A stretch of DNA of 64,000 nucleotides from positions 62,001-126,000 of the forward strand of contig CACMDY010000002.1 in assembly GCA_902612605.1 (NCBI GenBank), read 5' to 3'. Both the position numbers and the translations under genes were made by a program. Positions 1 through 64,000 of the stretch are shown piece after piece. The notes beneath the pieces are model-generated. The model was given only the letters and a program-made list of their open reading frames with translations. It was not told the origin of the DNA and ran no database searches. This stretch comes from an uncultured Pelagibacteraceae bacterium. Its GTDB lineage: Bacteria; Pseudomonadota; Alphaproteobacteria; Pelagibacterales; Pelagibacteraceae. Positions within the stretch are counted from its first letter, which is position 1, and each line of letters opens with the position of its first letter.

Positions 1-535
1 ATAAAATTCCACAATTTAATTTATCTGCTATTTCTTTTATTAATTTATACAATGCAATCTCCCCAGTAAAATCAACTCCTTGAACCGGCTCATCCAATAC
101 TAAAAGATCAGGTTTTTTTGAAACTGCTCTTGCAAGAAGCACTCTTTGAAATTCTCCACCAGATAAATTTCCTAAATTCTGGTTTTTAAGATGATCTGCA
201 CCCGTTAATTTTAAAGCTTCATTTATTTTTTCTTCATCGAGTTCATCTGTTAAAACCATAAAATCACTCACTTTAAGTGGCAATGTCCAGTCAATTGAAA
301 TCTTTTGAGGAACATATCCAATTTTATCAGTAAATTTTTCTACATTGCCTTCTATATTCTTATGAAGTCCTATCGCAATTTTTGCAGTTGTGCTTTTGCC
401 AGAACCATTTGGCCCAATTAATGTTACTATCTTTCTTCTTTCAACAATTAAAGAAACGCCTTTTACAAGCCATTTATTCCGTTGTTTTAATCCAACTTCA
501 GTTAATTTTACTAATACATTGTTCTCAATTGTCAT
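1..535 (-). CDS. znuC: ABC transporter ATP-binding protein, zinc uptake ZnuC (partial, 3' end beyond left edge)
   Basis: This is the ATPase subunit that would power zinc import at the inner membrane with ZnuA and a ZnuB permease. The visible 178 codons start at the ATG at 535 and run off the left edge, so the C-terminus is missing. A Walker A motif GPNGSGKST lies at residues 41-49, the ABC signature LSGGEFQ near residue 122 and Walker B LLVLDEP near residue 143. It is divergent from znuA across a 72-bp gap holding two Zur-type operators, which supports zinc rather than manganese as substrate. No znuB is visible; it would be expected beyond the left edge. Confidence 0.88.
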   Translation of the reverse strand, partial: MTIENNVLVKLTEVGLKQRNKWLVKGVSLIVERRKIVTLIGPNGSGKSTTAKIAIGLHKNIEGNVEKFTDKIGYVPQKISIDWTLPLKVSDFMVLTDELDEEKINEALKLTGADHLKNQNLGNLSGGEFQRVLLARAVSKKPDLLVLDEPVQGVDFTGEIALYKLIKEIADKLNCGIL

Positions 536-555
536 TTATTACCTTGACTTATTAA

Positions 556-588
556 TGTTATATTATTACACAATGTTATATTATAACA
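556..588. promoter_or_regulatory. Two tandem Zur-type operators between znuC and znuA
   Basis: TGTTATATTATTACA (556-570) and TGTTATATTATAACA (574-588) are two copies of a 15-bp sequence whose starts are 18 bp apart. The second is a near-perfect palindrome around a central T; the first differs in one base. They resemble the A+T-rich palindrome bound by the zinc-sensing repressor Zur in front of znu genes in alphaproteobacteria. Their position between divergent znuC and znuA fits repression of both genes when zinc is plentiful. A minus-strand promoter for znuC (TTGTTA at 589-584, TAATAT at 565-560, 18-bp spacer) would be fully covered by the pair. Assignment to Zur is by resemblance and context. 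Confidence 0.7.
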
Positions 589-607
589 ATTAACACTAAA
601 TTAAATT

Positions 608-1750
608 ATGAAAAACTTAAAAAAATCAACATTAATAATTACAATATTATCTTTTTTAGCTCTTTTTACATCAGCAAAAGCAGAAATAAAAGTTGTAGCT
701 TCAATTAAGCCTATACACTCTTTAGCTAGCTATCTGATGGATGGAGTTGCTAAACCAGACCTAATAGTCGATGGATATTCTTCACCACATGGATTTCCGT
801 TAAAACCATCTCATGCAAAGATGTTACAAGAAGCTGATCTTATTTTTTGGGTAGGTGAAGATCTAGAAAACTTCATGGAAAAACCATTAGATTCAATTGC
901 AAAAAAAGCTGAAAAAATTGAATTAATGGAAATTAAAGGTCTTAATAAATTAAAATTCAGAGAACGAAATATTTTTGGTGATCATGATGATCATGACGAT
1001 CACGGACATAAAGAAGATGGCCATAAAGAAGATGATCACGATGATCATGACCATAAAAAGAAAGATGGACATGACGACCACGATGATCACGACCACAAAA
1101 AAAAAGACGGTCATAAAGAAGACGACCACGATGATCATGACCATAAAAAGAAAGATGGGCATGACGATCATGATGACCATGGACATAAAAAGAAAGATGA
1201 CCATGATGACCACGATGATCATGCAGGACATGAAGGTCACCACCACGGTGAGCATGACCCACATATTTGGTTAGATCCAATGAATGCTAAAGTTATATTA
1301 AATGAAATGGCAGAGCATTTAATTGAAAATGATGCTAAGAACGCATCAAAATATAAAAGCAATTTAAAGAAAGCACTAAAAGATATTGATAAACTTGTTA
1401 GTGACGTCTCTTCTGAATTAAATCAGAGTGTTGCATCAATTGTTTTCCATGATGCTTACCAATATTTTGAGAAAAGATTTAATGTTAATATATTGGGTGC
1501 TTTTACAGTTAATACAGATGTAATGCCAGGAGCAGAACAATTGGCTGAAATCAGAGAAATAATTGAGCATGATAAAGTAGCTTGTGTATTTTCTGAACCA
1601 CAGTTTAATCCAAATATCATTAAAGCTGTAGCAAAAGATATGAATATTAAAACTGGTGTTGTAGACCCATTAGGAGCTACTTTGGATCCTGGAAAAGACT
1701 TATATTTTGATTTAATCAGAAATATGTCTAAATCTTTTAAAGGTTGTTAA
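608..1750 (+). CDS. znuA: Zinc ABC transporter periplasmic substrate-binding protein ZnuA with expanded His-rich loop
   Basis: This is the periplasmic zinc-capturing component of the ZnuABC importer (cluster A-1 solute-binding family). Residues 1-25 form a signal peptide ending in SAKA. The N-lobe contains the conserved PIHSL and SPHGFPLKP segments, which carry metal-ligand histidines, and HDPHIWLDP follows the loop. Residues about 124-216 are a His/Asp/Lys-rich low-complexity loop with nearly 30 histidines, which makes the protein 380 aa against about 300-320 for typical ZnuA. The C-lobe contains VFHDAYQYF, with another ligand His, and FSEPQFNP. It is divergent from znuC and probably controlled by the shared Zur-type boxes. 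High confidence in family; zinc specificity rests on the loop and the operators. Confidence 0.92.
   Translation: MKNLKKSTLIITILSFLALFTSAKAEIKVVASIKPIHSLASYLMDGVAKPDLIVDGYSSPHGFPLKPSHAKMLQEADLIFWVGEDLENFMEKPLDSIAKKAEKIELMEIKGLNKLKFRERNIFGDHDDHDDHGHKEDGHKEDDHDDHDHKKKDGHDDHDDHDHKKKDGHKEDDHDDHDHKKKDGHDDHDDHGHKKKDDHDDHDDHAGHEGHHHGEHDPHIWLDPMNAKVILNEMAEHLIENDAKNASKYKSNLKKALKDIDKLVSDVSSELNQSVASIVFHDAYQYFEKRFNVNILGAFTVNTDVMPGAEQLAEIREIIEHDKVACVFSEPQFNPNIIKAVAKDMNIKTGVVDPLGATLDPGKDLYFDLIRNMSKSFKGC
979..1258. repeat. Degenerate tandem repeat encoding the His/Asp-rich ZnuA loop
   Basis: About 280 bp of imperfect repeats of short units (gat-cat-gat, aaa-aag-aaa-gat-gg) encode alternating DDHDDH and KKKDGH blocks. 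The repeat is open in several frames, so long unrelated open frames appear on both strands here; these are artefacts of the repeat. Such tracts can change length by slippage. Confidence 0.85.
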
Positions 1751-1765
1751 TTAAAAATTGAACTT

Positions 1766-1800
1766 TTGCCGTAAATAATATCTAATATTATTTATGGCAA
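1766..1800. promoter_or_regulatory. 16-bp inverted repeat overlapping the start codon of the Ldh-family gene
   Basis: The arms at 1766-1781 and 1785-1800 are complementary over 16 positions with one G-T pair and a 3-base centre. The start ATG at 1794 lies inside the right arm and no Shine-Dalgarno sequence precedes it. As DNA it could be an operator for a dimeric repressor. As RNA it would hide the start codon. It is not followed by a T-run, so a terminator for znuA is less likely. Confidence 0.6.
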
Positions 1801-2792
1801 CCGTTCCTTTAAGTTTAGAAGAAATTTTTCATTTAGCTAAAAAAACATTAATAGCTAACGGATGCGATGAAGAAACAGCAGATACTTTATCTACTTTAAT
1901 CAAAAATGCTGAAAGAGATGGATCATTATCTCATGGTCTATTTAGATTACCCGCTTATGTATCTGGTTTAAAAAGCGGAAAAATTAATGGTAAGGCTAGA
2001 CCAGTGATTTCAAAATTAACCCCAAGTGTTGTTAAAGCAGATGGGAAAAATAGTCTTGCCCCAATGGTTTTAAAATATGGAATACCAGAACTCGTAAAAG
2101 CTGCAAAAGAAAATGGAGTTGCAGTTTTAGCAATCACTAATTCTCATCATATGGCTGCTATGTGGCCTGAGACTGAAGCAATAGCAGAGCAAGGACTTGT
2201 TGCTTTTGCCTGTACATCATACAAGCCAGCAGTTGCACCAGCAGGAGCAATTAAACCTTTATTTGGAACAAACCCAATTTCATTTGCTTGGCCAAGAAAA
2301 AATAAACCACCTGTAGTTTATGATATGGCTACTGCATCGATGGCCATGGGAGAGGTTCAAGTTGCAAAAAGAGAAGGGCACAAGGTCCCAATAGGAACTG
2401 GTTTAACTAAAGATGGAAAAGAAACAACAGATCCTGGTGAAATAGCAGATGGTGGAGTTTTGTTGCCATTTGGCGGCTATAAAGGCTCAGGAATAGCAAT
2501 GATGGTCGAATTACTTGCTGGAGCCTTAGTTGGAGATAATTTTAGTTATGAGACGGCTGAGAAGGATACAGATGATGGTGGACCACCAAGTGGTGGAGAG
2601 TTTATTTTAGCTATATCTCCTGACAAATTAACAAATTCTGATTGGGATAGTCATTCAAATAAATTCTTTGAGAAAATGAAATCAATGGGAGAGGTTAGGT
2701 TGCCTGGTGAAAGACGTCACAAAAACAGATTAGATACTGGACCTAGAAATATTAATGAGGAACTTGTTAATAAAATAAAATCATTAAGTTAA
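1794..2792 (+). CDS. Ldh family oxidoreductase (malate/L-lactate dehydrogenase-like, NAD(P)-dependent)
   Basis: This cytosolic protein belongs to the family of NAD(P)-dependent 2-oxo/2-hydroxy acid and cyclic imino acid reductases (YlbC, YiaK, DpkA and malate dehydrogenase-like members); the substrate cannot be read from sequence. At 332 aa it has normal family length. Recognisable segments are RDGSLSHGLFRLPAYV near residues 40-55, AITNSHHMAAMWPE near 115, LFGTNPISFAWP near 155 and LLPFGGYKGSGIAMMVELL near 222. The first in-frame ATG is used; the next lies far inside the conserved domain. It follows znuA by 43 bp, and its start codon lies in a 16-bp inverted repeat, so separate regulation is likely. 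The 3' end overlaps xthA by 9 bp, convergent. Confidence 0.85.
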   Translation: MATVPLSLEEIFHLAKKTLIANGCDEETADTLSTLIKNAERDGSLSHGLFRLPAYVSGLKSGKINGKARPVISKLTPSVVKADGKNSLAPMVLKYGIPELVKAAKENGVAVLAITNSHHMAAMWPETEAIAEQGLVAFACTSYKPAVAPAGAIKPLFGTNPISFAWPRKNKPPVVYDMATASMAMGEVQVAKREGHKVPIGTGLTKDGKETTDPGEIADGGVLLPFGGYKGSGIAMMVELLAGALVGDNFSYETAEKDTDDGGPPSGGEFILAISPDKLTNSDWDSHSNKFFEKMKSMGEVRLPGERRHKNRLDTGPRNINEELVNKIKSLS

Positions 2793-3560
2793 TTCAATTT
2801 CAATTGGTGTGTGATCTGAAGGTTTTTGTCTTCCACGAGGAAATTTGTTAATTTTAACATCTTTCACAAGATTTATAATTGAGTTTGAAACTAAGAAATG
2901 ATCAATTCTCATGCCATTATTTTTTTGCCATGCACCGCTTGTGTAATCCCAAAAAGTATATCCTTCTTTATCAGGGTGGATATATCTATATGCATCATGA
3001 AAACCTAAACTTAATAATTCTCTTAATTTTTTTCTTATCTCAAGTCTAAATAATGCATCATTTTCATATCCTTTAGGATTATGAACATCTTCTGCAGATG
3101 GAATTATATTAAAATCACCACCAATAATTATATTTTCTTTTTTTTTTAAATAACCTTTTAACTTCTTAATTAAACTTTCTAGCCAATATAATTTGTAAGT
3201 ATATTTTTCTGTATCAACAGGATTTCCATTGGGTGTGTATATGTTTATTAATTTAATAGTTTTTGATTTATGTTTTAGATCTGCAGTAATAATTCTAGAT
3301 TGTTTATTTTTGTCTTTAAAAATATCTTTTTCAATTTTGTCTAATTTTTTTTTAGAAATTATCGCAACTCCATTATATGATTTTTGACCAAATACATAAT
3401 TCTGGTAATTTGATTTTTCAAAGTCTTCGTAAGGATAGTTTTCATCTTGAGCTTTGATCTCTTGCATCATTAAAATATCTGGTGAATATTTTTTTAAATA
3501 CTCTTTAATATTTTCAATTCTTGCTCTTACAGAGTTAACATTCCAGGAACTAATTATCAT
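2784..3560 (-). CDS. xthA: Exodeoxyribonuclease III (AP endonuclease family)
   Basis: This is an endonuclease/exonuclease/phosphatase-fold enzyme of base-excision repair, predicted to cut at abasic sites and trim 3' ends. Motifs visible are SWNVNSVRAR at the N-terminus, MMQEIKAQD (metal-binding Glu) near residue 40, GGDFNIIP near 150, WDYTSGAWQKNNGMRIDHFL near 205 and the terminal SDHTPIEIEL with the catalytic His. The start is taken at 3560 (MIISSWNVN) rather than a longer open frame, because family members begin just before the SWN motif and because this ATG shares one base with the stop of the upstream iron-sulfur protein gene. It is translationally coupled to that gene and has 258 aa, the usual length. 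Confidence 0.93.
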   Translation of the reverse strand: MIISSWNVNSVRARIENIKEYLKKYSPDILMMQEIKAQDENYPYEDFEKSNYQNYVFGQKSYNGVAIISKKKLDKIEKDIFKDKNKQSRIITADLKHKSKTIKLINIYTPNGNPVDTEKYTYKLYWLESLIKKLKGYLKKKENIIIGGDFNIIPSAEDVHNPKGYENDALFRLEIRKKLRELLSLGFHDAYRYIHPDKEGYTFWDYTSGAWQKNNGMRIDHFLVSNSIINLVKDVKINKFPRGRQKPSDHTPIEIELT

Positions 3561-3877
3561 TAAAGCGAGAAAGATACGCCACAACCACAAGAAGATTTGC
3601 TTTGCGGGTTGTTTATTTTAAAAGAATCTCCGATTAATTCTTTTACAAAATCAACTTCAGATCCTTTTAGTAAATCTGCCGATGTTTTGTCGATAAGAAT
3701 ATTATCTTGTTGTAGATCATCATCCTTAGCAGAGTTATCAAATGAGAAATCATATTGAAATCCAGAGCATCCACCACCTTTAATAGCGATTCTAAAAAAT
3801 GACCCTTTATCTTTTGATGAAAGAAGATGGTTTATCTGCTTTATAGCATTATCTGTAAATTTAATTTCTTTAATCAT
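3560..3877 (-). CDS. erpA: Iron-sulfur cluster insertion protein (IscA/ErpA family)
   Basis: This is an A-type carrier that delivers Fe-S clusters to apoproteins in the cytosol. It has 105 aa and the three invariant cysteines of the HesB/IscA fold: GGGCSGFQY at about residue 37 and CGCG near the C-terminus (about 97-99). The start at 3877 (MIKEIKFTDNA) is chosen because the longer open frame adds 29 non-conserved residues that would overlap the divergent dgt gene. It forms a two-gene unit with xthA, with overlapping stop and start. The subtype (ErpA versus IscA) is a guess: this arrangement with xthA and dgt is common for the ErpA type in alphaproteobacteria. Confidence 0.88.
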   Translation of the reverse strand: MIKEIKFTDNAIKQINHLLSSKDKGSFFRIAIKGGGCSGFQYDFSFDNSAKDDDLQQDNILIDKTSADLLKGSEVDFVKELIGDSFKINNPQSKSSCGCGVSFSL

Positions 3878-3927
3878 AATTAAACATTGATAAAAACAAT
3901 ATAATAATATTTTGCCATTTTTAAAGA

Positions 3928-5046
3928 ATGAAAAATTACTCAAAATTAGGAACATTTGCTTCAAAAGGTAGACTGTTCAAAGAACCGAGCAATCCTTTCA
4001 GATCACCTTTTCAAAGAGATAGAGATAGAATAATTCATTCTACCTCATTTAGAAGATTGAAGCACAAAACCCAGGTATTTGTTAATACTGAAGGAGATCA
4101 TTATAGAACCAGAATCACACATTCCATTGAAGTATCACAAATTGCTAGAACAATTGCTAAATACTTAGGTTTAAATGATGATTTAGCTGAAACATTAAGC
4201 TTAGCTCATGATTTAGGTCATACCCCTTTTGGTCATGCAGGAGAAGAGTCTCTAAATGAATGTATGTATGAATATGGTGGATTTGACCACAACCTTCAAA
4301 CACTTAGGATAGTAATGTTCATTGAAAATAAATATTTTAAATTTGAAGGTCTTAATTTAACATTAGAAACATTAGATGGTCTTATTAAACATAATGGTCC
4401 GGTAACAAAGCTAGTCAAAATAAATAATTTAATTGGGTTAAAAAATTTAAAAAATAAAATTAATTTTTCAAAAAACTCCTCTTTGGAGGCTCAAATTGCA
4501 TCTATATCCGATGACGTTGCATATAATAACCATGATATTCAAGATGGAATAAAAGCTAAATTATTTACATTAAACGATCTTAAACAAATCTCTTTTTTTG
4601 ATGAAATTTTAATATCATATAAAAACAAATTAAAAAGTGAAAATAATGATATTCTTGTATATCAAACTATAAGAGACTCTATAAATTTAATGGTTCAAGA
4701 CTTAATAAAAACTACGACAAGAAATATTTTAATGAATAAAATATCTACAAAAAAAGATGTATCAAATAAAAAAAATCAAATTGTTGATTTTTCCAATAAA
4801 TTAAAAATAACTATAAATGAGATTAGAGATTTCCTTAGAATAACTATGTATAATAATAAAGATGTATTAAAAAAAAATAACGAAGGAAAAAAGATAATTA
4901 AAAAGCTTTTTAATGTAATTAACAAAAATCCAAAAAAGTATATTAAAACTAAATATTTAAAAACTAACAAAGAAAGAGCTATATCTGATTATATTTCTGG
5001 CATGACAGATAGGTACGCCATACAATTATATAGAGCATCAAAATGA
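3928..5046 (+). CDS. dgt: Deoxyguanosinetriphosphate triphosphohydrolase-like protein (HD domain)
   Basis: This HD-superfamily enzyme is predicted to hydrolyse dGTP or other dNTPs to nucleoside and triphosphate, controlling nucleotide pools. The N-terminal segment SPFQRDRDRIIHSTSFRRL is diagnostic of the dGTPase-like family. The metal site appears as HSIEVSQIA and AHDLGHTPFGHAGEE at about residues 65-110, and SISDDVAYNNHDIQDG near 195 supplies another metal-site Asp. At 372 aa it matches the usual alphaproteobacterial length. It is divergent from erpA and its stop overlaps the argS start (ATGA), so it is the head of the argS operon here. Confidence 0.9.
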   Translation: MKNYSKLGTFASKGRLFKEPSNPFRSPFQRDRDRIIHSTSFRRLKHKTQVFVNTEGDHYRTRITHSIEVSQIARTIAKYLGLNDDLAETLSLAHDLGHTPFGHAGEESLNECMYEYGGFDHNLQTLRIVMFIENKYFKFEGLNLTLETLDGLIKHNGPVTKLVKINNLIGLKNLKNKINFSKNSSLEAQIASISDDVAYNNHDIQDGIKAKLFTLNDLKQISFFDEILISYKNKLKSENNDILVYQTIRDSINLMVQDLIKTTTRNILMNKISTKKDVSNKKNQIVDFSNKLKITINEIRDFLRITMYNNKDVLKKNNEGKKIIKKLFNVINKNPKKYIKTKYLKTNKERAISDYISGMTDRYAIQLYRASK

Positions 5047-6773
5047 ATATATTTGAAGAATATTTAAATAAAATTTTAAATAAAATTAAATTAGCAAGTG
5101 AAGAAAAGCTAATTTTATTACCTGAAAGTTTATCTGGTATAAATGTAGATATACCTCCTAAAAAATTTAAGTGCGATCTGTCAACCAATGTTGCAATGGT
5201 TTTATCTAAAACAAATAATGAACCACCAATTAAAATTGCTGAAAAATTAAAAGATATTATTTTTAAAGACGATAATAATGTTGAGAAGATAGAAATAGCA
5301 AAGCCTGGATTTATAAATATTATTTTAAAAAAAGAGTTTTGGACTTCATTTCTTTTAAATATAAATAATCTTAATAATTTTGGCGCAGCACTTAAGGGCT
5401 CTAAAAAGAAACATTTAATTGAATTCGTGTCTGCAAATCCCACTGGACCATTACATGTTGGTCATTGTAGAGGTGCTATACTAGGTGATGTTATCTCTAA
5501 TTTGCTAAAATTTAACAATCAAGAAGTTGTAAAAGAATATTATGTAAATGATCATGGTAATCAAATTTTACATTTTACTAGATCTGTATATTTGAGAATA
5601 AAAGAAAAATTAGATAATCAAACCTTTCCACTAAATGAGGATGATTTATATCCAGGAGAATACATCAAGGATATAGCCCAACATATTATAGATAATAATA
5701 AAGATTTACAATTTGATGATTATGAAAAAATTAAGTTAACACTTACTAAACTAGCAATTACAGAGTCACTTAAACTCATTAAGACTAATTTAAATAATTT
5801 GGGAATTATTCATGATAATTTTGCGAGTGAGACTGAAATAGTTGAAAATAAAGAGGTTGATAAGGTTATTGAGAAACTTAAAAAAGATAAATTTGTATAT
5901 ATAGGAAAAATCAAAGCTCCCGAAGGAGAAGACACAACTAATTGGGTAGAAAGAGATCAATTACTTTTTAGATCAACAGATTTTGGGGATGATAAAGATA
6001 GGGCATTACAAAAATCTGACAACACATGGACTTATTTTGCTGGAGATGTTGCGTATCATAATACAAAACTAAATAGAAACTTTGATAAATTAATAAATAT
6101 TTTAGGAGCGGATCATGCAGGTTATATAAAAAGAATTACATCTGTTGTTGAAGCATTATCTGGAGAAAAAAATAAATTAATTTGTAAAGTAAGCCAACTT
6201 GTTAAGCTAATAAAAGATGGCAAACCTTTTAAAATGTCTAAAAGAAAAGGTGATTACATTACCGTTGAAGATTTAATTTCTGAAGTTGGAAAAGATGCAA
6301 CAAGATTTATTATGCTAAGTAGAAGCAATGATGCTGAATTAGATTTTGATTTTACAAAAGTAAAAGAAAAATCTAAAGACAATCCGCTTTATTATGTTCA
6401 ATATTGTTATGCTAGAATTTCATCGGTTTTTAGAAATATAAATAAAAATATTGATGACAAGATTGATAATGAAAATAATAATATGCAATTTAATAATGCA
6501 GAAATTGAAATTTTTAAAAAAATATCTGAATGGCCTAAATGTGTAGAAATTTCCACTAAAAAACTAGAACCTCATAGGATCCCTGTATATTTATATGAGT
6601 TATCATCTCAGTTTCATTCCTATTGGAATATGGGAAAAGATGATGTTGAAAAAAGATTTATCAATGATGATAAAACAATAAATATAGAAAAACTAATATT
6701 TTTAAAATCTATTGCCAAAACAATTAAAACTGGAATGGATATTATAGGTGTTGATACACCTGAAAAAATGTAA
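5043..6773 (+). CDS. argS: Arginyl-tRNA synthetase
   Basis: This class I aminoacyl-tRNA synthetase charges tRNA-Arg. Present in order are the N-terminal Add-1 tRNA-recognition region, the catalytic core with SANPTGPLHVGHCRG (HIGH-type motif, HVGH, about residue 137), the KMSK-type motif FKMSKRKGDY at about 400, and the C-terminal DALR anticodon-binding domain with YVQYCYARI at about 455. Length (576 aa) is normal. It overlaps the upstream dgt stop by 4 bases, and its stop is directly joined to the next small gene (shared A at 6773). Confidence 0.96.
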   Translation: MNIFEEYLNKILNKIKLASEEKLILLPESLSGINVDIPPKKFKCDLSTNVAMVLSKTNNEPPIKIAEKLKDIIFKDDNNVEKIEIAKPGFINIILKKEFWTSFLLNINNLNNFGAALKGSKKKHLIEFVSANPTGPLHVGHCRGAILGDVISNLLKFNNQEVVKEYYVNDHGNQILHFTRSVYLRIKEKLDNQTFPLNEDDLYPGEYIKDIAQHIIDNNKDLQFDDYEKIKLTLTKLAITESLKLIKTNLNNLGIIHDNFASETEIVENKEVDKVIEKLKKDKFVYIGKIKAPEGEDTTNWVERDQLLFRSTDFGDDKDRALQKSDNTWTYFAGDVAYHNTKLNRNFDKLINILGADHAGYIKRITSVVEALSGEKNKLICKVSQLVKLIKDGKPFKMSKRKGDYITVEDLISEVGKDATRFIMLSRSNDAELDFDFTKVKEKSKDNPLYYVQYCYARISSVFRNINKNIDDKIDNENNNMQFNNAEIEIFKKISEWPKCVEISTKKLEPHRIPVYLYELSSQFHSYWNMGKDDVEKRFINDDKTINIEKLIFLKSIAKTIKTGMDIIGVDTPEKM

Positions 6774-7030
6774 TGCTAAAAGAGCTTAAATATCTATTTT
6801 ATTTAATAATTATATTTTTCTTTCTATTTTTTACTCTAAGATATTATTTTTCAGACGATAATTACAAGAAATCATATAGAGCAGTTTCAAGTATTGATGA
6901 AAAGATATCATCTAACGAAAATAATCTATTTATTCTTAAAAATGACACGGACAACATTATTGAATATGTAGAATACAAAAATAAAAACACAAAAAAATAT
7001 TCTTTTTGGGAATTGTTATATAATGATTAA
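6773..7030 (+). CDS. Small single-pass membrane protein of unknown function between argS and nagZ
   Basis: I do not recognise this 85-aa protein by sequence. It has one hydrophobic helix at residues 7-24 followed by a charged, Asn/Lys-rich tail, predicted outside the cytoplasm or in the periplasm. Its start shares a base with the argS stop and its end overlaps nagZ by 8 bases, so it is firmly embedded in the operon. In many alphaproteobacteria a SPOR-domain membrane protein, with a similar N-terminal helix and a C-terminal peptidoglycan-binding domain, sits between argS and nagZ. This could be a shortened remnant that kept only the anchor, but no SPOR domain is visible. Confidence 0.65.
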   Translation: MLKELKYLFYLIIIFFFLFFTLRYYFSDDNYKKSYRAVSSIDEKISSNENNLFILKNDTDNIIEYVEYKNKNTKKYSFWELLYND

Positions 7031-7973
7031 AAAAACTAGAGCTTTTATATGTGGTATTAGTGGACATAATTTAAAAAAAAGTGAAGTAAGTTTTTTAAAA
7101 AAATATAAGCCATGGGGAATAATCCTTTTTTCAAGAAATATAAAATCAATCAATCAAGTTCAAAAATTAACTGGTTCGATTAAAAAAATATTTAAAAACT
7201 CTAATTATCCAATTCTAATTGATGAAGAAGGTGGAAGAGTAAGTAGATTAAGAAAATTCATAGATAATTCCATTTTTAGTGCAAAATATTTTGGTGATTT
7301 ATATTCAAAAGATAGAAAAAAATTTAATATTTATTTCAATGTTTATGTTAAGCAAATATCCTATTTGTTAAGACTTATTGGTATTAATATTAATACAGTT
7401 CCCGTATTGGATTTAAGACGAAATAAGTCTCATAAAATTATAGGTGATCGATCCTATTCAAATGATAAAAAAACTCTGTCTAAAATTGGCGATATATCTA
7501 TCAAAAAATTTCACGAAAATAGGGTTGGTACAGTAATTAAACATCTTCCAGGTCATGGTTTAGCTAAAATTGATAGTCATTATAAATTACCAGTTATAGA
7601 TAAAGATCTAAAGTATCTTAAAAAATATGATTTTTTTCCATTTACCAAAAAAAAATCTGTTTTAGGTATGACCGGTCACTTGTTGTTTAAGAAACTTGAT
7701 CCGATAAATAACGTTTCACATTCTAAAAAAATCATAAAAATGATTAGAAGAGAAATATCATTCAAGGGAATATTAATGTCAGATGATATTTCTATGGGTG
7801 CTCTTAAAGGTAATTTAAAAAATAACGTTATTAAATCTTTTCGTGCAGGTTGTAATTTGGTGCTTCATTGCAATGGAAAAATGAGAGAAATGAATGTGGT
7901 AGGTCAAAATTCACCTTATATCGACGATTTTATTTTAAAAAAAACTTCTAAATTAATTCAAATAATAAGTTAA
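7023..7973 (+). CDS. nagZ: Beta-N-acetylhexosaminidase NagZ (glycoside hydrolase family 3)
   Basis: This cytosolic enzyme removes N-acetylglucosamine from anhydro-muropeptides during peptidoglycan recycling. Diagnostic motifs are LIDEEGGRVSRL (about residue 63), the conserved KHLPGHGLAKIDSHYKLP loop (about 172), which carries the His/Asp acid-base dyad of bacterial NagZ, and GILMSDDISMGAL (about 250), which contains the catalytic nucleophile Asp. Length (316 aa) is slightly short of the usual 330-340. It overlaps the small membrane protein gene upstream and is followed 10 bp later by scpA, the conserved alphaproteobacterial order. Confidence 0.93.
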   Translation: MIKKTRAFICGISGHNLKKSEVSFLKKYKPWGIILFSRNIKSINQVQKLTGSIKKIFKNSNYPILIDEEGGRVSRLRKFIDNSIFSAKYFGDLYSKDRKKFNIYFNVYVKQISYLLRLIGININTVPVLDLRRNKSHKIIGDRSYSNDKKTLSKIGDISIKKFHENRVGTVIKHLPGHGLAKIDSHYKLPVIDKDLKYLKKYDFFPFTKKKSVLGMTGHLLFKKLDPINNVSHSKKIIKMIRREISFKGILMSDDISMGALKGNLKNNVIKSFRAGCNLVLHCNGKMREMNVVGQNSPYIDDFILKKTSKLIQIIS

Positions 7974-7983
7974 ATTTAAATCC

Positions 7984-8718
7984 ATGAGTGATTCTTTAGA
8001 ATTTAATGTTGATCTTAGTAATTACTCTGGATCATTAGAAATACTTTTAGATTTAGCAAAATCACAAAAAGTTGATTTGGAAAATATATCAATCACTAAA
8101 TTAGCAGATCAATTTCATGATTTTATAACAAAAACTGAAAATTTAAATTTAGAATTGGCCTCAGAATATTTGCTTATGGCTACTTGGCTAACTTATCTTA
8201 AATCTAAACTACTATTACCAGAAACAGAAGAAGAGGAATTTAAAGCTCTTGAAGTGGCAGAAAAATTAAAACTCCAACTTAAAAAACTAGAATTAATAAG
8301 ATTGTTGTCCTCTCAGATGTTGAGTAGAAAAAGATTAGGAAAAGATATTTTTATGAGAGGTTCAAAAAGCGGAATGAGATCAATTTATAATTCTAAATAT
8401 TCATTAACATTGTTTGAATTATTAAAAACGTATTCGAATATCGTAATGACAAAAGATTTTCAGAGAATGAATATTCCAAAACTTCCAGTATTTACCACTG
8501 AAGAAGGAATTAAAGTGATAAAAGAATTTTATAATAATTTAAATGATTGGAAAAATATGACTGATCTAATACCAAAAAATTTTAGAAACTCTAAAACGTT
8601 AAGTAAGACAGGTAATGCAGGAATTTTTGCTGGATCTTTAGAGCTTGCAAAAGAAGGTAATATATCTATTAAACAAAATAATTTATTTGAGGACATATAT
8701 ATTAAAAAAATCTTATGA
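7984..8718 (+). CDS. scpA: Segregation and condensation protein A
   Basis: This is the kleisin subunit that bridges SMC heads in the bacterial condensin. The N-terminal part contains the SMC-neck-binding segment (YSGSLEILLDLAKSQKVDLENI, with the family's usual FxGPLDLLL sequence drifted to YSGSLEILL), then SEYLLMATWLTYLKSKLLLPE at about residue 62, a feature of ScpA. The C-terminal winged-helix region is partly diverged. At 244 aa it has normal length, and it overlaps the scpB start by 4 bases, consistent with co-translation of the complex. Confidence 0.92.
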   Translation: MSDSLEFNVDLSNYSGSLEILLDLAKSQKVDLENISITKLADQFHDFITKTENLNLELASEYLLMATWLTYLKSKLLLPETEEEEFKALEVAEKLKLQLKKLELIRLLSSQMLSRKRLGKDIFMRGSKSGMRSIYNSKYSLTLFELLKTYSNIVMTKDFQRMNIPKLPVFTTEEGIKVIKEFYNNLNDWKNMTDLIPKNFRNSKTLSKTGNAGIFAGSLELAKEGNISIKQNNLFEDIYIKKIL

Positions 8719-9407
8719 ATAAATTAAAAAAAAATAATGTTGTATCATTTCCATCTAAATTAAGTGATGTTGATAAAGAAATAGAAGCTATTGTTTTTGC
8801 GGCAGCAGAACCGTTAAATATTGAAACTATTGAAAATAAAATTTCAAAAAAGACAGATGTTGAAAAATCTTTACTAAAACTTCAGAATTTTTATTCTGAT
8901 CGTGGAATAAATTTAGTCTGTATATCCAATAAGTGGTCTTTTAGAACTTCACCAAATTTATCCTCATTAATGTCTCAACAAAAAACTGTTGAAAAAAAAT
9001 TATCAAAGGCTGCAATAGAAACACTTGCAATTATTGTATATCATCAACCAGTCACTAGAGCTGAAATAGAAGAAATTCGTGGAGTCGCGTTCGGAAATAA
9101 TACACTTGAGATATTGATGGAATTGAACTGGGTTAGACCTCAAAGTCGAAAAGATGCCCCTGGTAAACCTATTCAATATGGAACAACAGATGACTTTTTA
9201 AGTCATTTCAATCTGCAAAAATTGTCAGATCTTCCAACCGTTGATGAATTAGGAACTGCAGGTCTTATTGATACATCTAGTGTAGATGCATCTATATTTG
9301 GAACAGGCAAATTCTATAAAGAAAAACAGGAGGATAAAAAGGAAAATATATACTCTGATATAGATGAGATGCTTAATAGCACTCTTAATACCGATAACGA
9401 TAAATAA
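8715..9407 (+). CDS. scpB: Segregation and condensation protein B
   Basis: This partner of ScpA dimerises and binds the central ScpA region in the SMC-ScpAB complex. It contains two winged-helix domains. Recognisable segments are IEAIVFAAAEPLNIETIE near residue 23, KAAIETLAIIVYHQPVTRAEIEEIRG at about 97-122 (the ScpB hallmark) and KPIQYGTTDDFLSHFNL at about 152. The C-terminal 50 residues are acidic and low in complexity. It overlaps scpA by 4 bases and is followed by tatA after 42 bp. Confidence 0.93.
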   Translation: MNKLKKNNVVSFPSKLSDVDKEIEAIVFAAAEPLNIETIENKISKKTDVEKSLLKLQNFYSDRGINLVCISNKWSFRTSPNLSSLMSQQKTVEKKLSKAAIETLAIIVYHQPVTRAEIEEIRGVAFGNNTLEILMELNWVRPQSRKDAPGKPIQYGTTDDFLSHFNLQKLSDLPTVDELGTAGLIDTSSVDASIFGTGKFYKEKQEDKKENIYSDIDEMLNSTLNTDNDK

Positions 9408-9449
9408 AAAAATAGTTTTAAAACTAAAATTATAAGGTTATAAGTAATT

Positions 9450-9647
9450 ATGAGTATAGGATTTTGGCAAATTGCAATTGTAGTAATTTTAGTAGTATTA
9501 CTTTTTGGCAGAGGTAAAATCTCTAGTTTAATGGGTGATGTTGCTAAAGGAATTAAAAGTTTTAAAAAGGGTATGGCTACAGATGCTACAGAAGATAGCC
9601 AACCAAAAAATATATCTGAAAATCAAGACTCAGACAAAAAAGAGTAA
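9450..9647 (+). CDS. tatA: Sec-independent protein translocase subunit TatA
   Basis: This is the pore-forming subunit of the twin-arginine export system in the inner membrane. Its 65 aa comprise a single N-terminal helix (residues about 5-20), the FGRGKI hinge, an amphipathic helix ([13 protein letters not shown]), and a short charged tail. It lies directly upstream of tatB (3-base gap) and tatC, which makes the assignment secure despite the small size. Confidence 0.94.
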
Positions 9648-9650
9648 TCA

Positions 9651-9887
9651 ATGCCACAGATCGGCTGGTTTGAAATATTAATAATAGTATCTATTGCAAT
9701 AATAGTTGTAGGACCAAAAGACTTTCCTGTAATGTTAAAAAAAGTTGGATCATGGATAGGTTCTGCTAAGAGATATTTTTCAGATGTTCAAAATCAAGTT
9801 ACAGAAATAACGGATGTTTCAATTAAAGAAGAATTAAAAAAAAACACTGAAATTATGAAAGAGGACAAGCCTAAAGATGACAGCTAA
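9651..9887 (+). CDS. tatB: Sec-independent protein translocase subunit TatB
   Basis: This is the substrate-recognition partner of TatC. The 78-aa protein starts MPQIGWFEILIIVSIAIIV, with the Glu in the membrane helix (E8) typical of TatB, then the VGPKDFP hinge that replaces the TatA FGRGK. A shortened amphipathic helix and a charged tail follow. It is clearly shorter than the TatB proteins of many bacteria (over 120 aa). It overlaps tatC by 11 bases. Confidence 0.92.
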   Translation: MPQIGWFEILIIVSIAIIVVGPKDFPVMLKKVGSWIGSAKRYFSDVQNQVTEITDVSIKEELKKNTEIMKEDKPKDDS

Positions 9888-10650
9888 AAAAAAAGAAACA
9901 GGTTTTATAAGTCATCTTACTGAATTAAGACAAAGACTAATACATTCATTTATCTTCTTAGCATTATTATTTGTAGTTTGTTACTATTTTTCTGAATACA
10001 TATATGGATTTTTAGTTGAACCTTACGCTAATGCTGTAAAGGATGATAATGTTGATAGAAGATTAATCTTTACCGCTCTTCAAGAAACATTTTTAACATA
10101 TCTTAAAGTTTCTTTTTTTGCAGCTTTCTTTGTGACCAGTCCATATATCCTTATTCAAATATGGAAATTTATTGCACCAGGATTATACACTCATGAAAAG
10201 AAAGCAATTATGCCTTACTTAGTAATTACACCAATACTTTTTTTACTAGGAGGTATGCTTGTTTATTATCTAATTATGCCACTAGCATTTAAATTCTTTT
10301 TATCATTTGAAAGTGCGGGACTTGGAACTAGCTTACCAATTCAATTAGAAGCTAAAGTAAATGAATATTTATCTCTTGTGATGAAGTTAATTTTTGCATT
10401 TGGATTAAGTTTTCAGCTACCAGTTGTATTAAGTTTGCTTGCAAGAATTGGAGTTGTAAATTCAACTTATTTAAGAGAAAGAAGAAAATATTTCGTTGTA
10501 ATAATATTTGCTGCTGCTGCAATATTAACTCCACCAGATCCAATTACACAAATAGGTTTAGCAATACCTTTGTTAATTTTATATGAATTATCAATTTTTT
10601 CTGTAAATATTATCGAAAAGAAAGCTCAAGAGAGAAATGCACAATATTAA
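9877..10650 (+). CDS. tatC: Sec-independent protein translocase subunit TatC
   Basis: This six-helix inner-membrane receptor binds twin-arginine signal peptides with TatB. The start FISHLTELRQRLIHS is the diagnostic N-terminal motif; FVTSPYILIQIWKFIAPGLY at about residue 87 and FGLSFQLPVVL at about 173 are also characteristic. At 257 aa it has normal length. It overlaps tatB at its start and serS by 14 bases at its end, so the Tat genes and serS form one transcription unit. Confidence 0.96.
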   Translation: MTAKKKETGFISHLTELRQRLIHSFIFLALLFVVCYYFSEYIYGFLVEPYANAVKDDNVDRRLIFTALQETFLTYLKVSFFAAFFVTSPYILIQIWKFIAPGLYTHEKKAIMPYLVITPILFLLGGMLVYYLIMPLAFKFFLSFESAGLGTSLPIQLEAKVNEYLSLVMKLIFAFGLSFQLPVVLSLLARIGVVNSTYLRERRKYFVVIIFAAAAILTPPDPITQIGLAIPLLILYELSIFSVNIIEKKAQERNAQY

Positions 10651-11896
10651 GGATATTAGAAAAGATATCGATAATTTTAAAAATACAATTAAAAATCGAA
10701 ACGTTGATGTAGACTTTGACCAAATATTAAATCTTGATGAAGAAAATAGAAAATTAATTCAAGAAAAAGAAAAATTAGAAATGGAAAAAAAATCTATTTC
10801 TAAATCTAAAGATGAAACCCTTTTTGAAAAGTCTAAAGAAATTTCAAATAAAATAGATGATTTAAGTAAAAATCAAAAAAATGTTAAAGATCAACTTGAT
10901 CAGATATTAAGTAATATTCCTAATTTACCATTGAATGATGTCCCCGTAGGCAAGGATGAAAATAGCAATAAAGAGGTTGTAAAATCTGGTGAAATTAAAG
11001 AAATGAGTTTTAAACCAAAATCTCATTATGAAATTGGTGAAAAACTGAACATGTTAGATTTTGATTTAGCAACAAAAACAACTGGATCAAGATTTGTTTT
11101 TGTTAAAGACAAATTAGCATCATTAGAAAGAGCAATTTCTAATTTTATGATTGATACACATGTCAATAATAATGGCTATACTGAAATCTCTCCACCTTTA
11201 ATGGCTACAGACAACACTATGTTTGGAACTGGCCAATTGCCCAAATTTGAAAATGATCAATTCGAAATTAAGTTTGATGATAAAAATGATAGAAAGTTTT
11301 TAATCCCTACTGCTGAAGTAATATTAACTAATATGGTTAAAAATCAGATATTAAATTTTAAATCATTGCCAATGAGATTAGTTGCATCAACACCTTGTTT
11401 TAGAAAAGAAGCAGGAAGTTATGGTAAAGACACCAAGGGCATGATTAGACAACATCAATTTTATAAAGTTGAATTAGTCAGTATTGTAGAAAATAATAAA
11501 TGCATTGAAGAACTAGAGAGAATGACTAATTGTGCAACTAAAATTTTAGATGATTTACAATTACCTTACAGAAAAATTATTTTAAGCACTGGTGATATGG
11601 GTTTTAGTGCAGAAAAAACTTATGACATAGAGGTTTGGCTTCCATCTGAAAATAAATATAGAGAAATATCAAGCTGTTCCTCATGTGGAACATTTCAGGC
11701 TAAAAGAATGAAAGCTAGATATAAAAATAATAATAACGAAAATGAATTTGTTGGTACTTTAAATGGGAGCGGACTTGCCGTCGGTAGAACTTTAATTGCG
11801 ATATTAGAAAATTATCAAACTGAGGATGGTTCAATAACTATTCCTGAAAAACTAAGACCATATATGAACAATATGGAGAAAATAGGTATCAATTAA
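10637..11896 (+). CDS. serS: Seryl-tRNA synthetase
   Basis: This class II synthetase charges tRNA-Ser. The N-terminal long coiled-coil arm (residues about 25-105, rich in Lys, Glu and Asp) contacts the tRNA-Ser variable arm, and the catalytic domain carries motif 2 (ASTPCFRKEAGSYGKDTKGMIRQHQF, split here over residues about 253-278) and motif 3 (NGSGLAVGRTLIAILENYQ near 378). Length (419 aa) is normal. The start lies inside the end of tatC. The tRNA-Ser(UGA) gene at 27502-27591 is one of its substrates. Confidence 0.96.
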   Translation: MHNIKDIRKDIDNFKNTIKNRNVDVDFDQILNLDEENRKLIQEKEKLEMEKKSISKSKDETLFEKSKEISNKIDDLSKNQKNVKDQLDQILSNIPNLPLNDVPVGKDENSNKEVVKSGEIKEMSFKPKSHYEIGEKLNMLDFDLATKTTGSRFVFVKDKLASLERAISNFMIDTHVNNNGYTEISPPLMATDNTMFGTGQLPKFENDQFEIKFDDKNDRKFLIPTAEVILTNMVKNQILNFKSLPMRLVASTPCFRKEAGSYGKDTKGMIRQHQFYKVELVSIVENNKCIEELERMTNCATKILDDLQLPYRKIILSTGDMGFSAEKTYDIEVWLPSENKYREISSCSSCGTFQAKRMKARYKNNNNENEFVGTLNGSGLAVGRTLIAILENYQTEDGSITIPEKLRPYMNNMEKIGIN

Positions 11897-11899
11897 GAG

Positions 11900-11926
11900 T
11901 TGTCTTCTAAAAGTATATAGTATAAA
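11900..11926 (+). promoter_or_regulatory. Possible promoter for yajC-secD-secF
   Basis: TTGTCT (11900-11905) and TATAAA (11921-11926) have a 15-bp spacer in the 57-bp gap before yajC. The spacing is short and such sequences are common in A+T-rich DNA, so this is tentative. Confidence 0.3.
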
Positions 11927-11953
11927 TAATCGTTAACTTTTTAAGGACTTAAC

Positions 11954-12238
11954 ATGGACGCAGGAATTGGACAATTTATACCCCTAATTTTAATATTCGT
12001 AATATTTTACTTTTTCTTAATTAGACCCCAGCAAAAGAAAGTTAAAGAACATAAGGCTATGGTTGAAGCTTTAAAGCGTGGAGATAAAGTTATTACTTCT
12101 GGTGGTATCGTTGGCACTGTTGAACGAGTTATCGATACTGAAAAAGTAGAAGTTATGATAGCTGATAATGTTAAAGTTGAAATTGTTCGAGCTACAGGAA
12201 TACAAGGACTAGTTACTAAAGCTGAACCAAAAAAATAA
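11954..12238 (+). CDS. yajC: Preprotein translocase accessory subunit YajC
   Basis: YajC is a small inner-membrane protein of the SecDF-YajC complex. Its 94 aa contain one membrane helix (residues about 7-22), then the signature FLIRPQQKKVKEHKAMV and KRGDKVITSGGIVGTV, which identify the family. It lies 12 bp before secD, the conserved order. A GGAC-type weak ribosome site precedes the ATG. Confidence 0.95.
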   Translation: MDAGIGQFIPLILIFVIFYFFLIRPQQKKVKEHKAMVEALKRGDKVITSGGIVGTVERVIDTEKVEVMIADNVKVEIVRATGIQGLVTKAEPKK

Positions 12239-12250
12239 TAACTTCCAAAA

Positions 12251-13804
12251 GTGTTATATTTTTCTAAATTAAGAGTTTTTAGTGTTTTAATTTTTACACT
12301 TATTATTTCATATTTTACTATTTCCAACTTTACAAAAGTTGATGATGAATTTTTCTCAAAAAATATAAAATTAGGATTAGATCTACAAGGTGGTTCTTAT
12401 TTATTGTTAGAAATAGATAACGAACCAGTCATTACTCAAAGATTGCAAAGTAAAGTCTTAGAGTTTAAAAAATTTTTCAAAGATAAAAATATTAAGGTTA
12501 GAAATTTTGTAATAGAGGATAAGTCAATTATATTTGATGTTGAAAATTCTAAAATTGAGGAAGTTAAATCTCTATTAGATGATGATAAAAGTGAGATAAA
12601 TCCATATTTTCAACAATACAAATCGCATCAATTTAACATTGAAAACATGGATACATCATTCAAGTTAGAATTTTCTGACTATGGATTGGTATTGTTAAAA
12701 AATTCTTCATTAGATCAAGCAATTGAAATTGTAAGAAGAAGAGTTGATGAAGTAGGAACTAACGAGCCAAATATTTTAAAAAGAGGTAATGATCGAATTC
12801 TTGTTGAGTTACCAGGACTAGATGATCCTGGTAGAATTAAATCTTTATTAGGTAAAACTGCAAACTTAACATTCCAATTTATATCTAGTAGTTCTGAAGA
12901 ATCATTTGGAACAGAAAAACTTTCTTTTGAGGATGGCTCTAGTGAAGCCATTGTTAGTAAACGAATTGTTTTAAGTGGTGATAATCTTATGGATGCCAAG
13001 CCAACTATGAATAATCAAACTAATGAGACAGTTGTTTCATTTAGCTTGGATAGAGTAGGAGCAAAAAAATTTGGTAAGGCGACTTCAAATGGTGTTGGAA
13101 AAAGGTTGGCAATTGTTTTGGATGGAAAAATTATTAGCGCTCCTGAAGTCAGAGAACCAATTATTGGAGGAAATGGACAGATATCTGGTAATTTCACCTT
13201 TCAATCAGCAACAGATTTAGCTTTACTATTAAGATCAGGTGCTTTGCCGGCTCCACTTAATATTATTGAAGAAAGAACTGTAGGTCCCGACCTTGGAAAA
13301 GACTCAATTAATGCAGGAATTATGTCATTGATAATTGGATTTATCTTAGTCGTTGCCTTTATGTTTTATAAATATAGATTTTTTGGCTTAATTGCTAACT
13401 TAGCCTTAATTACTAATTTATTTTTATTAGTCGGTATTCTAACATTATTTGAAGCAACTCTTACACTCCCTGGAATTGCAGGTATCATTTTAACAGTAGG
13501 TATGGCTGTTGATGCAAATGTTTTAATTTTTGAGAGAATTAAAGAAGAACTAAAAAATGAAAATAATTCAATTGTAGCTTTTGATTCTGGTTATACAAAA
13601 TCACGAACAACAATTTTAGATGCCAACATTACAACTTTAATTGCTGCAGTAATCCTTTTTTTCATGGGATCAGGTCCAATAAAAGGATTTTCTATAACGC
13701 TTGGAGTTGGAATACTTACAACACTATTTTCAGTATATTTCATTGCTCGTTTAATTACTGCTTACTATGTCATCAAAAATAAACATAAGGAAAAACTTAT
13801 ATAA
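12251..13804 (+). CDS. secD: Protein translocase subunit SecD
   Basis: SecD is an RND-type membrane protein that uses the proton gradient to assist late steps of Sec export. The 517-aa protein starts with GTG and has one N-terminal helix. GLDLQGGSYLLLEID lies at about residue 43, the periplasmic P1 head follows, and five further helices carry TVGPDLGKDSINAGIMSL (about 344) and TVGMAVDANVLIFERIKEE (about 416), the conserved membrane motif. The stop overlaps the secF start by one base (TAATG). Confidence 0.95.
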   Translation: MLYFSKLRVFSVLIFTLIISYFTISNFTKVDDEFFSKNIKLGLDLQGGSYLLLEIDNEPVITQRLQSKVLEFKKFFKDKNIKVRNFVIEDKSIIFDVENSKIEEVKSLLDDDKSEINPYFQQYKSHQFNIENMDTSFKLEFSDYGLVLLKNSSLDQAIEIVRRRVDEVGTNEPNILKRGNDRILVELPGLDDPGRIKSLLGKTANLTFQFISSSSEESFGTEKLSFEDGSSEAIVSKRIVLSGDNLMDAKPTMNNQTNETVVSFSLDRVGAKKFGKATSNGVGKRLAIVLDGKIISAPEVREPIIGGNGQISGNFTFQSATDLALLLRSGALPAPLNIIEERTVGPDLGKDSINAGIMSLIIGFILVVAFMFYKYRFFGLIANLALITNLFLLVGILTLFEATLTLPGIAGIILTVGMAVDANVLIFERIKEELKNENNSIVAFDSGYTKSRTTILDANITTLIAAVILFFMGSGPIKGFSITLGVGILTTLFSVYFIARLITAYYVIKNKHKEKLI

Positions 13805-14697
13805 TGAAAACAATCTATTTTAATAAGTTTTATAAAAGTTTTAATATACTTTCAGGTATATTAATTATTGCTTCCTTAGTTTTCTTAGTTTTTAAAGGAT
13901 TGAATTTTGGTGTAGATTTTAAAGGGGGTACTTTAATAGAGTTAAGGACTGACAAATCTTCTGCTAATATCACAGAAATAAGAGATAGTTTTAATCAAAT
14001 GAATCTTGGTGATGTTTCAGTGAAAAATTTTGGTAATGAAACAGATTTTGTAGTTAAATTTGAAAAACAAAATTCAAATGATCCACAATTTATAGAAGAG
14101 ATAAAAACTAAGCTATCAAATTCGATAGGTACTGTTGATTTTAGAAGAGTAGAAAATGTTGGGCCAAAAGTTAGTGCAGAACTTTTGAGATCAGGCGTAA
14201 TAGCGATAGCTTTATCTTTGGCAGCTATGCTTTTATATATATGGATCAGATTTGAGTGGCAATTTAGTCTTGGAGCTATTTTAGCTTTATTTCATGACGT
14301 TATAATTACATTGGGAGTATTTTCTGTATTTTCATTAGAAATCAATCTTTCTATCGTTGCAGCTGTTTTAACAATAGTTGGATATTCAATGAATGATACA
14401 GTTGTAATATTTGATAGAGTTAGAGAAAATTTGCGTAAATATGCAGATGTTAAAATATTTGAACTAACAAATATCTCAATAAATGAAACTTTATCACGAA
14501 CAATAATAACTTCAGTTACTACATTGTTGGCACTTTTATCTATATTTATTTTTGGTGGAGAAATATTAAAAGGATTTTCATTAGCAATGATATTAGGAGT
14601 AATTTTTGGAACTTATTCATCTATTTATATTGCAAACCCAGTGTTGGTTTCTTTAAAAGTTAGCCAAAGAACGATTGTTAAGGAAGAAAAAGAATAA
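13804..14697 (+). CDS. secF: Protein translocase subunit SecF
   Basis: SecF is the partner of SecD in the inner membrane. The 297-aa protein shows NFGVDFKGGTLIEL at about residue 35, NVGPKVSAELLRSG at about 118 and VGYSMNDTVVIFDRVRENL at about 197, all diagnostic. Six membrane helices are expected. It is coupled to secD by a one-base overlap. The gene ends exactly where the convergent minus-strand gene at 14698-15300 ends, leaving no space for a dedicated terminator. Confidence 0.95.
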   Translation: MKTIYFNKFYKSFNILSGILIIASLVFLVFKGLNFGVDFKGGTLIELRTDKSSANITEIRDSFNQMNLGDVSVKNFGNETDFVVKFEKQNSNDPQFIEEIKTKLSNSIGTVDFRRVENVGPKVSAELLRSGVIAIALSLAAMLLYIWIRFEWQFSLGAILALFHDVIITLGVFSVFSLEINLSIVAAVLTIVGYSMNDTVVIFDRVRENLRKYADVKIFELTNISINETLSRTIITSVTTLLALLSIFIFGGEILKGFSLAMILGVIFGTYSSIYIANPVLVSLKVSQRTIVKEEKE

Positions 14698-15300
14698 TTA
14701 ATAAAGATTTTGTGCCGCTACCATTGTTAATAACATTGGTAAAGATAAAAGTGTGTTTGTTCTAGAAAACAGCATTGCAGTCTTTGCTGATTTAGCTTTA
14801 ACTTCAGGTTCACACTCTACCATACCTAAAGCTCTTTTTTGATTTGGCCATATAACAAACCAAACATTGAATGCCATTATTAATCCTAACCACATTCCAA
14901 TTCCTATTGCAGTATTTTTTCCGCCACCTGATCCAATTCCTAATGTCATCGCTTGATGAACGTATCCATTAAAATAGGCTAATAATAATCCTGATATGAT
15001 TGTAAATAGCGCTGCCCATCTAAACCAAAATAATGCTGCAGGAGCTATAACTTTGCCTATTGCTGGTTTTTGTTCGTCTGGAATTTTAGCCATGTTGGGA
15101 ATTTGAACAAAATTGAAATACCACAGTAAACCAATCCACATAATACTTACAGTTACATGTACGTATCTTAATAACCAGCTCCAAAATAAAACATCAAAAT
15201 CAAATCCACCATTACCTATGTAAAGACCAATGAATAGTAATATTGCAATAGCCAATGATAAATGAACAGTCTTTGATAATGATTGTAAAATCGAAGTCAT
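14698..15300 (-). CDS. Membrane protein related to the N-terminal domain of urate hydroxylase PuuD
   Basis: This 200-aa inner-membrane protein has five to six predicted helices. Motifs HVTVSIMWIGLLWYFNFVQIP (about residues 47-67) and FVIWPNQKRALG (about 148) resemble the DUF989/PuuD membrane domain, which in full-length PuuD is followed by a C-terminal cytochrome c domain. That domain, with its CxxCH haem site, is absent here, so urate oxidation cannot be assumed. Conserved His residues in the helices suggest haem or metal binding. It stands alone between convergent secF and co-oriented uvrA. Family call moderate, function unknown. Confidence 0.6.
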   Translation of the reverse strand: MTSILQSLSKTVHLSLAIAILLFIGLYIGNGGFDFDVLFWSWLLRYVHVTVSIMWIGLLWYFNFVQIPNMAKIPDEQKPAIGKVIAPAALFWFRWAALFTIISGLLLAYFNGYVHQAMTLGIGSGGGKNTAIGIGMWLGLIMAFNVWFVIWPNQKRALGMVECEPEVKAKSAKTAMLFSRTNTLLSLPMLLTMVAAQNLY

Positions 15301-15333
15301 TTAATATGATTTTATATTATTTTTCTATAAAGA

Positions 15334-18210
15334 TTAAGCGGTTTTTTTAAATTTTGTATCTAATAAAGGCTTTAAAAATTTACCTGTATAGCTATCTTTC
15401 ACTTTTGCAACTTCCTCGGGTTTGCCTTCAGCAATAATATTTCCACCTTTAACACCGCCCTCGGGTCCCATATCTACAATATAATCGGCAGTTTTAATAA
15501 CATCTAAATTATGCTCAATAACTACAACTGAATTACCCGTTGCAACAAATGTGTGTAAAATTTCCAAAAGTTTTTTTATATCATGTTGATGCAATCCAGT
15601 AGTTGGTTCATCTAATATATACATTGTTCTTCCTGTAGATCTTTTAGATAATTCTTTAGCAAGCTTTATACGCTGAGCCTCTCCACCAGAAAGAGTTGTA
15701 GCTTGCTGACCAATTTTTATGTAGCCAAGACCCACTTTCTTTAACGTTAGAAGTTTAGTTTTGATGTTTGAAATATTTTCAAAATACTCACATCCTTCAT
15801 CAACAGTCATATTTAAAACATCTGCAATACTTTTATCTTTGAATTTAATCTCTAATGTTTCTCTGTTGTATCTAGTGCCTTTGCATTCATCGCATGTTAT
15901 GTAAACATCAGGAAGAAAGTGCATTTCGTAAGTAATTACACCATCTCCTTCACACGCTTCACATCTTCCACCCTTTACATTGAAAGAAAATCTTCCAGGT
16001 TTATATCCTCTACTTTTTGCTTCAGGTAAATTGGTAAACCAGTCTCTTATAGGACCAAAAGCTCCAGTATATGTAGCAGGATTTGATCTAGGAGTTCTAC
16101 CAATAGGTGATTGATCAATATCTATAACTTTATCAATTAATTCTATTCCTTTAAATCCTCTAAATGGCTGAGGAATTTTTCTAGACTTATTATTATTCAA
16201 AGTAAGATTTAATGCATTGTATAAAGTTTGAAGTATCAAAGTAGATTTACCACTTCCAGATACACCAGTAACACAAGTAAAACTACCTAAAGGTATTTTT
16301 AAATTTACGTTATTTAAATTATTTCCAGATGCACCATTGATTTCTAAAAATCTACCATTTTTTGCAAGTCTTCTATTTTTTGGAATAGGTATGAAACTCT
16401 TATTTGATAAATATCTTCCAGTAATACTTTTGTCATTTTTTAAAATTTGCTCATATGTACCTTCAGCAACAATTTCTCCACCTTTATTTCCAGCCTCAGG
16501 TCCTAAATCAATTATATGATCTGCATTCTCCATTGTTTCTGTATCGTGTTCAACAACAATAACAGTATTACCTAAGTCTCTTAATCTTTTTAATGCATCT
16601 ATAAGCTTAACATTATCTTTTTGATGTAAACCAATTGATGGTTCATCTAAAACGTATAGAACTCCAGTTAAACCTGATCCAATTTGTGAAGCTAATCTTA
16701 TCCTTTGTGCTTCTCCACCAGATAACGTTCCAGACTCTCTAGATAAAGTTAAATAATCAAGACCAACATTTAAAAGAAAATCTAAACGTTCATTAATTTC
16801 TTTTAATATATGTTGAGCAATTTTAATTTGTCTTTTGTCTAATTTAACTTCTAAAGATCTAAACCATTCCTTAGCATCAAAAATTGATTTTTCTGTAACT
16901 TGGCTTATGTTTAATTCATTTATTTTAACACACAGAGCTTCATCTTTTAATCGATAACCATTGCATCTTTCACATTTTGTATCAGATTGATATTGAGCAA
17001 TTTCTTCTCTTTTCCAATCGCTATCTGTTTCTAAATATCTTCTCTCTAGATTATTGACAACACCTTCAAAGGTTTTTTTATGTGAATACTTCTCATAGCC
17101 ATCGTCATAAGTAAATTTAATTTCTTCATCATCAGAACCATATAAAATCACATCTTTAATTTTTTTCGGTAATTTTGACCATTTATCATCTAATGAAAAA
17201 CCATAATGTTTAGATAAAGATGCCAATGTTTGGGCGTAATACATTGATGTAGATTTTGCCCAAGGTTCAATAGCACCATCTGCGATAGATTTTTTTTCAT
17301 TTGGAACAACTAAATTTGGATCAACATTTAATTTCATCCCAATACCTTCACATTCTTCACAAGCTCCATACGGACTGTTGAATGAGAAAAGTCTTGGTTC
17401 AATCTCTTCAATAGTAAAACCACTTTCAGGACAAGCAAATTTGGTTGAGAAAATTAATTTTTCAATTTTTCTATATTTCTTTGGAAGTGTTTCATTTTCA
17501 TATTCAACAAAAAGCAAACCATTTGCTAAATTAACAGCTGTTTCAACACTTTCGGCTAATCTGTTTCCTAATGATGAATTTATTACAATTCTATCAACTA
17601 GGATTGAAATATCGTGTTTAAGTTTTTTGTTTAATTCTGGAACACTTTCAATATCATACAATTGGTCATCAACTTTGATTTTTCTAAATCCTCTTTTTTT
17701 GTATCCTAATATATCTTTTTTGTATTCACCCTTACGTCCTCGCACGACTGGAGCATATAAATATATTGTAGATTTTTTTGGTAATTCTTTAATCTTATCA
17801 ACAATTTGACTAATAGTTTGTGAAGTAATTGGTTTACCAGTGAATGGAGAGTAGGGTATTCCAGCTCTTGCATAAAGTACTCTCATGTAATCGTATATTT
17901 CGGTTACAGTTGCAACTGTTGATCTTGGATTTTTAGAAGTATTTTTTTGTTCTATTGAAATTGCTGGACTCAAACCTTCGATTAAATCTACATTTGGTTT
18001 TTTCATTTTGTCTAAAAACTGTCTTGCGTATGCAGATAAACTTTCAACATATCGTCTTTGACCTTCTGCATATACAGTATCAAATGCTAATGATGATTTT
18101 CCTGATCCAGATAGACCTGTTATTACAACAAATTTGTCTTTAGGAATCTCTAGTGAAATATTCTTTAAATTGTGCTCTTTTGCGCCCTTAATAAGTATCT
18201 TTTTAAGCAT
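15334..18210 (-). CDS. uvrA: Excinuclease ABC subunit A
   Basis: UvrA is the damage-sensing ATPase of nucleotide excision repair. The 958-aa protein has two ABC ATPase modules: Walker [10 protein letters not shown] (about residue 33) and GVSGSGKST (about 650), each with LSGGEAQRI signatures (about 497 and 835). The CxxC zinc elements include [20 protein letters not shown] and CDECKGTRY. It is divergent from ssb, with an 80-bp gap carrying an inverted repeat. Length and domain order are standard. Confidence 0.97.
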
Positions 18211-18255
18211 AATTTTAGTTGCTTTAGATTAATAAAATTAATATTCAAGCCTATT

Positions 18256-18273
18256 AATGTTATAAATAACATT
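18256..18273. promoter_or_regulatory. Inverted repeat between divergent uvrA and ssb
   Basis: AATGTTAT-AA-ATAACATT is a perfect palindrome with 8-bp arms and a 2-bp centre, 46 bp before the uvrA start and 18 bp before the ssb start. Both genes are commonly damage-inducible in other bacteria, so a shared repressor site is plausible. It does not match the LexA boxes I know from alphaproteobacteria. It partly resembles the znu boxes (TGTTAT...ATAACA) but the half-sites are one base closer together. Confidence 0.45.
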
Positions 18274-18290
18274 TCAAATATATAAATATT

Positions 18291-18737
18291 ATGGCAGGAA
18301 GCTTAAATAAAGTACTTTTAATCGGTCGATTAGGCGCAGATCCAGAAGTTAAACAAATGGTTAATGGTAAAAGTGTAGCAAGATTAAGCCTAGCTACTAG
18401 TCAATCATGGAAAGATAAAAATACTGGTGAAAAAAAGGAAAAAACTGAATGGCATAGAGTAGTTGTTTTCAATGAAGGACTAGTAAATGTAGTTCAACAA
18501 TATTTAAAAAAGGGAGCACAAGTATACGTTGAAGGACAACTGACTACTAGAAAATGGAAAGATGAACAATCAGGTCAGGATAAATATTCTACTGAAATTT
18601 TAATTCAAGGATATAATTCATCATTAACAATGTTAGGTGGAGGAAATCAAAATTCAATTCCATCACAAGATAACAAACAAAGTTTTGATGATAGTTCTAT
18701 GGCTCAAAACGAGCTAGATGATGATATTCCTTTCTAA
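18291..18737 (+). CDS. ssb: Single-stranded DNA-binding protein
   Basis: SSB coats single-stranded DNA in replication and repair. The 148-aa protein has an N-terminal OB fold, with [15 protein letters not shown] at about residue 6 and [10 protein letters not shown] at about 51. The linker is rich in Gln, Asn and Ser, and the acidic tail ends DDDIPF, the partner-docking peptide. It lies 4 bp before gyrA and divergent from uvrA. Confidence 0.96.
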
Positions 18738-18741
18738 ATAA

Positions 18742-21315
18742 ATGCAAAAAAACGAAGTAACTAAAGATTTAAATATCAAACCAATTTCAATGTATGATGA
18801 AATGAGTTCATCATATTTATCTTACGCCATGAGCGTAATAATTAGTAGGGCATTACCCGACATAAGAGACGGACTTAAACCTGTTCACAGAAGAATTTTA
18901 TATGCAATGCACAAAGGTGGTTTTGATTGGACAAAACAATTTAGAAAATCTGCAAGAATTGTTGGAGACGTAATTGGTAAATACCATCCGCATGGTGATC
19001 AAGCGGTGTATGATGCCTTAGTTAGAATGGTTCAAGATTTTTCAATGAGTGTTCCGTTAATTGATGGTCAGGGCAATTTTGGTTCAATAGATGGAGATCC
19101 ACCTGCAGCAATGAGGTATACAGAAACCAAACTTGCAAAAATTTCTCAATTTTTGATTGATGATATAGAAAAAAATACTGTCTCATTTAAAAGTAACTAT
19201 GACGAAACTGAGCAAGAACCTACAGTGCTGCCAGCTCAATATCCTAATCTTTTGGTAAATGGAGCCGGAGGTATAGCTGTTGGTATGGCTACTAGTATAC
19301 CACCACATAATCTTGGTGAAATTATTGATGGAACTTTAGCGCTTATAAAAAATAAAGATATTAAAGTTAAAGAGTTAATGAAGCATATTCCTGGCCCTGA
19401 TTTTCCAACAGGAGGAGTTATTATTGGTAAAGATATTATTCGAGAAGGATACAAAACAGGTAGAGGTTCTTTTAAAATTAGGGGTGAAATAAATGTAGAA
19501 AATCTTAAAAATGGAAAAGATAGATTGGTAATTACTTCAATACCTTATCAAGTGAATAAATCTAATTTAAATGAAAAAATTGCAGAATTAGTTAGAGATA
19601 AAAAAATCGAGGGTATAAGTGATATTAGAGATGAATCTAATAGAGAAGGTATAAGAGTTGCTATAGATTTAAGAAGAAGTGTTGAACCAGAGACAATCAA
19701 AAGACAACTTTATAAATATACATCCATTGAAACCTCATTTGGTTTTAATTCATTAGCCATTGTTGATAATAAACCTAAAACATGTTCATTAAAAGATTTT
19801 TTAGAGAACTTTTTAAAATTTAGAGAAGATGTAGTCATTAAAAAAACTAAATATGATTTAAAAAAAGCCGAAGATCGTGTTCATGTCTTACTTGGTTTAT
19901 CTGTTAGTGTAGAAAATATTGATAAAGTAATAAAAATTATTAGATCTTCAAAAAATCCAGAAGAAGCAAAAAATACCCTTATAAAAACTAAATGGAAAAT
20001 AACAAAATCTGCAAAATTAATTAAATTAGTTGATAGTAAAAATTATAAAGGATCATATAACTTATCTGAAACTCAAGTTACATCAATACTAGAACTTAGA
20101 TTACAAAAATTAACTGCCCTTGGAATTAATGAAATTGAAGAAGAAATAAAAAAATTATCTGAATTGATTACAAAGTATAAAAAAATAATAAATTCTAAAA
20201 CCGAACTATTAAAAGTAATAAGTAATGAGTTATCTCAAATTAAAGAGAAATTCTCATCTCCGAGAAGAACGCAGATTATAGATGCTGTATTAAACTATAA
20301 TATTGAAGAAACTATTCAAAAAGAGTCTGTAATAATTACAATTACTTTACAAGGATACATTAAAAGAGGCGCTTTAAGTAATGTTAAACAGCAAAAAAGA
20401 GGTGGTAAAGGCAAAACAGGAATTAAGACAAGAGATGAAGACTCTGTAGTACAAACATTATCGGTAAACACTCACACGTCTGTACTATTTTTCTCTACTG
20501 AAGGATTAGCATACAAAGTTAAAGCTTGGAAAATTCCGGAAGGATCGGCTGCATCAAAAGGTAAATCTTTATTTAATATTCTTCCTCTAAAAAATCATCA
20601 ATCAATTAGTTCAATTATGCCATTTCCAGATAGTGATGTTGATACAAAAGACATGCATATCATTTTTGCAACAAGTGAAGGAAAAATTAGAAAGAATAAT
20701 CTTGAAGATTTTACCTCAATTAATGCTTCAGGTAAAATTGCAATGAAACTTGACGGTAATGATAAAATTATTGGTGTTAAAATTTGTAGAGATGATCAGG
20801 ATATAATTTTAAGTACTAAATTAGGAAAATGTATAAGGTTTGAGTCTAAAAAACTTAGAGTTTTCAAAGGTAGATCATCAAAAGGTATAAGAGGTATCAA
20901 TTTAGCAGAAAATGATACTATTGTATCTCTGTCTATTATTGATCATGATTCAAATAAGAAAGCAAAAAATAAAGACCAAAAATCAGAAATTAAAGCTAAA
21001 GAAAAATTCATATTATCAATCACAGAAAATGGTTACGGTAAGAGAACATCTCATTATGATTATAGAGTTACAAATAGAGGAGGAAAGGGAATTATTGGTA
21101 TTGTCAATTCACAAAGAAACGGGAATGTTTCTTCATCCTTTCCTGTTTTTGAAGGAGATCAAATATTAATTTCAACAAATAAAGGTAGAGTAATAAGAAC
21201 AGCTGTTAAAGAAATAAGAATAGCTGGTCGTAATACGCAAGGTGTTAGAATAATTAAACTGACTGGTGATGAAAAAGTAGTTTCTGCAATTAAATTAGAT
21301 GATAATCTTATTTAA
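18742..21315 (+). CDS. gyrA: DNA gyrase subunit A
   Basis: GyrA is the breakage-reunion subunit of gyrase. The 857-aa protein shows the winged-helix active site around [13 protein letters not shown] (catalytic Tyr at about residue 122). The quinolone-region sequence [15 protein letters not shown] carries Gln where E. coli GyrA has Ser83. The C-terminal beta-pinwheel has a GyrA-box-like [10 protein letters not shown] (about 551), which supports gyrase rather than topoisomerase IV. A Lys/Asp-rich insertion of about 20 residues sits near 735. The stop overlaps the coaD start by one base. Confidence 0.94.
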
Positions 21316-21809
21316 TGAAAAATATAGCTATCTATCCAGGAACTTTTGATCCAATTACTTTTGGCCATATAGATGTCATTAAAAAATCACTTAAGATAGT
21401 CGATAAAGTAATTGTAGGTATTTCAGATGGAAATCAGAAAAACTTCCTATTTTCATTAGATGAAAGAATAGAAATTGTTAAAAGAGCTCTTTATAAAGAT
21501 CTGAAATTTAAAAAGAATAAGGTTGATGTTATAAAATTTAATACTTTGACAACAGACCTTTGTAAAAAATATAAGTCAAATATAATCTTAAGAGGATTAA
21601 GAGCAGTTTCTGATTTTGAGTACGAATTCCAACTTGCTGGAATGAATAGAAAACTTAATAATCAAGTTGAGACAATTTTTTTAATGTCAGATGTTGAAAA
21701 TCAAATAATATCATCTAGGTTTGTTAAAGAAATCGCTCAACATAATGGTGATTTGAAAAAATTTGCGACCAAAAGTACAATTAAATCATTGAAAGAGGTT
21801 TATGAATAA
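21315..21809 (+). CDS. coaD: Phosphopantetheine adenylyltransferase
   Basis: CoaD transfers AMP to 4'-phosphopantetheine in the penultimate step of coenzyme A synthesis. The 164-aa nucleotidyltransferase-fold protein has GTFDPITFGHIDVI (TxGH motif) at about residues 9-22, ILRGLRAVSDFEYE at about 94 and IISSRFVKEIA at about 134, matching the family throughout. It is coupled to gyrA (one-base overlap) and overlaps the cyclophilin gene by 8 bases. Confidence 0.96.
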   Translation: MKNIAIYPGTFDPITFGHIDVIKKSLKIVDKVIVGISDGNQKNFLFSLDERIEIVKRALYKDLKFKKNKVDVIKFNTLTTDLCKKYKSNIILRGLRAVSDFEYEFQLAGMNRKLNNQVETIFLMSDVENQIISSRFVKEIAQHNGDLKKFATKSTIKSLKEVYE

Positions 21810-22359
21810 ATTTTTAAATATTTTAATTATTTTTTTTATTTTTTTATCAACAAATTTAATAGCAAAGGAGAATATAATGATTTTAAAATTAAAAGATGGT
21901 GATGTAAAAATTGAAATGTTTCCTGATGTTGCACCAAATCATGTTAAAAGAATACAAGAGTTAGCGGACTCAGGACAATATGATAATGTTGTTTTTCATA
22001 GAGTAATTGATGGGTTTATGGCACAAACAGGTGATGTAAAATTTGGAAATTCATCTTCTAAAGATTTCGATTTAAGAAGAGCGGGTATTGGTGGATCTGA
22101 TTTACCAGATTTAAATCAAGAATTTAATGACCTTCCTCATGATAGAGGAACCGTTTCTATGGCAAGATCATCAGATCCTAATAGTGCCAATAGTCAATTT
22201 TTTATATGTTTTAAACCAGCACCGTTCCTGGATAGACAATACACTGTTTTTGGAAAAGTAATAGAAGGAATGGAATTTGTTGATATGATTACAAAAGGTG
22301 ATGGCGATAACGGAGCAGTTTCAAATCCAGATAAAATTATTAGTTTTAAATCTCAATAA
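21802..22359 (+). CDS. Exported peptidyl-prolyl cis-trans isomerase (cyclophilin type)
   Basis: This is a periplasmic proline isomerase of 185 aa. Residues 1-21 are a signal peptide (hydrophobic core, NLIAKE junction), after which VVFHRVIDGFMAQTGD (about residue 64), SMARSSDPNSANSQFFICF (about 114) and YTVFGKVIEGMEFVD (about 150) give a complete single-domain cyclophilin. The active-site Arg (FHRV) is present. It lies between coaD and tgt in one transcription unit. PpiA-like by location, but I leave the symbol blank. Confidence 0.9.
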   Translation: MNKFLNILIIFFIFLSTNLIAKENIMILKLKDGDVKIEMFPDVAPNHVKRIQELADSGQYDNVVFHRVIDGFMAQTGDVKFGNSSSKDFDLRRAGIGGSDLPDLNQEFNDLPHDRGTVSMARSSDPNSANSQFFICFKPAPFLDRQYTVFGKVIEGMEFVDMITKGDGDNGAVSNPDKIISFKSQ

Positions 22360-22369
22360 TTAATAATGA

Positions 22370-23482
22370 ATGTCATTAAAAGATTTCAATTTTAATGTTC
22401 ATCACACTCAAAATTATGCAAGAGTAGGAGTTATAGAGACTCATAGAGGTAATATTAATACTCCTGCGTTTATGCCAGTTGGTACTCAAGCAACTGTTAA
22501 AGGTGTTTTTTTAGAAGATATAAAAAAAACAGGTAGTGAGATCATTTTATCAAATACATATCATTTAATGATAAGGCCTGGCGTTGAAAGAATTGAAACT
22601 GTTGGAGGACTTCATGAATTCATGAATTGTGATTTACCAATTTTAACGGACTCAGGTGGTTTTCAAGTTATGTCTCTGTCAAAATTAAATAAAATCGATA
22701 GAGATAAAGGTGCAATTTTTCAATCACATATAGATGGTAAAACTTTTATTTTAAGCCCTGAAGAAAGCATAAGAATTCAAAAAGGTTTGAACTCAGACAT
22801 AGTAATGGTTATGGATGAATGCCCTAAAAATACTAAAGATTATGATAAAATTAAAAAATCAATGGAATTATCATCAGAATGGGCAAAAAGATCAAAAGAT
22901 GCATTTGGAATAAATGACCACAAAGGTTTATTTGGAATTGTACAAGGTGGATTATTTAATGATCTAAGAATCAAATCTTTAAACAATCTTATCGATATTG
23001 GATTTAATGGGTATGCTCTAGGAGGATTGGCAGTAGGGGAAACACAAGATGAAATGTTTGATGTTCTTGATGGAATAAAAGATCATATGCCTAAAGATAA
23101 ACCAAGATATTTAATGGGTGTTGGTACTCCATCTGATATACTCGGAGCAGTTAAGAGGGGTGTTGATATGTTTGACTGTGTAATGCCAACGAGATCAGGG
23201 AGAACTGGTTTAGCTTTTACATGGGATGGACAAATTCAAATTAGAAATTCAAAATATAAAAATGATAATACTCCTCTGGACAAAAGTGTCACAAAGTTCA
23301 ATTTAAATAAATATTCTAAGAATTATTTAAATCATTTATTTAACACTAATGAAATGTTGGCCTCAATGATTCTGACCTTAAATAACATCAACTTTTATCA
23401 AGATTTAATGAGAAACATTAGAGACAATATAAAACATGGTACTTTTGATGAATTTCACGATAAGTACATCAATAAATTGTAA
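22370..23482 (+). CDS. tgt: Queuine/preQ1 tRNA-ribosyltransferase lacking three zinc-ligand cysteines
   Basis: Tgt exchanges guanine-34 for preQ1 in tRNAs with GUN anticodons. The 370-aa TIM-barrel protein retains the catalytic and base-binding segments LTDSGGFQVMSL (about residue 89), VMVMDECPK (about 143), GIVQGGLF (about 185), ALGGLAVGE (about 216) and the nucleophile region FDCVMPTRSGRTG (about 265). Bacterial Tgt normally has CxCxxC plus a His as a structural zinc site near residue 300; here the aligned stretch reads DKSVTKFNLNKYSKNYLNHLF, with Val, Lys and Leu in place of the three Cys while the His remains. Zinc binding is probably lost; catalytic residues are intact. Confidence 0.92.
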   Translation: MSLKDFNFNVHHTQNYARVGVIETHRGNINTPAFMPVGTQATVKGVFLEDIKKTGSEIILSNTYHLMIRPGVERIETVGGLHEFMNCDLPILTDSGGFQVMSLSKLNKIDRDKGAIFQSHIDGKTFILSPEESIRIQKGLNSDIVMVMDECPKNTKDYDKIKKSMELSSEWAKRSKDAFGINDHKGLFGIVQGGLFNDLRIKSLNNLIDIGFNGYALGGLAVGETQDEMFDVLDGIKDHMPKDKPRYLMGVGTPSDILGAVKRGVDMFDCVMPTRSGRTGLAFTWDGQIQIRNSKYKNDNTPLDKSVTKFNLNKYSKNYLNHLFNTNEMLASMILTLNNINFYQDLMRNIRDNIKHGTFDEFHDKYINKL

Positions 23483-23492
23483 ATTTTTAACA

Positions 23493-23520
23493 TTGATTAA
23501 TAAAAAAAAATCAATATAAA
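23493..23520 (+). promoter_or_regulatory. Promoter for tRNA-Lys
   Basis: TTGATT (23493-23498) and TATAAA (23515-23520) with a 16-bp spacer lie so that transcription would start about 6 bases before the tRNA 5' end at 23533. The position supports the call; the hexamers alone would not. Confidence 0.5.
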
Positions 23521-23532
23521 AACGTTTTTTGG

Positions 23533-23608
<76 letters not shown>

Positions 23609-23609
23609 C

Positions 23610-24431
23610 TTATGCAATTGGCGGATATTTAATAATAATTTCGTTTATCCAATTTGTAATATTATTAATTCTATTTGTTGATGATGGGTGAGTAGACATA
23701 AATTCTGGCGGTTCTTTCCCTTTTTTAGCTTCCTTCATTCTTTCCCAAACTTTTATTGTTTCCCTAATGTCATAACCAGATAGTGATGCAAATATCAAAC
23801 CAAGATAATCAGCTTCACTCTCTTGTTTTCTATTGAAAGGATTCATAATTCCTATCTGTGATAATAAACCAACTGCATTCATTCCTGTAGTTCTATTAAT
23901 ATTTGAAACTGCCCCTTTAGTAGCTATATCTAAGATTGCTGTACCTGTATTTAATAAAACACCTCTACTTGCTCTTTCTACTGAATGTTTTGCAACTGCA
24001 TGTGCTATTTCATGACCCATTACAGCTGCTAATCCATCTTCATTTTTAGTTATATCTAATAGACCAGTATAAACGGCTATTTTACCTCCAGGCATACACC
24101 AGGCATTTTTAACTTTCTTTTTATCAATAAGTATATATTCCCAATCAAAATTTACAGTTGGGTCAGGGATATTATTTCGGTCAAAGTATTCTGATATTGA
24201 ATATTCAATTTTGGATCCAATTTCTTTTATTTGATTTAATGTTTTAGCATCATCACTTAAAGTTTCTTTCTCTTTTACCTTTTCATATAATTGAGCAGCT
24301 TTTGCATTAAGGTTAGATTCGGGAATTAATTTTAGTTGTTTTCGATCCGTAATTGGTGCACTACCACATGCAGATAGGCCAAAAGATAAGCAACTGCAAC
24401 CAAATAAATGTATGAAATTTCTTCTATTCAC
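23610..24431 (-). CDS. M48 family zinc metallopeptidase lipoprotein
   Basis: This is a predicted periplasmic or outer-membrane lipoprotein protease. Residues 1-22 are a signal sequence with lipobox LSAC (Cys22). The catalytic HExxH motif is MGHEIAHAVAKHSVE at about residue 138, and the third zinc ligand is in the downstream ESEADYLGL (about 205). Length (273 aa) and architecture match the small Oma1/LoiP-like or YggG-like M48 lipoproteins, thought to act in envelope quality control. It stands alone, its stop two bases from the tRNA-Lys CCA end. Confidence 0.9.
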   Translation of the reverse strand: MNRRNFIHLFGCSCLSFGLSACGSAPITDRKQLKLIPESNLNAKAAQLYEKVKEKETLSDDAKTLNQIKEIGSKIEYSISEYFDRNNIPDPTVNFDWEYILIDKKKVKNAWCMPGGKIAVYTGLLDITKNEDGLAAVMGHEIAHAVAKHSVERASRGVLLNTGTAILDIATKGAVSNINRTTGMNAVGLLSQIGIMNPFNRKQESEADYLGLIFASLSGYDIRETIKVWERMKEAKKGKEPPEFMSTHPSSTNRINNITNWINEIIIKYPPIA

Positions 24432-24473
24432 TTTTTTTACTTATTATATTACACCTTTTTTATAATAATTTAT

Positions 24474-24551
24474 ATGATACTTAATAATAAAATTTTAATA
24501 GTACTATTTATACTTGCAGTCATATTTGTCTTATATGCAAGTTACAGTTAA
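24474..24551 (+). CDS. Possible 25-residue hydrophobic peptide
   Basis: An ATG-initiated 25-codon frame encodes an almost wholly hydrophobic peptide (one membrane helix, ends LYASYS). It fills the gap between the divergent M48 gene and the DUF502 gene, ending 3 bases before the latter's ATG. Retention in a compact genome and the tight coupling suggest a real small membrane peptide or a leader peptide; A+T-rich non-coding DNA can also produce such frames. Confidence 0.3.
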   Translation: MILNNKILIVLFILAVIFVLYASYS

Positions 24552-24554
24552 TTT

Positions 24555-25178
24555 ATGGCAAAATTAAAAAGAAAAGGTATTTCAATTCTTGGAAGACTTA
24601 GAAACTATTTTATAGCAGGAATAGTTGTTCTTGTTCCGATAGGTATCACATTATATTTAACTAGATTTTTTATATCTATATCGTCAAAATTAATACCAAA
24701 CGAATTAAATCCAAATAGTTATTTGCCTTTTGCAATACCAGGTTTGGAAATATTATTAGCTATAATTTTTATTACAATAATTGGAAGTTTATCTCTTTCA
24801 TTTATTGGAAAAAAAATACTTAAAATATTTAATGATATATTAAAAAGAATACCAATTCTTAGAACAATTTATTCAGCAATTGGCCAAATGACAGAAACAT
24901 TAGCACCAAAAAAAGGATCAAAGAAAAGTGTAGTCTTAGTTGAGTATCCTAGAAAAGGAAGTTGGGCAGTAGGGTTTGCGACCAGAGAGAATGATGGTGA
25001 AATATCGAAAAAAACAAATACTAATCTTATTAATGTATTTGTTCCAACAACACCAAATCCTACAAGTGGATTTTTATTAATGTTCCCCAAAGATGAAGTT
25101 ATTTATTTAGACATGACTTTTGAAGAAGCATCCAAGTTTATAGTTTCAGCCGGTACTTCAGATCCAAAAAAAATTTAA
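24555..25178 (+). CDS. DUF502 family membrane protein
   Basis: This 207-aa protein has two N-terminal membrane helices (residues about 15-37 and 55-85) and a soluble C-terminal domain. RNYFIAGIVVLVPIGITLYLTRF at about 12-34, PILRTIYSAIGQM at about 102 and FVPTTPNPTSGFLLMFPKDEV at about 162 are the hallmarks of the DUF502 family. The molecular function is unknown; plant members are linked to membrane trafficking. In alphaproteobacteria the gene sits beside recG, as here, where its 3' end overlaps the recG stop by 4 bases. Confidence 0.88.
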   Translation: MAKLKRKGISILGRLRNYFIAGIVVLVPIGITLYLTRFFISISSKLIPNELNPNSYLPFAIPGLEILLAIIFITIIGSLSLSFIGKKILKIFNDILKRIPILRTIYSAIGQMTETLAPKKGSKKSVVLVEYPRKGSWAVGFATRENDGEISKKTNTNLINVFVPTTPNPTSGFLLMFPKDEVIYLDMTFEEASKFIVSAGTSDPKKI

Positions 25179-27214
25179 GAAATTTCGTTAATTATTGAGG
25201 CTCGATCATATAATTTTAACAATTTATTGTATTTACTGAAATTATCTCCTTTCATTTCTAATTTTTTTACTTCGTCCTCAGCAAGTAAGAATAAGTCTTC
25301 ATTTAATATGGGATCAGCTAATCTAAAATTTTTAATTCCACTTTGCTTAAATCCTAACAAGTCTCCATATCCTCGTAATTTCATATCTTCCTCAGAAATT
25401 ATAAAACCGTCGTCTGAATTTTTGAGAATATTAATTCTTTTTTTTGCATTTTCACTTAGTGAGGATTTAAACATCAATATACAGTAAGATTGTTTACTAC
25501 CACGTCCGACACGACCTCGTAACTGATGTAATTGGGATAAACCATACTTATCAGCATTTTCAATAACAATTACGTTAGCATTAGGAAAATCAATTCCAAC
25601 CTCAATTACTGTTGTTGAAACTAATATGTCCAACTTTCTATCTAAGAAATTATTTAAAATGTTATTTCTTTCATCCTTATCAAGAGAGCCATGAATTAAT
25701 CCAATTCTATTTTTAAAATATTTTTCTAAATATTTATATTTATTTACAACAGATTGCTGTTCAACTTTTTTCGACTCTTCTATCAAAGGACAAACCCAAA
25801 AAATCTGATTTTTATTAGAAATTTCTTTTTTAACAAATCTAATTATTTCAGATATTTTATCTTCTAACTTACTGTAAGTGACTATTTTTTTTCTATTTTT
25901 TGGTTTTTCTTTAATTAAGGTTAAATCCATATCACCATAAACCGTCATCATCATTGTTCTTGGTATTGGAGTTGCAGACATGACTAGAACATCGCAGTTA
26001 TTTCCACCTTTTTCTGATAACTCTTTACGCTGACGAACACCAAACTTATGTTGTTCATCAATAATTATTAAACCGAGTTTATTATATTCTACTTTTTTTT
26101 GGAATAACGCATGTGTTCCAATCAGAAAGTCTAGTTTACCAAGTTTAAGATTTTCTAAAATTTTCTTTCTATCAGCATATTTTGACTTACCTGTTAACAT
26201 TTCAATTTTTACATTTTTGGGTAGATATTTTTTAGCAAAAGAAAAATGCTGTTTGGCTAGAATTTCAGTAGGCACCATAAAGCTTGTTTGATATCCAGCA
26301 TTTATACAATTTACCGCTGCTATCATTGATACAATTGTTTTACCAGATCCAACATCTCCTTGTAAAAGTCTAAACATTCTACTTTTTGATTTAAGATCTT
26401 CGTTTATAATTTTTATTGCTGCTTCTTGATCATTTGTTAATTTAAAATTTAAATCTTGTATCAATTTTTCCTTACAATCTTTAAAAATTTTTTGTGATTT
26501 CTTTATTTTTTTTATTTTAGTTCTTATTTTTGAGGATAATAAAAAATGAGCAAACAATTCGTCAAAAACTAACCGTTTATAATACTTAGATTTTAAAATT
26601 TCTTTAGTATCAAGACTGTGAATTTTTAAGATTGCGTCTTTCCACTTAATATTATTAAATTTTTTCTTTATATCGTCATCTAGCCACTCATCTAAATCTG
26701 GTAATTCCTTTAAAACTTCATTAATTATATTATTGTATTTATTGATTGTAAGACCATCTGTAAGTCTATATTTATTTTGAGTCTCTAAGATATTTTCATT
26801 ACTTTCTTTAACCTGAGTCGGATTAGTGATTTGATATTTATTTCTAAAAAAATTAATTTTTCCACTTATTATTATTTCAGTATTTAACGGTAAGATTTTT
26901 TTTATATATCCTTCATATGAATTAAAAAAAACACAATCTATTTTTATATCATTACTTTGACATACAACTCGGTTGGGCAATCTTCTTATTCTGGGAAAAT
27001 TATATTTGAGAGGTGTTAATTTAATTGTTTGTAACTTTCCTATTTGTATATCACCAATTTTCGTTACCTTTGAATTTTCAATTTTACTTGTGGGTAAATG
27101 CCATAATAAATCAAAAATTGTATTTATATTTTTTCTTTTAAATAATTGGCTTGTTTTTTTCCCTATACCTTTAATATTCTGAATATTTGACAATAAATAG
27201 TCGTGATCATTCAT
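25175..27214 (-). CDS. recG: ATP-dependent DNA helicase RecG
   Basis: RecG remodels stalled replication forks and Holliday junctions. The 679-aa protein has the N-terminal wedge/OB region with NIKGIGKKTSQLF at about residue 12. The helicase core has Walker A LLQGDVGSGKTIVS (about 283), DEQHKFGVRQR (Walker B, about 380), MSATPIPRTMMMT (about 407) and LHQLRGRVGRG (motif VI, about 576). It is divergent from sdhE, the usual alphaproteobacterial pairing, with a 26-bp gap. Confidence 0.96.
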   Translation of the reverse strand: MNDHDYLLSNIQNIKGIGKKTSQLFKRKNINTIFDLLWHLPTSKIENSKVTKIGDIQIGKLQTIKLTPLKYNFPRIRRLPNRVVCQSNDIKIDCVFFNSYEGYIKKILPLNTEIIISGKINFFRNKYQITNPTQVKESNENILETQNKYRLTDGLTINKYNNIINEVLKELPDLDEWLDDDIKKKFNNIKWKDAILKIHSLDTKEILKSKYYKRLVFDELFAHFLLSSKIRTKIKKIKKSQKIFKDCKEKLIQDLNFKLTNDQEAAIKIINEDLKSKSRMFRLLQGDVGSGKTIVSMIAAVNCINAGYQTSFMVPTEILAKQHFSFAKKYLPKNVKIEMLTGKSKYADRKKILENLKLGKLDFLIGTHALFQKKVEYNKLGLIIIDEQHKFGVRQRKELSEKGGNNCDVLVMSATPIPRTMMMTVYGDMDLTLIKEKPKNRKKIVTYSKLEDKISEIIRFVKKEISNKNQIFWVCPLIEESKKVEQQSVVNKYKYLEKYFKNRIGLIHGSLDKDERNNILNNFLDRKLDILVSTTVIEVGIDFPNANVIVIENADKYGLSQLHQLRGRVGRGSKQSYCILMFKSSLSENAKKRINILKNSDDGFIISEEDMKLRGYGDLLGFKQSGIKNFRLADPILNEDLFLLAEDEVKKLEMKGDNFSKYNKLLKLYDRASIINEIS

Positions 27215-27240
27215 GATTTATATATATAAAGATTTAATTA

Positions 27241-27501
27241 ATGGATTCAAATAAACAAAACTTAATTAATAAAATTTTATACAGAGCTCAGTATCGTGGA
27301 ACTAAAGAAATGGATATCTTTGTCAGTAAATTTGTTAATTCAATTATTGATAATCTCGATCATAAAGAATTAGTTTCTTTAGATAAGTTAATTAATTTTG
27401 ATGATGAAACTTTAGTCAATTTTAGTTTAGGTGAAAAATCAAAAGACTTTGAAGATGAAGTTATCTTAAAAAAACTTATAGAATTTAAAAATAAATATTA
27501 G
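27241..27501 (+). CDS. sdhE: Succinate dehydrogenase FAD assembly factor SdhE family
   Basis: This small cytosolic protein (86 aa) of the DUF339 family promotes covalent flavin attachment to SdhA. The diagnostic RGxxE motif is present as YRGTKEMD at about residues 18-25, preceded by the ILYRAQ segment, and the all-helical fold is consistent with the rest. It is divergent from recG. Its TAG stop directly abuts the 3' CCA end of the convergent tRNA-Ser gene. Confidence 0.9.
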   Translation: MDSNKQNLINKILYRAQYRGTKEMDIFVSKFVNSIIDNLDHKELVSLDKLINFDDETLVNFSLGEKSKDFEDEVILKKLIEFKNKY

Positions 27502-27591
27502 TGGCGGAGAGACTGGGATTCGAACCCAGGAAAGAGTTGCCCCTTTGCCGGTTTTCAAGACCGGTGCTTTCAACCGCTCAGCCATCTCTCC
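27502..27591 (-). tRNA. tRNA-Ser(UGA)
   Basis: Read on the minus strand: acceptor GGAGAGA with TCTCTCC, anticodon stem CCGGT/ACCGG with loop CTTGAAA (anticodon TGA), a long variable arm of the class II type, T arm CTGGG/CCCAG with loop TTCGAAT, discriminator G and encoded CCA at 27504-27502. Total is 90 nt including CCA. Confidence 0.97.
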
Positions 27592-27651
27592 TAATTTGTA
27601 ATAATTAAAATTCTATATTTCATAAACAAAATAGTTTAATTGATCAATATA

Positions 27652-28536
27652 ATGTTAAGCAAAAATCAATTTAATAAAGGTATAATTTTAACGGCATTTG
27701 GTTCTTTCTGGTGGGGTTTTATTGGAGTTATATATTTTAAATATATTGCTTTTGCTGGCCACATTGAAGTTGTCCTACATCGAAGTGCATGGACAACTGT
27801 TATGCTAATTTTAACAACAATCATTTTATCAAAGTGGAAAAAATTTAGCTCAGTTTTTAAAGATAAAAGAAAAATTATGATGCTTTTTTTATCTGGATTA
27901 TTAATTTTTACAAATTGGGCTGTTTGGATTTATGCAATAGGGAATGATCAAGTTATAGATGCTAGTTTTGGATATTTTATAATGCCTATAATAAGTGTTT
28001 TTTTAGGTTATTTTTTTTTAAAAGAGGAATTAAGTTTCAAAACTAAAATTTCACTTTTAATCGTAACTATATCAATTTTTTATTTAGTAATATCCAGTTT
28101 CCAATCAATACCATGGGTTGGATTAATTGTAGCTTTAAGTTGGAGTTTTTATAATTTAGTAAGAAAAAAAATTGATGTAGACACAGATATTGGTTTGTTA
28201 GTTGAAAGTTTATTTATTTTTCCAGCGGTAATATTTGCATTTTATTTAATTGTACAAAATGATTTAAATGATTTTGACATATCGAATGTCAAATTAATGT
28301 TAATATTCATACTGGCAGGTCCTATGACCGTGATTCCTTTATATTTATATGTTAGGGGTGTTGAATTGTGTGGTTTAGGTCCAACGGGTATGGTTTTTTA
28401 TATAACTCCAACTCTGCAATTCTTGTTGGGTTATTTCTTATATAATGAGGAATTAGATATACATAAATTAATCAGCTTTATTTTGATATGGATTGCTGTA
28501 TCGATATACCTAAAAGATTTGTATGAAAAAAATTAA
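27652..28536 (+). CDS. rarD: RarD-type EamA transporter
   Basis: This inner-membrane DMT-superfamily transporter has about ten helices. The 294-aa protein has GFWWG-like FGSFWWGFIGVIYFKYI at about residue 12, HRSAWT at about 42, NWAVWIYAIGND at about 87 and a second EamA repeat ending in a GPTGMVFYITPTLQFLLGY stretch at about 240, typical of RarD. The substrate is unknown. The ATG at 27652 is preferred over an in-frame TTG 12 bases upstream. It overlaps mltB by 14 bases. Confidence 0.87.
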   Translation: MLSKNQFNKGIILTAFGSFWWGFIGVIYFKYIAFAGHIEVVLHRSAWTTVMLILTTIILSKWKKFSSVFKDKRKIMMLFLSGLLIFTNWAVWIYAIGNDQVIDASFGYFIMPIISVFLGYFFLKEELSFKTKISLLIVTISIFYLVISSFQSIPWVGLIVALSWSFYNLVRKKIDVDTDIGLLVESLFIFPAVIFAFYLIVQNDLNDFDISNVKLMLIFILAGPMTVIPLYLYVRGVELCGLGPTGMVFYITPTLQFLLGYFLYNEELDIHKLISFILIWIAVSIYLKDLYEKN

Positions 28537-29518
28537 ATTATTAATTATAACGCTATTTATTATCTTTAGCTCTTCAACTCTAATTGCTGATGATTTCAAT
28601 GATTGGAAAATTAAATTTAAAAAAAGAGCAATTAATGATGGTATTAGTAAATCAACAGTTAATAATTTAATAGATAACTCCAAGTTCTTACCCGATGTAA
28701 TAAAGTATGACAGATACCAACCTGAATTTTATGAAGACACAAAGACATATATTTCAAAAAGAACCTCTTCAAAAAAAGTGAAACTAGGAAAAATCATATT
28801 AAATAAAGAAAATAATATTATTAATAAAGTATCTTCCGAATACAAAGTAGATAAAAATTTATTATTAGCACTAATGGGTATTGAAACTAACTTTGGAAAC
28901 TATCTAGGCAAAATGGATATCGTTTCTTCACTTGCAACATTAAGCTACGATCAAAGAAGAAGTGAATTTTTTACTAAAGAATTAATCACCCTTTTAAAAT
29001 TAGTGGATGCAAAAATTATAGATCCGAGTACATTATTTGGATCTTGGGCAGGTGCATTTGGTAATTTTCAATTTATGCCATCCACAATTAAGAATCATGC
29101 CATTGACTATAATAAAGATGGATCAATTGATCTAAAAAATATCGAGGATTCTTTTGCATCTGCAGCTAACTATTTAAGTAATCTTGGATGGAATGATAAT
29201 ACTCCGTGTTTTTATAGAATTAATCTAAATGAAAATATTCCAGATAAATATTTAAATACATCAGCAAAAAAAATTAAACATGAGAGAAAAGTAAATTATT
29301 TAAAAAATTATATAAAAAATTCCTCTTTTTTGGACAAATATGACAATTTGATAGCAGCAATAGTTACTCCTGATGCTGAAATAGTAGAAAATGCAAATAA
29401 ACTTAAACCAGCATATATTATTTTTAATAATTATAAGCTAATCTTAAAGTGGAACAGGTCATTAAGATTTAGTTTGGCCGTATGCACATTAAAAAATAGA
29501 TTTGAAAATGAGACTTAA
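28523..29518 (+). CDS. mltB: Lytic murein transglycosylase B
   Basis: MltB cleaves the glycan strands of peptidoglycan in the periplasm. The 331-aa protein has a signal peptide (residues 1-22, cleaved before DDFNDW), the catalytic motif LLALMGIETNFGNYLG (catalytic Glu at about residue 118) and SWAGAFGNFQFMPSTIKNHA at about 172, both conserved in family 3 transglycosylases. The Asp-rich YNKDGSIDL segment follows. It sits in the alphaproteobacterial mltB-rlpA-dac-tmk-holB run and overlaps rarD and the next gene. Confidence 0.93.
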   Translation: MKKIKLLIITLFIIFSSSTLIADDFNDWKIKFKKRAINDGISKSTVNNLIDNSKFLPDVIKYDRYQPEFYEDTKTYISKRTSSKKVKLGKIILNKENNIINKVSSEYKVDKNLLLALMGIETNFGNYLGKMDIVSSLATLSYDQRRSEFFTKELITLLKLVDAKIIDPSTLFGSWAGAFGNFQFMPSTIKNHAIDYNKDGSIDLKNIEDSFASAANYLSNLGWNDNTPCFYRINLNENIPDKYLNTSAKKIKHERKVNYLKNYIKNSSFLDKYDNLIAAIVTPDAEIVENANKLKPAYIIFNNYKLILKWNRSLRFSLAVCTLKNRFENET

Positions 29519-30260
29519 GATAATAATTTTTTTAGCAATAATTTTAACATCATGTGAAACTACTAATAAAAAAGTAATCACGAATAAAGATTTCAAAAAT
29601 TATTCAAATGATGGATTTGCTCTCATATATAATAATGATATTTTCAAAAAACGAATAGTTTCAAAAAAAATAGATCAAAGATCATTAATTATTTTCAATA
29701 ATAAACTTAAAAAAGATACAGATATAAAAATAACAAATTTGTTAAATGAAAAGTATTTGATTGCTAAAGTAGGAAAAAATTCGAAATATCCAATTCTTTA
29801 TAATTCAGTAATTTCTGAGAGGATTGCGACTGAACTTGATATTGATCCTGATCAACCCTATGTGCGTGTAGAAACAATAAATTCTAGTAATACTTTTGTT
29901 GCAAATAAAGCTAAAACATTTGATGAGGAAAAAAAAGTAGCAAATAAAGCACCTGTAGACAGCATTTCAATCCAAAATATATCAATTGAAAAAGATAATA
30001 ATTCAAAAGTTGAAAAGGTGAAAAATACAAAATTTGAATTTATAATTAAATTTGCTGATTTATTTTTTGAAGAATCTGCAATTACATTGAAAAAAAGACT
30101 TGAGGATGAATACAATTTAAAAGACATAAATATCAAAAAAATGTCTAAAAATTTATATAGGGTTTACAAGGGTCCTTTTTATAATTTAGGATCAATCAAA
30201 AATGTATATAATGAGATTGCTGATATAAATTTTGAAAATATTGAATTAATAAAATTATGA
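29508..30260 (+). CDS. SPOR-domain lipoprotein, diverged RlpA-like
   Basis: This 250-aa lipoprotein has lipobox LTSC (Cys16) when started at ATG 29508; an in-frame TTG lies 6 bases earlier. Residues about 25-125 occupy the position of the RlpA double-psi beta-barrel but are highly diverged, and I cannot identify its catalytic residues. Residues about 165-250 (EFIIKFADLFFEESAITLKK onward, with YRVYKGPF) form a SPOR-like peptidoglycan-binding domain. Position between mltB and the D,D-carboxypeptidase is exactly that of rlpA in alphaproteobacteria. Probably binds denuded glycan; whether it is an active transglycosylase is doubtful. Confidence 0.75.
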   Translation: MRLKIIIFLAIILTSCETTNKKVITNKDFKNYSNDGFALIYNNDIFKKRIVSKKIDQRSLIIFNNKLKKDTDIKITNLLNEKYLIAKVGKNSKYPILYNSVISERIATELDIDPDQPYVRVETINSSNTFVANKAKTFDEEKKVANKAPVDSISIQNISIEKDNNSKVEKVKNTKFEFIIKFADLFFEESAITLKKRLEDEYNLKDINIKKMSKNLYRVYKGPFYNLGSIKNVYNEIADINFENIELIKL

Positions 30261-31411
30261 AAATAAAAGCACTATTAAGTTTTGTCCTATCATTTTTAGT
30301 CATAACTAATATTGCTTATGCAAAATTTAACATAAATGCACGAACTGCAATTTTACAAGACTATTTATCTGGTGAAATTTTATATGAAAAAAATTCTAAT
30401 GAGAGAATTTTTCCTGCTTCTATGACAAAAATAATGACCTCAATCATTGCTTTTGATTTATTGAAAAGTGGAGAAATTACTTTAGATGAAAAATTTATCG
30501 TTTCTGAAAATGCCTGGAGATTATCCTCATCTGGTTATTCATCAATGTTTATAATGGTTGGAGATGAGGTTTCGGTAGAAGATTTATTATTAGGTATAAT
30601 TGTTGCTTCAGGTAATGATGCTTGTGTAGCTTTGGCTGAAGGTATTGCGGGAACTGAGGACGAGTTTGCTTTACTAATGACTGAGAAAGCCCAAGAAATT
30701 GGGATGGAAAATACTAATTTTTCAAATTCGTCAGGGATTAATGATGATAATAATTATTCAACCGTTAGAGATATTTTAACTATGTCTAATTATTTAATCA
30801 AAGAACATCCTAAATATTATGAGTATTTTAAAATTAAAGAATTTACTTGGAGTAGGACGGGTGGGGATCCAATTACACAAGGAAATAGAAATCCATTATT
30901 ATATAAAAATATGGGTGTAGATGGAATTAAAACAGGCTACCTTGGTTCAGAAAAATATTCACTTGCATCTTCTATATTAAGAAAAGAAAGAAGATTAATT
31001 GCTGTTGCAAGTGGTTTTGAAACTAAAAATTCTAGATCAAAGCAATCACAAAAATTGTTAACATGGGGAATTACAAATTTTGATACAATAAAAATAAGTA
31101 ATGATAACGAATATCTTTATGAGCTAGATGTATGGCAGGGTAGCAAGAAAAAAGTAAAAGTTAATACTAAAGACATAATTTATAAGACCATTCCAAAAGC
31201 TAAAAAAAAATATATGAAAGTGAAGATTGTTTATGACGGTCCTATACAAGCACCTATTAAAAAGGGAGAAAAATTAGCAGAAATAAAAGTATTATATAAA
31301 GATGAAGTTATATCTAATCATGACTTATTTTCTACAGAAAATATCAAACAACAAAATGCAATATCAAGGTTGATAACTTCGATCAATTTTTTGATATGGG
31401 GCGATGTCTAA
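30257..31411 (+). CDS. dacC: D-alanyl-D-alanine carboxypeptidase (penicillin-binding protein 5/6 family)
   Basis: This serine-type enzyme trims the terminal D-Ala from peptidoglycan stem peptides. The 384-aa protein has a signal peptide (residues 1-22) and all three catalytic motifs: SxxK as PASMTKIMTS at about residue 55, SxN as VASGNDACVAL at about 120 and KTG as DGIKTGYLG at about 224. A C-terminal beta domain ends with a possible amphipathic membrane anchor (residues about 360-384). It overlaps the upstream and downstream genes by 4 and 8 bases. The choice among dacA/C/D symbols is arbitrary. Confidence 0.93.
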   Translation: MKIKALLSFVLSFLVITNIAYAKFNINARTAILQDYLSGEILYEKNSNERIFPASMTKIMTSIIAFDLLKSGEITLDEKFIVSENAWRLSSSGYSSMFIMVGDEVSVEDLLLGIIVASGNDACVALAEGIAGTEDEFALLMTEKAQEIGMENTNFSNSSGINDDNNYSTVRDILTMSNYLIKEHPKYYEYFKIKEFTWSRTGGDPITQGNRNPLLYKNMGVDGIKTGYLGSEKYSLASSILRKERRLIAVASGFETKNSRSKQSQKLLTWGITNFDTIKISNDNEYLYELDVWQGSKKKVKVNTKDIIYKTIPKAKKKYMKVKIVYDGPIQAPIKKGEKLAEIKVLYKDEVISNHDLFSTENIKQQNAISRLITSINFLIWGDV

Positions 31412-32018
31412 ATATCCAATTATTATATTTGAAGGCATTGAGGCCTCGGGAAAAACTACAAATTTTAAAATTGCTGCAAATTATTTAAAAAAGCGAAGAA
31501 AAAGTTTTATAAAATTAAGAGAGCCTGGTGGTTCAATTTTTTCAGAAAAAATAAGAAAATTGATTTTAAATAAGAAACTAAATTTAAATAATAAAACTGA
31601 TTTATTACTATTTTATGCTGGAAGATCAGAGAATTTTGAGAAAATTATTAAAAAAAATTATAAAAAAAAAATAATACTAATTGATCGTTTTACAGATTCT
31701 ACTATTGCGTATCAACATTATGGAATGAAAATTGATTTAAAGGTAATTAAAATGCTGAATAAGTTTATAATTGGAAATTTTAATCCTAATTTAGTTTTTT
31801 TAAGTACTGTAAATTTAAAAAATTTACAAAAAAGGCTGAGAAATAGATCTAACTTAAATAGATATGATAAATTTAAACTTAAATTTTATAACAAAGTTCA
31901 GAACGGGTATGAAAAAATATCAAGCAATAAGAGTAAATATATTAAAATTAATTCAAACACTAATACAATTAACGAAGTAAAAAAAATCATAATAAATAAA
32001 CTTGAGAAATTAATATAA
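31404..32018 (+). CDS. tmk: Thymidylate kinase
   Basis: Tmk phosphorylates dTMP to dTDP. The 204-aa protein has the P-loop FEGIEASGKTTNF at about residue 9, LREPGGSIFSEKIRKL at about 38 (the Glu-Pro-Gly-Gly substrate loop) and LIDRFTDSTIAYQHYG at about 91, the DR(Y/F) motif. The LID region is Lys/Arg-rich and shortened. The next gene, holB, follows without a gap, the common tmk-holB pairing. Confidence 0.94.
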   Translation: MSKYPIIIFEGIEASGKTTNFKIAANYLKKRRKSFIKLREPGGSIFSEKIRKLILNKKLNLNNKTDLLLFYAGRSENFEKIIKKNYKKKIILIDRFTDSTIAYQHYGMKIDLKVIKMLNKFIIGNFNPNLVFLSTVNLKNLQKRLRNRSNLNRYDKFKLKFYNKVQNGYEKISSNKSKYIKINSNTNTINEVKKIIINKLEKLI

Positions 32019-32888
32019 ATGTCTGAATATAAATTAATAGGACATGAAACATATTTAGAAAAATTTGTAACACTTTACGAAAATAATGAACTTCCAAATA
32101 AAATTTTATTATCTGGAAAAAAAGGTATTGGAAAATCATTACTTACAGAAAAATTTTTATATAAAATTTTTAATTCTAATAACGATAATGAACTAATAAA
32201 AAACAAATCCCATCCTAATGTTTTAAATATAAAAAAAAAAAATGATAAAAAAAATATAGAAATTGATCAAATTAGAGAAATCATAAAGTTTACAAATCAA
32301 TCCTCTTTTAATAATAAATCAAGATTTATAATCCTCGACGATGTTGAATTTTTAAATATTAATTCATCAAATGCTTTATTAAAAGATTTAGAAGAACCAA
32401 ATGAAAATGTTTTTTTTATTTTAATTTTTAATTCAGAGAAGTTTTTAATAGATACAATAAAATCCCGATGTATAGAATTTAAATTAAGTCTATCTAATGA
32501 AAATACCAGATTGATTGTCAATAATTACTTTAATGAAAATATTTATGAACAAATAAATTCAAATTTGATAAATTATTACTCAACACCTTTTTTTTTAATA
32601 TCCTTAATAAACTATATGAATGAATTTGAATTATCAGTATCCGAAACAACAGTTGATGATTTATTAGTTAATTTAATTAATAATAAGCACTATATTAAAC
32701 AAGAGTTTATAAGAGATAATTTAAATATGATTATTGAATTATTTTTTTATAAACATATAAACACAACAAAAAAATTGTCATATAAAGTTAAAGAATATTA
32801 TTATTCAAAATTATCTAATATAAAAAAATTTAATCTTGATTATGAAACTTTTTTTTTAGAATTTAAGGATAAATTATTAAGTGAATAA
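32019..32888 (+). CDS. holB: DNA polymerase III delta prime subunit
   Basis: This clamp-loader AAA+ subunit has 289 aa with Walker A LLSGKKGIGKSLLTEKF at about residue 30, a Walker-B-like FIILDDVEFLN at about 103, and SSNALLKDLEEPNENVFFILI at about 113 with sensor-1 features. The zinc knuckle of E. coli delta prime is absent; no Cys cluster is visible. Composition is extremely Asn/Lys/Ile-rich. The stop overlaps the GTG start of metG by 8 bases. Confidence 0.88.
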   Translation: MSEYKLIGHETYLEKFVTLYENNELPNKILLSGKKGIGKSLLTEKFLYKIFNSNNDNELIKNKSHPNVLNIKKKNDKKNIEIDQIREIIKFTNQSSFNNKSRFIILDDVEFLNINSSNALLKDLEEPNENVFFILIFNSEKFLIDTIKSRCIEFKLSLSNENTRLIVNNYFNENIYEQINSNLINYYSTPFFLISLINYMNEFELSVSETTVDDLLVNLINNKHYIKQEFIRDNLNMIIELFFYKHINTTKKLSYKVKEYYYSKLSNIKKFNLDYETFFLEFKDKLLSE

Positions 32889-34407
32889 AAATTATTATAT
32901 AACAACACCAATCTACTATCCTTCTGCTAAACCTCATATGGGACATGCATATTCAAGTATAATTGCTGATTTTTTTGCACGTTTCAAAAAAATTGATGGT
33001 TTTAATGTCTATTTTTTAACAGGCACAGATGAGCATGGTTTAAAAATACAAAGATCCGCTGAAAAGTTAAATAAGGATCCAAAATCTTTTTGTGATGAAA
33101 TAAGTAAAACATTTGAGGATTTAACTAAAACATTAAACTTATCAAATACTGATTTTATAAGAACTACAGAGGAAAGACATAAAGTATCTGTGCAAAATAT
33201 ATGGAATATACTTGAAAAAAATAACCAAATTTTTTTGTCAAAATATTCTGGTTGGTATTCTGTATCAGATGAGGCTTTTTACAATGAAGATGAAGTTGAG
33301 GAAAAAGACGGTTTAAAAGTTTCTAAATCGTCTGGTTCTACTGTCGAGTGGGTTGAAGAAGAATCTTTTTTTTTTAAACTTTCAGAATGGGAAAAACCGT
33401 TATTAGAATTTTATGAAAAAAATAAAAATTTCATATTACCTGAAAGTAGAAGAAATGAAGTAATTAGCTTTGTAAAAAGTGGCTTAAAAGACTTATCTGT
33501 TAGTAGAAAAACATTTTCTTGGGGTGTAAAAGTGCCAAGTGATGAAAATCATGTCGTTTACGTATGGTTAGATGCATTAACAAATTATTTAAGTTCTTTA
33601 AAATATCCCGATGAAAATAATGAATTATATAAAAGTTTTTGGCCAGCAGATTTACATATTATTGGTAAAGACATATTAAGATTTCATGCTATTTATTGGC
33701 CAGCATTCTTGTTGGCTGCAAAAATAGAACCTCCAAAAAGGGTATACGGACATGGATGGATACTTTCTGGTGACGAAAAAATGTCAAAATCAAAAGGAAA
33801 TATTTTAGATCCATTAGAAATCATAAATGCGTATGGTCTAGATCCATTAAGATATTATCTTCTAAAAGAAGTTTCTTTTGGTAATGATGGAAATATTTCT
33901 GAGGAAAAATTAGAAAATTGTATTAATAGCGATTTGGCAAATAATTTTGGAAATCTTTGTCAAAGAGTACTTTCTTTTGCAGAAAAAAATTGTTCTTCTT
34001 TAATACCTGATCATAAATTTAATGATGAAGATTTAGAAATTTTAAAACCATTAAATAATCTAGATAAAATAAGATCATTTATAAATAACCAAGACATAAA
34101 CCAGTATATGAATTTTATTGTAGATAGATTGTTTGCCGCAAATAAATATTTTAATGATCAGGAACCTTGGAAGAAGAAAGATGATAGATTAAGGTTAAAT
34201 ACGATTGTTTATACTGCATTAGAATTAATTAGAAAAATTACTATTTTGCTTTATCCAGTAATGCCAGAAACATCAGTAAAAGTGCTAAATGTTTTTAATG
34301 AAACAGAAAATTCTATTGATTTTACATCAATTGATAATAATGAAATTTTAAAAAAAGATTTAAAAATAAATAAATTAGATATTTTGTTTAAAAAAATTGA
34401 AAAATGA
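32881..34407 (+). CDS. metG: Methionyl-tRNA synthetase
   Basis: This class I synthetase charges tRNA-Met. The 508-aa protein starts with GTG overlapping holB. It has TPIYYPSAKPHMGHAYSS (HIGH-type motif, about residue 8-25), LTGTDEHGLKIQRSA at about 46, and KMSKS as DEKMSKSKGNILDP at about 297. No zinc knuckle Cys cluster appears in the connective peptide and the C-terminal tRNA-binding domain is absent, as in the shorter bacterial form. It overlaps tatD by 4 bases. Confidence 0.96.
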   Translation: MNKNYYITTPIYYPSAKPHMGHAYSSIIADFFARFKKIDGFNVYFLTGTDEHGLKIQRSAEKLNKDPKSFCDEISKTFEDLTKTLNLSNTDFIRTTEERHKVSVQNIWNILEKNNQIFLSKYSGWYSVSDEAFYNEDEVEEKDGLKVSKSSGSTVEWVEEESFFFKLSEWEKPLLEFYEKNKNFILPESRRNEVISFVKSGLKDLSVSRKTFSWGVKVPSDENHVVYVWLDALTNYLSSLKYPDENNELYKSFWPADLHIIGKDILRFHAIYWPAFLLAAKIEPPKRVYGHGWILSGDEKMSKSKGNILDPLEIINAYGLDPLRYYLLKEVSFGNDGNISEEKLENCINSDLANNFGNLCQRVLSFAEKNCSSLIPDHKFNDEDLEILKPLNNLDKIRSFINNQDINQYMNFIVDRLFAANKYFNDQEPWKKKDDRLRLNTIVYTALELIRKITILLYPVMPETSVKVLNVFNETENSIDFTSIDNNEILKKDLKINKLDILFKKIEK

Positions 34408-35165
34408 TAGACTCTCATTGTCATCTTGATCACGAACCCCTTTATTCAAATATTAGTGATGTTATCAAACGTTCCAAGGAAAATGGATTAAAAAAAATTC
34501 TAACTATTTCAACCAATTCAAAAAGCTTTGAAAATATTAAAGAGATTATAAATCTTGATGAAATAATTTATGGAAGTATAGGTATTCACCCTCATGAGTC
34601 TAGCAATGATAATATGGATAAAAAATTCATTATTGAAAATGCTAATAAATTTGAAAAGATAATTGGGGTAGGAGAGACAGGATTAGATTTCTATTATGAG
34701 AATAGTAAAAAAGATGATCAAATTAAAAGTTTTGAGACTCATATAGAAGCCTCTATTGATTTAAATTATCCTTTAATAGTTCATTCTAGAAGTGCCGAAA
34801 GAGAAACTTTTGATATTTTAAATAAATATAAAAATAGCGATATTAAAATACTCATGCACTGTTTTACAGGTTCAAAAGAGTTTGCTAAAAAAATGATGAC
34901 ATTAAATGCTTATTTTTCTGCTAGTGGAATAATAACTTTTAAAAATAGTATTGATCTTCAAGAAACTTTTAAAATGATTGAAAATGATAAAATTTTAATT
35001 GAAACAGACAGTCCTTTCTTAGCACCTATACCAATGAGAGGTAAAAAAAACGAACCTTCTTTTATTAAATATACATTGGAAAAACTTTCAGAATTAAAAT
35101 CAAAAACCTTTGATGAATTAGAAACTATTACAAATGATAATTTTGAAAGATTATTTTTTCAATAA
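34404..35165 (+). CDS. tatD: TatD family metal-dependent hydrolase
   Basis: This amidohydrolase-fold deoxyribonuclease has 253 aa. Metal-site and family motifs are DSHCHLDH at residues 3-10, GIHPHES at about 60, GVGETGLDFYY at about 89, LIVHSRSAERETFDIL at about 126, MHCFTGS at about 151 and ETDSPFLAP at about 198. It lies between metG and an MBL hydrolase gene, the usual alphaproteobacterial order. Its stop overlaps the next start by one base. Confidence 0.95.
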   Translation: MIDSHCHLDHEPLYSNISDVIKRSKENGLKKILTISTNSKSFENIKEIINLDEIIYGSIGIHPHESSNDNMDKKFIIENANKFEKIIGVGETGLDFYYENSKKDDQIKSFETHIEASIDLNYPLIVHSRSAERETFDILNKYKNSDIKILMHCFTGSKEFAKKMMTLNAYFSASGIITFKNSIDLQETFKMIENDKILIETDSPFLAPIPMRGKKNEPSFIKYTLEKLSELKSKTFDELETITNDNFERLFFQ

Positions 35166-35941
35166 TGAGTATTAAATTTATAATATTAGGTTGCGGAAGT
35201 TCAATGGGTGTGCCAAGACCCGATGGATTTTTTGGAAATTGTGATCCAAAAAATAAGAAAAATTATAGAACAAGATGTTCTGCACTGATTAAAACAACTG
35301 ATGAAAATATTTTAATTGATACATCTCCTGACTTAAGACAACAGTTATTACGTCATCAAATTAAGAAAATTGATAAAGTATTTTATTCACATATGCATGC
35401 TGATCAAACTCATGGAATAAATGATTTAAGATCTTTTTTTATTAATAGTAGAAAACAGGTTAATGTTTATGCTGATAATGAAACATCCAAATATTTAAAA
35501 CAAAGTTTTTCATATTGTTTTGAAAGTTTTTCAAAAGAATATCCAGCTACCTTAAAATTAAATAAATTAAAAAAAAATTCATTTATTAAACATAAAAATA
35601 AAAACATAACATTTAAGTCAATTGTTGTTGAGCACGGTTCGGTCAATTCTAATTGTTTTATAATTGATAAAAAGCTTGCATACATTACTGATGTAAGTGA
35701 AATTTACAAAAAAGATTATTCTTATTTCAAAAATCTAAAGTATTTAATAATTGATTGTCTGTGGTACAATTTTCATCCATCACACTTTAATTTGGAAAAA
35801 TCTTTATCCTTTATTAAAAAATTTAAACCAAAAAAAGCTATACTTTCGAATTTATCACCAGTATTAGATTATAATATGTTAAAGAGAGTTATACCTAAAA
35901 ATGTTATGCCAGCACATGATGGTTTAACGATAGAACTATAG
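35165..35941 (+). CDS. MBL-fold metallo-hydrolase (PhnP/RNase-Z-like)
   Basis: This 258-aa metallo-beta-lactamase-fold protein has GCGSSMGVPRPDGFFGNCD at about residue 9 and the metal motif YSHMHADQTHGINDLRSF at about 74, in which the expected HxHxDH reads HMHADQ, so the second Asp-His pair has Gln. Other metal ligands are in VEHGSVNSN (about 155), AYITDVSEI (about 175) and the C-terminal PAHDG. It is similar to the hydrolases that follow metG-tatD in alphaproteobacteria. A phosphodiesterase role is likely; the substrate is unknown. Confidence 0.86.
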   Translation: MSIKFIILGCGSSMGVPRPDGFFGNCDPKNKKNYRTRCSALIKTTDENILIDTSPDLRQQLLRHQIKKIDKVFYSHMHADQTHGINDLRSFFINSRKQVNVYADNETSKYLKQSFSYCFESFSKEYPATLKLNKLKKNSFIKHKNKNITFKSIVVEHGSVNSNCFIIDKKLAYITDVSEIYKKDYSYFKNLKYLIIDCLWYNFHPSHFNLEKSLSFIKKFKPKKAILSNLSPVLDYNMLKRVIPKNVMPAHDGLTIEL

Positions 35942-36481
35942 AATTTCTTCAATTTTATTTATAATTTTATTTGATGTAGGTTTTGTAAAAGAAGCATATG
36001 TTTCTTCTACATTTCCCTGTTTATTGATTAATATTTTATGAAAATTCCACTTAGGAATTGCAGACTTGCCAAAATTATTTTCTGCCCACTTAAAAATCTC
36101 ATGAGCATCCCTTCCTTTTACCTCTGTAATAGTTGTTAATGGAAAATTTATTTCAAAATTAACTTCACAAAATTCTTTTACTGCACTATTGGTTTTTTTT
36201 TCTTGATTAAAAGAGTCTGAGGGAACTCCAAGGACAATAAGACCCTTAGATTTGTATTTATCCCATAATTCTTGCAGATCCCCATATTGTTTTGTGAAAC
36301 CACAATAGCTGGCAGTGTTAACTACAAGTATAACTTTATCTCGATAATCTTTCAATTTAATGATTTCTCCATTAATACTCTCTATCTCTAGATCATAAAA
36401 ACTTTTTTGATTATTGCTAATTGCCGAACTTTTAAAAAAAAACATAATTATTGTTAAACTTATTATTATTAATCTTTTCAT
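35936..36481 (-). CDS. Glutathione peroxidase family thiol peroxidase, exported form
   Basis: This 181-aa protein has an N-terminal signal peptide (residues 1-22), so it probably acts in the periplasm. The peroxidatic site is NTASYCGFTKQYGDLQEL at about residue 55 with Cys rather than selenocysteine; VLGVPSDSFNQ at about 87 carries a second conserved element with Ser-Asp where many family members have CNQF, and WNFHKILIN at about 148 supplies the conserved Trp-Asn. It is convergent with the MBL gene (6-base overlap) and follows nhaA by 7 bases. Confidence 0.9.
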   Translation of the reverse strand: MKRLIIISLTIIMFFFKSSAISNNQKSFYDLEIESINGEIIKLKDYRDKVILVVNTASYCGFTKQYGDLQELWDKYKSKGLIVLGVPSDSFNQEKKTNSAVKEFCEVNFEINFPLTTITEVKGRDAHEIFKWAENNFGKSAIPKWNFHKILINKQGNVEETYASFTKPTSNKIINKIEEIL

Positions 36482-36488
36482 AAACTAC

Positions 36489-37661
36489 TTATTTATTTGG
36501 TGTAAGTAGTATTAAGAAGTACCCAAATAAAGTGGATAATAATGACCCAGTTAAAACTCCTATTTTAACTCCATCCATGTATTGCATATTTTCAACAAAA
36601 GCTAAATTCCCCACAAATAAGCTCATTGTAAAACCAATACCCGTTAAAACACCAACGCCATAAAAGTTAAACCAGTTAGAATTATTAGGCATCTGGGCTA
36701 TTTTCATTTTTATTGAGACATAAGAAAATACAAATACTCCTAATTGTTTACCAACAAACAATCCTAATAAAATTCCTAATGGAACTTTATCAAGTAAAGA
36801 TGCAAAAGATAAACCTTCTAATGAAACACCAGCATTTGCAAAAGCAAATAATGGCATAATACCAAAAGCAACGTAAGGACTTATTGCATGTTCGATTTTT
36901 ATTAGCAGTGAAAAGTCTTTATCTTTTTTTCTATGAGGTATAGTCATTGCTAGCAAAACACCTGCAATTGTTGCATGAATTCCAGAATTGTGAGTAAAGT
37001 CCCAAAGAAATATTCCAACAATTAAATAAGGTAAAAATTTCTTTATGTTGAATTTGTTTATTACTAAAAGAACAATAAAGGCTAAAAGCATTAAGCTTAA
37101 ATATTTAATACTTAAATCTCCTGAATAGAATAATGCAATAATTACTATAGCTCCAAGGTCATCTATAATAGCTAGAGCAGTTAAAAAAACTTTTAATGAC
37201 AATGGAACTCTTTTACCTAATAAGGACAATACTCCTAAAGAAAACGCAATATCAGTTGCGGATGGGATAGCCCAACCATTCATTGTTTCATTGTCTCCAA
37301 AATTAATAAAAACATAAAATAATGCAGGTACTAACATTCCACCAACCGCAGCAATAATTGGAAGAAGGGCTTGTTTTATATTTGAAAGTTCACCTTGCAA
37401 GAATTCTCTTTTTATTTCTAAAGTAACAAAGAAAAAGAAAATTGCCATTAAAGCATCATTAATCCAATGTAATACAGATAATTTTAAACCAAAATTATTT
37501 ATTCCTAAAAATAAATATTTATTCAACGTAGAAAAATATAATTCAGATAAATTAGAATTACTTACAATCAAAGCTATTATGGCTGCAAAAAGTAAAACAA
37601 GACCACTAGCAGCTTCTAATTTGAAAAACCATCTAAATGGTTTTGTAATTATCTGAATCAT
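36489..37661 (-). CDS. nhaA: Na+/H+ antiporter NhaA
   Basis: This inner-membrane antiporter exports Na+ in exchange for protons. The 390-aa protein has twelve predicted helices. The ion-binding aspartates are in ALAIIDDLGAIVIIALFY at about residue 160, matching the paired Asp163/Asp164 of E. coli, and WAIPSATDIAFSLGVLSLLG at about 128 is also diagnostic. FFFVTLEIKREFLQGEL near 75 matches the family. It sits between the zinc-ribbon gene (2-base gap) and gpx. A marine habitat makes a sodium extrusion role reasonable. Confidence 0.96.
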   Translation of the reverse strand: MIQIITKPFRWFFKLEAASGLVLLFAAIIALIVSNSNLSELYFSTLNKYLFLGINNFGLKLSVLHWINDALMAIFFFFVTLEIKREFLQGELSNIKQALLPIIAAVGGMLVPALFYVFINFGDNETMNGWAIPSATDIAFSLGVLSLLGKRVPLSLKVFLTALAIIDDLGAIVIIALFYSGDLSIKYLSLMLLAFIVLLVINKFNIKKFLPYLIVGIFLWDFTHNSGIHATIAGVLLAMTIPHRKKDKDFSLLIKIEHAISPYVAFGIMPLFAFANAGVSLEGLSFASLLDKVPLGILLGLFVGKQLGVFVFSYVSIKMKIAQMPNNSNWFNFYGVGVLTGIGFTMSLFVGNLAFVENMQYMDGVKIGVLTGSLLSTLFGYFLILLTPNK

Positions 37662-37663
37662 TT

Positions 37664-38158
37664 TTACCTGACTAAATCTTTAATAAATAATTTCAAGTCA
37701 TTTATTACTAGATACAAACTATCTGACATTTGCACTATGCCAGGAAATATAAGTGATATCTGATTTTTAAATGTGTCTATAAGCAAAATAAAGGCAATAA
37801 TTGAAATAATTATTAAAAATATTTTTTTAATTATATTATTTTCTCTTAAAACTGAACTTTTATTAATAGACACTAATTCCTTTGATGTACTCTCTTTTGT
37901 TGAAGATTTTTTTGAAATTTTTTTTCTTAATTTTTTTGTTTGTTTTATAGGTACATCTACTGGTTCTATATTGATCTCTGATTTATTTTCTTCAATTTCA
38001 TTTATTTTTATATTTTCAGTTTCTAAAATTAAATTTTCTTTCTTTTTATAGAACCATGTATGATCGCAATTGCCGCACTTTAAAAGCCTACCTTCATCTG
38101 GAATTAATTTTTCATCAATATTGAACTTCTTAGAACAAGCTGGACATTCAATGATCAT
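37664..38158 (-). CDS. Zinc-ribbon (MJ0042-type) membrane protein
   Basis: This 164-aa protein begins with MIIECPACSKKFNIDEKLI, a CPxC zinc half-site, followed by the second half KCGNCDHTW at about residue 28; together they make the MJ0042/zinc_ribbon_5 domain. A Lys/Glu/Ser-rich linker (40-105) and one membrane helix (about 110-132) follow. Proteins of this layout are frequent in alphaproteobacteria, often near ftsEX, and their role is not established. It is probably co-transcribed with nhaA. Confidence 0.8.
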   Translation of the reverse strand: MIIECPACSKKFNIDEKLIPDEGRLLKCGNCDHTWFYKKKENLILETENIKINEIEENKSEINIEPVDVPIKQTKKLRKKISKKSSTKESTSKELVSINKSSVLRENNIIKKIFLIIISIIAFILLIDTFKNQISLIFPGIVQMSDSLYLVINDLKLFIKDLVR

Positions 38159-38216
38159 AGATACTTATATATAGCAAATTTTATAAAATTTCCTTTTAAA
38201 TAGTGATTAATATACT

Positions 38217-38244
38217 TTGAAATTTTTTTTATCTACTGTATTAG
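38217..38244 (+). promoter_or_regulatory. Promoter for tRNA-Pro and the genes after it
   Basis: TTGAAA (38217-38222) and TATTAG (38239-38244) with a 16-bp spacer place the start about 3 bases before the tRNA. The layout is like that at tRNA-Lys. Because the next protein gene begins 4 bases after the tRNA, this promoter would also serve the NDUFS4-like gene, sbmA and glpX. Confidence 0.4.
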
Positions 38245-38253
38245 TACTCCATT

Positions 38254-38330
38254 CGGGGTGTAGCGCAGCCTGGTAGCGCACTTGGTTTGGGACCAAGGGG
38301 CCGTAGGTTCAAATCCTACCACCCCGACCA
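38254..38330 (+). tRNA. tRNA-Pro(UGG)
   Basis: Acceptor CGGGGTG pairs with CACCCCG, D arm GCGC/GCGC, anticodon stem CTTGG/CCAAG with loop TTTGGGA (anticodon TGG), T arm GTAGG/CCTAC with loop TTCAAAT, discriminator A and CCA encoded at 38328-38330. The start codon of the next gene follows after 4 bases. Confidence 0.97.
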
Positions 38331-38334
38331 TTTT

Positions 38335-38616
38335 ATGAAAAAAGCTAAAATTTATAAACCATCTAAAACTGCTATGCAGTCAGGATTAAAGAAATTTGAT
38401 AAATGGATTATTGAATATATTACAGATGATCCTGGGACCAATCCTTTAATGGGGTGGGAGAGTTCTACAGACACTTATGGTGAACTAAAATTAGAATTTT
38501 CTAATAAAGAATTGGCAATTGAATATGCAAAAAAAAATAATATTGATTTTGAAGTAATAGAGCCAAATAAAAGAAAAATTACTTTAAAATCCTACGCTGA
38601 TAATTTTACAAAATAA
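38335..38616 (+). CDS. NADH dehydrogenase accessory subunit, NDUFS4 family (ETC complex I subunit)
   Basis: This 93-aa protein resembles the alphaproteobacterial/mitochondrial complex I subunit NDUFS4 (18 kDa). Recognisable are KIYKPSKTAMQSG at residues about 3-15, WIIEY at about 24, NPLMGWESSTDT at about 39 and LKLEFSNKELAIEYAKKN at about 54. It likely stabilises the peripheral arm of complex I. The ATG 4 bases after the tRNA-Pro CCA is chosen; a longer frame would read through the tRNA gene. The stop shares a base with the sbmA start. Confidence 0.88.
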   Translation: MKKAKIYKPSKTAMQSGLKKFDKWIIEYITDDPGTNPLMGWESSTDTYGELKLEFSNKELAIEYAKKNNIDFEVIEPNKRKITLKSYADNFTK

Positions 38617-39614
38617 TGTTTAAATTTTTTACAGAAAGAAAGTGGTATGGATGGAGTATATTTGGATCAATCTTCATATTAGTTTCAACTTGGTATCAAG
38701 TGCAATTAGATGTAAAAATTAATGAATGGTTTGGTGAATTTTACGATACACTTCAAAAAGCTCTGACAGAACCTGGTTCTGTAACTGAAACTGAATTTAT
38801 TGGATATTTGTTTACATTTGCAAAAGTTGCAGGTCTATGGATTTTAATTGCAATTGTAACTGGTTTTTTTGTATCACATTGGGTATTTAGATGGAGAACT
38901 TCAATGGCTGAGTATTACCATTCGCAATGGTTAAAAGCTCGTTTAACAGAAGGGGCTTCACAGAGAGTTCAAGAAGATACTTTAAAATTTGCAAGAATAA
39001 TGGAGGGCCTTGGTGTTGGACTTCTAGATAGTATTATGACTTTAGTAGCTTTCTTACCAATACTATGGGGTTTATCTAAACAAGTAGATGTTCTTCCTTG
39101 GATCGGGGAAGTTGATCATGCTTTAGTTTGGGTTGCAATAATATCGGCACTTGGTGGAACAGTTTTATTAGCAGCTGTAGGTATTAAATTACCTGGTATT
39201 GAATATGATATTCAAAAAGAAGAAGCTGGTTATAGAAAAGAATTAGTTCATGGAGAAGATGATCCTATAAGGGCAGCCCCACCTACAATTGGCCAATTGT
39301 ATGATAGAGTGAGAGGTATTCACTATAAATCATATTTTCACTACTTATATTTTAATGCTGTGAAGTGGAGTTACTTTCAAGGTATGGTAATTGTTCCATA
39401 TTTAGCATTAGCACCAACTATTGTATCAGGTGCAATTACATTAGGTTTTGTTCAACAAATAACTAGAGCATTTGGAAGAGTTGAAAATTCATTACAATAC
39501 TTAGTTAGAAGCTGGTCTACAATTGTAGAGTTGATCTCAGTTTGGAAAAGATTAAGTGAATTTGAAGCTAGATTAAAATATAATTCAGAAGAAACCACTG
39601 TAGAAAATATTTAA
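38616..39614 (+). CDS. sbmA: SbmA/BacA family peptide transporter
   Basis: This 332-aa inner-membrane protein of the SbmA/BacA-like family takes up peptides and related compounds using the proton gradient. Matching segments are INEWFGEFYDTLQKAL at about residue 33, WRTSMAEYYHSQWLKAR at about 92, ASQRVQEDTLKFARIMEGLG at about 112 and FGRVENSLQYLVRSWSTIVEL at about 290. It is shorter than E. coli SbmA (about 400 aa). It is linked by single-base overlaps to the NDUFS4-like gene and to glpX. Confidence 0.88.
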   Translation: MFKFFTERKWYGWSIFGSIFILVSTWYQVQLDVKINEWFGEFYDTLQKALTEPGSVTETEFIGYLFTFAKVAGLWILIAIVTGFFVSHWVFRWRTSMAEYYHSQWLKARLTEGASQRVQEDTLKFARIMEGLGVGLLDSIMTLVAFLPILWGLSKQVDVLPWIGEVDHALVWVAIISALGGTVLLAAVGIKLPGIEYDIQKEEAGYRKELVHGEDDPIRAAPPTIGQLYDRVRGIHYKSYFHYLYFNAVKWSYFQGMVIVPYLALAPTIVSGAITLGFVQQITRAFGRVENSLQYLVRSWSTIVELISVWKRLSEFEARLKYNSEETTVENI

Positions 39615-40558
39615 TGTCTTTAGATAAAGATCTTATTGATAAACTTGTAAAAGTTACTTCCAGAGCTGCAATTAATTGTTACCAATTCCTTGGCAAAGAA
39701 AATAAAAAAATAGCTGATAAAGCGGCAACAGACTCAATGAGAAATGATTTAAATAATCTGGAAATAAATGGAGAAGTAGTGATAGGTGAGGGTGAACTAG
39801 ATGAAGCTCCAATGTTATATATAGGAGAAAAACTGGGAAAGGGTAAAGGTCCAGATCTAGATATAGCTGTTGATCCTCTTGAAGGAACAAATTTTGCAGC
39901 AAAAAATATTCCAGGAGCCATATCGGTATTAGCAATTTCAGAAAAAGGAAATTTATTTAATGCTCCAGAAACTTATATGAATAAAATTGCAGTAGGAAAA
40001 GATGTTCCATTTGATGCGACAGATTTAGATTATCCTATAAAAAAGAATATTTACAATATTGCAGAAGCAAAAAATAAAAATATTAATAAACTTACGGTAT
40101 GTATTCTCGATAGACCAAGGCATAAAGAAATTATTGATGAATTAAAATCATTAAAAGTAAATTTAAAATTAATTTCAGATGGTGATATTTGCGGTGCTCT
40201 CTTAGTTACGGATAATAAGTATAATATAGACTTATTTTTAGGGATAGGAGGGGGTCCTGAAGGCGTAATCTCTGCAGCTGCTTTGGATGCTTATGGATGT
40301 AAATTTCAGGGAAGATTTTTATTTGCAACTGATAAAGATAAAGCTAGGGCTAAAAAAATGGGAATATCTAACTTAAATAAAAAATATGAATTAAATGAAA
40401 TAGTTAAAGGAGATAGTATTTTTTGTGCGACAGGTATTACCAGTACTGAAATGGTTGCGGCTGTAAAAAAAGAAAACACAAAATTTATTACAGAAACTCT
40501 TGTCACACACAAAGAATCTACAATAGAAATTATAAAAAGTGAGGAACCTATAGCTTGA
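39614..40558 (+). CDS. glpX: Fructose-1,6-bisphosphatase class II
   Basis: GlpX converts fructose-1,6-bisphosphate to fructose-6-phosphate in gluconeogenesis. The 314-aa protein shows VVIGEGELDEAPMLYIGE at about residue 55 (metal-binding Glu), LDIAVDPLEGTNFAAKN at about 81, the D-P-(I/L)-(D/E)-G-T signature, and LFLGIGGGPEGVISAAAL at about 197. It is coupled to sbmA. Its TGA stop lies inside a TTGATT element that may be the -35 of the next tRNA gene. Confidence 0.94.
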   Translation: MSLDKDLIDKLVKVTSRAAINCYQFLGKENKKIADKAATDSMRNDLNNLEINGEVVIGEGELDEAPMLYIGEKLGKGKGPDLDIAVDPLEGTNFAAKNIPGAISVLAISEKGNLFNAPETYMNKIAVGKDVPFDATDLDYPIKKNIYNIAEAKNKNINKLTVCILDRPRHKEIIDELKSLKVNLKLISDGDICGALLVTDNKYNIDLFLGIGGGPEGVISAAALDAYGCKFQGRFLFATDKDKARAKKMGISNLNKKYELNEIVKGDSIFCATGITSTEMVAAVKKENTKFITETLVTHKESTIEIIKSEEPIA

Positions 40559-40581
40559 TTATTTTTAATAATTGCAATAGA
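40555..40581 (+). promoter_or_regulatory. Weak candidate promoter for tRNA-Glu overlapping the glpX stop
   Basis: TTGATT (40555-40560) matches the -35 used by tRNA-Lys; AATAGA (40576-40581), 15 bases on, is a poor -10. The tRNA may instead be co-transcribed from upstream. Confidence 0.25.
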
Positions 40582-40593
40582 AACTCCATCTCT

Positions 40594-40668
40594 GGTCCCT
40601 TCGTCTATCGGTTAGGACACATGGTTTTCATCCATGAAAGAGGGGTTCGATTCCCCTAGGGACCGCCA
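40594..40668 (+). tRNA. tRNA-Glu(UUC)
   Basis: Acceptor GGTCCCT pairs with AGGGACC, anticodon stem CATGG/CCATG with loop TTTTCAT (anticodon TTC), T arm AGGGG/CCCCT with loop TTCGATT, discriminator G and encoded CCA at 40666-40668. A protein start codon lies one base after the CCA. Confidence 0.97.
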
Positions 40669-40669
40669 A

Positions 40670-40924
40670 ATGCCATATTTTGTGTATCTTATTATAAGCA
40701 TTAATGATCGAAACTGTATTAGTTATGTTGGTTATACTAGTAATTTAACTAAACGAATTAATGAGCATAATTCTTCCAAAGGAGCAAAATTTACCAGAGG
40801 TAGAAAATGGAAATTAGCTTATAGTAAGATTTATAAATCAAAATCAATTGCAATGAGTGAGGAATACAAATTAAAAAAAAATATAAAATTAAGAAATAAA
40901 ATTAAGTTAAAATTTATAAAATGA
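40670..40924 (+). CDS. GIY-YIG domain endonuclease-like protein
   Basis: This 84-aa single-domain protein has VYLI at residues 5-8 and YVGYTSNLTKRINEHN at about 22-37, the GIY-YIG core with its conserved Arg, then FTRGRKWKLAYSKIY and an E-x-x-L-K-K segment matching small UvrC-type N-terminal/YhbQ-like proteins. The family (UPF0213) is widespread and its role is unclear, possibly nuclease activity in repair. The ATG one base after the tRNA-Glu CCA is the natural start; a longer frame would run into the tRNA. It overlaps the glycosyltransferase gene by 4 bases. Confidence 0.85.
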   Translation: MPYFVYLIISINDRNCISYVGYTSNLTKRINEHNSSKGAKFTRGRKWKLAYSKIYKSKSIAMSEEYKLKKNIKLRNKIKLKFIK

Positions 40925-41958
40925 AAATTTCTATACTGCTTCCATATAAAGAAAATTTTTCACCCGTTTATCCAGGAGCGGTGTCATTATTCCTTAAAGA
41001 TACTATTCCATTAAGTAAATTTAAAAAAAATATATTAGTATATGGAAATACTAGGTTTAAAAAAAAATTATTAAAAAATTATAAAAATTTAGATTTTAAG
41101 AATTATTTTTTTAAAAGTTCATCAAAATCCTATGTAGAAAAATTTATAGAAAATGAAAATTTCAACAAATCAAGTCTAATTGAAATACACAATAGACCTA
41201 ACTATGTAAATAGAATTTATAAGATAAATAAAAATATAGTTTTATATTTTCATAACGACCCTTTAAAAATGAAAAATTCAATTTCTTTAAATGATAGAAA
41301 AGAAATATTAAAAAAAACGATATTAGTTATATTTAATAGCAAATGGACTTATAACCAATTTATCAATGGCCTTGAAAAGAAATATTATAGAAATAAATTA
41401 AAAATAATTCATCAATCTACAAATAAAAAGATTGTAAATTTTAACAGCAAAAAAAAAATTATTATTTTTGTGGGAAGATTGAATAAATCAAAAGGGTATG
41501 ATCTATTTGGACATGCTGCTATAAATATCTTAAATAAATACTCAGATTGGAAGGTAGTAGTTATAGGTGATGAACCGAGAGAAAAACTAGTTTTTAACCA
41601 CAAACGATTCAAAGTTTTAGGTTTCCAAAGCAATAATAAAGTTATCAATTGGTTAAAAAAATCAGATATTTCTGTTGTGTGTTCTAGAATAGAAGAACCT
41701 TTTGGTCGTACCGCACTTGAAGCATCTAGTTCTGGTTGCGCTGTCATTATATCAAACAAAGGTGGTTTACCAGAGGCATGTCCAAAAGGTTTGAAAATTC
41801 ATAATTTAACACAAAGAAATATTGAAAAGAATATTGAAAAGTTAATTAAAAATAAGACTTTTAAAAAGGCATTACAAAAAAAAATTTATAAGAATTTTTA
41901 CCTTACTAATAACTTTATCACAAAAAAAATTGATAGTTACAGAGATAAATTGATTTAA
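40921..41958 (+). CDS. Glycosyltransferase family 4 protein (GT-B fold)
   Basis: This 345-aa cytosolic glycosyltransferase probably acts on cell-surface glycans. The N-terminal half has YPGAVSLFL at about residue 19 and LIEIHNRPNYVNRI at about 85. The C-terminal Rossmann half has IIFVGRLNKSKGYDL at about 180 and the ExxxxxxxE nucleotide-sugar site EEPFGRTALEASSSG at about 259, followed by NKGGLPEA. Donor and acceptor are unknown. It overlaps the GIY-YIG gene and is convergent with the recombinase gene, 6 bases away. Surface glycosyltransferases beside integrases are typical of variable regions. Confidence 0.85.
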   Translation: MKISILLPYKENFSPVYPGAVSLFLKDTIPLSKFKKNILVYGNTRFKKKLLKNYKNLDFKNYFFKSSSKSYVEKFIENENFNKSSLIEIHNRPNYVNRIYKINKNIVLYFHNDPLKMKNSISLNDRKEILKKTILVIFNSKWTYNQFINGLEKKYYRNKLKIIHQSTNKKIVNFNSKKKIIIFVGRLNKSKGYDLFGHAAINILNKYSDWKVVVIGDEPREKLVFNHKRFKVLGFQSNNKVINWLKKSDISVVCSRIEEPFGRTALEASSSGCAVIISNKGGLPEACPKGLKIHNLTQRNIEKNIEKLIKNKTFKKALQKKIYKNFYLTNNFITKKIDSYRDKLI

Positions 41959-41964
41959 GACTTG

Positions 41965-42918
41965 TTATAATTTAATTTTATTCAAAGCATTATTTTTAAA
42001 TATATTTGCCTCTCTAATATATCTTCTTACCATTTGTGTTGTTTTATGACCTGTCATAGCCATTATACTTCTCTCATCAGCGCCTGAATCGGCAGCTACT
42101 GTAGCAAAACCCGACCTTAGACTATGACCTGCAAAATTTTTGTTTTCGATACCTGCTATATTTAAATATTCTTTCATTAATAAAACTACAGATTGGTCAG
42201 TTAATCTTTTGTTTGTTAATGATAAACCTTTAGAAAATCTTCTAAAAATAGGTCCAGATTTAATTTTAGAAATTTCTAACCATTTTTTTAGATTTGTAAC
42301 AGGACAGTAAATTTCATTCTCGAAATAAGGAAGTCCTTTAGTCATTCCTTCTCCGAATTGGTCAGTTTTTGATCTTTTAACAATGATTTTTAAACCGTCA
42401 GGAACAAATTCTAAATCCTCATAATCAATTGAAATAATCTCGGTTCTTCTAAAACCTCCTCCAAAGCCAATTAAGATTATTGATTTATCTCTAAGTTTTT
42501 TTATTTCCTCAGTTTTTTGTTCATTTATTACATTAATAATTGATTTTAAATGATTGATTAATATAGGTTTTTTACCTTTTTGAATACTTCCTTTTACCCT
42601 TCTAATTCCCATTAAATTTTCAACAATGATTGGATGTTTTGTATCTAGATAATGCCCTTTTAGCCTATGAACCATGCTTATTGATACTAATCTTCGTCTT
42701 AAAGTGCTTATTTTAGAGTTTTTAGAGAGATGGGTTAGGTATAAGGAAACTATATTTGGCTCTGTTGGTAGTGAATTTAATCCATGCTTAGCACAAAAGG
42801 CTCCGAAGTCTTTAAAGTCAGATTTATAAGCTCTTAGAGTGTTATTTGACTTTGAGCTTTTAAGGTTATTTAAAGTTGCTTCATGAAGCGATTTTAGGTC
42901 TGTTGTCAGTTGATTCAT
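41965..42918 (-). CDS. Tyrosine recombinase / phage-type integrase
   Basis: This 317-aa site-specific recombinase has an N-terminal core-binding domain (residues about 10-100, with NTLRAYKSDFKDFGAFC). The catalytic domain has GGGFRRTEI (first Arg, about residue 155), a Lys in VKRSKTDQ (about 183), HSLRSGFATVAADSG (His-x-x-Arg, about 267), MTGHKTTQMVRRYIRE (His and nucleophile Tyr, about 287-300). All catalytic residues are present, so it may be active. It is closer to integrases of genomic islands than to XerC/D, judged from the N-terminal half. It lies about 1.3 kb from tRNA-Glu, a typical integration target, but no attachment repeat was found. Confidence 0.9.
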   Translation of the reverse strand: MNQLTTDLKSLHEATLNNLKSSKSNNTLRAYKSDFKDFGAFCAKHGLNSLPTEPNIVSLYLTHLSKNSKISTLRRRLVSISMVHRLKGHYLDTKHPIIVENLMGIRRVKGSIQKGKKPILINHLKSIINVINEQKTEEIKKLRDKSIILIGFGGGFRRTEIISIDYEDLEFVPDGLKIIVKRSKTDQFGEGMTKGLPYFENEIYCPVTNLKKWLEISKIKSGPIFRRFSKGLSLTNKRLTDQSVVLLMKEYLNIAGIENKNFAGHSLRSGFATVAADSGADERSIMAMTGHKTTQMVRRYIREANIFKNNALNKIKL

Positions 42919-42973
42919 ATAATTACTATTGATAACAATTAATTATCATTAGTAATATATCAAGTGATTTTAA

Positions 42974-43180
42974 ATGTCAAATGAATTAAAACTAAAGTTT
43001 ATGACTATAGATGGTGAAATTCCTACAAGCTATTTTTTAATTATATCTTTAGGTTTAACTATACTTAGTTATTTGGTTTACAAAAAAAATGGAAAATCAC
43101 TAGAAGTATATTTCTTATCTGTTTTAACAATAATTTTCTATTTATCTTATTTTATTCTAATTTTCGTTGGTCCTAGATAG
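42974..43180 (+). CDS. Small membrane protein of unknown function
   Basis: I do not recognise this 68-aa protein. It has two predicted membrane helices (residues about 18-36 and 46-65) separated by a short KKNGKS loop. It is divergent from the recombinase gene (55-bp gap) and lies just before the structured RNA at 43268. It may be an accessory of the integrated element. Confidence 0.5.
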   Translation: MSNELKLKFMTIDGEIPTSYFLIISLGLTILSYLVYKKNGKSLEVYFLSVLTIIFYLSYFILIFVGPR

Positions 43181-43253
43181 TTTGTTAACGCTATTCACAG
43201 CTGTTAAAAACCCTTAATAATCAACTATAAAGTGATACTAATCATATTTGCAC

Positions 43254-43262
43254 TATGATAAT
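43254..43262 (+). promoter_or_regulatory. Possible -10 element of the structured RNA
   Basis: TATGATAAT is a strong -10-like sequence; transcription would start near 43268, just at the first stable hairpin. No clear -35 is seen 16-18 bases upstream. Confidence 0.4.
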
Positions 43263-43267
43263 CTCTT

Positions 43268-43459
43268 AAATGAATTAAGAGGCAACTCTTAACTGACCAT
43301 CTGGGGAAAAATCGAGAGATTCAAGCCCAGAGGGCAGAAAACCACGCAGAGTAGCGCTAAAATTGCGGGGTGGAAGGCATGGCGGTAGCGCATACAACGA
43401 CGTGCCAAAAAACTACTGATCTTTGTACCTGAAAAGGTGCAGAGATACAGGGTTTTTTT
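43268..43459 (+). ncRNA. Candidate structured non-coding RNA, about 190 nt, class not recognised
   Basis: This stretch is much richer in G+C than its surroundings and has no plausible plus-strand gene. Hairpins found by hand are: TTAAGAG/CTCTTAA with GCAA loop (43275-43292); an 11-bp helix 43293-43305 with 43326-43337, with one bulge and one A-G mismatch, then a 4x4 internal loop and AATC/GATT with GAGA loop (43310-43321); ACCACGC with GCGGGGT (43341-43347/43365-43371, one mismatch); GGCATG with CGTGCC (43376-43381/43401-43406); and a 15-bp terminator stem with GAAA loop. GCGCTA (43354-43359) in one loop is complementary to TAGCGC (43386-43391) in the next, a possible pseudoknot. I checked it against SRP RNA, RNase P RNA, 6S and tmRNA hallmarks without a match. 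Confidence 0.7.
43416..43459 (+). terminator. Rho-independent terminator of the structured RNA
   Basis: The stem pairs 43416-43430 with 43435-43450: 15 bp with two G-U pairs, a single bulged A at 43447 and a GAAA tetraloop at 43431-43434. GG and a run of seven T (43453-43459) follow. The ogt start codon lies only 7 bases after the T-run. Confidence 0.75.
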
Positions 43460-43465
43460 CTTTAT

Positions 43466-43741
43466 ATGATCCTTAAAGGTACAAAATTTCAAATTAAAGT
43501 TTGGAAATACTTAAAAACAATTAAAAAAGGTAGTGTTTTAACCTATTCTGACGTTGCAAAAGGTATTAAAAAACCTAGAGCTGTTAGAGCTGTAGCCAAT
43601 GCTATTGGAAAAAACCCATATGCTCCTAAAATACCTTGCCATAGAGTAATCAGGTCTGATGGATCTCTTGGAGGATATTCTGGAAAAGGTGGTATAAAAA
43701 CCAAGAAAAAACTGCTCAAATCCGAAGGAATTTTGCTCTAA
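43466..43741 (+). CDS. ogt: Short methylated-DNA-protein cysteine methyltransferase (MGMT family)
   Basis: This 91-aa protein is the bare C-terminal catalytic domain of O6-alkylguanine-DNA alkyltransferase, without the N-terminal RNase-H-like domain. It has FQIKVWKYLKTI at about residue 8, RAVRAVANAIGKNP at about 38 (Arg finger) and the active site IPCHRVIRSDGSLGGYSGG-like segment at about 55, with the acceptor Cys present, so it is not an alkyltransferase-like (ATL) inactive form. No ribosome-binding site can fit between the RNA's T-run and the ATG. Translation may be leaderless or depend on read-through. Positions 43477-43485 are complementary to the terminator's 5' arm. Confidence 0.88.
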   Translation: MILKGTKFQIKVWKYLKTIKKGSVLTYSDVAKGIKKPRAVRAVANAIGKNPYAPKIPCHRVIRSDGSLGGYSGKGGIKTKKKLLKSEGILL

Positions 43742-44269
43742 AAGCTAGCAATACCAACGTTTTTTTTAAATTTAACAACATTTAGTAATATAATTTTAAA
43801 TTCCCCTATTGGTTGCAGCTTATAAATTGAAATCTCTAAATTAGCCCTAAATTTGGGGCATTAAACGCTATATTCATAAATTGCATTACTCAAGTAATTA
43901 TTAAGAAGTATATTATTTTTTTGTATATTTATAGGAATTAATATTAAGAATTTTCCATATCAAATTAAAACTAATTTTTATTATCAATAGATTTATTTTA
44001 AAATTTCTTCAAAATAGTTGATTTTATTGAATTATTGTCCCCTATCTCATAATCCAATTTAATTGTCTATTTTTAATTTAAATAACTGTATGTTTATTGT
44101 TTATTTTTAATTTACAGCTTTTATTTAATTGAAAATTTTAAGATTTTACTCCATTCTTTTATATTTTATATAAATATATCTTTGGTTTAAATATTTATTA
44201 AAATATAGTAATTACAGTAGTTTACACATGTTAATTAAAGTATTATATCAATATATAGTACATATATAT
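43742..44269. other. 528-bp A+T-rich gap without recognisable genes
   Basis: This is the longest gene-free stretch in the window, between convergent ogt and the EamA gene, so no promoter is needed here. I see a small hairpin GCCCTAAATTTGGGGC (43844-43859), TTACT/AGTAA around 43890, and a 19-bp direct repeat (44062-44114). All frames are closed quickly. It may be a decayed gene or island remnant. Confidence 0.6.
44062..44114. repeat. 19-bp direct repeat in the A+T-rich gap
   Basis: ATTGTCTATTTTTAATTTA (44062-44080) recurs as ATTGTTTATTTTTAATTTA (44096-44114), one mismatch, starts 34 bases apart. No function is apparent; the low complexity weakens its meaning. Confidence 0.5.
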
Positions 44270-45118
44270 TTACTTATATTTATGATAATATTCCCTTTTA
44301 AAAACATATAATCCTGACAAAACAATTATAAAAAGTCCAATAAAAGTATATTTATCAGGAAAATCCGAAAACACATAATACCCTAAAATAAGGTTAGTAA
44401 TTATCTCGAAATAACCAAATGGTGCTAATTTTGAAGCATCAGCGTAACGAAGAGATAAAATGATTAATATATGGCCTAAACAGGCAAATATACCCATCAG
44501 AGACATCCAAGACCATTGAATTAGAGTAGGATTAATCCAAACAATAGGAACAAAAAAAGATGCGATAATGGCCCCTACTACGCCCGTAATCAGCAATGTG
44601 AGTAAAGGACTATCTGTTGAATGCAATTTTCGAGTTATTATTAGATAGAAGCCGTAAAAACAGCCTGTTCCAACTGCTGCTAAACTAGCAAGATTAATCT
44701 CTATAATTCCAGGTCTTATAACAACTAAAATACCAAAAAAACCGACTAATACAGCAGTCCACCGTCTATATCCGACTTTTTCTTTAAGTAAAAATGGAGA
44801 AAGAGCAGTTGTAACCAATGGAGCAACGAATGCCAATGTTAACGCTTTTGCCATTGAGATTACAGAAATGGAGTAAAAAAAACATATATTTGCAAAAAAT
44901 AAAGACAAACCTCTAATTATTTGTAATTTGATATTTTGAGAAAACTTCAATTGTTCTCTAAAAAATAAAAACATAAAAAAAGTTGTGAATACAACTGTAA
45001 AAAAATATCTAGCCCATGTTATTTGAAAAAAAGATAAATCCGAAGATAAGTATTTTGCAATAGCATCCATAAAGGGCAAAACCATCCATGCAGATAAATT
45101 TAAAAATATCGCTTTCAT
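44270..45118 (-). CDS. EamA family (drug/metabolite) transporter
   Basis: This 282-aa inner-membrane protein has ten predicted helices in two EamA repeats. Segments such as FFQITWARYFFTVVFTTFFMF near residue 30, SISVISMAKALTLAFVAPLVTTALSPFLLKEKVGYRRW near 83-120, split by helices, and GYFEIITNLILGYYVFSDFP near 240 are typical. The substrate is unknown; amino acid or metabolite export is common in the family. It follows the AEC transporter gene without a gap and both follow hom, suggesting a shared transcript. Confidence 0.87.
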   Translation of the reverse strand: MKAIFLNLSAWMVLPFMDAIAKYLSSDLSFFQITWARYFFTVVFTTFFMFLFFREQLKFSQNIKLQIIRGLSLFFANICFFYSISVISMAKALTLAFVAPLVTTALSPFLLKEKVGYRRWTAVLVGFFGILVVIRPGIIEINLASLAAVGTGCFYGFYLIITRKLHSTDSPLLTLLITGVVGAIIASFFVPIVWINPTLIQWSWMSLMGIFACLGHILIILSLRYADASKLAPFGYFEIITNLILGYYVFSDFPDKYTFIGLFIIVLSGLYVFKREYYHKYK

Positions 45119-46018
45119 TTAAGCGAAATATTTAAGGGCAATAAATACTGTAATTGGCACTGTAACCAATGACATTAAAGTAGAAACAACAATTGTGCTG
45201 GAAATATTATCTACATTTTTTTTTGGTGAATACATTGAAGCAACCAAATAACAAAGTATTGCACTAGGCATTGAAGATTGAATTAGTAAAACACCAGCTG
45301 CAAAACCAGATAAATTAAAAAATTTTATAATAAAAAAACCTACAATTGGACCAAGAATTACTCTACCAATTGATGTTATAATTGAGTCTCTCAAAGAAAA
45401 TACTTTCATTTGGGTTAAAGCAATGCCTAAAGACATTAAAATCATTACAATCATTGCATAAGATAAAAGCATTGTTGTATTAATCACAAAAACTGGCATT
45501 TCTTTGTCATAGTATAAAAAGATAACTGTCAAAATAATTGTATAGAAGGAGGGACTTTTTGCGATTATTGAAAAATCAAATTTTCTTTTTGCAAGAAATA
45601 TATTAGCAGTAAAATGTAAGAGTATTACCAAAGATGATATGGCTGCAGCTACGCCCATTCCCAATTTACCATATGCAAAAAGACATATTGGTATACCCAT
45701 ATTGCCTGTATTAGGTAAAAAAAAAGTAGGTAATTCTCTGATATAATCTTTTTTCATAAGAATTAAAAAAACAAGACCGATTAAAGCAAATGATGAGAGT
45801 AATATTAATGCATAAATAAAATATTCTGCAAATATATCAAATGTGACACCTGTAGATGTAAGTGAGAAAATTACTAAAGCTGGAGTTCCAAAATTTCCAG
45901 CATAAGATGTTATAAACGAAGTATCAAAATTTGGATTTTTTTTCCCTAATAAAAAACCAATTCCAACAATAAAAAATACAGGGAATAGAACTTCAAAGAG
46001 CTTTAAATAAAGTTCCAT
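45119..46018 (-). CDS. AEC family transporter (auxin efflux carrier-like)
   Basis: This 299-aa membrane protein has about ten helices. FFIVGIGFLLGKKNPN near residue 15, LPNTGNMGIPICLFAYG near 100 and a C-terminal block with QSSMPSAILCYLVASMY near 245 match the AEC/MdcF family of carboxylate and related exporters. It is coupled to hom by a one-base overlap and directly abuts the EamA gene. The substrate is unknown; context with homoserine dehydrogenase hints at amino or organic acids. Confidence 0.87.
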   Translation of the reverse strand: MELYLKLFEVLFPVFFIVGIGFLLGKKNPNFDTSFITSYAGNFGTPALVIFSLTSTGVTFDIFAEYFIYALILLSSFALIGLVFLILMKKDYIRELPTFFLPNTGNMGIPICLFAYGKLGMGVAAAISSLVILLHFTANIFLAKRKFDFSIIAKSPSFYTIILTVIFLYYDKEMPVFVINTTMLLSYAMIVMILMSLGIALTQMKVFSLRDSIITSIGRVILGPIVGFFIIKFFNLSGFAAGVLLIQSSMPSAILCYLVASMYSPKKNVDNISSTIVVSTLMSLVTVPITVFIALKYFA

Positions 46019-47307
46019 TAAAAAAGTCTTAATAATACAGGGTTTTTAATAATATTTAAATTTGATTTAAAAGATTTAATACATTTCTGATAATCTTTTT
46101 CCAAAGATTTGTGAGTTATAATCACAATAGAAGCAGTTTTATTTTTATTATTTGGTATTTGTATTAATCTTTGTACGGATATTTTGTATTTAGCAAATTT
46201 ATTTGTGATTTCAGATAAAACACCCGGTTTATCTTTAACTTCAAGCCTAATATATAAAGCATTTGAATAATTATCAGTATTATATATTGATGGAGATTTT
46301 CTTTTATCATCAGAAATCCCAAAAGGGTATTTGATATTTCCACGTAAAATTGACAAAAGATCAGACATTAAAGCAGATGATGTTGGACCAGGCCCAGCAC
46401 CTTCTCCTTGCAAAACACTCTCCCCTACTGGATTACCTTCAATTATAACAGCATTCATAACACCATTAACATTTGCGATGTAAGTATTTTTTTTAATTAA
46501 ACACGGATGAACTCTTTCAAATAATTTATTATTAACAATTTCTGTTATTCCCAATAATTTAATTTTATAATTTAATTGATTTGCAATTTCTAAATCGTTG
46601 TATTCTATATTTTCAATACCCTCCATTAAACATTTTGAATTTGATACTTTATTATTAAATGCTAAAGCAGAAAGAATTTTAACTTTAGCTAATGCATCGT
46701 AACCATTTAAATCTAATTTTGGATTACCTGGTTCAGCATAACCTAATAGTTGAGCTTTTTTTAATACAGTTGAAAAGCCAGACTTAGTTTCTTCCATTTC
46801 AGATAATATATAATTACAAGTGCCATTTAATATTCCATATACTTTACTTATCTTATTAGTTGCCAGTCCTTCTTTAATAGTTCTTAATACAGGGATGCCA
46901 CCTCCTACTGACGCTTCAAATTCTAAATTAACTTTATTTTTTTCAGCAAGTTTAGAAAGGTTATTACCATGTTTAGAAATTAATGCCTTATTAGGAGTTA
47001 CTACGTGAATTTTATTCTTAAGTGCAAATTCTACAATTTTTTTAGATATACCATCAGATTGACCAATGGCTTCAATTAAAATATCAATTTTATTATTTTT
47101 AAAAATTTTAAAGGGATCTTTATAAAATATTTTCTTATTAATTCTAAATTTTCTTTTTTTATTAATATTTTTAGCTGAAATTGCAGAAACAGAGATAATT
47201 TTTCCAGTTTTTTTTAGAATATCTTTTTTTTTTGTATTTAATTCATTATAGAGATAATTACCAATCTGTCCTAATCCAACAATTGCTATATTAAGCTTTT
47301 TAGTCAT
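46018..47307 (-). CDS. hom: Homoserine dehydrogenase
   Basis: Hom reduces aspartate semialdehyde to homoserine, the branch point to threonine and methionine. The 429-aa protein has a Rossmann motif VGLGQIGNYLYNEL at about residue 10, VVTPNKALISKHGNNL at about 99, EASVGGGIPVLRTIKEGL at about 124 and GYAEPGNPKLDLNGYDALAKVKIL at about 188-212, followed by a C-terminal ACT regulatory domain (about 347-429). The homoserine it makes would feed metY at 49616 after acetylation. It is one base from the small lipoprotein gene. Confidence 0.95.
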   Translation of the reverse strand: MTKKLNIAIVGLGQIGNYLYNELNTKKKDILKKTGKIISVSAISAKNINKKRKFRINKKIFYKDPFKIFKNNKIDILIEAIGQSDGISKKIVEFALKNKIHVVTPNKALISKHGNNLSKLAEKNKVNLEFEASVGGGIPVLRTIKEGLATNKISKVYGILNGTCNYILSEMEETKSGFSTVLKKAQLLGYAEPGNPKLDLNGYDALAKVKILSALAFNNKVSNSKCLMEGIENIEYNDLEIANQLNYKIKLLGITEIVNNKLFERVHPCLIKKNTYIANVNGVMNAVIIEGNPVGESVLQGEGAGPGPTSSALMSDLLSILRGNIKYPFGISDDKRKSPSIYNTDNYSNALYIRLEVKDKPGVLSEITNKFAKYKISVQRLIQIPNNKNKTASIVIITHKSLEKDYQKCIKSFKSNLNIIKNPVLLRLF

Positions 47308-47308
47308 A

Positions 47309-47515
47309 TCAATTATCTAAACTCGGAAAACTACTATTTTTTCCATAATTAATAATTTTATTTTTAAAATCCTCAAAAGAAATAATTTTATCAATATCTA
47401 AATTTGGTTTTTCAACCATATCATCATTTTTTTTCTTTAAAAAAGAACCAAAGTTTTGGTTAGAACAATTATTTATAAATAAAAAAATTAATAAAATTAC
47501 CAGTGTTCTCATCAA
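47309..47515 (-). CDS. Small lipoprotein of unknown function
   Basis: This 68-aa protein has a signal sequence and lipobox-like INNC (Cys17), then a short charged region. I recognise no domain. It overlaps argC by 4 bases and ends one base before hom, so it is part of this transcript. It is too short for an enzyme. Confidence 0.6.
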   Translation of the reverse strand: MMRTLVILLIFLFINNCSNQNFGSFLKKKNDDMVEKPNLDIDKIISFEDFKNKIINYGKNSSFPSLDN

Positions 47516-48534
47516 TTTAATCCTTCATCAGACTTATATCCAAATAAAATATTCATATTTTGAACAGCCTGTCCACTACCACCCTTAATCAAATTATCTA
47601 TTGCTGACAATATAATAATTTTATTCTTATATTTACTCTCACACACGGAAATATAACAATTATTTGTGTTTATTACTTCATTAGTTCCTAAAAAAGTATT
47701 TGGTTTCAAAATTTTAATGAATTTATGATTTTTGTAATATTTTTTTAGAAAAGAATAAATTTTTTTAAGAGAATCATTTCTTTTTAGATCTAAATACATA
47801 GTAGTTAATATTCCTCTAAACATTGGTGATAGATGAGGTGTAAATTGAAATTTTACCTTTTTGCCAGTTTTTATTTTTAGTTCCTGATCAATTTCTGAAT
47901 TGTGTCTGTGAAAAGCTAAACCATAAGCACTCAATGTCTCATTTAAAAATTTGTTGTTATATTTTTTATGAATATTTCTGCCTGCACCTGAATAACCAGA
48001 TTTAGAGTCAATTATGATATTGTTTGATTTAACAATATTTTTATTAATTAACGGAACTAGGGGTAACAAAATTGATGTTGGATAACAGCCTGGACAAGAA
48101 ACTATCTTATATTTTTTAATGTTCTGATTATTTAACTCGGGTAAAGAATAAATACTTTTTTTGATTAATTTAGGTGCATTGTGTTTGATTTTATACCATT
48201 TCAAATAATCACTGGCTGATTTAAGTCTAAAATCTGCTGCTAAATCAATTAAAATATTTTTACTATTTAAATTTTTTGAAATTTTTTGAGCCTCTCCATT
48301 GGGTAATGCAGTAAATACAACATCAACACTTTTTAATAACTCTTTATTAAATTTAACAATATTTGGTAGTTTATATTTATTAAAGTATTTATCATAAAAG
48401 CTAATTTTCTTTCCTACAGAGGTATCACCACAAAGATATTTAATTTTAACACTCTTATGTTTAGTTAATAATTTAACCAATTGAATACCTATGTATCCAG
48501 TGGCTCCAGCAACTAATGCATTTATCTTAGACAT
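47512..48534 (-). CDS. argC: N-acetyl-gamma-glutamyl-phosphate reductase
   Basis: ArgC catalyses the third step of arginine synthesis, making N-acetylglutamate semialdehyde. The 340-aa protein has the Rossmann start ALVAGATGYIGIQLVKLL at about residue 6, the active-site Cys in VSCPGCYPTSILLPL at about 147, and HRHNSEIDQEL at about 209 with a catalytic His. It is of the typical longer type. It lies downstream of rpsI, a pairing often seen in alphaproteobacteria (rplM-rpsI-argC). Confidence 0.95.
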   Translation of the reverse strand: MSKINALVAGATGYIGIQLVKLLTKHKSVKIKYLCGDTSVGKKISFYDKYFNKYKLPNIVKFNKELLKSVDVVFTALPNGEAQKISKNLNSKNILIDLAADFRLKSASDYLKWYKIKHNAPKLIKKSIYSLPELNNQNIKKYKIVSCPGCYPTSILLPLVPLINKNIVKSNNIIIDSKSGYSGAGRNIHKKYNNKFLNETLSAYGLAFHRHNSEIDQELKIKTGKKVKFQFTPHLSPMFRGILTTMYLDLKRNDSLKKIYSFLKKYYKNHKFIKILKPNTFLGTNEVINTNNCYISVCESKYKNKIIILSAIDNLIKGGSGQAVQNMNILFGYKSDEGLN

Positions 48535-48567
48535 ATTGTAATATAACAGTTGTTTATTAAAATGATA

Positions 48568-48999
48568 TTATCTTTTAGAAAACTGATAACTTCTTCTAGC
48601 TTTTGCTCGACCAGGTTTTTTTCTCTCAACTGATCTAGAATCTCTCGTGGTAAGTTTTTCTTTTCTAAGTGTTGGTTTTAGATTTTCATCAAATTGTAAT
48701 AGTGCTCTTGATATACCATGTACTAATGCTCCCGCTTGACCTGTATGACCACCACCGACAACTTGAGACCTAACATCGTATTCTGTAGATTGATTGATAA
48801 TTTCAAAAGGTCTTAGTATTTGCATTTTATGAGTAGCTCTTGTGAAATAATCATCTAGATTTTTACCATTAACGTAAATTTTACCTGTTCCTTTTTTTAA
48901 CCAAACTTTTGCAATTGAAGTCTTTCTTCTACCAGTTGCATATTTCGCATCTTTAAAATCTAATTTTAGTTTTGAGGATGTTGATTGATTTGTTTCCAT
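48568..48999 (-). CDS. rpsI: 30S ribosomal protein S9
   Basis: S9 reaches the decoding centre with its C-terminal tail. The 143-aa protein has a short variable N-terminus, YATGRRKTSIAKVWLKKGTGKI at about residues 20-41 split by few changes, GGGHTGQAGALVHGISRAL at about 87 and the basic tail KKPGRAKARRSYQFSKR ending in the invariant Lys-Arg. It follows rplM by one base. Confidence 0.97.
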   Translation of the reverse strand: METNQSTSSKLKLDFKDAKYATGRRKTSIAKVWLKKGTGKIYVNGKNLDDYFTRATHKMQILRPFEIINQSTEYDVRSQVVGGGHTGQAGALVHGISRALLQFDENLKPTLRKEKLTTRDSRSVERKKPGRAKARRSYQFSKR

Positions 49000-49000
49000 T

Positions 49001-49459
49001 TTAATTTCTTACTATATTTTTTGAATTAAGTTTTCCAATCTCTATTACTTCAGGGTTTTGTGCTGAGTGAGGATGATCTGATCCTGAGTAAACCTTAAGT
49101 TTAGTCAATTGTTTTTTAGCTAAAGGACCACCAGGCAACATTCTTTTTACAGCCATCTTTAAAACTTCACCTGGTTTTGAAGATTGTAATATTTCAGGTG
49201 TTGTTTCTTTAATTCCCCCAGGATGACCTGTATGTCTATAATATTTTTTATTTGAAAACTTGTTTCCTGTAAATTTTAATTGATCTACGTTTTTAACAAC
49301 AACAAAATCTCCACTATCCATATGAGGAGTAAAAGTTGCTTTATTTTTTCCTCTAAGTATTTTTGATACAACGGTTGCTAGTCTTCCTACTACAGCTCCA
49401 GTTGCGTCAATTTCAAACCATTTACTATTTAGGTCCTCTTTTTTAAGAAATTTAGTCAT
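49001..49459 (-). CDS. rplM: 50S ribosomal protein L13
   Basis: L13 is an early 50S assembly protein. The start at 49459 (MTKFLKKEDLNSKWFEID) is chosen because family members begin a few residues before the conserved WFEIDA block; the longer frame adds 13 unmatched residues. The 152-aa protein shows VVGRLATVVSKILRGKNK at about residue 21, YYRHTGHPGGIKE at about 72 and VKRMLPGGPLAKKQLTKLKVY at about 101. It heads the rplM-rpsI unit and is divergent from metY. Confidence 0.96.
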   Translation of the reverse strand: MTKFLKKEDLNSKWFEIDATGAVVGRLATVVSKILRGKNKATFTPHMDSGDFVVVKNVDQLKFTGNKFSNKKYYRHTGHPGGIKETTPEILQSSKPGEVLKMAVKRMLPGGPLAKKQLTKLKVYSGSDHPHSAQNPEVIEIGKLNSKNIVRN

Positions 49460-49538
49460 AATTGCGGGATTAATACTTATAAATCGATATATTGTCAAAC
49501 TATATACAGTTATAACTTAAGTGATTTTTGATAATTTT

Positions 49539-49608
49539 AACTAATTAATTAGCTATTAATTAGCGATAATATTAGTTTATAATAAAATCTTAAAAATTTA
49601 AACAGGAG
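49539..49608 (+). promoter_or_regulatory. metY leader with dyad, direct repeat and strong ribosome-binding site
   Basis: AACTAAT (49539-49545) pairs with ATTAGTT (49571-49577), enclosing a 9-bp direct repeat TTAATTAGC (49545-49553 and 49556-49564) and a GCTA/TAGC hairpin. AGGAG at 49604-49608, 7 bases before the ATG, is an unusually good Shine-Dalgarno sequence for this genome. SAM-II/SAM-V riboswitches are known in front of sulfur amino acid genes in SAR11, but I could not fit their core to this sequence. Confidence 0.35.
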
Positions 49609-49615
49609 CAACTAA

Positions 49616-50944
49616 ATGTCAGACAAAAAAGGAATGGATCCCAAAACATATAAATTCGATACCCTTAGTTTACACGCCGGATATCAACCTCATAAAAATG
49701 CTGGTTCAAGACAAGTACCAATATACCAAACGACTTCATATCTATTTGATGATGTAGATCATGCAGCAGCGTTATTTAATTTAGAAAGAGGTGGACATAT
49801 TTATAGTAGGATATCAAATCCAACAGTTGCAGTTTTAGAAGAAAGAGTTGCTTCATTAGAAGGTGGTACAGCTGCACTTGCTACTTCTTCTGGCATGAGT
49901 GCAATATTTCTTGCAGTAATGACGCTATGTGAGGCAGGAGATCATTTGGTCGTATCATCACAGCTTTATGGTGGAACTGTAAATCTATTTAGATTAACAC
50001 TTCCAAAATTTGGTATTAAAACAACATTTGTAAAACCAAGAGACACAGAAGGATTTAAAAAAGCAATTCAAAAAAATACTAAAGGTATTTTTGGAGAACT
50101 TGTAGGTAATCCAGGTAATGAAATAATGAATATGCCTGAGATTGCTAAAATAGCTCACGACGCTGGTATTCCTTTAATGGTAGATGCAACTTATCAAACA
50201 CCTTATTTATGTAAACCTATAGAGCACGGTGCTGATATTGTAGTTCATTCACTTACTAAATGGATGGCAGGTCATGGATCTTCTATGGCTGGTATAATTG
50301 TTGAAGGTGGTAAGTTTGACTGGATGCAAAATGATAAATTTCCAACAATGACTCAACCATATGAGGGTTATCATGGATTATCTTTTGCTGAAGAATTTGG
50401 ACCAACTGCATTTACAATGAAAGCAAGAGCAGAAGGTATGAGAGATTTTGGTCCTTGTCTAAGCCCTCAAAATGCTTGGAATGTCTTACAAGGTATTGAA
50501 ACACTTTCTGTTAGAATGAAAAAGCATTGTGAGAATGCTGAAAAAATGGTCGAGTATTTATTAGGTCACGAAAGTGTTGCTTGGGTTTCACACCCGAGCG
50601 TACCAGATCATCCTGATCATGCTTTAGCAAGCAAATTATTACCAAATGGCAAAGGATCAATGATAGCATTTGGTATTAAAGGAGGAAAAGCTGCAGGTGA
50701 AGCATTTATTAATAACGTTAAACTTGCTTCTCATTTAGCAAATGTTGGGGATACACGTACATTGGTAATTCATCCAGCATCAGCAACACATTCTCAAATG
50801 GATGAAGCTACATTAAAATTTGCGGGTTTATCTCATGATATGATCAGATTATCAGTTGGTATTGAAGATATAGATGATATTAAAAACGACTTTGAAAATG
50901 GATTTAGAGCTGCTAGAAAACCTAGACTCGTATCCAATCAATGA
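49616..50944 (+). CDS. metY: O-acetylhomoserine sulfhydrylase (PLP-dependent)
   Basis: MetY makes homocysteine from O-acetylhomoserine and sulfide, a direct-sulfhydrylation route to methionine. The 442-aa protein of the Cys/Met metabolism PLP family has YSRISNPTVAVLEERVASLEGG at about residues 62-83, SSGMSAIFLAVMTL at about 89, DATYQTPYLCKPIEHGADIV at about 190, and the PLP lysine in VHSLTKWMAGHGSS at about 212. The length agrees with MetY rather than the roughly 390-aa MetB/MetC. It overlaps the hydrolase gene by 4 bases. hom on the opposite strand supplies the precursor pathway. Confidence 0.94.
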   Translation: MSDKKGMDPKTYKFDTLSLHAGYQPHKNAGSRQVPIYQTTSYLFDDVDHAAALFNLERGGHIYSRISNPTVAVLEERVASLEGGTAALATSSGMSAIFLAVMTLCEAGDHLVVSSQLYGGTVNLFRLTLPKFGIKTTFVKPRDTEGFKKAIQKNTKGIFGELVGNPGNEIMNMPEIAKIAHDAGIPLMVDATYQTPYLCKPIEHGADIVVHSLTKWMAGHGSSMAGIIVEGGKFDWMQNDKFPTMTQPYEGYHGLSFAEEFGPTAFTMKARAEGMRDFGPCLSPQNAWNVLQGIETLSVRMKKHCENAEKMVEYLLGHESVAWVSHPSVPDHPDHALASKLLPNGKGSMIAFGIKGGKAAGEAFINNVKLASHLANVGDTRTLVIHPASATHSQMDEATLKFAGLSHDMIRLSVGIEDIDDIKNDFENGFRAARKPRLVSNQ

Positions 50945-51756
50945 AGTTTCAGGTAAATAATAACGAGGTTTATGCTTCTACAGGAGGCAGACCTTTTGAT
51001 AATGATAAGCCACTAATAATATTTGTTCATGGTAGTGGACTAACTCATATGACATGGGTTTTGCAAACAAGATATTTTGCATTCCATGGATATAGTGTTT
51101 TAGCTTTAGATATGCCAGGTCATGGATTATCGGGTGGCGAAAGTTTAAAATCAATTGAGGATATGGCTGATTGGGTCAGTGATGTTATTGATGCGGTTGG
51201 ATATAAAGAAGCTTCGTTAGTTGGTCATTCACAAGGATGTTTAGTTACAGTTGAATGTACAGCAAGGAATCCTGATAAAATTAAAACTTTAAGTTTAATG
51301 GGTGGTGCTGGTGCAATTCCAATGAACCCTGAATTATTATCTTTAGCAGAAAACAATGATCCTAAGGCTGTTGAATTAATGATGGACTGGGCCCATGGGC
51401 CAGCTGGTCATTTTGGTGGTCACCCTGTACCAGGTTTATATCATATTAATACTGGTTCAATGTTAGCTAAAACTAGAACAATAAAAAATACCCTCGGTGT
51501 AGATTTTAGAGCATGTGATAATTACAAAAATGGTTTTGAAGCCGCTAAACAAATTAAAATACCTACCCTCTCTATACTTGCTACTGACGATAAAATGTGT
51601 CCAGTTAAAGAAGGGAAAAAACTAGCTAATTTAATTGAAGGAAGTCAAATAGATATAATAGATAATTGCGGACATATGATGTTATTGGAGGAAGCAGATC
51701 GAGTATTAAATGTTTTGAAAAAATTCATAACAACAAATTATCCAGCTAATAATTAA
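50941..51756 (+). CDS. Alpha/beta hydrolase
   Basis: This 271-aa cytosolic hydrolase has the oxyanion region FVHGSGLTHMTW at about residue 28, the nucleophile elbow LVGHSQGCLVTVE at about 95 (Ser in GHSQG), an acid in LATDDKMCPV at about 216 and the catalytic His in NCGHMMLLEEA at about 243. The full triad is present. The substrate is unknown. Tight coupling to metY (4-base overlap) suggests a link to sulfur or methionine metabolism, but this is context only. Homoserine acetyltransferases share the fold, yet this protein is shorter and has a hydrolase-like GHSQG elbow. Confidence 0.85.
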   Translation: MKFQVNNNEVYASTGGRPFDNDKPLIIFVHGSGLTHMTWVLQTRYFAFHGYSVLALDMPGHGLSGGESLKSIEDMADWVSDVIDAVGYKEASLVGHSQGCLVTVECTARNPDKIKTLSLMGGAGAIPMNPELLSLAENNDPKAVELMMDWAHGPAGHFGGHPVPGLYHINTGSMLAKTRTIKNTLGVDFRACDNYKNGFEAAKQIKIPTLSILATDDKMCPVKEGKKLANLIEGSQIDIIDNCGHMMLLEEADRVLNVLKKFITTNYPANN

Positions 51757-51772
51757 TTAAGAATTAACTTGA

Positions 51773-52882
51773 ATGAAAAAAAATTTTAGATTTTTTGATA
51801 ACAGACAAAAATATCTACTTTTTGTTACAACAACTAATGAAAAAAATAAGATTGCTGATGCGCTAAAACCTATTGTACAAGACTTAAAACCTAAATTTCC
51901 AGCATTAAAAATATTTGATGCAGGTATGGGTGATGGATCATTATTAATGAGTGTGATGAGACAATGTCATCAAAAAATGCCTCATATTCCACTACTAGTA
52001 AGTACAAAGGAAATTAGCATGGAAGATGTTAGATTAGGACTTGAAAAACTTCCAGATAGATTTGTCGAACATAAAAACACAGTATTTGTTATCTCAAATC
52101 TAAATTATATTGAGTCAACTGCCCTCAAATCAAATGACAAAAATAAACAAAAAAAAATGAATTGGAAAATAGTTAAACTTAAAGGTAATTCATCACTCGA
52201 TTTTTCAAATCAATTAAGAAGATTAAACCAAGAATTTTTAAATAAAAAATGGCAAATTGAAAGAAATCCTAGAAATGGAAATCCCACATACAAAGAGCCA
52301 TCTGTAATTGTAATTTATAGAAAAGATCAAGAATTTTCTTTGAAAAATGTTATTCCAAAAAAAAATAATGGAAAAAATAGTTATAACTTAATAATTGCGT
52401 CACAACCATATAGATCAAGAATATCTGCAGAAAAAAAAGTTAAATATGTTATAGATCCAATGATAAAATCATTGGATGAAAAAGGTAAGCTAGTAGTAGT
52501 TCATGCTTGTGGGAATGATCCTGGAAACAAGATTATTAAGAAAATATGGCCAAAAGAAAATCCATTTCCTTCACTACATACCTCAATAATAAAATATATA
52601 AAAAATAATACTGACAATGAAATTTTGAAAAAATTAAAATTTAATAAAAAACAAACTATTAAATACGTTTTGAGAGCGCTACCAAATGAAATTAGTGGGG
52701 GTATTGCTACATCATTAATATTTTCAGCATGGAATGCTGCAGTATATGTTAATCAAATATCAGATGAACAAATAATGAGTGCTGAAAGGAAAAAATATTA
52801 CCAAAAAGTTGTAAAAGATATAGTCAATAAAAACAAAGGATTATATTTTAACAATGAGTTATTTGTAATTGAAAAAAAATAA
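51773..52882 (+). CDS. Uncharacterised protein with methyltransferase-like N-terminal motif
   Basis: This 369-aa protein is not assigned to a family with confidence. FDAGMGDGSLLMSVMRQ at about residue 44 resembles the SAM-binding glycine loop of class I methyltransferases, and an acidic/hydrophobic FVISNLNYIES follows at about 107. The second half contains LIIASQPYRSRISAEKKVKYVIDP (about 205-228), LVVVHACGNDPGNKIIKKIWP at about 243 and ISGGIATSLIFSAWNAAVYVNQ at about 308, which suggests a second Rossmann-like portion. It is predicted cytosolic. It is the third gene of the metY unit, 16 bases after the hydrolase, and may methylate a small molecule or act in sulfur metabolism. Confidence 0.55.
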   Translation: MKKNFRFFDNRQKYLLFVTTTNEKNKIADALKPIVQDLKPKFPALKIFDAGMGDGSLLMSVMRQCHQKMPHIPLLVSTKEISMEDVRLGLEKLPDRFVEHKNTVFVISNLNYIESTALKSNDKNKQKKMNWKIVKLKGNSSLDFSNQLRRLNQEFLNKKWQIERNPRNGNPTYKEPSVIVIYRKDQEFSLKNVIPKKNNGKNSYNLIIASQPYRSRISAEKKVKYVIDPMIKSLDEKGKLVVVHACGNDPGNKIIKKIWPKENPFPSLHTSIIKYIKNNTDNEILKKLKFNKKQTIKYVLRALPNEISGGIATSLIFSAWNAAVYVNQISDEQIMSAERKKYYQKVVKDIVNKNKGLYFNNELFVIEKK

Positions 52883-53899
52883 TCAACTAAATCTATTTTT
52901 GTATAAAAAATACAATGATGATGTTATTAATAATATTGAGCTAAACTGATGCAAAGAAGCTGTTATAATACTGGCACCAGACAAAACAGTAAGAATTCCA
53001 AGTATAATTTGTAATAAAATTATTAATCCTAAAATAATTACAGGTTTAAATAAATAAAAAAATTTATTTCGATAAGTTATATAAGAAATTATTATATATA
53101 TAATAAGTATTAAGTAGGCTAAATTACGATGCAAATATTGAACTAATGATGGATCATTAAAAACAGATAATTTAAATAAACTTATAAATTTACTATCATC
53201 AGGAAAATAAGAATTACCCATTAAAGGCCAAGTGTTATATATTTTTCCTGCATCCATACCCGAAACAAATGCACCAATAATAATTTGTAAGAATATTAAT
53301 AATAAAAAAAATTCAGGTATATAGTTATTAATTTTTTTTTCCTTTTTATTTGGACTCACTAAACTTAAATAATTCCAAAAAATTAATGACAAAATTATAA
53401 ATGCAAATAAAAGATGTATAGAAAGTCTAAAATGACTAACATCTATATCTTTCACAAGACCGCTTTGCACCATATACCATCCTAAAAAACCCTGAAAACA
53501 AATCAAAAAAAATATAAAATAAAAATTATAAAGTTTTTTAAGACCTAATTTTGTAGTGAAAAATATTAAAGGTATCAAGAATGTTAAACCAATAAAGCGT
53601 CCAAAAAATCTGTGTGCCCACTCCCACCAAAATATCACTTTGAATTCACTTAAAGTCATTGAATAATTTTGAATTTTAAATTCTGGTATTTGTTTATAAG
53701 AGTCGAAATATGCTAACCAAGCATCATTGTTGATTGGTGGAAAAAAACCTTTAAAAAATTCCCATTCAGTTATTGATAATCCAGAGTCTGTGAGTCTTGT
53801 TAAACCCCCAACTACAATCATTGCAGCAACCAAGAAAAACATAAATAATAACCAATTAGATATGTAAATTTTCATTTTTGTATTAATTTCGGTATACAT
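52883..53899 (-). CDS. ctaA: Haem A synthase CtaA (COX15 type)
   Basis: CtaA oxidises the methyl group of haem O to the formyl of haem A for aa3-type cytochrome oxidase. The 338-aa inner-membrane protein has eight predicted helices and the COX15 signatures VVGGLTRLTDSGLSITEW at about residue 25-42, WWEWAHRFFGRFIGL at about 90 (haem-ligand His), DVSHFRLSIHLLFAF at about 154 and AFVSGMDAGKIYNTWPLMG at about 212. HRNLAYLIL and a later LHQFSS supply further His ligands. An in-frame ATG eight codons on is an alternative start. Convergent with the methyltransferase-like gene without a gap. Confidence 0.93.
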   Translation of the reverse strand: MYTEINTKMKIYISNWLLFMFFLVAAMIVVGGLTRLTDSGLSITEWEFFKGFFPPINNDAWLAYFDSYKQIPEFKIQNYSMTLSEFKVIFWWEWAHRFFGRFIGLTFLIPLIFFTTKLGLKKLYNFYFIFFLICFQGFLGWYMVQSGLVKDIDVSHFRLSIHLLFAFIILSLIFWNYLSLVSPNKKEKKINNYIPEFFLLLIFLQIIIGAFVSGMDAGKIYNTWPLMGNSYFPDDSKFISLFKLSVFNDPSLVQYLHRNLAYLILIIYIIISYITYRNKFFYLFKPVIILGLIILLQIILGILTVLSGASIITASLHQFSSILLITSSLYFLYKNRFS

Positions 53900-53942
53900 A
53901 GTTGTTTAAATATAATATTTATTTATAAATCCAATTGATCAA

Positions 53943-54233
53943 ATGTCGCCTGATAAGAAAAAAAAATTAAATATATTAAGAAAAAAATTAGATCTACTTG
54001 ATAATAAGCTTATTAAATTGATAAAAATTAGAACTAATTTAGTAAAAGAAGTTCTTAAACTTAAAACTTACAAACATGAAATAGTTGATAAAAAAAGGAT
54101 ATCATTAATCCTTAAAAATATAAAAAAAAAATCAATTAAGAATAATATTGACCCAAAAATAACTAATAAAATTTGGAAAAATATGATTTTGTCTTATATC
54201 GATTATGAAAGAAGAAATTTTAAAAAAAAATAA
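53943..54233 (+). CDS. Chorismate mutase, AroQ type
   Basis: This 96-aa all-helical protein converts chorismate to prephenate for Phe and Tyr synthesis. Aligned with E. coli P-protein, LRKKLDLLDNKLIKLIKIR (residues about 12-30) supplies the two active-site Arg, LKLK the Lys, and IVDKKR the Asp/Arg pair; the Glu that usually follows is Ile here. It is a free-standing mutase without dehydratase or dehydrogenase domain. Divergent from ctaA (43 bp), and its stop abuts the convergent rpmG stop. Confidence 0.78.
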   Translation: MSPDKKKKLNILRKKLDLLDNKLIKLIKIRTNLVKEVLKLKTYKHEIVDKKRISLILKNIKKKSIKNNIDPKITNKIWKNMILSYIDYERRNFKKK

Positions 54234-54425
54234 TTACTTGCTGTGAGGGGGAAGTTTTTTTTCTACAAAAACTTCATGTTTCATAGTAGCAGGATTATAT
54301 TTTTTTGCTTTTAATTTTATCTTCGCTTTTTCTCCACCAGCAGGTTTTTTCACGTAATAAAAAAATGGACTATCAGGTTTGCTTTCTGGAACAAGTCTTA
54401 CTTTAACGTGTGTTTTCTTAGCCAT
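54234..54425 (-). CDS. rpmG: 50S ribosomal protein L33
   Basis: This 63-aa ribosomal protein is of the zinc-free type: KVRLVPESKPDSPFFYYVKK at about residues 8-27 and LKAKKYNPATMKHEVFVEKKL at about 38-58 match alphaproteobacterial L33, and no CxxC pairs are present. It overlaps the MerR gene by 8 bases and is the last gene of the plsX-ihfA-merR-rpmG run. Confidence 0.9.
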   Translation of the reverse strand: MAKKTHVKVRLVPESKPDSPFFYYVKKPAGGEKAKIKLKAKKYNPATMKHEVFVEKKLPPHSK

Positions 54426-54786
54426 TTGATTTAATTTTTTTTAATATATTTGAAATATTATTTAGTTTATTTTTTATTTTTTCAGTGTTTATAGTTTTAT
54501 TATTAAAATCGTCAAGTTTTGAATTATAGTTATCTAAATAACTTTTGGCTCCTTTTATTGTCATTCCTTTGTTTTTTAAGAGAAATTTAATTTTTTTTAA
54601 AATAATTATGGAACTTTCATCAAAGTATCTCCTCTTGCCTGAATATATATATGGTTTTATTTGCTTAAATTCTTTTTCCCAAAATCTTATAGTGTGAGTT
54701 GATAGTTTGCCTGTTTTTTTGTTAACTAAGTTTAAAATTTTAGCTACTTCTCCAATAGATTTATATGTTTTATTTTTTTCATTCAT
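54418..54786 (-). CDS. MerR family transcriptional regulator
   Basis: This 122-aa protein has an N-terminal winged helix-turn-helix: YKSIGEVAKILNL at about residue 8, HTIRFWEKEFKQIKPYIYSGKRRYF at about 31-55 and IILKKIKFLLKNKGMTIKGAKSYL at about 60-84. No effector-binding cysteines are seen. Its place directly after ihfA is conserved in alphaproteobacteria, where the regulated genes are not firmly known. It overlaps ihfA by 8 bases. Confidence 0.9.
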   Translation of the reverse strand: MNEKNKTYKSIGEVAKILNLVNKKTGKLSTHTIRFWEKEFKQIKPYIYSGKRRYFDESSIIILKKIKFLLKNKGMTIKGAKSYLDNYNSKLDDFNNKTINTEKIKNKLNNISNILKKIKSNG

Positions 54787-55072
54787 TAGAATTTATCATT
54801 TTTTTTAATTCATTTGATGGTTTAAATAATACTACATTTCTTTCAGATATTATTTTTTTTTCTAAGGTTTTGGGGTTCCTACCTATCCTACTTTTTTTGT
54901 ATCTCAAAGTAAAAGTACCAAAATTTGGGATTTTAACTTTTTTATTTTTAATTAATTCATTTAATAATATAGTCAAAAAATCCTCTAATAAATTCTCGAT
55001 AATATTTTTTGAAAAACCTAATTGCATATAAATTGAGTTTACTATTTCTTTTTTAGTTAAGTTAGTTCTCAT
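54779..55072 (-). CDS. ihfA: Integration host factor subunit alpha
   Basis: IhfA is a DNA-bending protein that works as a heterodimer with IhfB in recombination and transcription. The 97-aa protein shows LTKKEIVNSIYMQLGFSKN at about residue 5, VKIPNFGTFTLRYKKSRIGRNPKT at about 46-69 with the DNA-intercalating Pro in RIGRNP, and FKPSNELKKMI at the end. It follows plsX without a gap; fabH, usually between plsX and ihfA, is missing here. Confidence 0.92.
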   Translation of the reverse strand: MRTNLTKKEIVNSIYMQLGFSKNIIENLLEDFLTILLNELIKNKKVKIPNFGTFTLRYKKSRIGRNPKTLEKKIISERNVVLFKPSNELKKMINSNE

Positions 55073-56080
55073 TTACATAATGTTTTTTTTAATTTTATCT
55101 ATTAAATTAGCTCTAATTATTTTTTCACAAACTTTTAATGAATTTGCAAAACCTATTTCATCAGTAGAACCATGACTTTTAATTACCGGTTTATCTAAAC
55201 CGAGTAAAATTGCTCCATTATATAACCGTGGATCAAGTTTGTTTCTAAATTTTTTCAGATTTTTTATATTTAATAATGCGGATAGTTTCCCAATTAGAGA
55301 TGAATTATATGCATGTTTAAGTTCTGATGTTATAAAATTAGCTGTACCTTCAGCTGTTTTTAAAGCAATATTGCCTGTAAAACCATCAGTTACAATTACA
55401 TTCACATTCCCATCCATTATATGATTTCCTTCAATATATCCTTTGAAATCAAATAATGAATTCTTATTTTCGTTTAGTAATTGATATGTATTTTTTAAAA
55501 TATTATTTCCTTTTATTTCCTCCGATCCGATATTAAGCAGCGCTACCTTTGAATCCTCTTTTTCAAACAGTGACTTATGTAAAGCTGAACCCATTAAACT
55601 AAAGTCAACTAAATTTTTTTCACTACATTCAATATTAGCTCCTAAATCTAAAACTATATTCATCCCATTTTTATTTGGCCAAAGTGCAGATAATGCGGGT
55701 TTATCTATTTTTTCAATCATGTTTAAATTTAATTTTGCGATAACGAAAAGAGCTCCAGTGTTTCCAGCAGAAACAATTGCATCCGATTCATTTTTTTTTA
55801 AGCTTTCGATTGATAACCACATACTAGTATCTTTACCTTTTTTTGCAGCCGTAAGAGGGCTGTCGGAATCTTTAATTAAATTTTCGGTATTAATAATCTT
55901 GTAAGAATTTTTTGATATTTTTGTAGATTTTATAATAGGATATATTATTTCTTGATTACCAAAAATATTATAAAAAACGTTTTTAGTATCTAAACTATGA
56001 ATTTCTATTCCTTTAATTACTTTGTAGGGAGAGTTTTCGCCACCCATTGCATCGACTGCAATATTAATTGGGTTGATCAT
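55073..56080 (-). CDS. plsX: Phosphate acyltransferase PlsX
   Basis: PlsX makes acyl-phosphate from acyl-ACP for phospholipid synthesis. The 335-aa protein has NIAVDAMGGENSPYKVIKG at about residue 6, DSPLTAAKKGKDTSMWLSIE at about 73, DAIVSAGNTGALFVIAKLNL at about 100, and DGFTGNIALKTAEG at about 232, all diagnostic. It lies between rpmF (9-bp gap) and ihfA. Confidence 0.95.
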   Translation of the reverse strand: MINPINIAVDAMGGENSPYKVIKGIEIHSLDTKNVFYNIFGNQEIIYPIIKSTKISKNSYKIINTENLIKDSDSPLTAAKKGKDTSMWLSIESLKKNESDAIVSAGNTGALFVIAKLNLNMIEKIDKPALSALWPNKNGMNIVLDLGANIECSEKNLVDFSLMGSALHKSLFEKEDSKVALLNIGSEEIKGNNILKNTYQLLNENKNSLFDFKGYIEGNHIMDGNVNVIVTDGFTGNIALKTAEGTANFITSELKHAYNSSLIGKLSALLNIKNLKKFRNKLDPRLYNGAILLGLDKPVIKSHGSTDEIGFANSLKVCEKIIRANLIDKIKKNIM

Positions 56081-56089
56081 AATGAACCT

Positions 56090-56269
56090 TTATTCTTTAG
56101 GGTCTAATACTTGTCTACCTTTATAAAATCCAGTTTTAAGATCTAAATGGTGAGACAATCTATACTCACCAGATTTTTTATCTTCGATAATATTTCTTGG
56201 ACTAACTTTTATATGAGATCTTCTTTTCCCAGCTCTTGACTTAGTCGTTTTACGTTTTGGTACAGCCAT
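56090..56269 (-). CDS. rpmF: 50S ribosomal protein L32
   Basis: This 59-aa gene begins [19 protein letters not shown], the invariant L32 N-terminus, continues with [20 protein letters not shown] and ends LDPKE. No zinc CxxC pairs are present, as usual in alphaproteobacteria. It lies 9 bases before plsX and 6 bases after the bc1-chaperone gene; the classical rpmF-plsX pairing supports the call. The DUF177 (YceD) gene that normally precedes rpmF is absent here. Confidence 0.95.
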
Positions 56270-56275
56270 AATAAT

Positions 56276-56740
56276 TTAGACGGTTATTATATCTTTTGTA
56301 AGATTATTGAAAGTGTTTTTTGACAAAAAAACCCTATATTTTTCAAAATAGTTTAAATAAAAATCATAATTTTCCTCATTATCAATGTATAATTTTAAAA
56401 TGACCGTTTTTTCATCGTCATTTTGAGTCTCCCATGTATCAACTTTATCAATTATGGAAAAAAGTAAATTAACATAATCTTTCATTTTTTTATTAATAGT
56501 TGCATCACCATATCCTACTTCTCTTATTGAAAGTTCAATTTGTCTAATGCAATAATCAAAGAAATTTTGTAGATTTTTTTTTGTTTCTTTATTTTTATAA
56601 TTCTTAAGCAGAAAACTTAAATGTATAAATAAGATAATCATCCTATCGTAGAAACTGTCTTGCTTATTTGCATTATATAACTTTTTATTTCTGGTTAGTT
56701 TTACTAAATTGTTGTAAATATTTAAATAAATGTCATTCAT
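56276..56740 (-). CDS. Ubiquinol-cytochrome c chaperone family protein (CBP3-like)
   Basis: This 154-aa protein resembles the CBP3/UPF0174 family required for assembly of cytochrome bc1. It has YDRMIILFIHLSFLLKNY at about residue 31, FFDYCIRQIELSIREVGYGDATINKKMKDYV at about 55-85 (the D-x-x-I-N/G-K-x-M-K block) and a C-terminal helix pair. The start at 56740 (MNDIYLN) is chosen over a frame 13 codons longer. Its start region overlaps the divergent bamE start by 11 bases. Operon position before rpmF-plsX is as in other alphaproteobacteria. Confidence 0.78.
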   Translation of the reverse strand: MNDIYLNIYNNLVKLTRNKKLYNANKQDSFYDRMIILFIHLSFLLKNYKNKETKKNLQNFFDYCIRQIELSIREVGYGDATINKKMKDYVNLLFSIIDKVDTWETQNDDEKTVILKLYIDNEENYDFYLNYFEKYRVFLSKNTFNNLTKDIITV

Positions 56741-57191
56741 TAAATTATTAATTTTTATTATATTTATATTTATAGTCAACTGTAGCGGAAATAAAGTATC
56801 AAATTATCATGGTTCTAAAGCATTGGATGCTAAATTCGATCAGATAAAAATAAATAAAACAAATAAAAATGATTTATTAAAAATATTTGGCCAACCATCT
56901 ACAAAGAGTGATTTTAATAAAAATAAATGGTTTTATCTTGAAAGAATTAAAACAAATCAATCACTTTTTAAATTAGGTAAGCAAAAAATTAAAAAAAATA
57001 ATATTTTAATCGTTGAGTTTGATAAAAAAGGCATTCTTAAAGAAAAAAAATTATTAAATTTAGATGATATGAAAGATGTCAAATTTATTAAAAATACTAC
57101 CGAAAAAGAATTCTCTAAAAACAATATTATGTATGATGTTTTTTCAACTTTGAGAGAGAAAATTAACGCTCCGTTAAGAAGAAAAAATTAA
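56730..57191 (+). CDS. bamE: Outer membrane assembly lipoprotein, BamE/SmpA family
   Basis: BamE is a small lipoprotein of the beta-barrel assembly machine. The 153-aa protein has a signal sequence with lipobox IVNC (Cys18). The SmpA fold is seen in KTNKNDLLKIFGQPSTKS at about residue 43, matching the T-x-x-x-V-x-x-x-L-G-x-P-S pattern, and NKWFYLER at about 67, followed by ILIVEFDKKGILKEKKLL at about 90. It is divergent from the bc1-chaperone gene with overlapping start regions. No alternative start keeps the signal peptide. Confidence 0.85.
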   Translation: MSFIKLLIFIIFIFIVNCSGNKVSNYHGSKALDAKFDQIKINKTNKNDLLKIFGQPSTKSDFNKNKWFYLERIKTNQSLFKLGKQKIKKNNILIVEFDKKGILKEKKLLNLDDMKDVKFIKNTTEKEFSKNNIMYDVFSTLREKINAPLRRKN

Positions 57192-57192
57192 T

Positions 57193-59292
57193 TTAGCCAG
57201 CAATAACTGCTAACAATAATAATGCAACAATATTGGTTATTTTAATCATAGGGTTCACGGCTGGTCCAGCGGTATCCTTATAAGGATCGCCAACTGTATC
57301 ACCTGTTACTGCAGCTTTGTGGGCTTCTGAACCTTTTCCTCCAAATTTACCATCTTCAATATATTTTTTTGCATTATCCCACGCTCCACCTCCAGCAGTC
57401 ATTGAAACCGCAACAAAAAGTCCAGTTATTATTACACCTAATAACATTGCACCTACTGAAGATAAGGCTGCAATCTGACCACCAATTGGTAAAATAATCA
57501 AATATAATACTATAGGTGAAAGAACTGGCAGCAATGAAGGTATAACCATTTCTTTAATCGCTGCTTTAGTCAATAAGTCAACTAATTTTCCATAATCAGG
57601 TTTTGCTTTTCTTTTCATAATACCTGGAATTTTTTTAAATTGTCTTCTTACTTCAATTACAACCGCTCCACCAGCTCTACCAACAGCCTGCATTCCCATT
57701 GATCCAAATAAATATGGAAGCATTCCACCAATTAACAAGCCAACTACAACAAAAGGATTTGACAAATCAAAAGTAACTACAATTCCTTCAAGTTTTGATC
57801 CAGCTTCTTTTGAAAAATGCTTAATATCTTCTGTATAAGCAGCAAATAGAACTAATGCTCCTAAACCAGCTGAACCTATAGCATAACCTTTTGTAACAGC
57901 TTTTGTGGTATTTCCAACAGCATCGAGAGCATCTGTAGTTTTTCTCACATTTTTTGGAAGATTTGACATTTCAGCAATTCCACCTGCATTGTCTGTTACT
58001 GGGCCATAAGCGTCTAAGGCTACGACCATGCCAGCTAATGCAAGCATAGTTGTTACTGCAATAGCAATACCAAACAAACCTGCTATTGAATTAGTTAATA
58101 AAATTCCTGCAACAATTATTATCGCTGGAATAGCTGTGGCTTCCATTGATATAGCTAGACCTTGAATAACATTAGTACCATGACCTGTGGTTGACGACTC
58201 TGCAACACTTTTAACAGGTCTATAATCTGTACCTGTATAATATTCAGTTATCCATATTAATAATCCAGTGATAACTAAACCTATAACACCACAATAATAT
58301 AAACTCATACCATTAAAATTAATTCCGTTAACTGAATAGTTGGTATCTAATCCAATTACATAATCTGTTATAGGATATAAAATAATTAAAGATAAAATAG
58401 CAGTTGCTACAAAACCTTTATATAAAGCATTCATGATATTTTTTGACTTTCCAAGTTTAACAAAAAAAGTACCAACAATAGAAGTTAAGATGCAGGCTGC
58501 TCCAATACTTAACGGGTAAACCATCATATTTAAATCTGACACAAAGAATATTGAAGAAAGAACCATAGTTGCAACTATAGTCACAGCATATGTTTCAAAC
58601 AAATCTGCAGCCATACCGGCACAATCACCAACATTATCACCAACATTGTCTGCAATAACGGCAGGATTTCTAGGATCATCCTCCGGAATACCAGCTTCAA
58701 CTTTACCTACTAAATCTGCTCCAACATCAGCACCTTTCGTAAATATTCCACCACCTAATCTTGCAAAAATAGATATTAAAGAAGCACCAAAACCTAAAGC
58801 AACTAGTGCATTTACAATTTCTCTTTCATCAACACCGGCTGATAATAAAATATAATAATAAACAGCTATAGATAATAAAGCTAAGCCAGCAACTAGCATT
58901 CCTGTAATCGCTCCAGATTTAAAAGCTATTGAAAGACCTTGAGACAAACCTTTTCTTGAGGCCTCTGCTGTACGGACATTTGCTTGAACAGATACTAACA
59001 TTCCAACGTATCCAGCTATACCGGATAATGCTGCACCAATTAAATATCCAATTCCAACTAATAATGAAAATGCAAAACTAATAATAACTAAAACTACAAC
59101 ACCGACTATAGCGATAGTTTTGTATTGTCTGTTTAAATAAGCTTTTGCACCTATTTGAATAGCAGAAGCAATTTCTTGCATCTTTACATTTCCAGCGCTT
59201 GCATTCAAAATTGAAGATCCTGTTACAAATCCATATACAATGGATAATATTCCAGCAAAAATTGTGTATAATAAAATGGTATCAACAGACAT
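57193..59292 (-). CDS. hppA: Proton-translocating pyrophosphatase, K+-independent type
   Basis: This membrane-integral H+-pumping pyrophosphatase uses PPi to energise the inner membrane. The 699-aa protein has about 16 helices and the substrate motif [20 protein letters not shown] at about residue 180-199, [19 protein letters not shown] at about 211, and [13 protein letters not shown] at about 436. [21 protein letters not shown] at about 460 has Lys where K+-dependent enzymes have Ala, indicating K+ independence. It has its own 82-bp upstream region after thiL. Confidence 0.96.
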
Positions 59293-59374
59293 ATAATTCC
59301 TTAAATAAGTGTTTTAGTTATTTTTTAAAATGCGGACATTACAAAAAAGATTATAAAAGGCAATATTTAACTTG

Positions 59375-60334
59375 TTAGAATATATGAGAATAACCGTGGT
59401 ATTTGAGGTATTTTATTGGAATTCTTCTATTATCTAATAGGTAATTTTTTGATTTAGTATTAATTTGCCCAATAATAGAAATTTTTTGATTCAATTTAGA
59501 AGATAAAGATTTTATATACTTTCTCTTTGACTTGGAAGCTGTAAATAAAATTTGATAATCATCACCATTGAATAAATGGTCTAATCTCTTCAGTTTTTTG
59601 TGTTTAATTAATTGTTTTAAATGATTTGATATCGGAATATTATCTATATCAATCGAATAACCTAGTTTTTGTTTATTTATTAATTTATTCAGATCAATTA
59701 CCAATCCATCTGAGACATCCATGGAGCAGTTTGCAATCTTAAAAAGATGTAAACTAAAATTTATCGGTAGATTAGGTGAATAATATTTATCTATAAAATA
59801 TTTTTTTTGATTTGAGCTTAAATTAATTTTCTTTTTTAAAGCTTTTAAACCAATATAACTATCACCTACATTGCCGGTTAAATAAATGTCATCTCCGATT
59901 TTTGCTTTATTCCTATAAACAATTTTGTTTGAATATCCTAAAGATATAACTGTAAAACTTAGATTTTTTGAGGATGTAGTATCACCACCTGATAATTTTA
60001 TATTAAATCTATTTTGTTCATTGAACAAAGATTTATTAACTAATGACATATTTTTTTTTGTAAAATGCTTTTTGTTACCTGAGCCAGCTAAAAAGAAATA
60101 ATTTGGTTTTACACCTTTGGCATAAATATCTGATATAGATGATCTTATTATTTTTCTTATAACAAGATCTGGTTTATTGAAATTTAAAAAGTGTATACCC
60201 TCATTGTAAGTATCAACAGAAATAACTAATTTTTTAGTTTTATCAAAAAAAACATCATCATTTAAATAAAGCGAAGATGGATTATTTTTAGATAATTTTT
60301 TTAAATAACTATTAATTAAGAATTCTTCATTCAT
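59375..60334 (-). CDS. thiL: Thiamine-monophosphate kinase
   Basis: ThiL phosphorylates thiamine monophosphate to the active diphosphate. The 319-aa protein has ISVDTYNEGIHFL at about residue 33 (D-x-x-x-E-x-x-H-F), RSSISDIYAKGVKPNYFFL at about 65, KLSGGDTTSSKNLSFTVISLG at about 113 and SMDVSDGLVIDLNKLI at about 200, all matching the ATP-grasp-like PurM fold. It overlaps nusB by one base. The nusB-thiL arrangement after ribH is conserved. Confidence 0.93.
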   Translation of the reverse strand: MNEEFLINSYLKKLSKNNPSSLYLNDDVFFDKTKKLVISVDTYNEGIHFLNFNKPDLVIRKIIRSSISDIYAKGVKPNYFFLAGSGNKKHFTKKNMSLVNKSLFNEQNRFNIKLSGGDTTSSKNLSFTVISLGYSNKIVYRNKAKIGDDIYLTGNVGDSYIGLKALKKKINLSSNQKKYFIDKYYSPNLPINFSLHLFKIANCSMDVSDGLVIDLNKLINKQKLGYSIDIDNIPISNHLKQLIKHKKLKRLDHLFNGDDYQILFTASKSKRKYIKSLSSKLNQKISIIGQINTKSKNYLLDNRRIPIKYLKYHGYSHIF

Positions 60335-60729
60335 TAGTTTCTTAATTTCTTTGAAATTTTATCAAGCAAAGCATTCAAATATTTTGTTTGTGATAAATCA
60401 ATAAAGAAATTAGAGGCATTAAGGTATTCTTTAATAATTATTTTTGAAGATATTTTTGGTTTATACATTAATTCAAAAATTGCACTTTTAATTATTACTT
60501 GAAAAACTTTATCTAGGTTTGATATTTTTAAATCATCATTTAAATGATTTGTAATTTCTTCGTGAATTACATCATCTCTTTCAATTGTGCCTTTGACTAC
60601 ATCTTTTATAAATTTTTTGAAACGATGTTTTGGAAAATTTAATTCTACTTCGTTGTTATAATATTTGCTATAAAGTTTTTGTATTATAATAACTCTTGGG
60701 TTATTTTTTTTACTAAAATGAAGTGGCAT
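60334..60729 (-). CDS. nusB: Transcription antitermination factor NusB
   Basis: This 131-aa all-helical protein binds boxA RNA with NusE in rRNA antitermination. The N-terminal R-x-x-A-x-Q-x-L motif is weak (NPRVIIIQKLYSKYYN at about residue 8), but VFQVIIKSAIFELMYKPKISSKIIIKEYLNASNFF at about 77-111 and the terminal ALLDKISKKLRN are characteristic. Position between ribH and thiL supports the call. Confidence 0.87.
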   Translation of the reverse strand: MPLHFSKKNNPRVIIIQKLYSKYYNNEVELNFPKHRFKKFIKDVVKGTIERDDVIHEEITNHLNDDLKISNLDKVFQVIIKSAIFELMYKPKISSKIIIKEYLNASNFFIDLSQTKYLNALLDKISKKLRN

Positions 60730-60730
60730 T

Positions 60731-61117
60731 CTATAACGATAATATTGTTTTTACTGCGTTGGCTGCCTCTCTACCCTTTTTGCCACGTGCTATAGCTTGG
60801 TTTTTATTTAAACAAGTAATTATTCCATTACCAACAGGTTTTTTTGACTCCACAGATATATTCATAATTGCATCAGTAGTTGATTTAGATATAAAATCAA
60901 AATGAGGCGTTTGACCTTTAATTACACATCCAAGTGCTACAAAACCATCATATTTTTTTAAATTTTTAGAAATAACTACTGGTATCTCAAATACACCTGG
61001 AACAAAGATTACATTAATCTTTGCAAAATTTTTTAGTTCATCTTTGGCACTTTTAAGAAGAGCTGTTGAAATATCTTTATAGTAGTTTGCTTGTATAATT
61101 AATACTTTATTTTTCAT
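60731..61117 (-). CDS. ribH: 6,7-dimethyl-8-ribityllumazine synthase
   Basis: RibH condenses the pyrimidine intermediate with dihydroxybutanone phosphate. The 128-aa protein shows FVPGVFEIPVVISKNL at about residue 36, FVALGCVIKGQTPHFDFISK at about 59 with the catalytic His, and KPVGNGIITCLNKNQAIAR at about 94. The N-terminus is slightly short. It overlaps ribBA by 4 bases. Confidence 0.94.
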   Translation of the reverse strand: MKNKVLIIQANYYKDISTALLKSAKDELKNFAKINVIFVPGVFEIPVVISKNLKKYDGFVALGCVIKGQTPHFDFISKSTTDAIMNISVESKKPVGNGIITCLNKNQAIARGKKGREAANAVKTILSL

Positions 61118-62217
61118 TTTATAATTTCTTGTTTAATAATCTTGATACCATAACCATCCAACCCAACAACCTTTTTTAGAGTTCTGGTAACTAATATCAT
61201 TTTCTTTATTTTTAAAGATTTAATTATTTGAGCTCCGATACCATAACTTTTTATTAATTGATCCTTTTCCTTAGTTTTAGACTTTTTATCTTTAAATTCT
61301 TTAAGTGTTTGAGTAACAGATTTTAAGTTTGGATCTCTTATAAAAATCATAACACAATTGCTGTATTTTTTAAAATATTTTAATGTTTTTTCAAATGAGT
61401 TAGGAAGTTTTTGATTTATTAGATAATTTTGAACTACATTAGATGAAATAACTCTTACTCTTGGTGGTTTGCTTTTATTAACTTTGCCCTTAACTAATGC
61501 AAAATGTTCAGAGCCATCAATTGAGTTCTCAAAAACATATATTTTGAATTTTTGATTACTTAAATTAATTATAGATGTTTTTTTTAATTTAATAAAATTT
61601 TCTTTTCTCAATCTGTATGAAATTAAATCTTCAATTTTTCCAATATGAAGTTTATGTTTACTTGCAAATTTTAATAAGTCATCTCCTTTTGCCATCGAAC
61701 CATCTTCATTCATAATCTCACATATTACAGCAGCTGGAATTTTGTTACCAAGTCTAGCTATGTCAACAGATGCTTCTGTATGACCGGCCCTAACTAGCAC
61801 GCCTCCTTCTCTAGAAATGATTGGAAATACGTGACCAGGAGAAACTATTTCATTTTTTAATACATTTTTTTTTGTAGCAATTTTTATTGTTCGTGATCGA
61901 TCTTTAGCTGAAATACCAGTAGTTATACCCTTCTTGGCCTCTATTGAAATGGTAAAGGCTGTTTGATTTCTCGATTGATTAACAGGAGCCATAAATGTTA
62001 ACCCAAGTTTATTTGCTTGATTTTTATTTAGTGTTAGACAAATTAAACCTCTGCCATTTTTCGCCATAAAGTTAATTTTTTTAGAATTAACATCACTGGC
62101 ATTAAATACTAAATCCCCCTCATTTTCTCGATTTTCATCGTCAACAAGAATATACATTCCTCCTTTTTTTGAGATAGAAATAATCTTTTCAATTGGGCTA
62201 AATTTATTTTTTATCAT
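61114..62217 (-). CDS. ribB: 3,4-dihydroxy-2-butanone 4-phosphate synthase fused to a zinc-less GTP cyclohydrolase II-like domain (RibBX-like)
   Basis: Residues about 1-205 form an intact RibB domain: VDDENRENEGDLVFNASDV at about residue 25, NGRGLICLTL at about 54, GHVFPIISREGGVLVRAGHTEASVD at about 130-154. It supplies dihydroxybutanone phosphate. Residues about 210-367 align with GTP cyclohydrolase II but the zinc cysteines of the usual H-S-x-C-L-T-x-D...C-D-C-G block are absent; the region reads RVRVISSNVVQNYL, and the only Cys is in YSNCVMIF. The terminal SYGIGAQIIKSL and KVVGLDGYGIKI are retained. GTP cyclohydrolase activity is therefore unlikely, and a separate ribA would be needed. It overlaps ribE and ribH. 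Confidence 0.9.
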   Translation of the reverse strand: MIKNKFSPIEKIISISKKGGMYILVDDENRENEGDLVFNASDVNSKKINFMAKNGRGLICLTLNKNQANKLGLTFMAPVNQSRNQTAFTISIEAKKGITTGISAKDRSRTIKIATKKNVLKNEIVSPGHVFPIISREGGVLVRAGHTEASVDIARLGNKIPAAVICEIMNEDGSMAKGDDLLKFASKHKLHIGKIEDLISYRLRKENFIKLKKTSIINLSNQKFKIYVFENSIDGSEHFALVKGKVNKSKPPRVRVISSNVVQNYLINQKLPNSFEKTLKYFKKYSNCVMIFIRDPNLKSVTQTLKEFKDKKSKTKEKDQLIKSYGIGAQIIKSLKIKKMILVTRTLKKVVGLDGYGIKIIKQEIIK

Positions 62218-62797
62218 TAATAAATTTTTTTACATATTTAGATAAAATATCAATTTCAATATTAACTAAATCATTTTTTTTAATGTTTGCTAAATTTGTA
62301 AGTTTCAATGTATGTGGAATAACCCAAATTTCAAATTTATTCTTCTTTATCTTAGCTATGGTTAGAGATACACCATTTATCAATATTGATGCTTTCTCAA
62401 CTAAAAATTTATAAAATTTTTTATCAATACTGAATTCATAAATTATCGATTTATCTACATTTGTTAAATTTGTAACTTTACTTACTGTATCAACATGACC
62501 TTGACAAATATGACCTGAAATATTTTGACCATACTTTAAAGGTAGTTCTAAATTAACATGATCTCCAACATTGGATTTCTTAAATTTTGATTTTCTAATA
62601 GTTTCATTTGATAAATAAAATTCAGATATACCTTTTTTATATGATATTAATGTTAAGCAGACACCATCACAGGAAATAGATATACCTAATTGCTTATTAG
62701 TTAATTTTAATTTTGACTTGATAAAGACGTTTATTCCTTTAGCTCTTTTGGTAATATTTGTAATTTTACCTTTATTAAAAATTATTCCATTAAACAT
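62204..62797 (-). CDS. ribE: Riboflavin synthase alpha chain
   Basis: This enzyme dismutates two lumazines to riboflavin. The 197-aa protein consists of two lumazine-binding repeats: the first begins MFNGII and contains ISCDGVCLTLISY at about residue 41, the second begins near ISGHICQGHVDTVSKV at about 93 and contains ILINGVSLTIAKIKKNKFEIWVIPHTL at about 138-164. It abuts ribD without a gap and overlaps ribBA by 14 bases. The gene is also called ribC in some genomes. Confidence 0.94.
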   Translation of the reverse strand: MFNGIIFNKGKITNITKRAKGINVFIKSKLKLTNKQLGISISCDGVCLTLISYKKGISEFYLSNETIRKSKFKKSNVGDHVNLELPLKYGQNISGHICQGHVDTVSKVTNLTNVDKSIIYEFSIDKKFYKFLVEKASILINGVSLTIAKIKKNKFEIWVIPHTLKLTNLANIKKNDLVNIEIDILSKYVKKFINDKK

Positions 62798-63892
62798 TTA
62801 CTGATACCTAAAAAGTTTTTCTTTATCTAAAAAAGTATTAATTTGTGATCTTTTTTTAAATTTTTTAGACAATAAATCAATAAAAGAATTCAAAGCAACC
62901 GAATTTTTTAAATTAATTTTATTATCAGCTTTGAATAAATAGAATTCATTTATTAAATTGTTATTTAAAAAAGATTTTAAAAGGTTTGGACCCGACTCGA
63001 GTAATAAATTTGCATAACCTAATGAGTATATTTTTTTTAAAATGGTATTTAAATCAAAACTATTATTTTCTATTTTCATAAAAATAAGTTTTGCATTTTT
63101 ATTTTTAAATTTATTAATAATATTTTTATCTTTTTTATTATGAAAAATATATGTTTTATTTGAGTTTGGTTTTAACACTTTGGAATTTATTTTAGTCTTC
63201 AAATCTTTATCAATAATAAATTTTACTGGTGAAAATTTTTCTAAACCATGAATTCTACAATTTAAATTAGGATTGTCAGAGTTAATTGTTTTATAAGATG
63301 TTAAAATTGCTTGATTTCTATATCTTAATAAATGAGATACTTTGTGAGAATGTTCATTTGTAATTTTTTTTTTAAAAAAATAAATTCTATTATTTTTAGA
63401 AACAGCCAATTTTCCACTAACGTAAGGAATATTATTAAATTTTGAGAATTTATAATCTTTGTAAAATTTATTTGCATCATTTTTAATTAAACCAATTTTA
63501 GCTAAAATATTATTTTTTTTTAAAACATTTTTTGTTTTTTTTGCTGTTCGTTTATCAAAATCCTCAATCGAATAATTAACTAATTTAATTTTTTTTTTTA
63601 TGATAATGTTTGTACAAGGTGGTGTTTTTCCATAATGGATACAAGGTTCTAGTGATACATACATATTTGAATTTTTAAAATTTATTTTATTGTTTTTTAA
63701 GGCTGCTACTTCAGCATGAGGTCTACCATTAATATCTGTCTTTCCATAAGAAATGATTTCATCTTTATATGTTACTACACATCCGACCGATGGATTTAGT
63801 CCTGTTAGTCCTTTATTTTGATTGGCAAGTTCTAGTGCCAATCTCATTAATGCTTTATTTTTTTCTGATGATTTATCTTTTTTTAAAGACAT
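62798..63892 (-). CDS. ribD: Bifunctional riboflavin deaminase/reductase RibD
   Basis: RibD carries out deamination and reduction of the pyrimidine intermediate. The 364-aa protein has the deaminase zinc site [12 protein letters not shown] at about residue 57 and [19 protein letters not shown] at about 79-97, and a C-terminal reductase domain from about 150 that is strongly diverged but retains [13 protein letters not shown] and [15 protein letters not shown]. The start at 63892 ([20 protein letters not shown]) is preferred to one 21 codons upstream, because the shorter form fits family N-termini and overlaps nrdR by only 20 bases. Confidence 0.92.
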
Positions 63893-64000
63893 CGATTTTA
63901 TCAACAAATTGAACGAAGTCTTTTTCTTCTCTAAAATTTCTATATACTGATGCAAATCTTACATAAGCTACTGGGTCCAATTCTTTTAATCCTTCCATTA
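63873..64000 (-). CDS. nrdR: Transcriptional repressor NrdR (partial, 5' part beyond right edge)
   Basis: The last 41 codons of the gene are visible and include [19 protein letters not shown], the highly conserved C-terminal block of the ATP-cone regulator NrdR, then [14 protein letters not shown]. NrdR represses ribonucleotide reductase genes in response to nucleotide state. The stop at 63873 overlaps the ribD start. nrdR-ribD is a conserved pair. Confidence 0.9.

Follow-up and report, generated by a model that had tools for sequence, protein, structure and literature searches.

The stretch at positions 43268-43408 of the forward strand is a member of IMES-2 (Rfam RF02035), a known and unexplained class of SAR11 RNA. 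It lies in what we call the window, the whole 64,000 nucleotides of DNA that were analyzed. RF02035 matched the stretch with 162.9 bits (E = 5.8e-43, against a gathering score of 54.7), and positions 1-141 of the model aligned to 43268-43408 without a gap. The window RNA is like the class in its full-length match, its nested helices, all of which were present, and its SAR11 origin; one non-standard pair was marked, in helix H3. Of the relatives that we scored, the lowest reached 62.1 bits and the highest 166.3. Class membership is not new. Beyond the nested line of the Rfam model, we observed a kissing loop between hairpins H3 and H4, a terminator, a promoter element and several gene settings. 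We also added the independence of the RNA from its neighbors, a pattern of loss, and the lack of a recognized Hfq and 6S RNA, which together narrow the mechanism. On the sequence evidence, we consider that IMES-2 is probably an autonomous, trans-acting structural RNA that works as an RNA-protein particle, and we give this reading a probability of about 60%.

A sequence-only reading had described the RNA as unassigned, which was mistaken, and had guessed at an IMES family, which was correct. The Rfam covariance search that it proposed for the region placed RF02035 well above the gathering score. It had also stated that the hallmarks of SRP RNA, RNase P RNA, 6S RNA and tmRNA do not fit, and indeed none of these families matched here at E values up to 10. 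The other Rfam matches within that limit were five microRNA or snoRNA families, far below their cut-offs. IMES-1 (RF02034) belongs by name to the same marine RNA series and had no match in this region of the window; it matched in 0 of 397 genomes of the order, a count to be read beside controls that gave no match either. Weinberg and colleagues reportedly named IMES-2 in 2009, and the IMES RNAs are said to have been noted there for their abundance in ocean RNA. In the accessible portions of the open-licence literature we found no paper on IMES-2 function, and the only paper in which the term "IMES-2" was met is one on a squid genome. The term "imes" was absent from the available parts of PMC3840354, PMC13414033 and PMC2864571. 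The available part of a Red Sea start-site study, in which reads were mapped to SAR11 HTCC7211, leaves IMES-2 unmentioned (PMC5069720). By its description in the same partial text, Yfr103 of marine picocyanobacteria is likewise a conserved, structured marine noncoding RNA of unexplained function, and an abundant one, but it differs in belonging to other organisms, in its length of 290-328 nt and in having seven paralogues in one genome (PMC5069720).

Conserved fold and loop-loop pairing

The sequence-only reading had singled out a folded, G+C-rich stretch, and this was confirmed at 43268-43459. The core together with the terminator (43262-43462) folded better than 200 of 200 dinucleotide-preserving shuffles, with a z score of -6.02. 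For the core by itself (43268-43408) the z score was -4.00, and 0 of 200 shuffles folded as well. To compare relatives, 158 loci were reduced to the 155 that were long enough (three were too short) and then to 43 at 95.5% identity, which were aligned with MAFFT blind to structure. Two collections contributed to the 158 loci and have contigs in common, which makes all-locus counts redundant. Across the 43 relatives, the helices of the Rfam model and the kissing loop together comprise 45 pairs, and 94.4% of their cells were paired; structures slid by one to three columns reached only 31.3-40.9%. Compensatory change, which had been named beforehand as the test of the fold, was found in 32 of the 45 pairs, against a shuffle mean of 18.5, and 0 of 500 shuffles were as high. 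RNAalifold, unprompted, recovered the same nested helices except the short helix at the tip of H2, and 25 of its 33 pairs were compensatory.

All four helices of the core are encoded on the forward strand. Helix H1 (43275-43292) has seven pairs closed by a GCAA loop; 100% of its cells were paired among the relatives, and four pairs showed compensatory change. Helix H2 (43293-43337) has 15 pairs, 11 plus 4, with a 4x4 internal loop (GAAA/CAAG) and a GAGA terminal loop, and 12 of these pairs were compensatory. Hairpin H3 (43341-43371, loop 43349-43363) contains one A.G mismatch in the window copy, and eight of eight pairs were compensatory. Hairpin H4 (43376-43406, loop 43385-43397) contains one G.A mismatch, with compensatory change at five of nine positions. 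The G.A position (alignment columns 131/149) was non-standard in all 43 relatives. Three GNRA loops had been claimed for the RNA. The claim stood for H1, whose loop was GNRA in 43 of 43 rows (by eye on the alignment, GCAA in 41, GCGA in one and GUAA in one), and failed for the H2 and terminator loops, which vary. The H2 loop was GAGA in 38 of 43 rows and GCAA in one, and it was replaced in four divergent rows of genera g2 and g8. No internal loop of the conserved fold was larger than the 4x4 loop of H2, and the longest unpaired run conserved at 90% was 4 nt (GCAA, GAAA and GAGA).

The loops of H3 and H4 carry two complementary strands, GCGCUA at 43354-43359 and UAGCGC at 43386-43391, also on the forward strand. 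This complement had been noted from the letters as a possible pseudoknot; it lies exactly at those positions, and compensatory changes in three of the six pairs bear the suggestion out. Among the 43 relatives, 97.7% of the kissing-loop cells were paired. We counted eight compensatory cells in those three pairs; 0 of 500 shuffles reached eight cells and 2 of 500 reached three pairs. Slid versions of the loop were 2.7-52.7% paired, with at most six such cells in two pairs. The common set, GCGCTA/TAGCGC in DNA letters, occurred in 35 rows and GCACTT/TAGTGC in four, while GTGCTA/TAGCAC, GTACTA/TAGTAC, TCGCTG/TAGCGA and TCGCTC/TAGCGC occurred in one row each. The compensatory cells fell in four places of the family, namely the g2 and g8 rows, L150 (g9), L152 (g5) and L155 (g1). 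We infer at least four independent changes from this, rather than from a tree test. The evidence has limits within the alignment itself. Divergent rows are few, with 8 of the 43 differing from the common set, and two of the six pairs are invariant. The outermost pair is non-standard in five of the 43 rows, L153 carries non-standard pairs at two end positions, and on the measure of further pair types the loop did no better than shuffles (283 of 500). Overall, the covariation supports loop-loop pairing between GCGCTA and TAGCGC as a predicted element of the fold.

A dimer formed through a palindromic H3 loop was also considered and rejected. By eye, the GTGCTA, GCACTT, TCGCTG and TCGCTC forms are non-palindromic, and dimerization by this loop is not conserved because these four natural loop forms are no palindromes. 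As a separate observation, L152 (from genome G190 of genus g5) has H3 and H4 sequences far from those of the other g5-type rows, as if half of the RNA had been exchanged; its hairpins and its kissing loop, GTACTA/TAGTAC, are kept.

Promoter element, terminator and known small RNAs

A conserved element, CAACTATAAAGTGATAC, lies upstream of the core at 43222-43238 on the forward strand and was recognized by sequence conservation as a -35 region with an upstream extension. G(T/A/C)GAT was found 40-43 nt before H1 in all 43 dereplicated relatives, as GTGAT in 39 of them. Shuffles of the same upstream pieces gave a mean of 0.9 and a maximum of 6 of 43, and the same test 60-240 bases further upstream gave 1-3 of 43. 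In the redundant set the element was present in 155 of 155 testable loci, a set that leaves out L040 and L079, which are without the anchor, and one locus short of upstream sequence. Outside the anchor, C at -7 and A at -2 were fixed in 35 of 35 rows and A at -6 in 34 of 35. These 35 are the rows caught by the anchor of the positional count, which missed 8 of the 43; all eight were caught by the looser G(T/A/C)GAT test. The conserved element sits at the position of a -35 box relative to a -10-like hexamer, TATGAT, at 43254-43259 (forward strand), which a promoter scan listed as GTGATA-16-TATGAT with 9 of 12 consensus matches. Over 421 bases the scan listed five promoter-like sites where shuffles gave 1.4, and the TATGAT match is weak when taken alone. 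The predicted transcript start would be at about 43265-43268.

In this genome, the single occurrence of the strict form of the element, CAAYNANNARGTGATA, was the one at the RNA (G000:C2:105222, which is window position 43222). Sixteen genomes held nine matches in seven genomes, four of them at an IMES-2 gene, and the IMES-2 promoters of G001, G007 and G036 deviate from the strict form. The remaining five matches are at chance level because a backward control pattern also gave five, in four genomes. A regulon sharing this promoter was rejected on that ground. The window showed no enrichment of a looser form, with 34 matches against 42.6 expected, and AA(A/G)GTGATA occurred there three times. 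Since the strict pattern occurs elsewhere only at chance level, the element, judged by its occurrences, is one that belongs to the RNA gene and no general promoter of these genomes.

The claim that the RNA has its own terminator proved sound. An intrinsic terminator at 43408-43459 (forward strand), outside the Rfam model, consists of a hairpin at 43408-43457 followed by a T run, and its folding was kept across relatives. The 62 bases after H4 folded with -17.3 to -24.6 kcal/mol in the 43 relatives and were more stable than each of 50 shuffles in 42 of them, and at least five T in eight bases stood behind the hairpin in 39 of 43. The terminator sequences differ between lineages, and a scan with a terminator consensus did not list the window hairpin.

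A size and a gene layout of this kind, with its own promoter element and an intrinsic terminator with a U tail, are usual for small regulatory RNAs, and the RNA might act in trans by antisense pairing with mRNAs independently of Hfq, for example through lineage-specific single strands or an opened kissing loop. Against this reading, the conserved unpaired runs do not exceed 4 nt and the two loop strands are paired between themselves. A search for Hfq (PF17209) had no match in 20 SAR11 genomes, this one included, while 5 of 14 control genomes matched. A classical Hfq-dependent antisense RNA is unlikely because a conserved unpaired seed is missing and Hfq was recognized in none of those 20 genomes. 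Base pairing that is specific to lineages, or by kissing strands that an opening of the fold sets free, may be compatible with the absent conserved seed, and we regard Hfq-free antisense action as an unlikely reading.

The RNA might instead stand in for 6S RNA, as an abundant RNA that binds RNA polymerase. The two are alike in size class and in being stand-alone structured RNAs. A long duplex with a large central bubble is the hallmark of 6S RNA, whereas the IMES-2 fold contains no such duplex, and RF00013 was not among the matches at E values up to 10. We keep a 6S-like role as a rival because RF00013 was recognized in 0 of 40 SAR11 genomes, against 5 of 14 control genomes. In the same direction, the term "6S RNA" is absent from the main text, as far as it was available, of a paper on structured RNAs of HTCC1062 (PMC2704228). 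However, 20 genomes negative for IMES-2 were also without a recognized 6S RNA, so that a simple replacement is not indicated, and we hold such a stand-in to be quite doubtful.

IMES-2 does not fill the place of the SRP RNA because that RNA was found elsewhere, in this genome on another contig (C1:452640-452734). The bacterial SRP RNA has a GNRA-capped hairpin with internal loops, features that it shares with IMES-2, but its family (RF00169) had no match at the IMES-2 site. At E values up to 0.001 it matched in 16 of 19 SAR11 genomes, with 10 over the cut-off.

Gene settings, distribution and loss

In the window, the RNA gene is followed by an ogt-like gene at 43466-43741 (forward strand; DNA-binding domain of O6-methylguanine-DNA methyltransferase, PF01035, 2.7e-32), a neighbor that lies outside the RNA gene. 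Among relatives, IMES-2 occurs in four gene settings, two of which face a gene on the opposite strand. At 130 of 154 loci, at least one of the neighbors typical of genus g1 (recombinase, DUF2938, ogt, EamA) was present. At 22 loci the RNA follows mnmA, and 21 of these face c10, an opposite-strand gene for a membrane protein; at two loci, of genus g2, it lies between an SNase-like gene and an opposite-strand SRAP gene. The next downstream gene is therefore on the opposite strand in 23 of 154 loci (c10 in 21, SRAP in two). L152, L156, L157 and L159 were kept out of this count for orientation. L152 has the mnmA/c10 setting, L157 the SNase/SRAP setting and L156, from a single genome of g8, lies between selO and rmuC; L159 is cut by a contig end. 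Neighbor names derive from Pfam matches of one example each, except that c10 had no Pfam match and EamA was named by eye. The promoter element and the terminator travel with the RNA between settings. Taken together, these arrangements strongly indicate that IMES-2 is independent of its neighboring genes.

The sequence-only reading had offered a cis-acting leader of ogt as one possibility, in which the RNA would control that gene as a leader or attenuator. The ogt start codon does lie six bases after the terminator T run here, and read-through may feed ogt; such read-through is possible in this window as a side effect because of that short distance. As the function of the family, an ogt leader is excluded because the gene settings vary and the downstream gene is not constant: the RNA follows mnmA in 22 of 154 loci, faces SRAP in two and lies between selO and rmuC in L156, and the 420 bases before ogt are without the RNA in G036, which carries it at C1:250340, and in 18 RNA-negative genomes of the genus. 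We thus rate this role as very improbable.

The RNA had also been described as sitting beside a recombinase gene. This is true here, and the neighborhood looks incidental because, by eye, at least 10 of the 18 RNA-negative genomes of the genus keep the recombinase start and ogt. That the RNA belongs to a mobile or phage-like element, as its differing settings among genera and the adjoining tyrosine-recombinase gene (PF00589) in genus g1 might suggest, is hardly credible, given one copy in each of 200 positive genomes, searches of viral contigs (by one strict pattern) and of phage and plasmid collections (by blastn) that gave no match, a recombinase that remains where the RNA is absent, and none beside the RNA in the g2, g5, g8 and g9 loci read.

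Several other features of this region were noted. Between the recombinase and the RNA, 42974-43180 encodes a hydrophobic ORF of 68 amino acids with no Pfam match; some relatives that lack the RNA have a similar ORF whose end overlaps the start of ogt in TGATGA. To the left of the recombinase, in 40594-42918 of the window and in L031-L149, the genes vary between genomes (glycosyltransferase-like and methyltransferase-like, by eye), and the region looks like a hypervariable island, which in the window is flanked by a tRNA-Glu gene on one side and the tyrosine recombinase on the other. Within it, an ORF at 40634-40924 appeared GIY-YIG-like by eye, and its true start is probably further downstream because the listed start lies inside the tRNA-Glu gene (40594-40668).

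With strict filters, RF02035 detected IMES-2 as a single copy in 200 of the 397 genomes from the order; among the 151 that are at least 90% complete, 75 were positive. A DNA pattern of the two loops had at least 119 matches in a named genome collection, and among the matches listed, 116 of 119 were named Pelagibacteraceae or Pelagibacterales; the other three, L071 (Halomonas), L123 (Polynucleobacter) and L125 (Nostoc), were dropped as chance pattern matches. A broader covariance model that we built, R1, was positive in 3 of 385 genomes of the class, all Pelagibacteraceae, under strict filters that lose weak matches. Among the collections searched, IMES-2 was found only in Pelagibacteraceae.

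Hidden divergent copies were considered and rejected, on low covariance scores and on an ogt locus without a G+C-rich stretch in 18 genomes of the genus. With laxer filters, RF02035 gave at most 14.5 bits in 29 RNA-negative genomes (cut-off 54.7), and R1 gave at most 13.7 bits in 38. Of 20 RNA-negative genomes of the genus, 18 gave an ogt match, and in the 420 bases before it the best 100-base G+C fraction was at most 0.43, compared with 0.51 and 0.61 in two RNA-positive genomes. By eye, the recombinase start and a small membrane ORF are retained in at least 10 of the 18. IMES-2 was also absent from the one-contig genomes G003, G005, G011, G013, G020 and G024.

On a GyrA tree of 101 genomes (100 of 149 matching genomes plus the window; rooted by us on g3/g4), of which 47 carry the RNA, its presence followed the tree, with 15 parsimony changes against a mean of 33.8 and a minimum of 25 with shuffled labels. 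If the RNA was gained once, 18 losses follow, and one clade of 28 genomes is wholly without it. For 25 genomes at least 97% complete, picked from the GyrA set and not all the genomes of that completeness, five changes were needed, or six losses after a single gain. Assembly gaps probably account for part of the absences in the full set, such as those in near-identical relatives of this genome. Because the RNA is present in g2, g5, g6 and early g1 branches, we infer that it arose at the base of the family, or close to it, and was then lost repeatedly; regain by transfer is also allowed. IMES-2 has probably been lost several times. It would seem to be useful but dispensable, since several SAR11 lineages are without it.

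Proposed role of IMES-2

Sequence comparison shows that the IMES-2 gene comprises a conserved promoter element, four helices, of which H3 and H4 would be locked together by the 6-bp kissing loop, and a terminator hairpin. The RNA stays constant while its neighborhoods differ among genera. We propose that it acts in trans as a compact structural RNA; a regulator acting in trans was among the possibilities of the sequence-only reading and may hold. A protein would recognize the fold, and the candidate contacts are the GNRA loop of H1, the 4x4 internal loop of H2, the AAA linker between H2 and H3 and the A-rich flanks of the kissing loop. The resulting particle might serve as a scaffold, as an enzyme regulator or as a protein decoy, and it would not depend on antisense pairing with mRNAs.

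A bolder form of this proposal casts IMES-2 as the core of a hitherto undescribed RNA-protein particle with a global role, such as control of RNA polymerase or the ribosome, expressed from its own dedicated promoter and lost repeatedly once the role became unnecessary, in a lineage without a recognized Hfq or 6S RNA. We regard this form as speculative and rather unlikely.

SAR11 bacteria are among the commonest cells of the ocean. For this RNA of theirs, two familiar mechanisms, that of an mRNA leader and that of an Hfq-dependent small RNA, become unlikely. IMES-2 is now testable, since its kissing loop has natural compensatory variants, its gene is marked by a promoter element, and genomes that carry the RNA can be compared with related ones that lack it.
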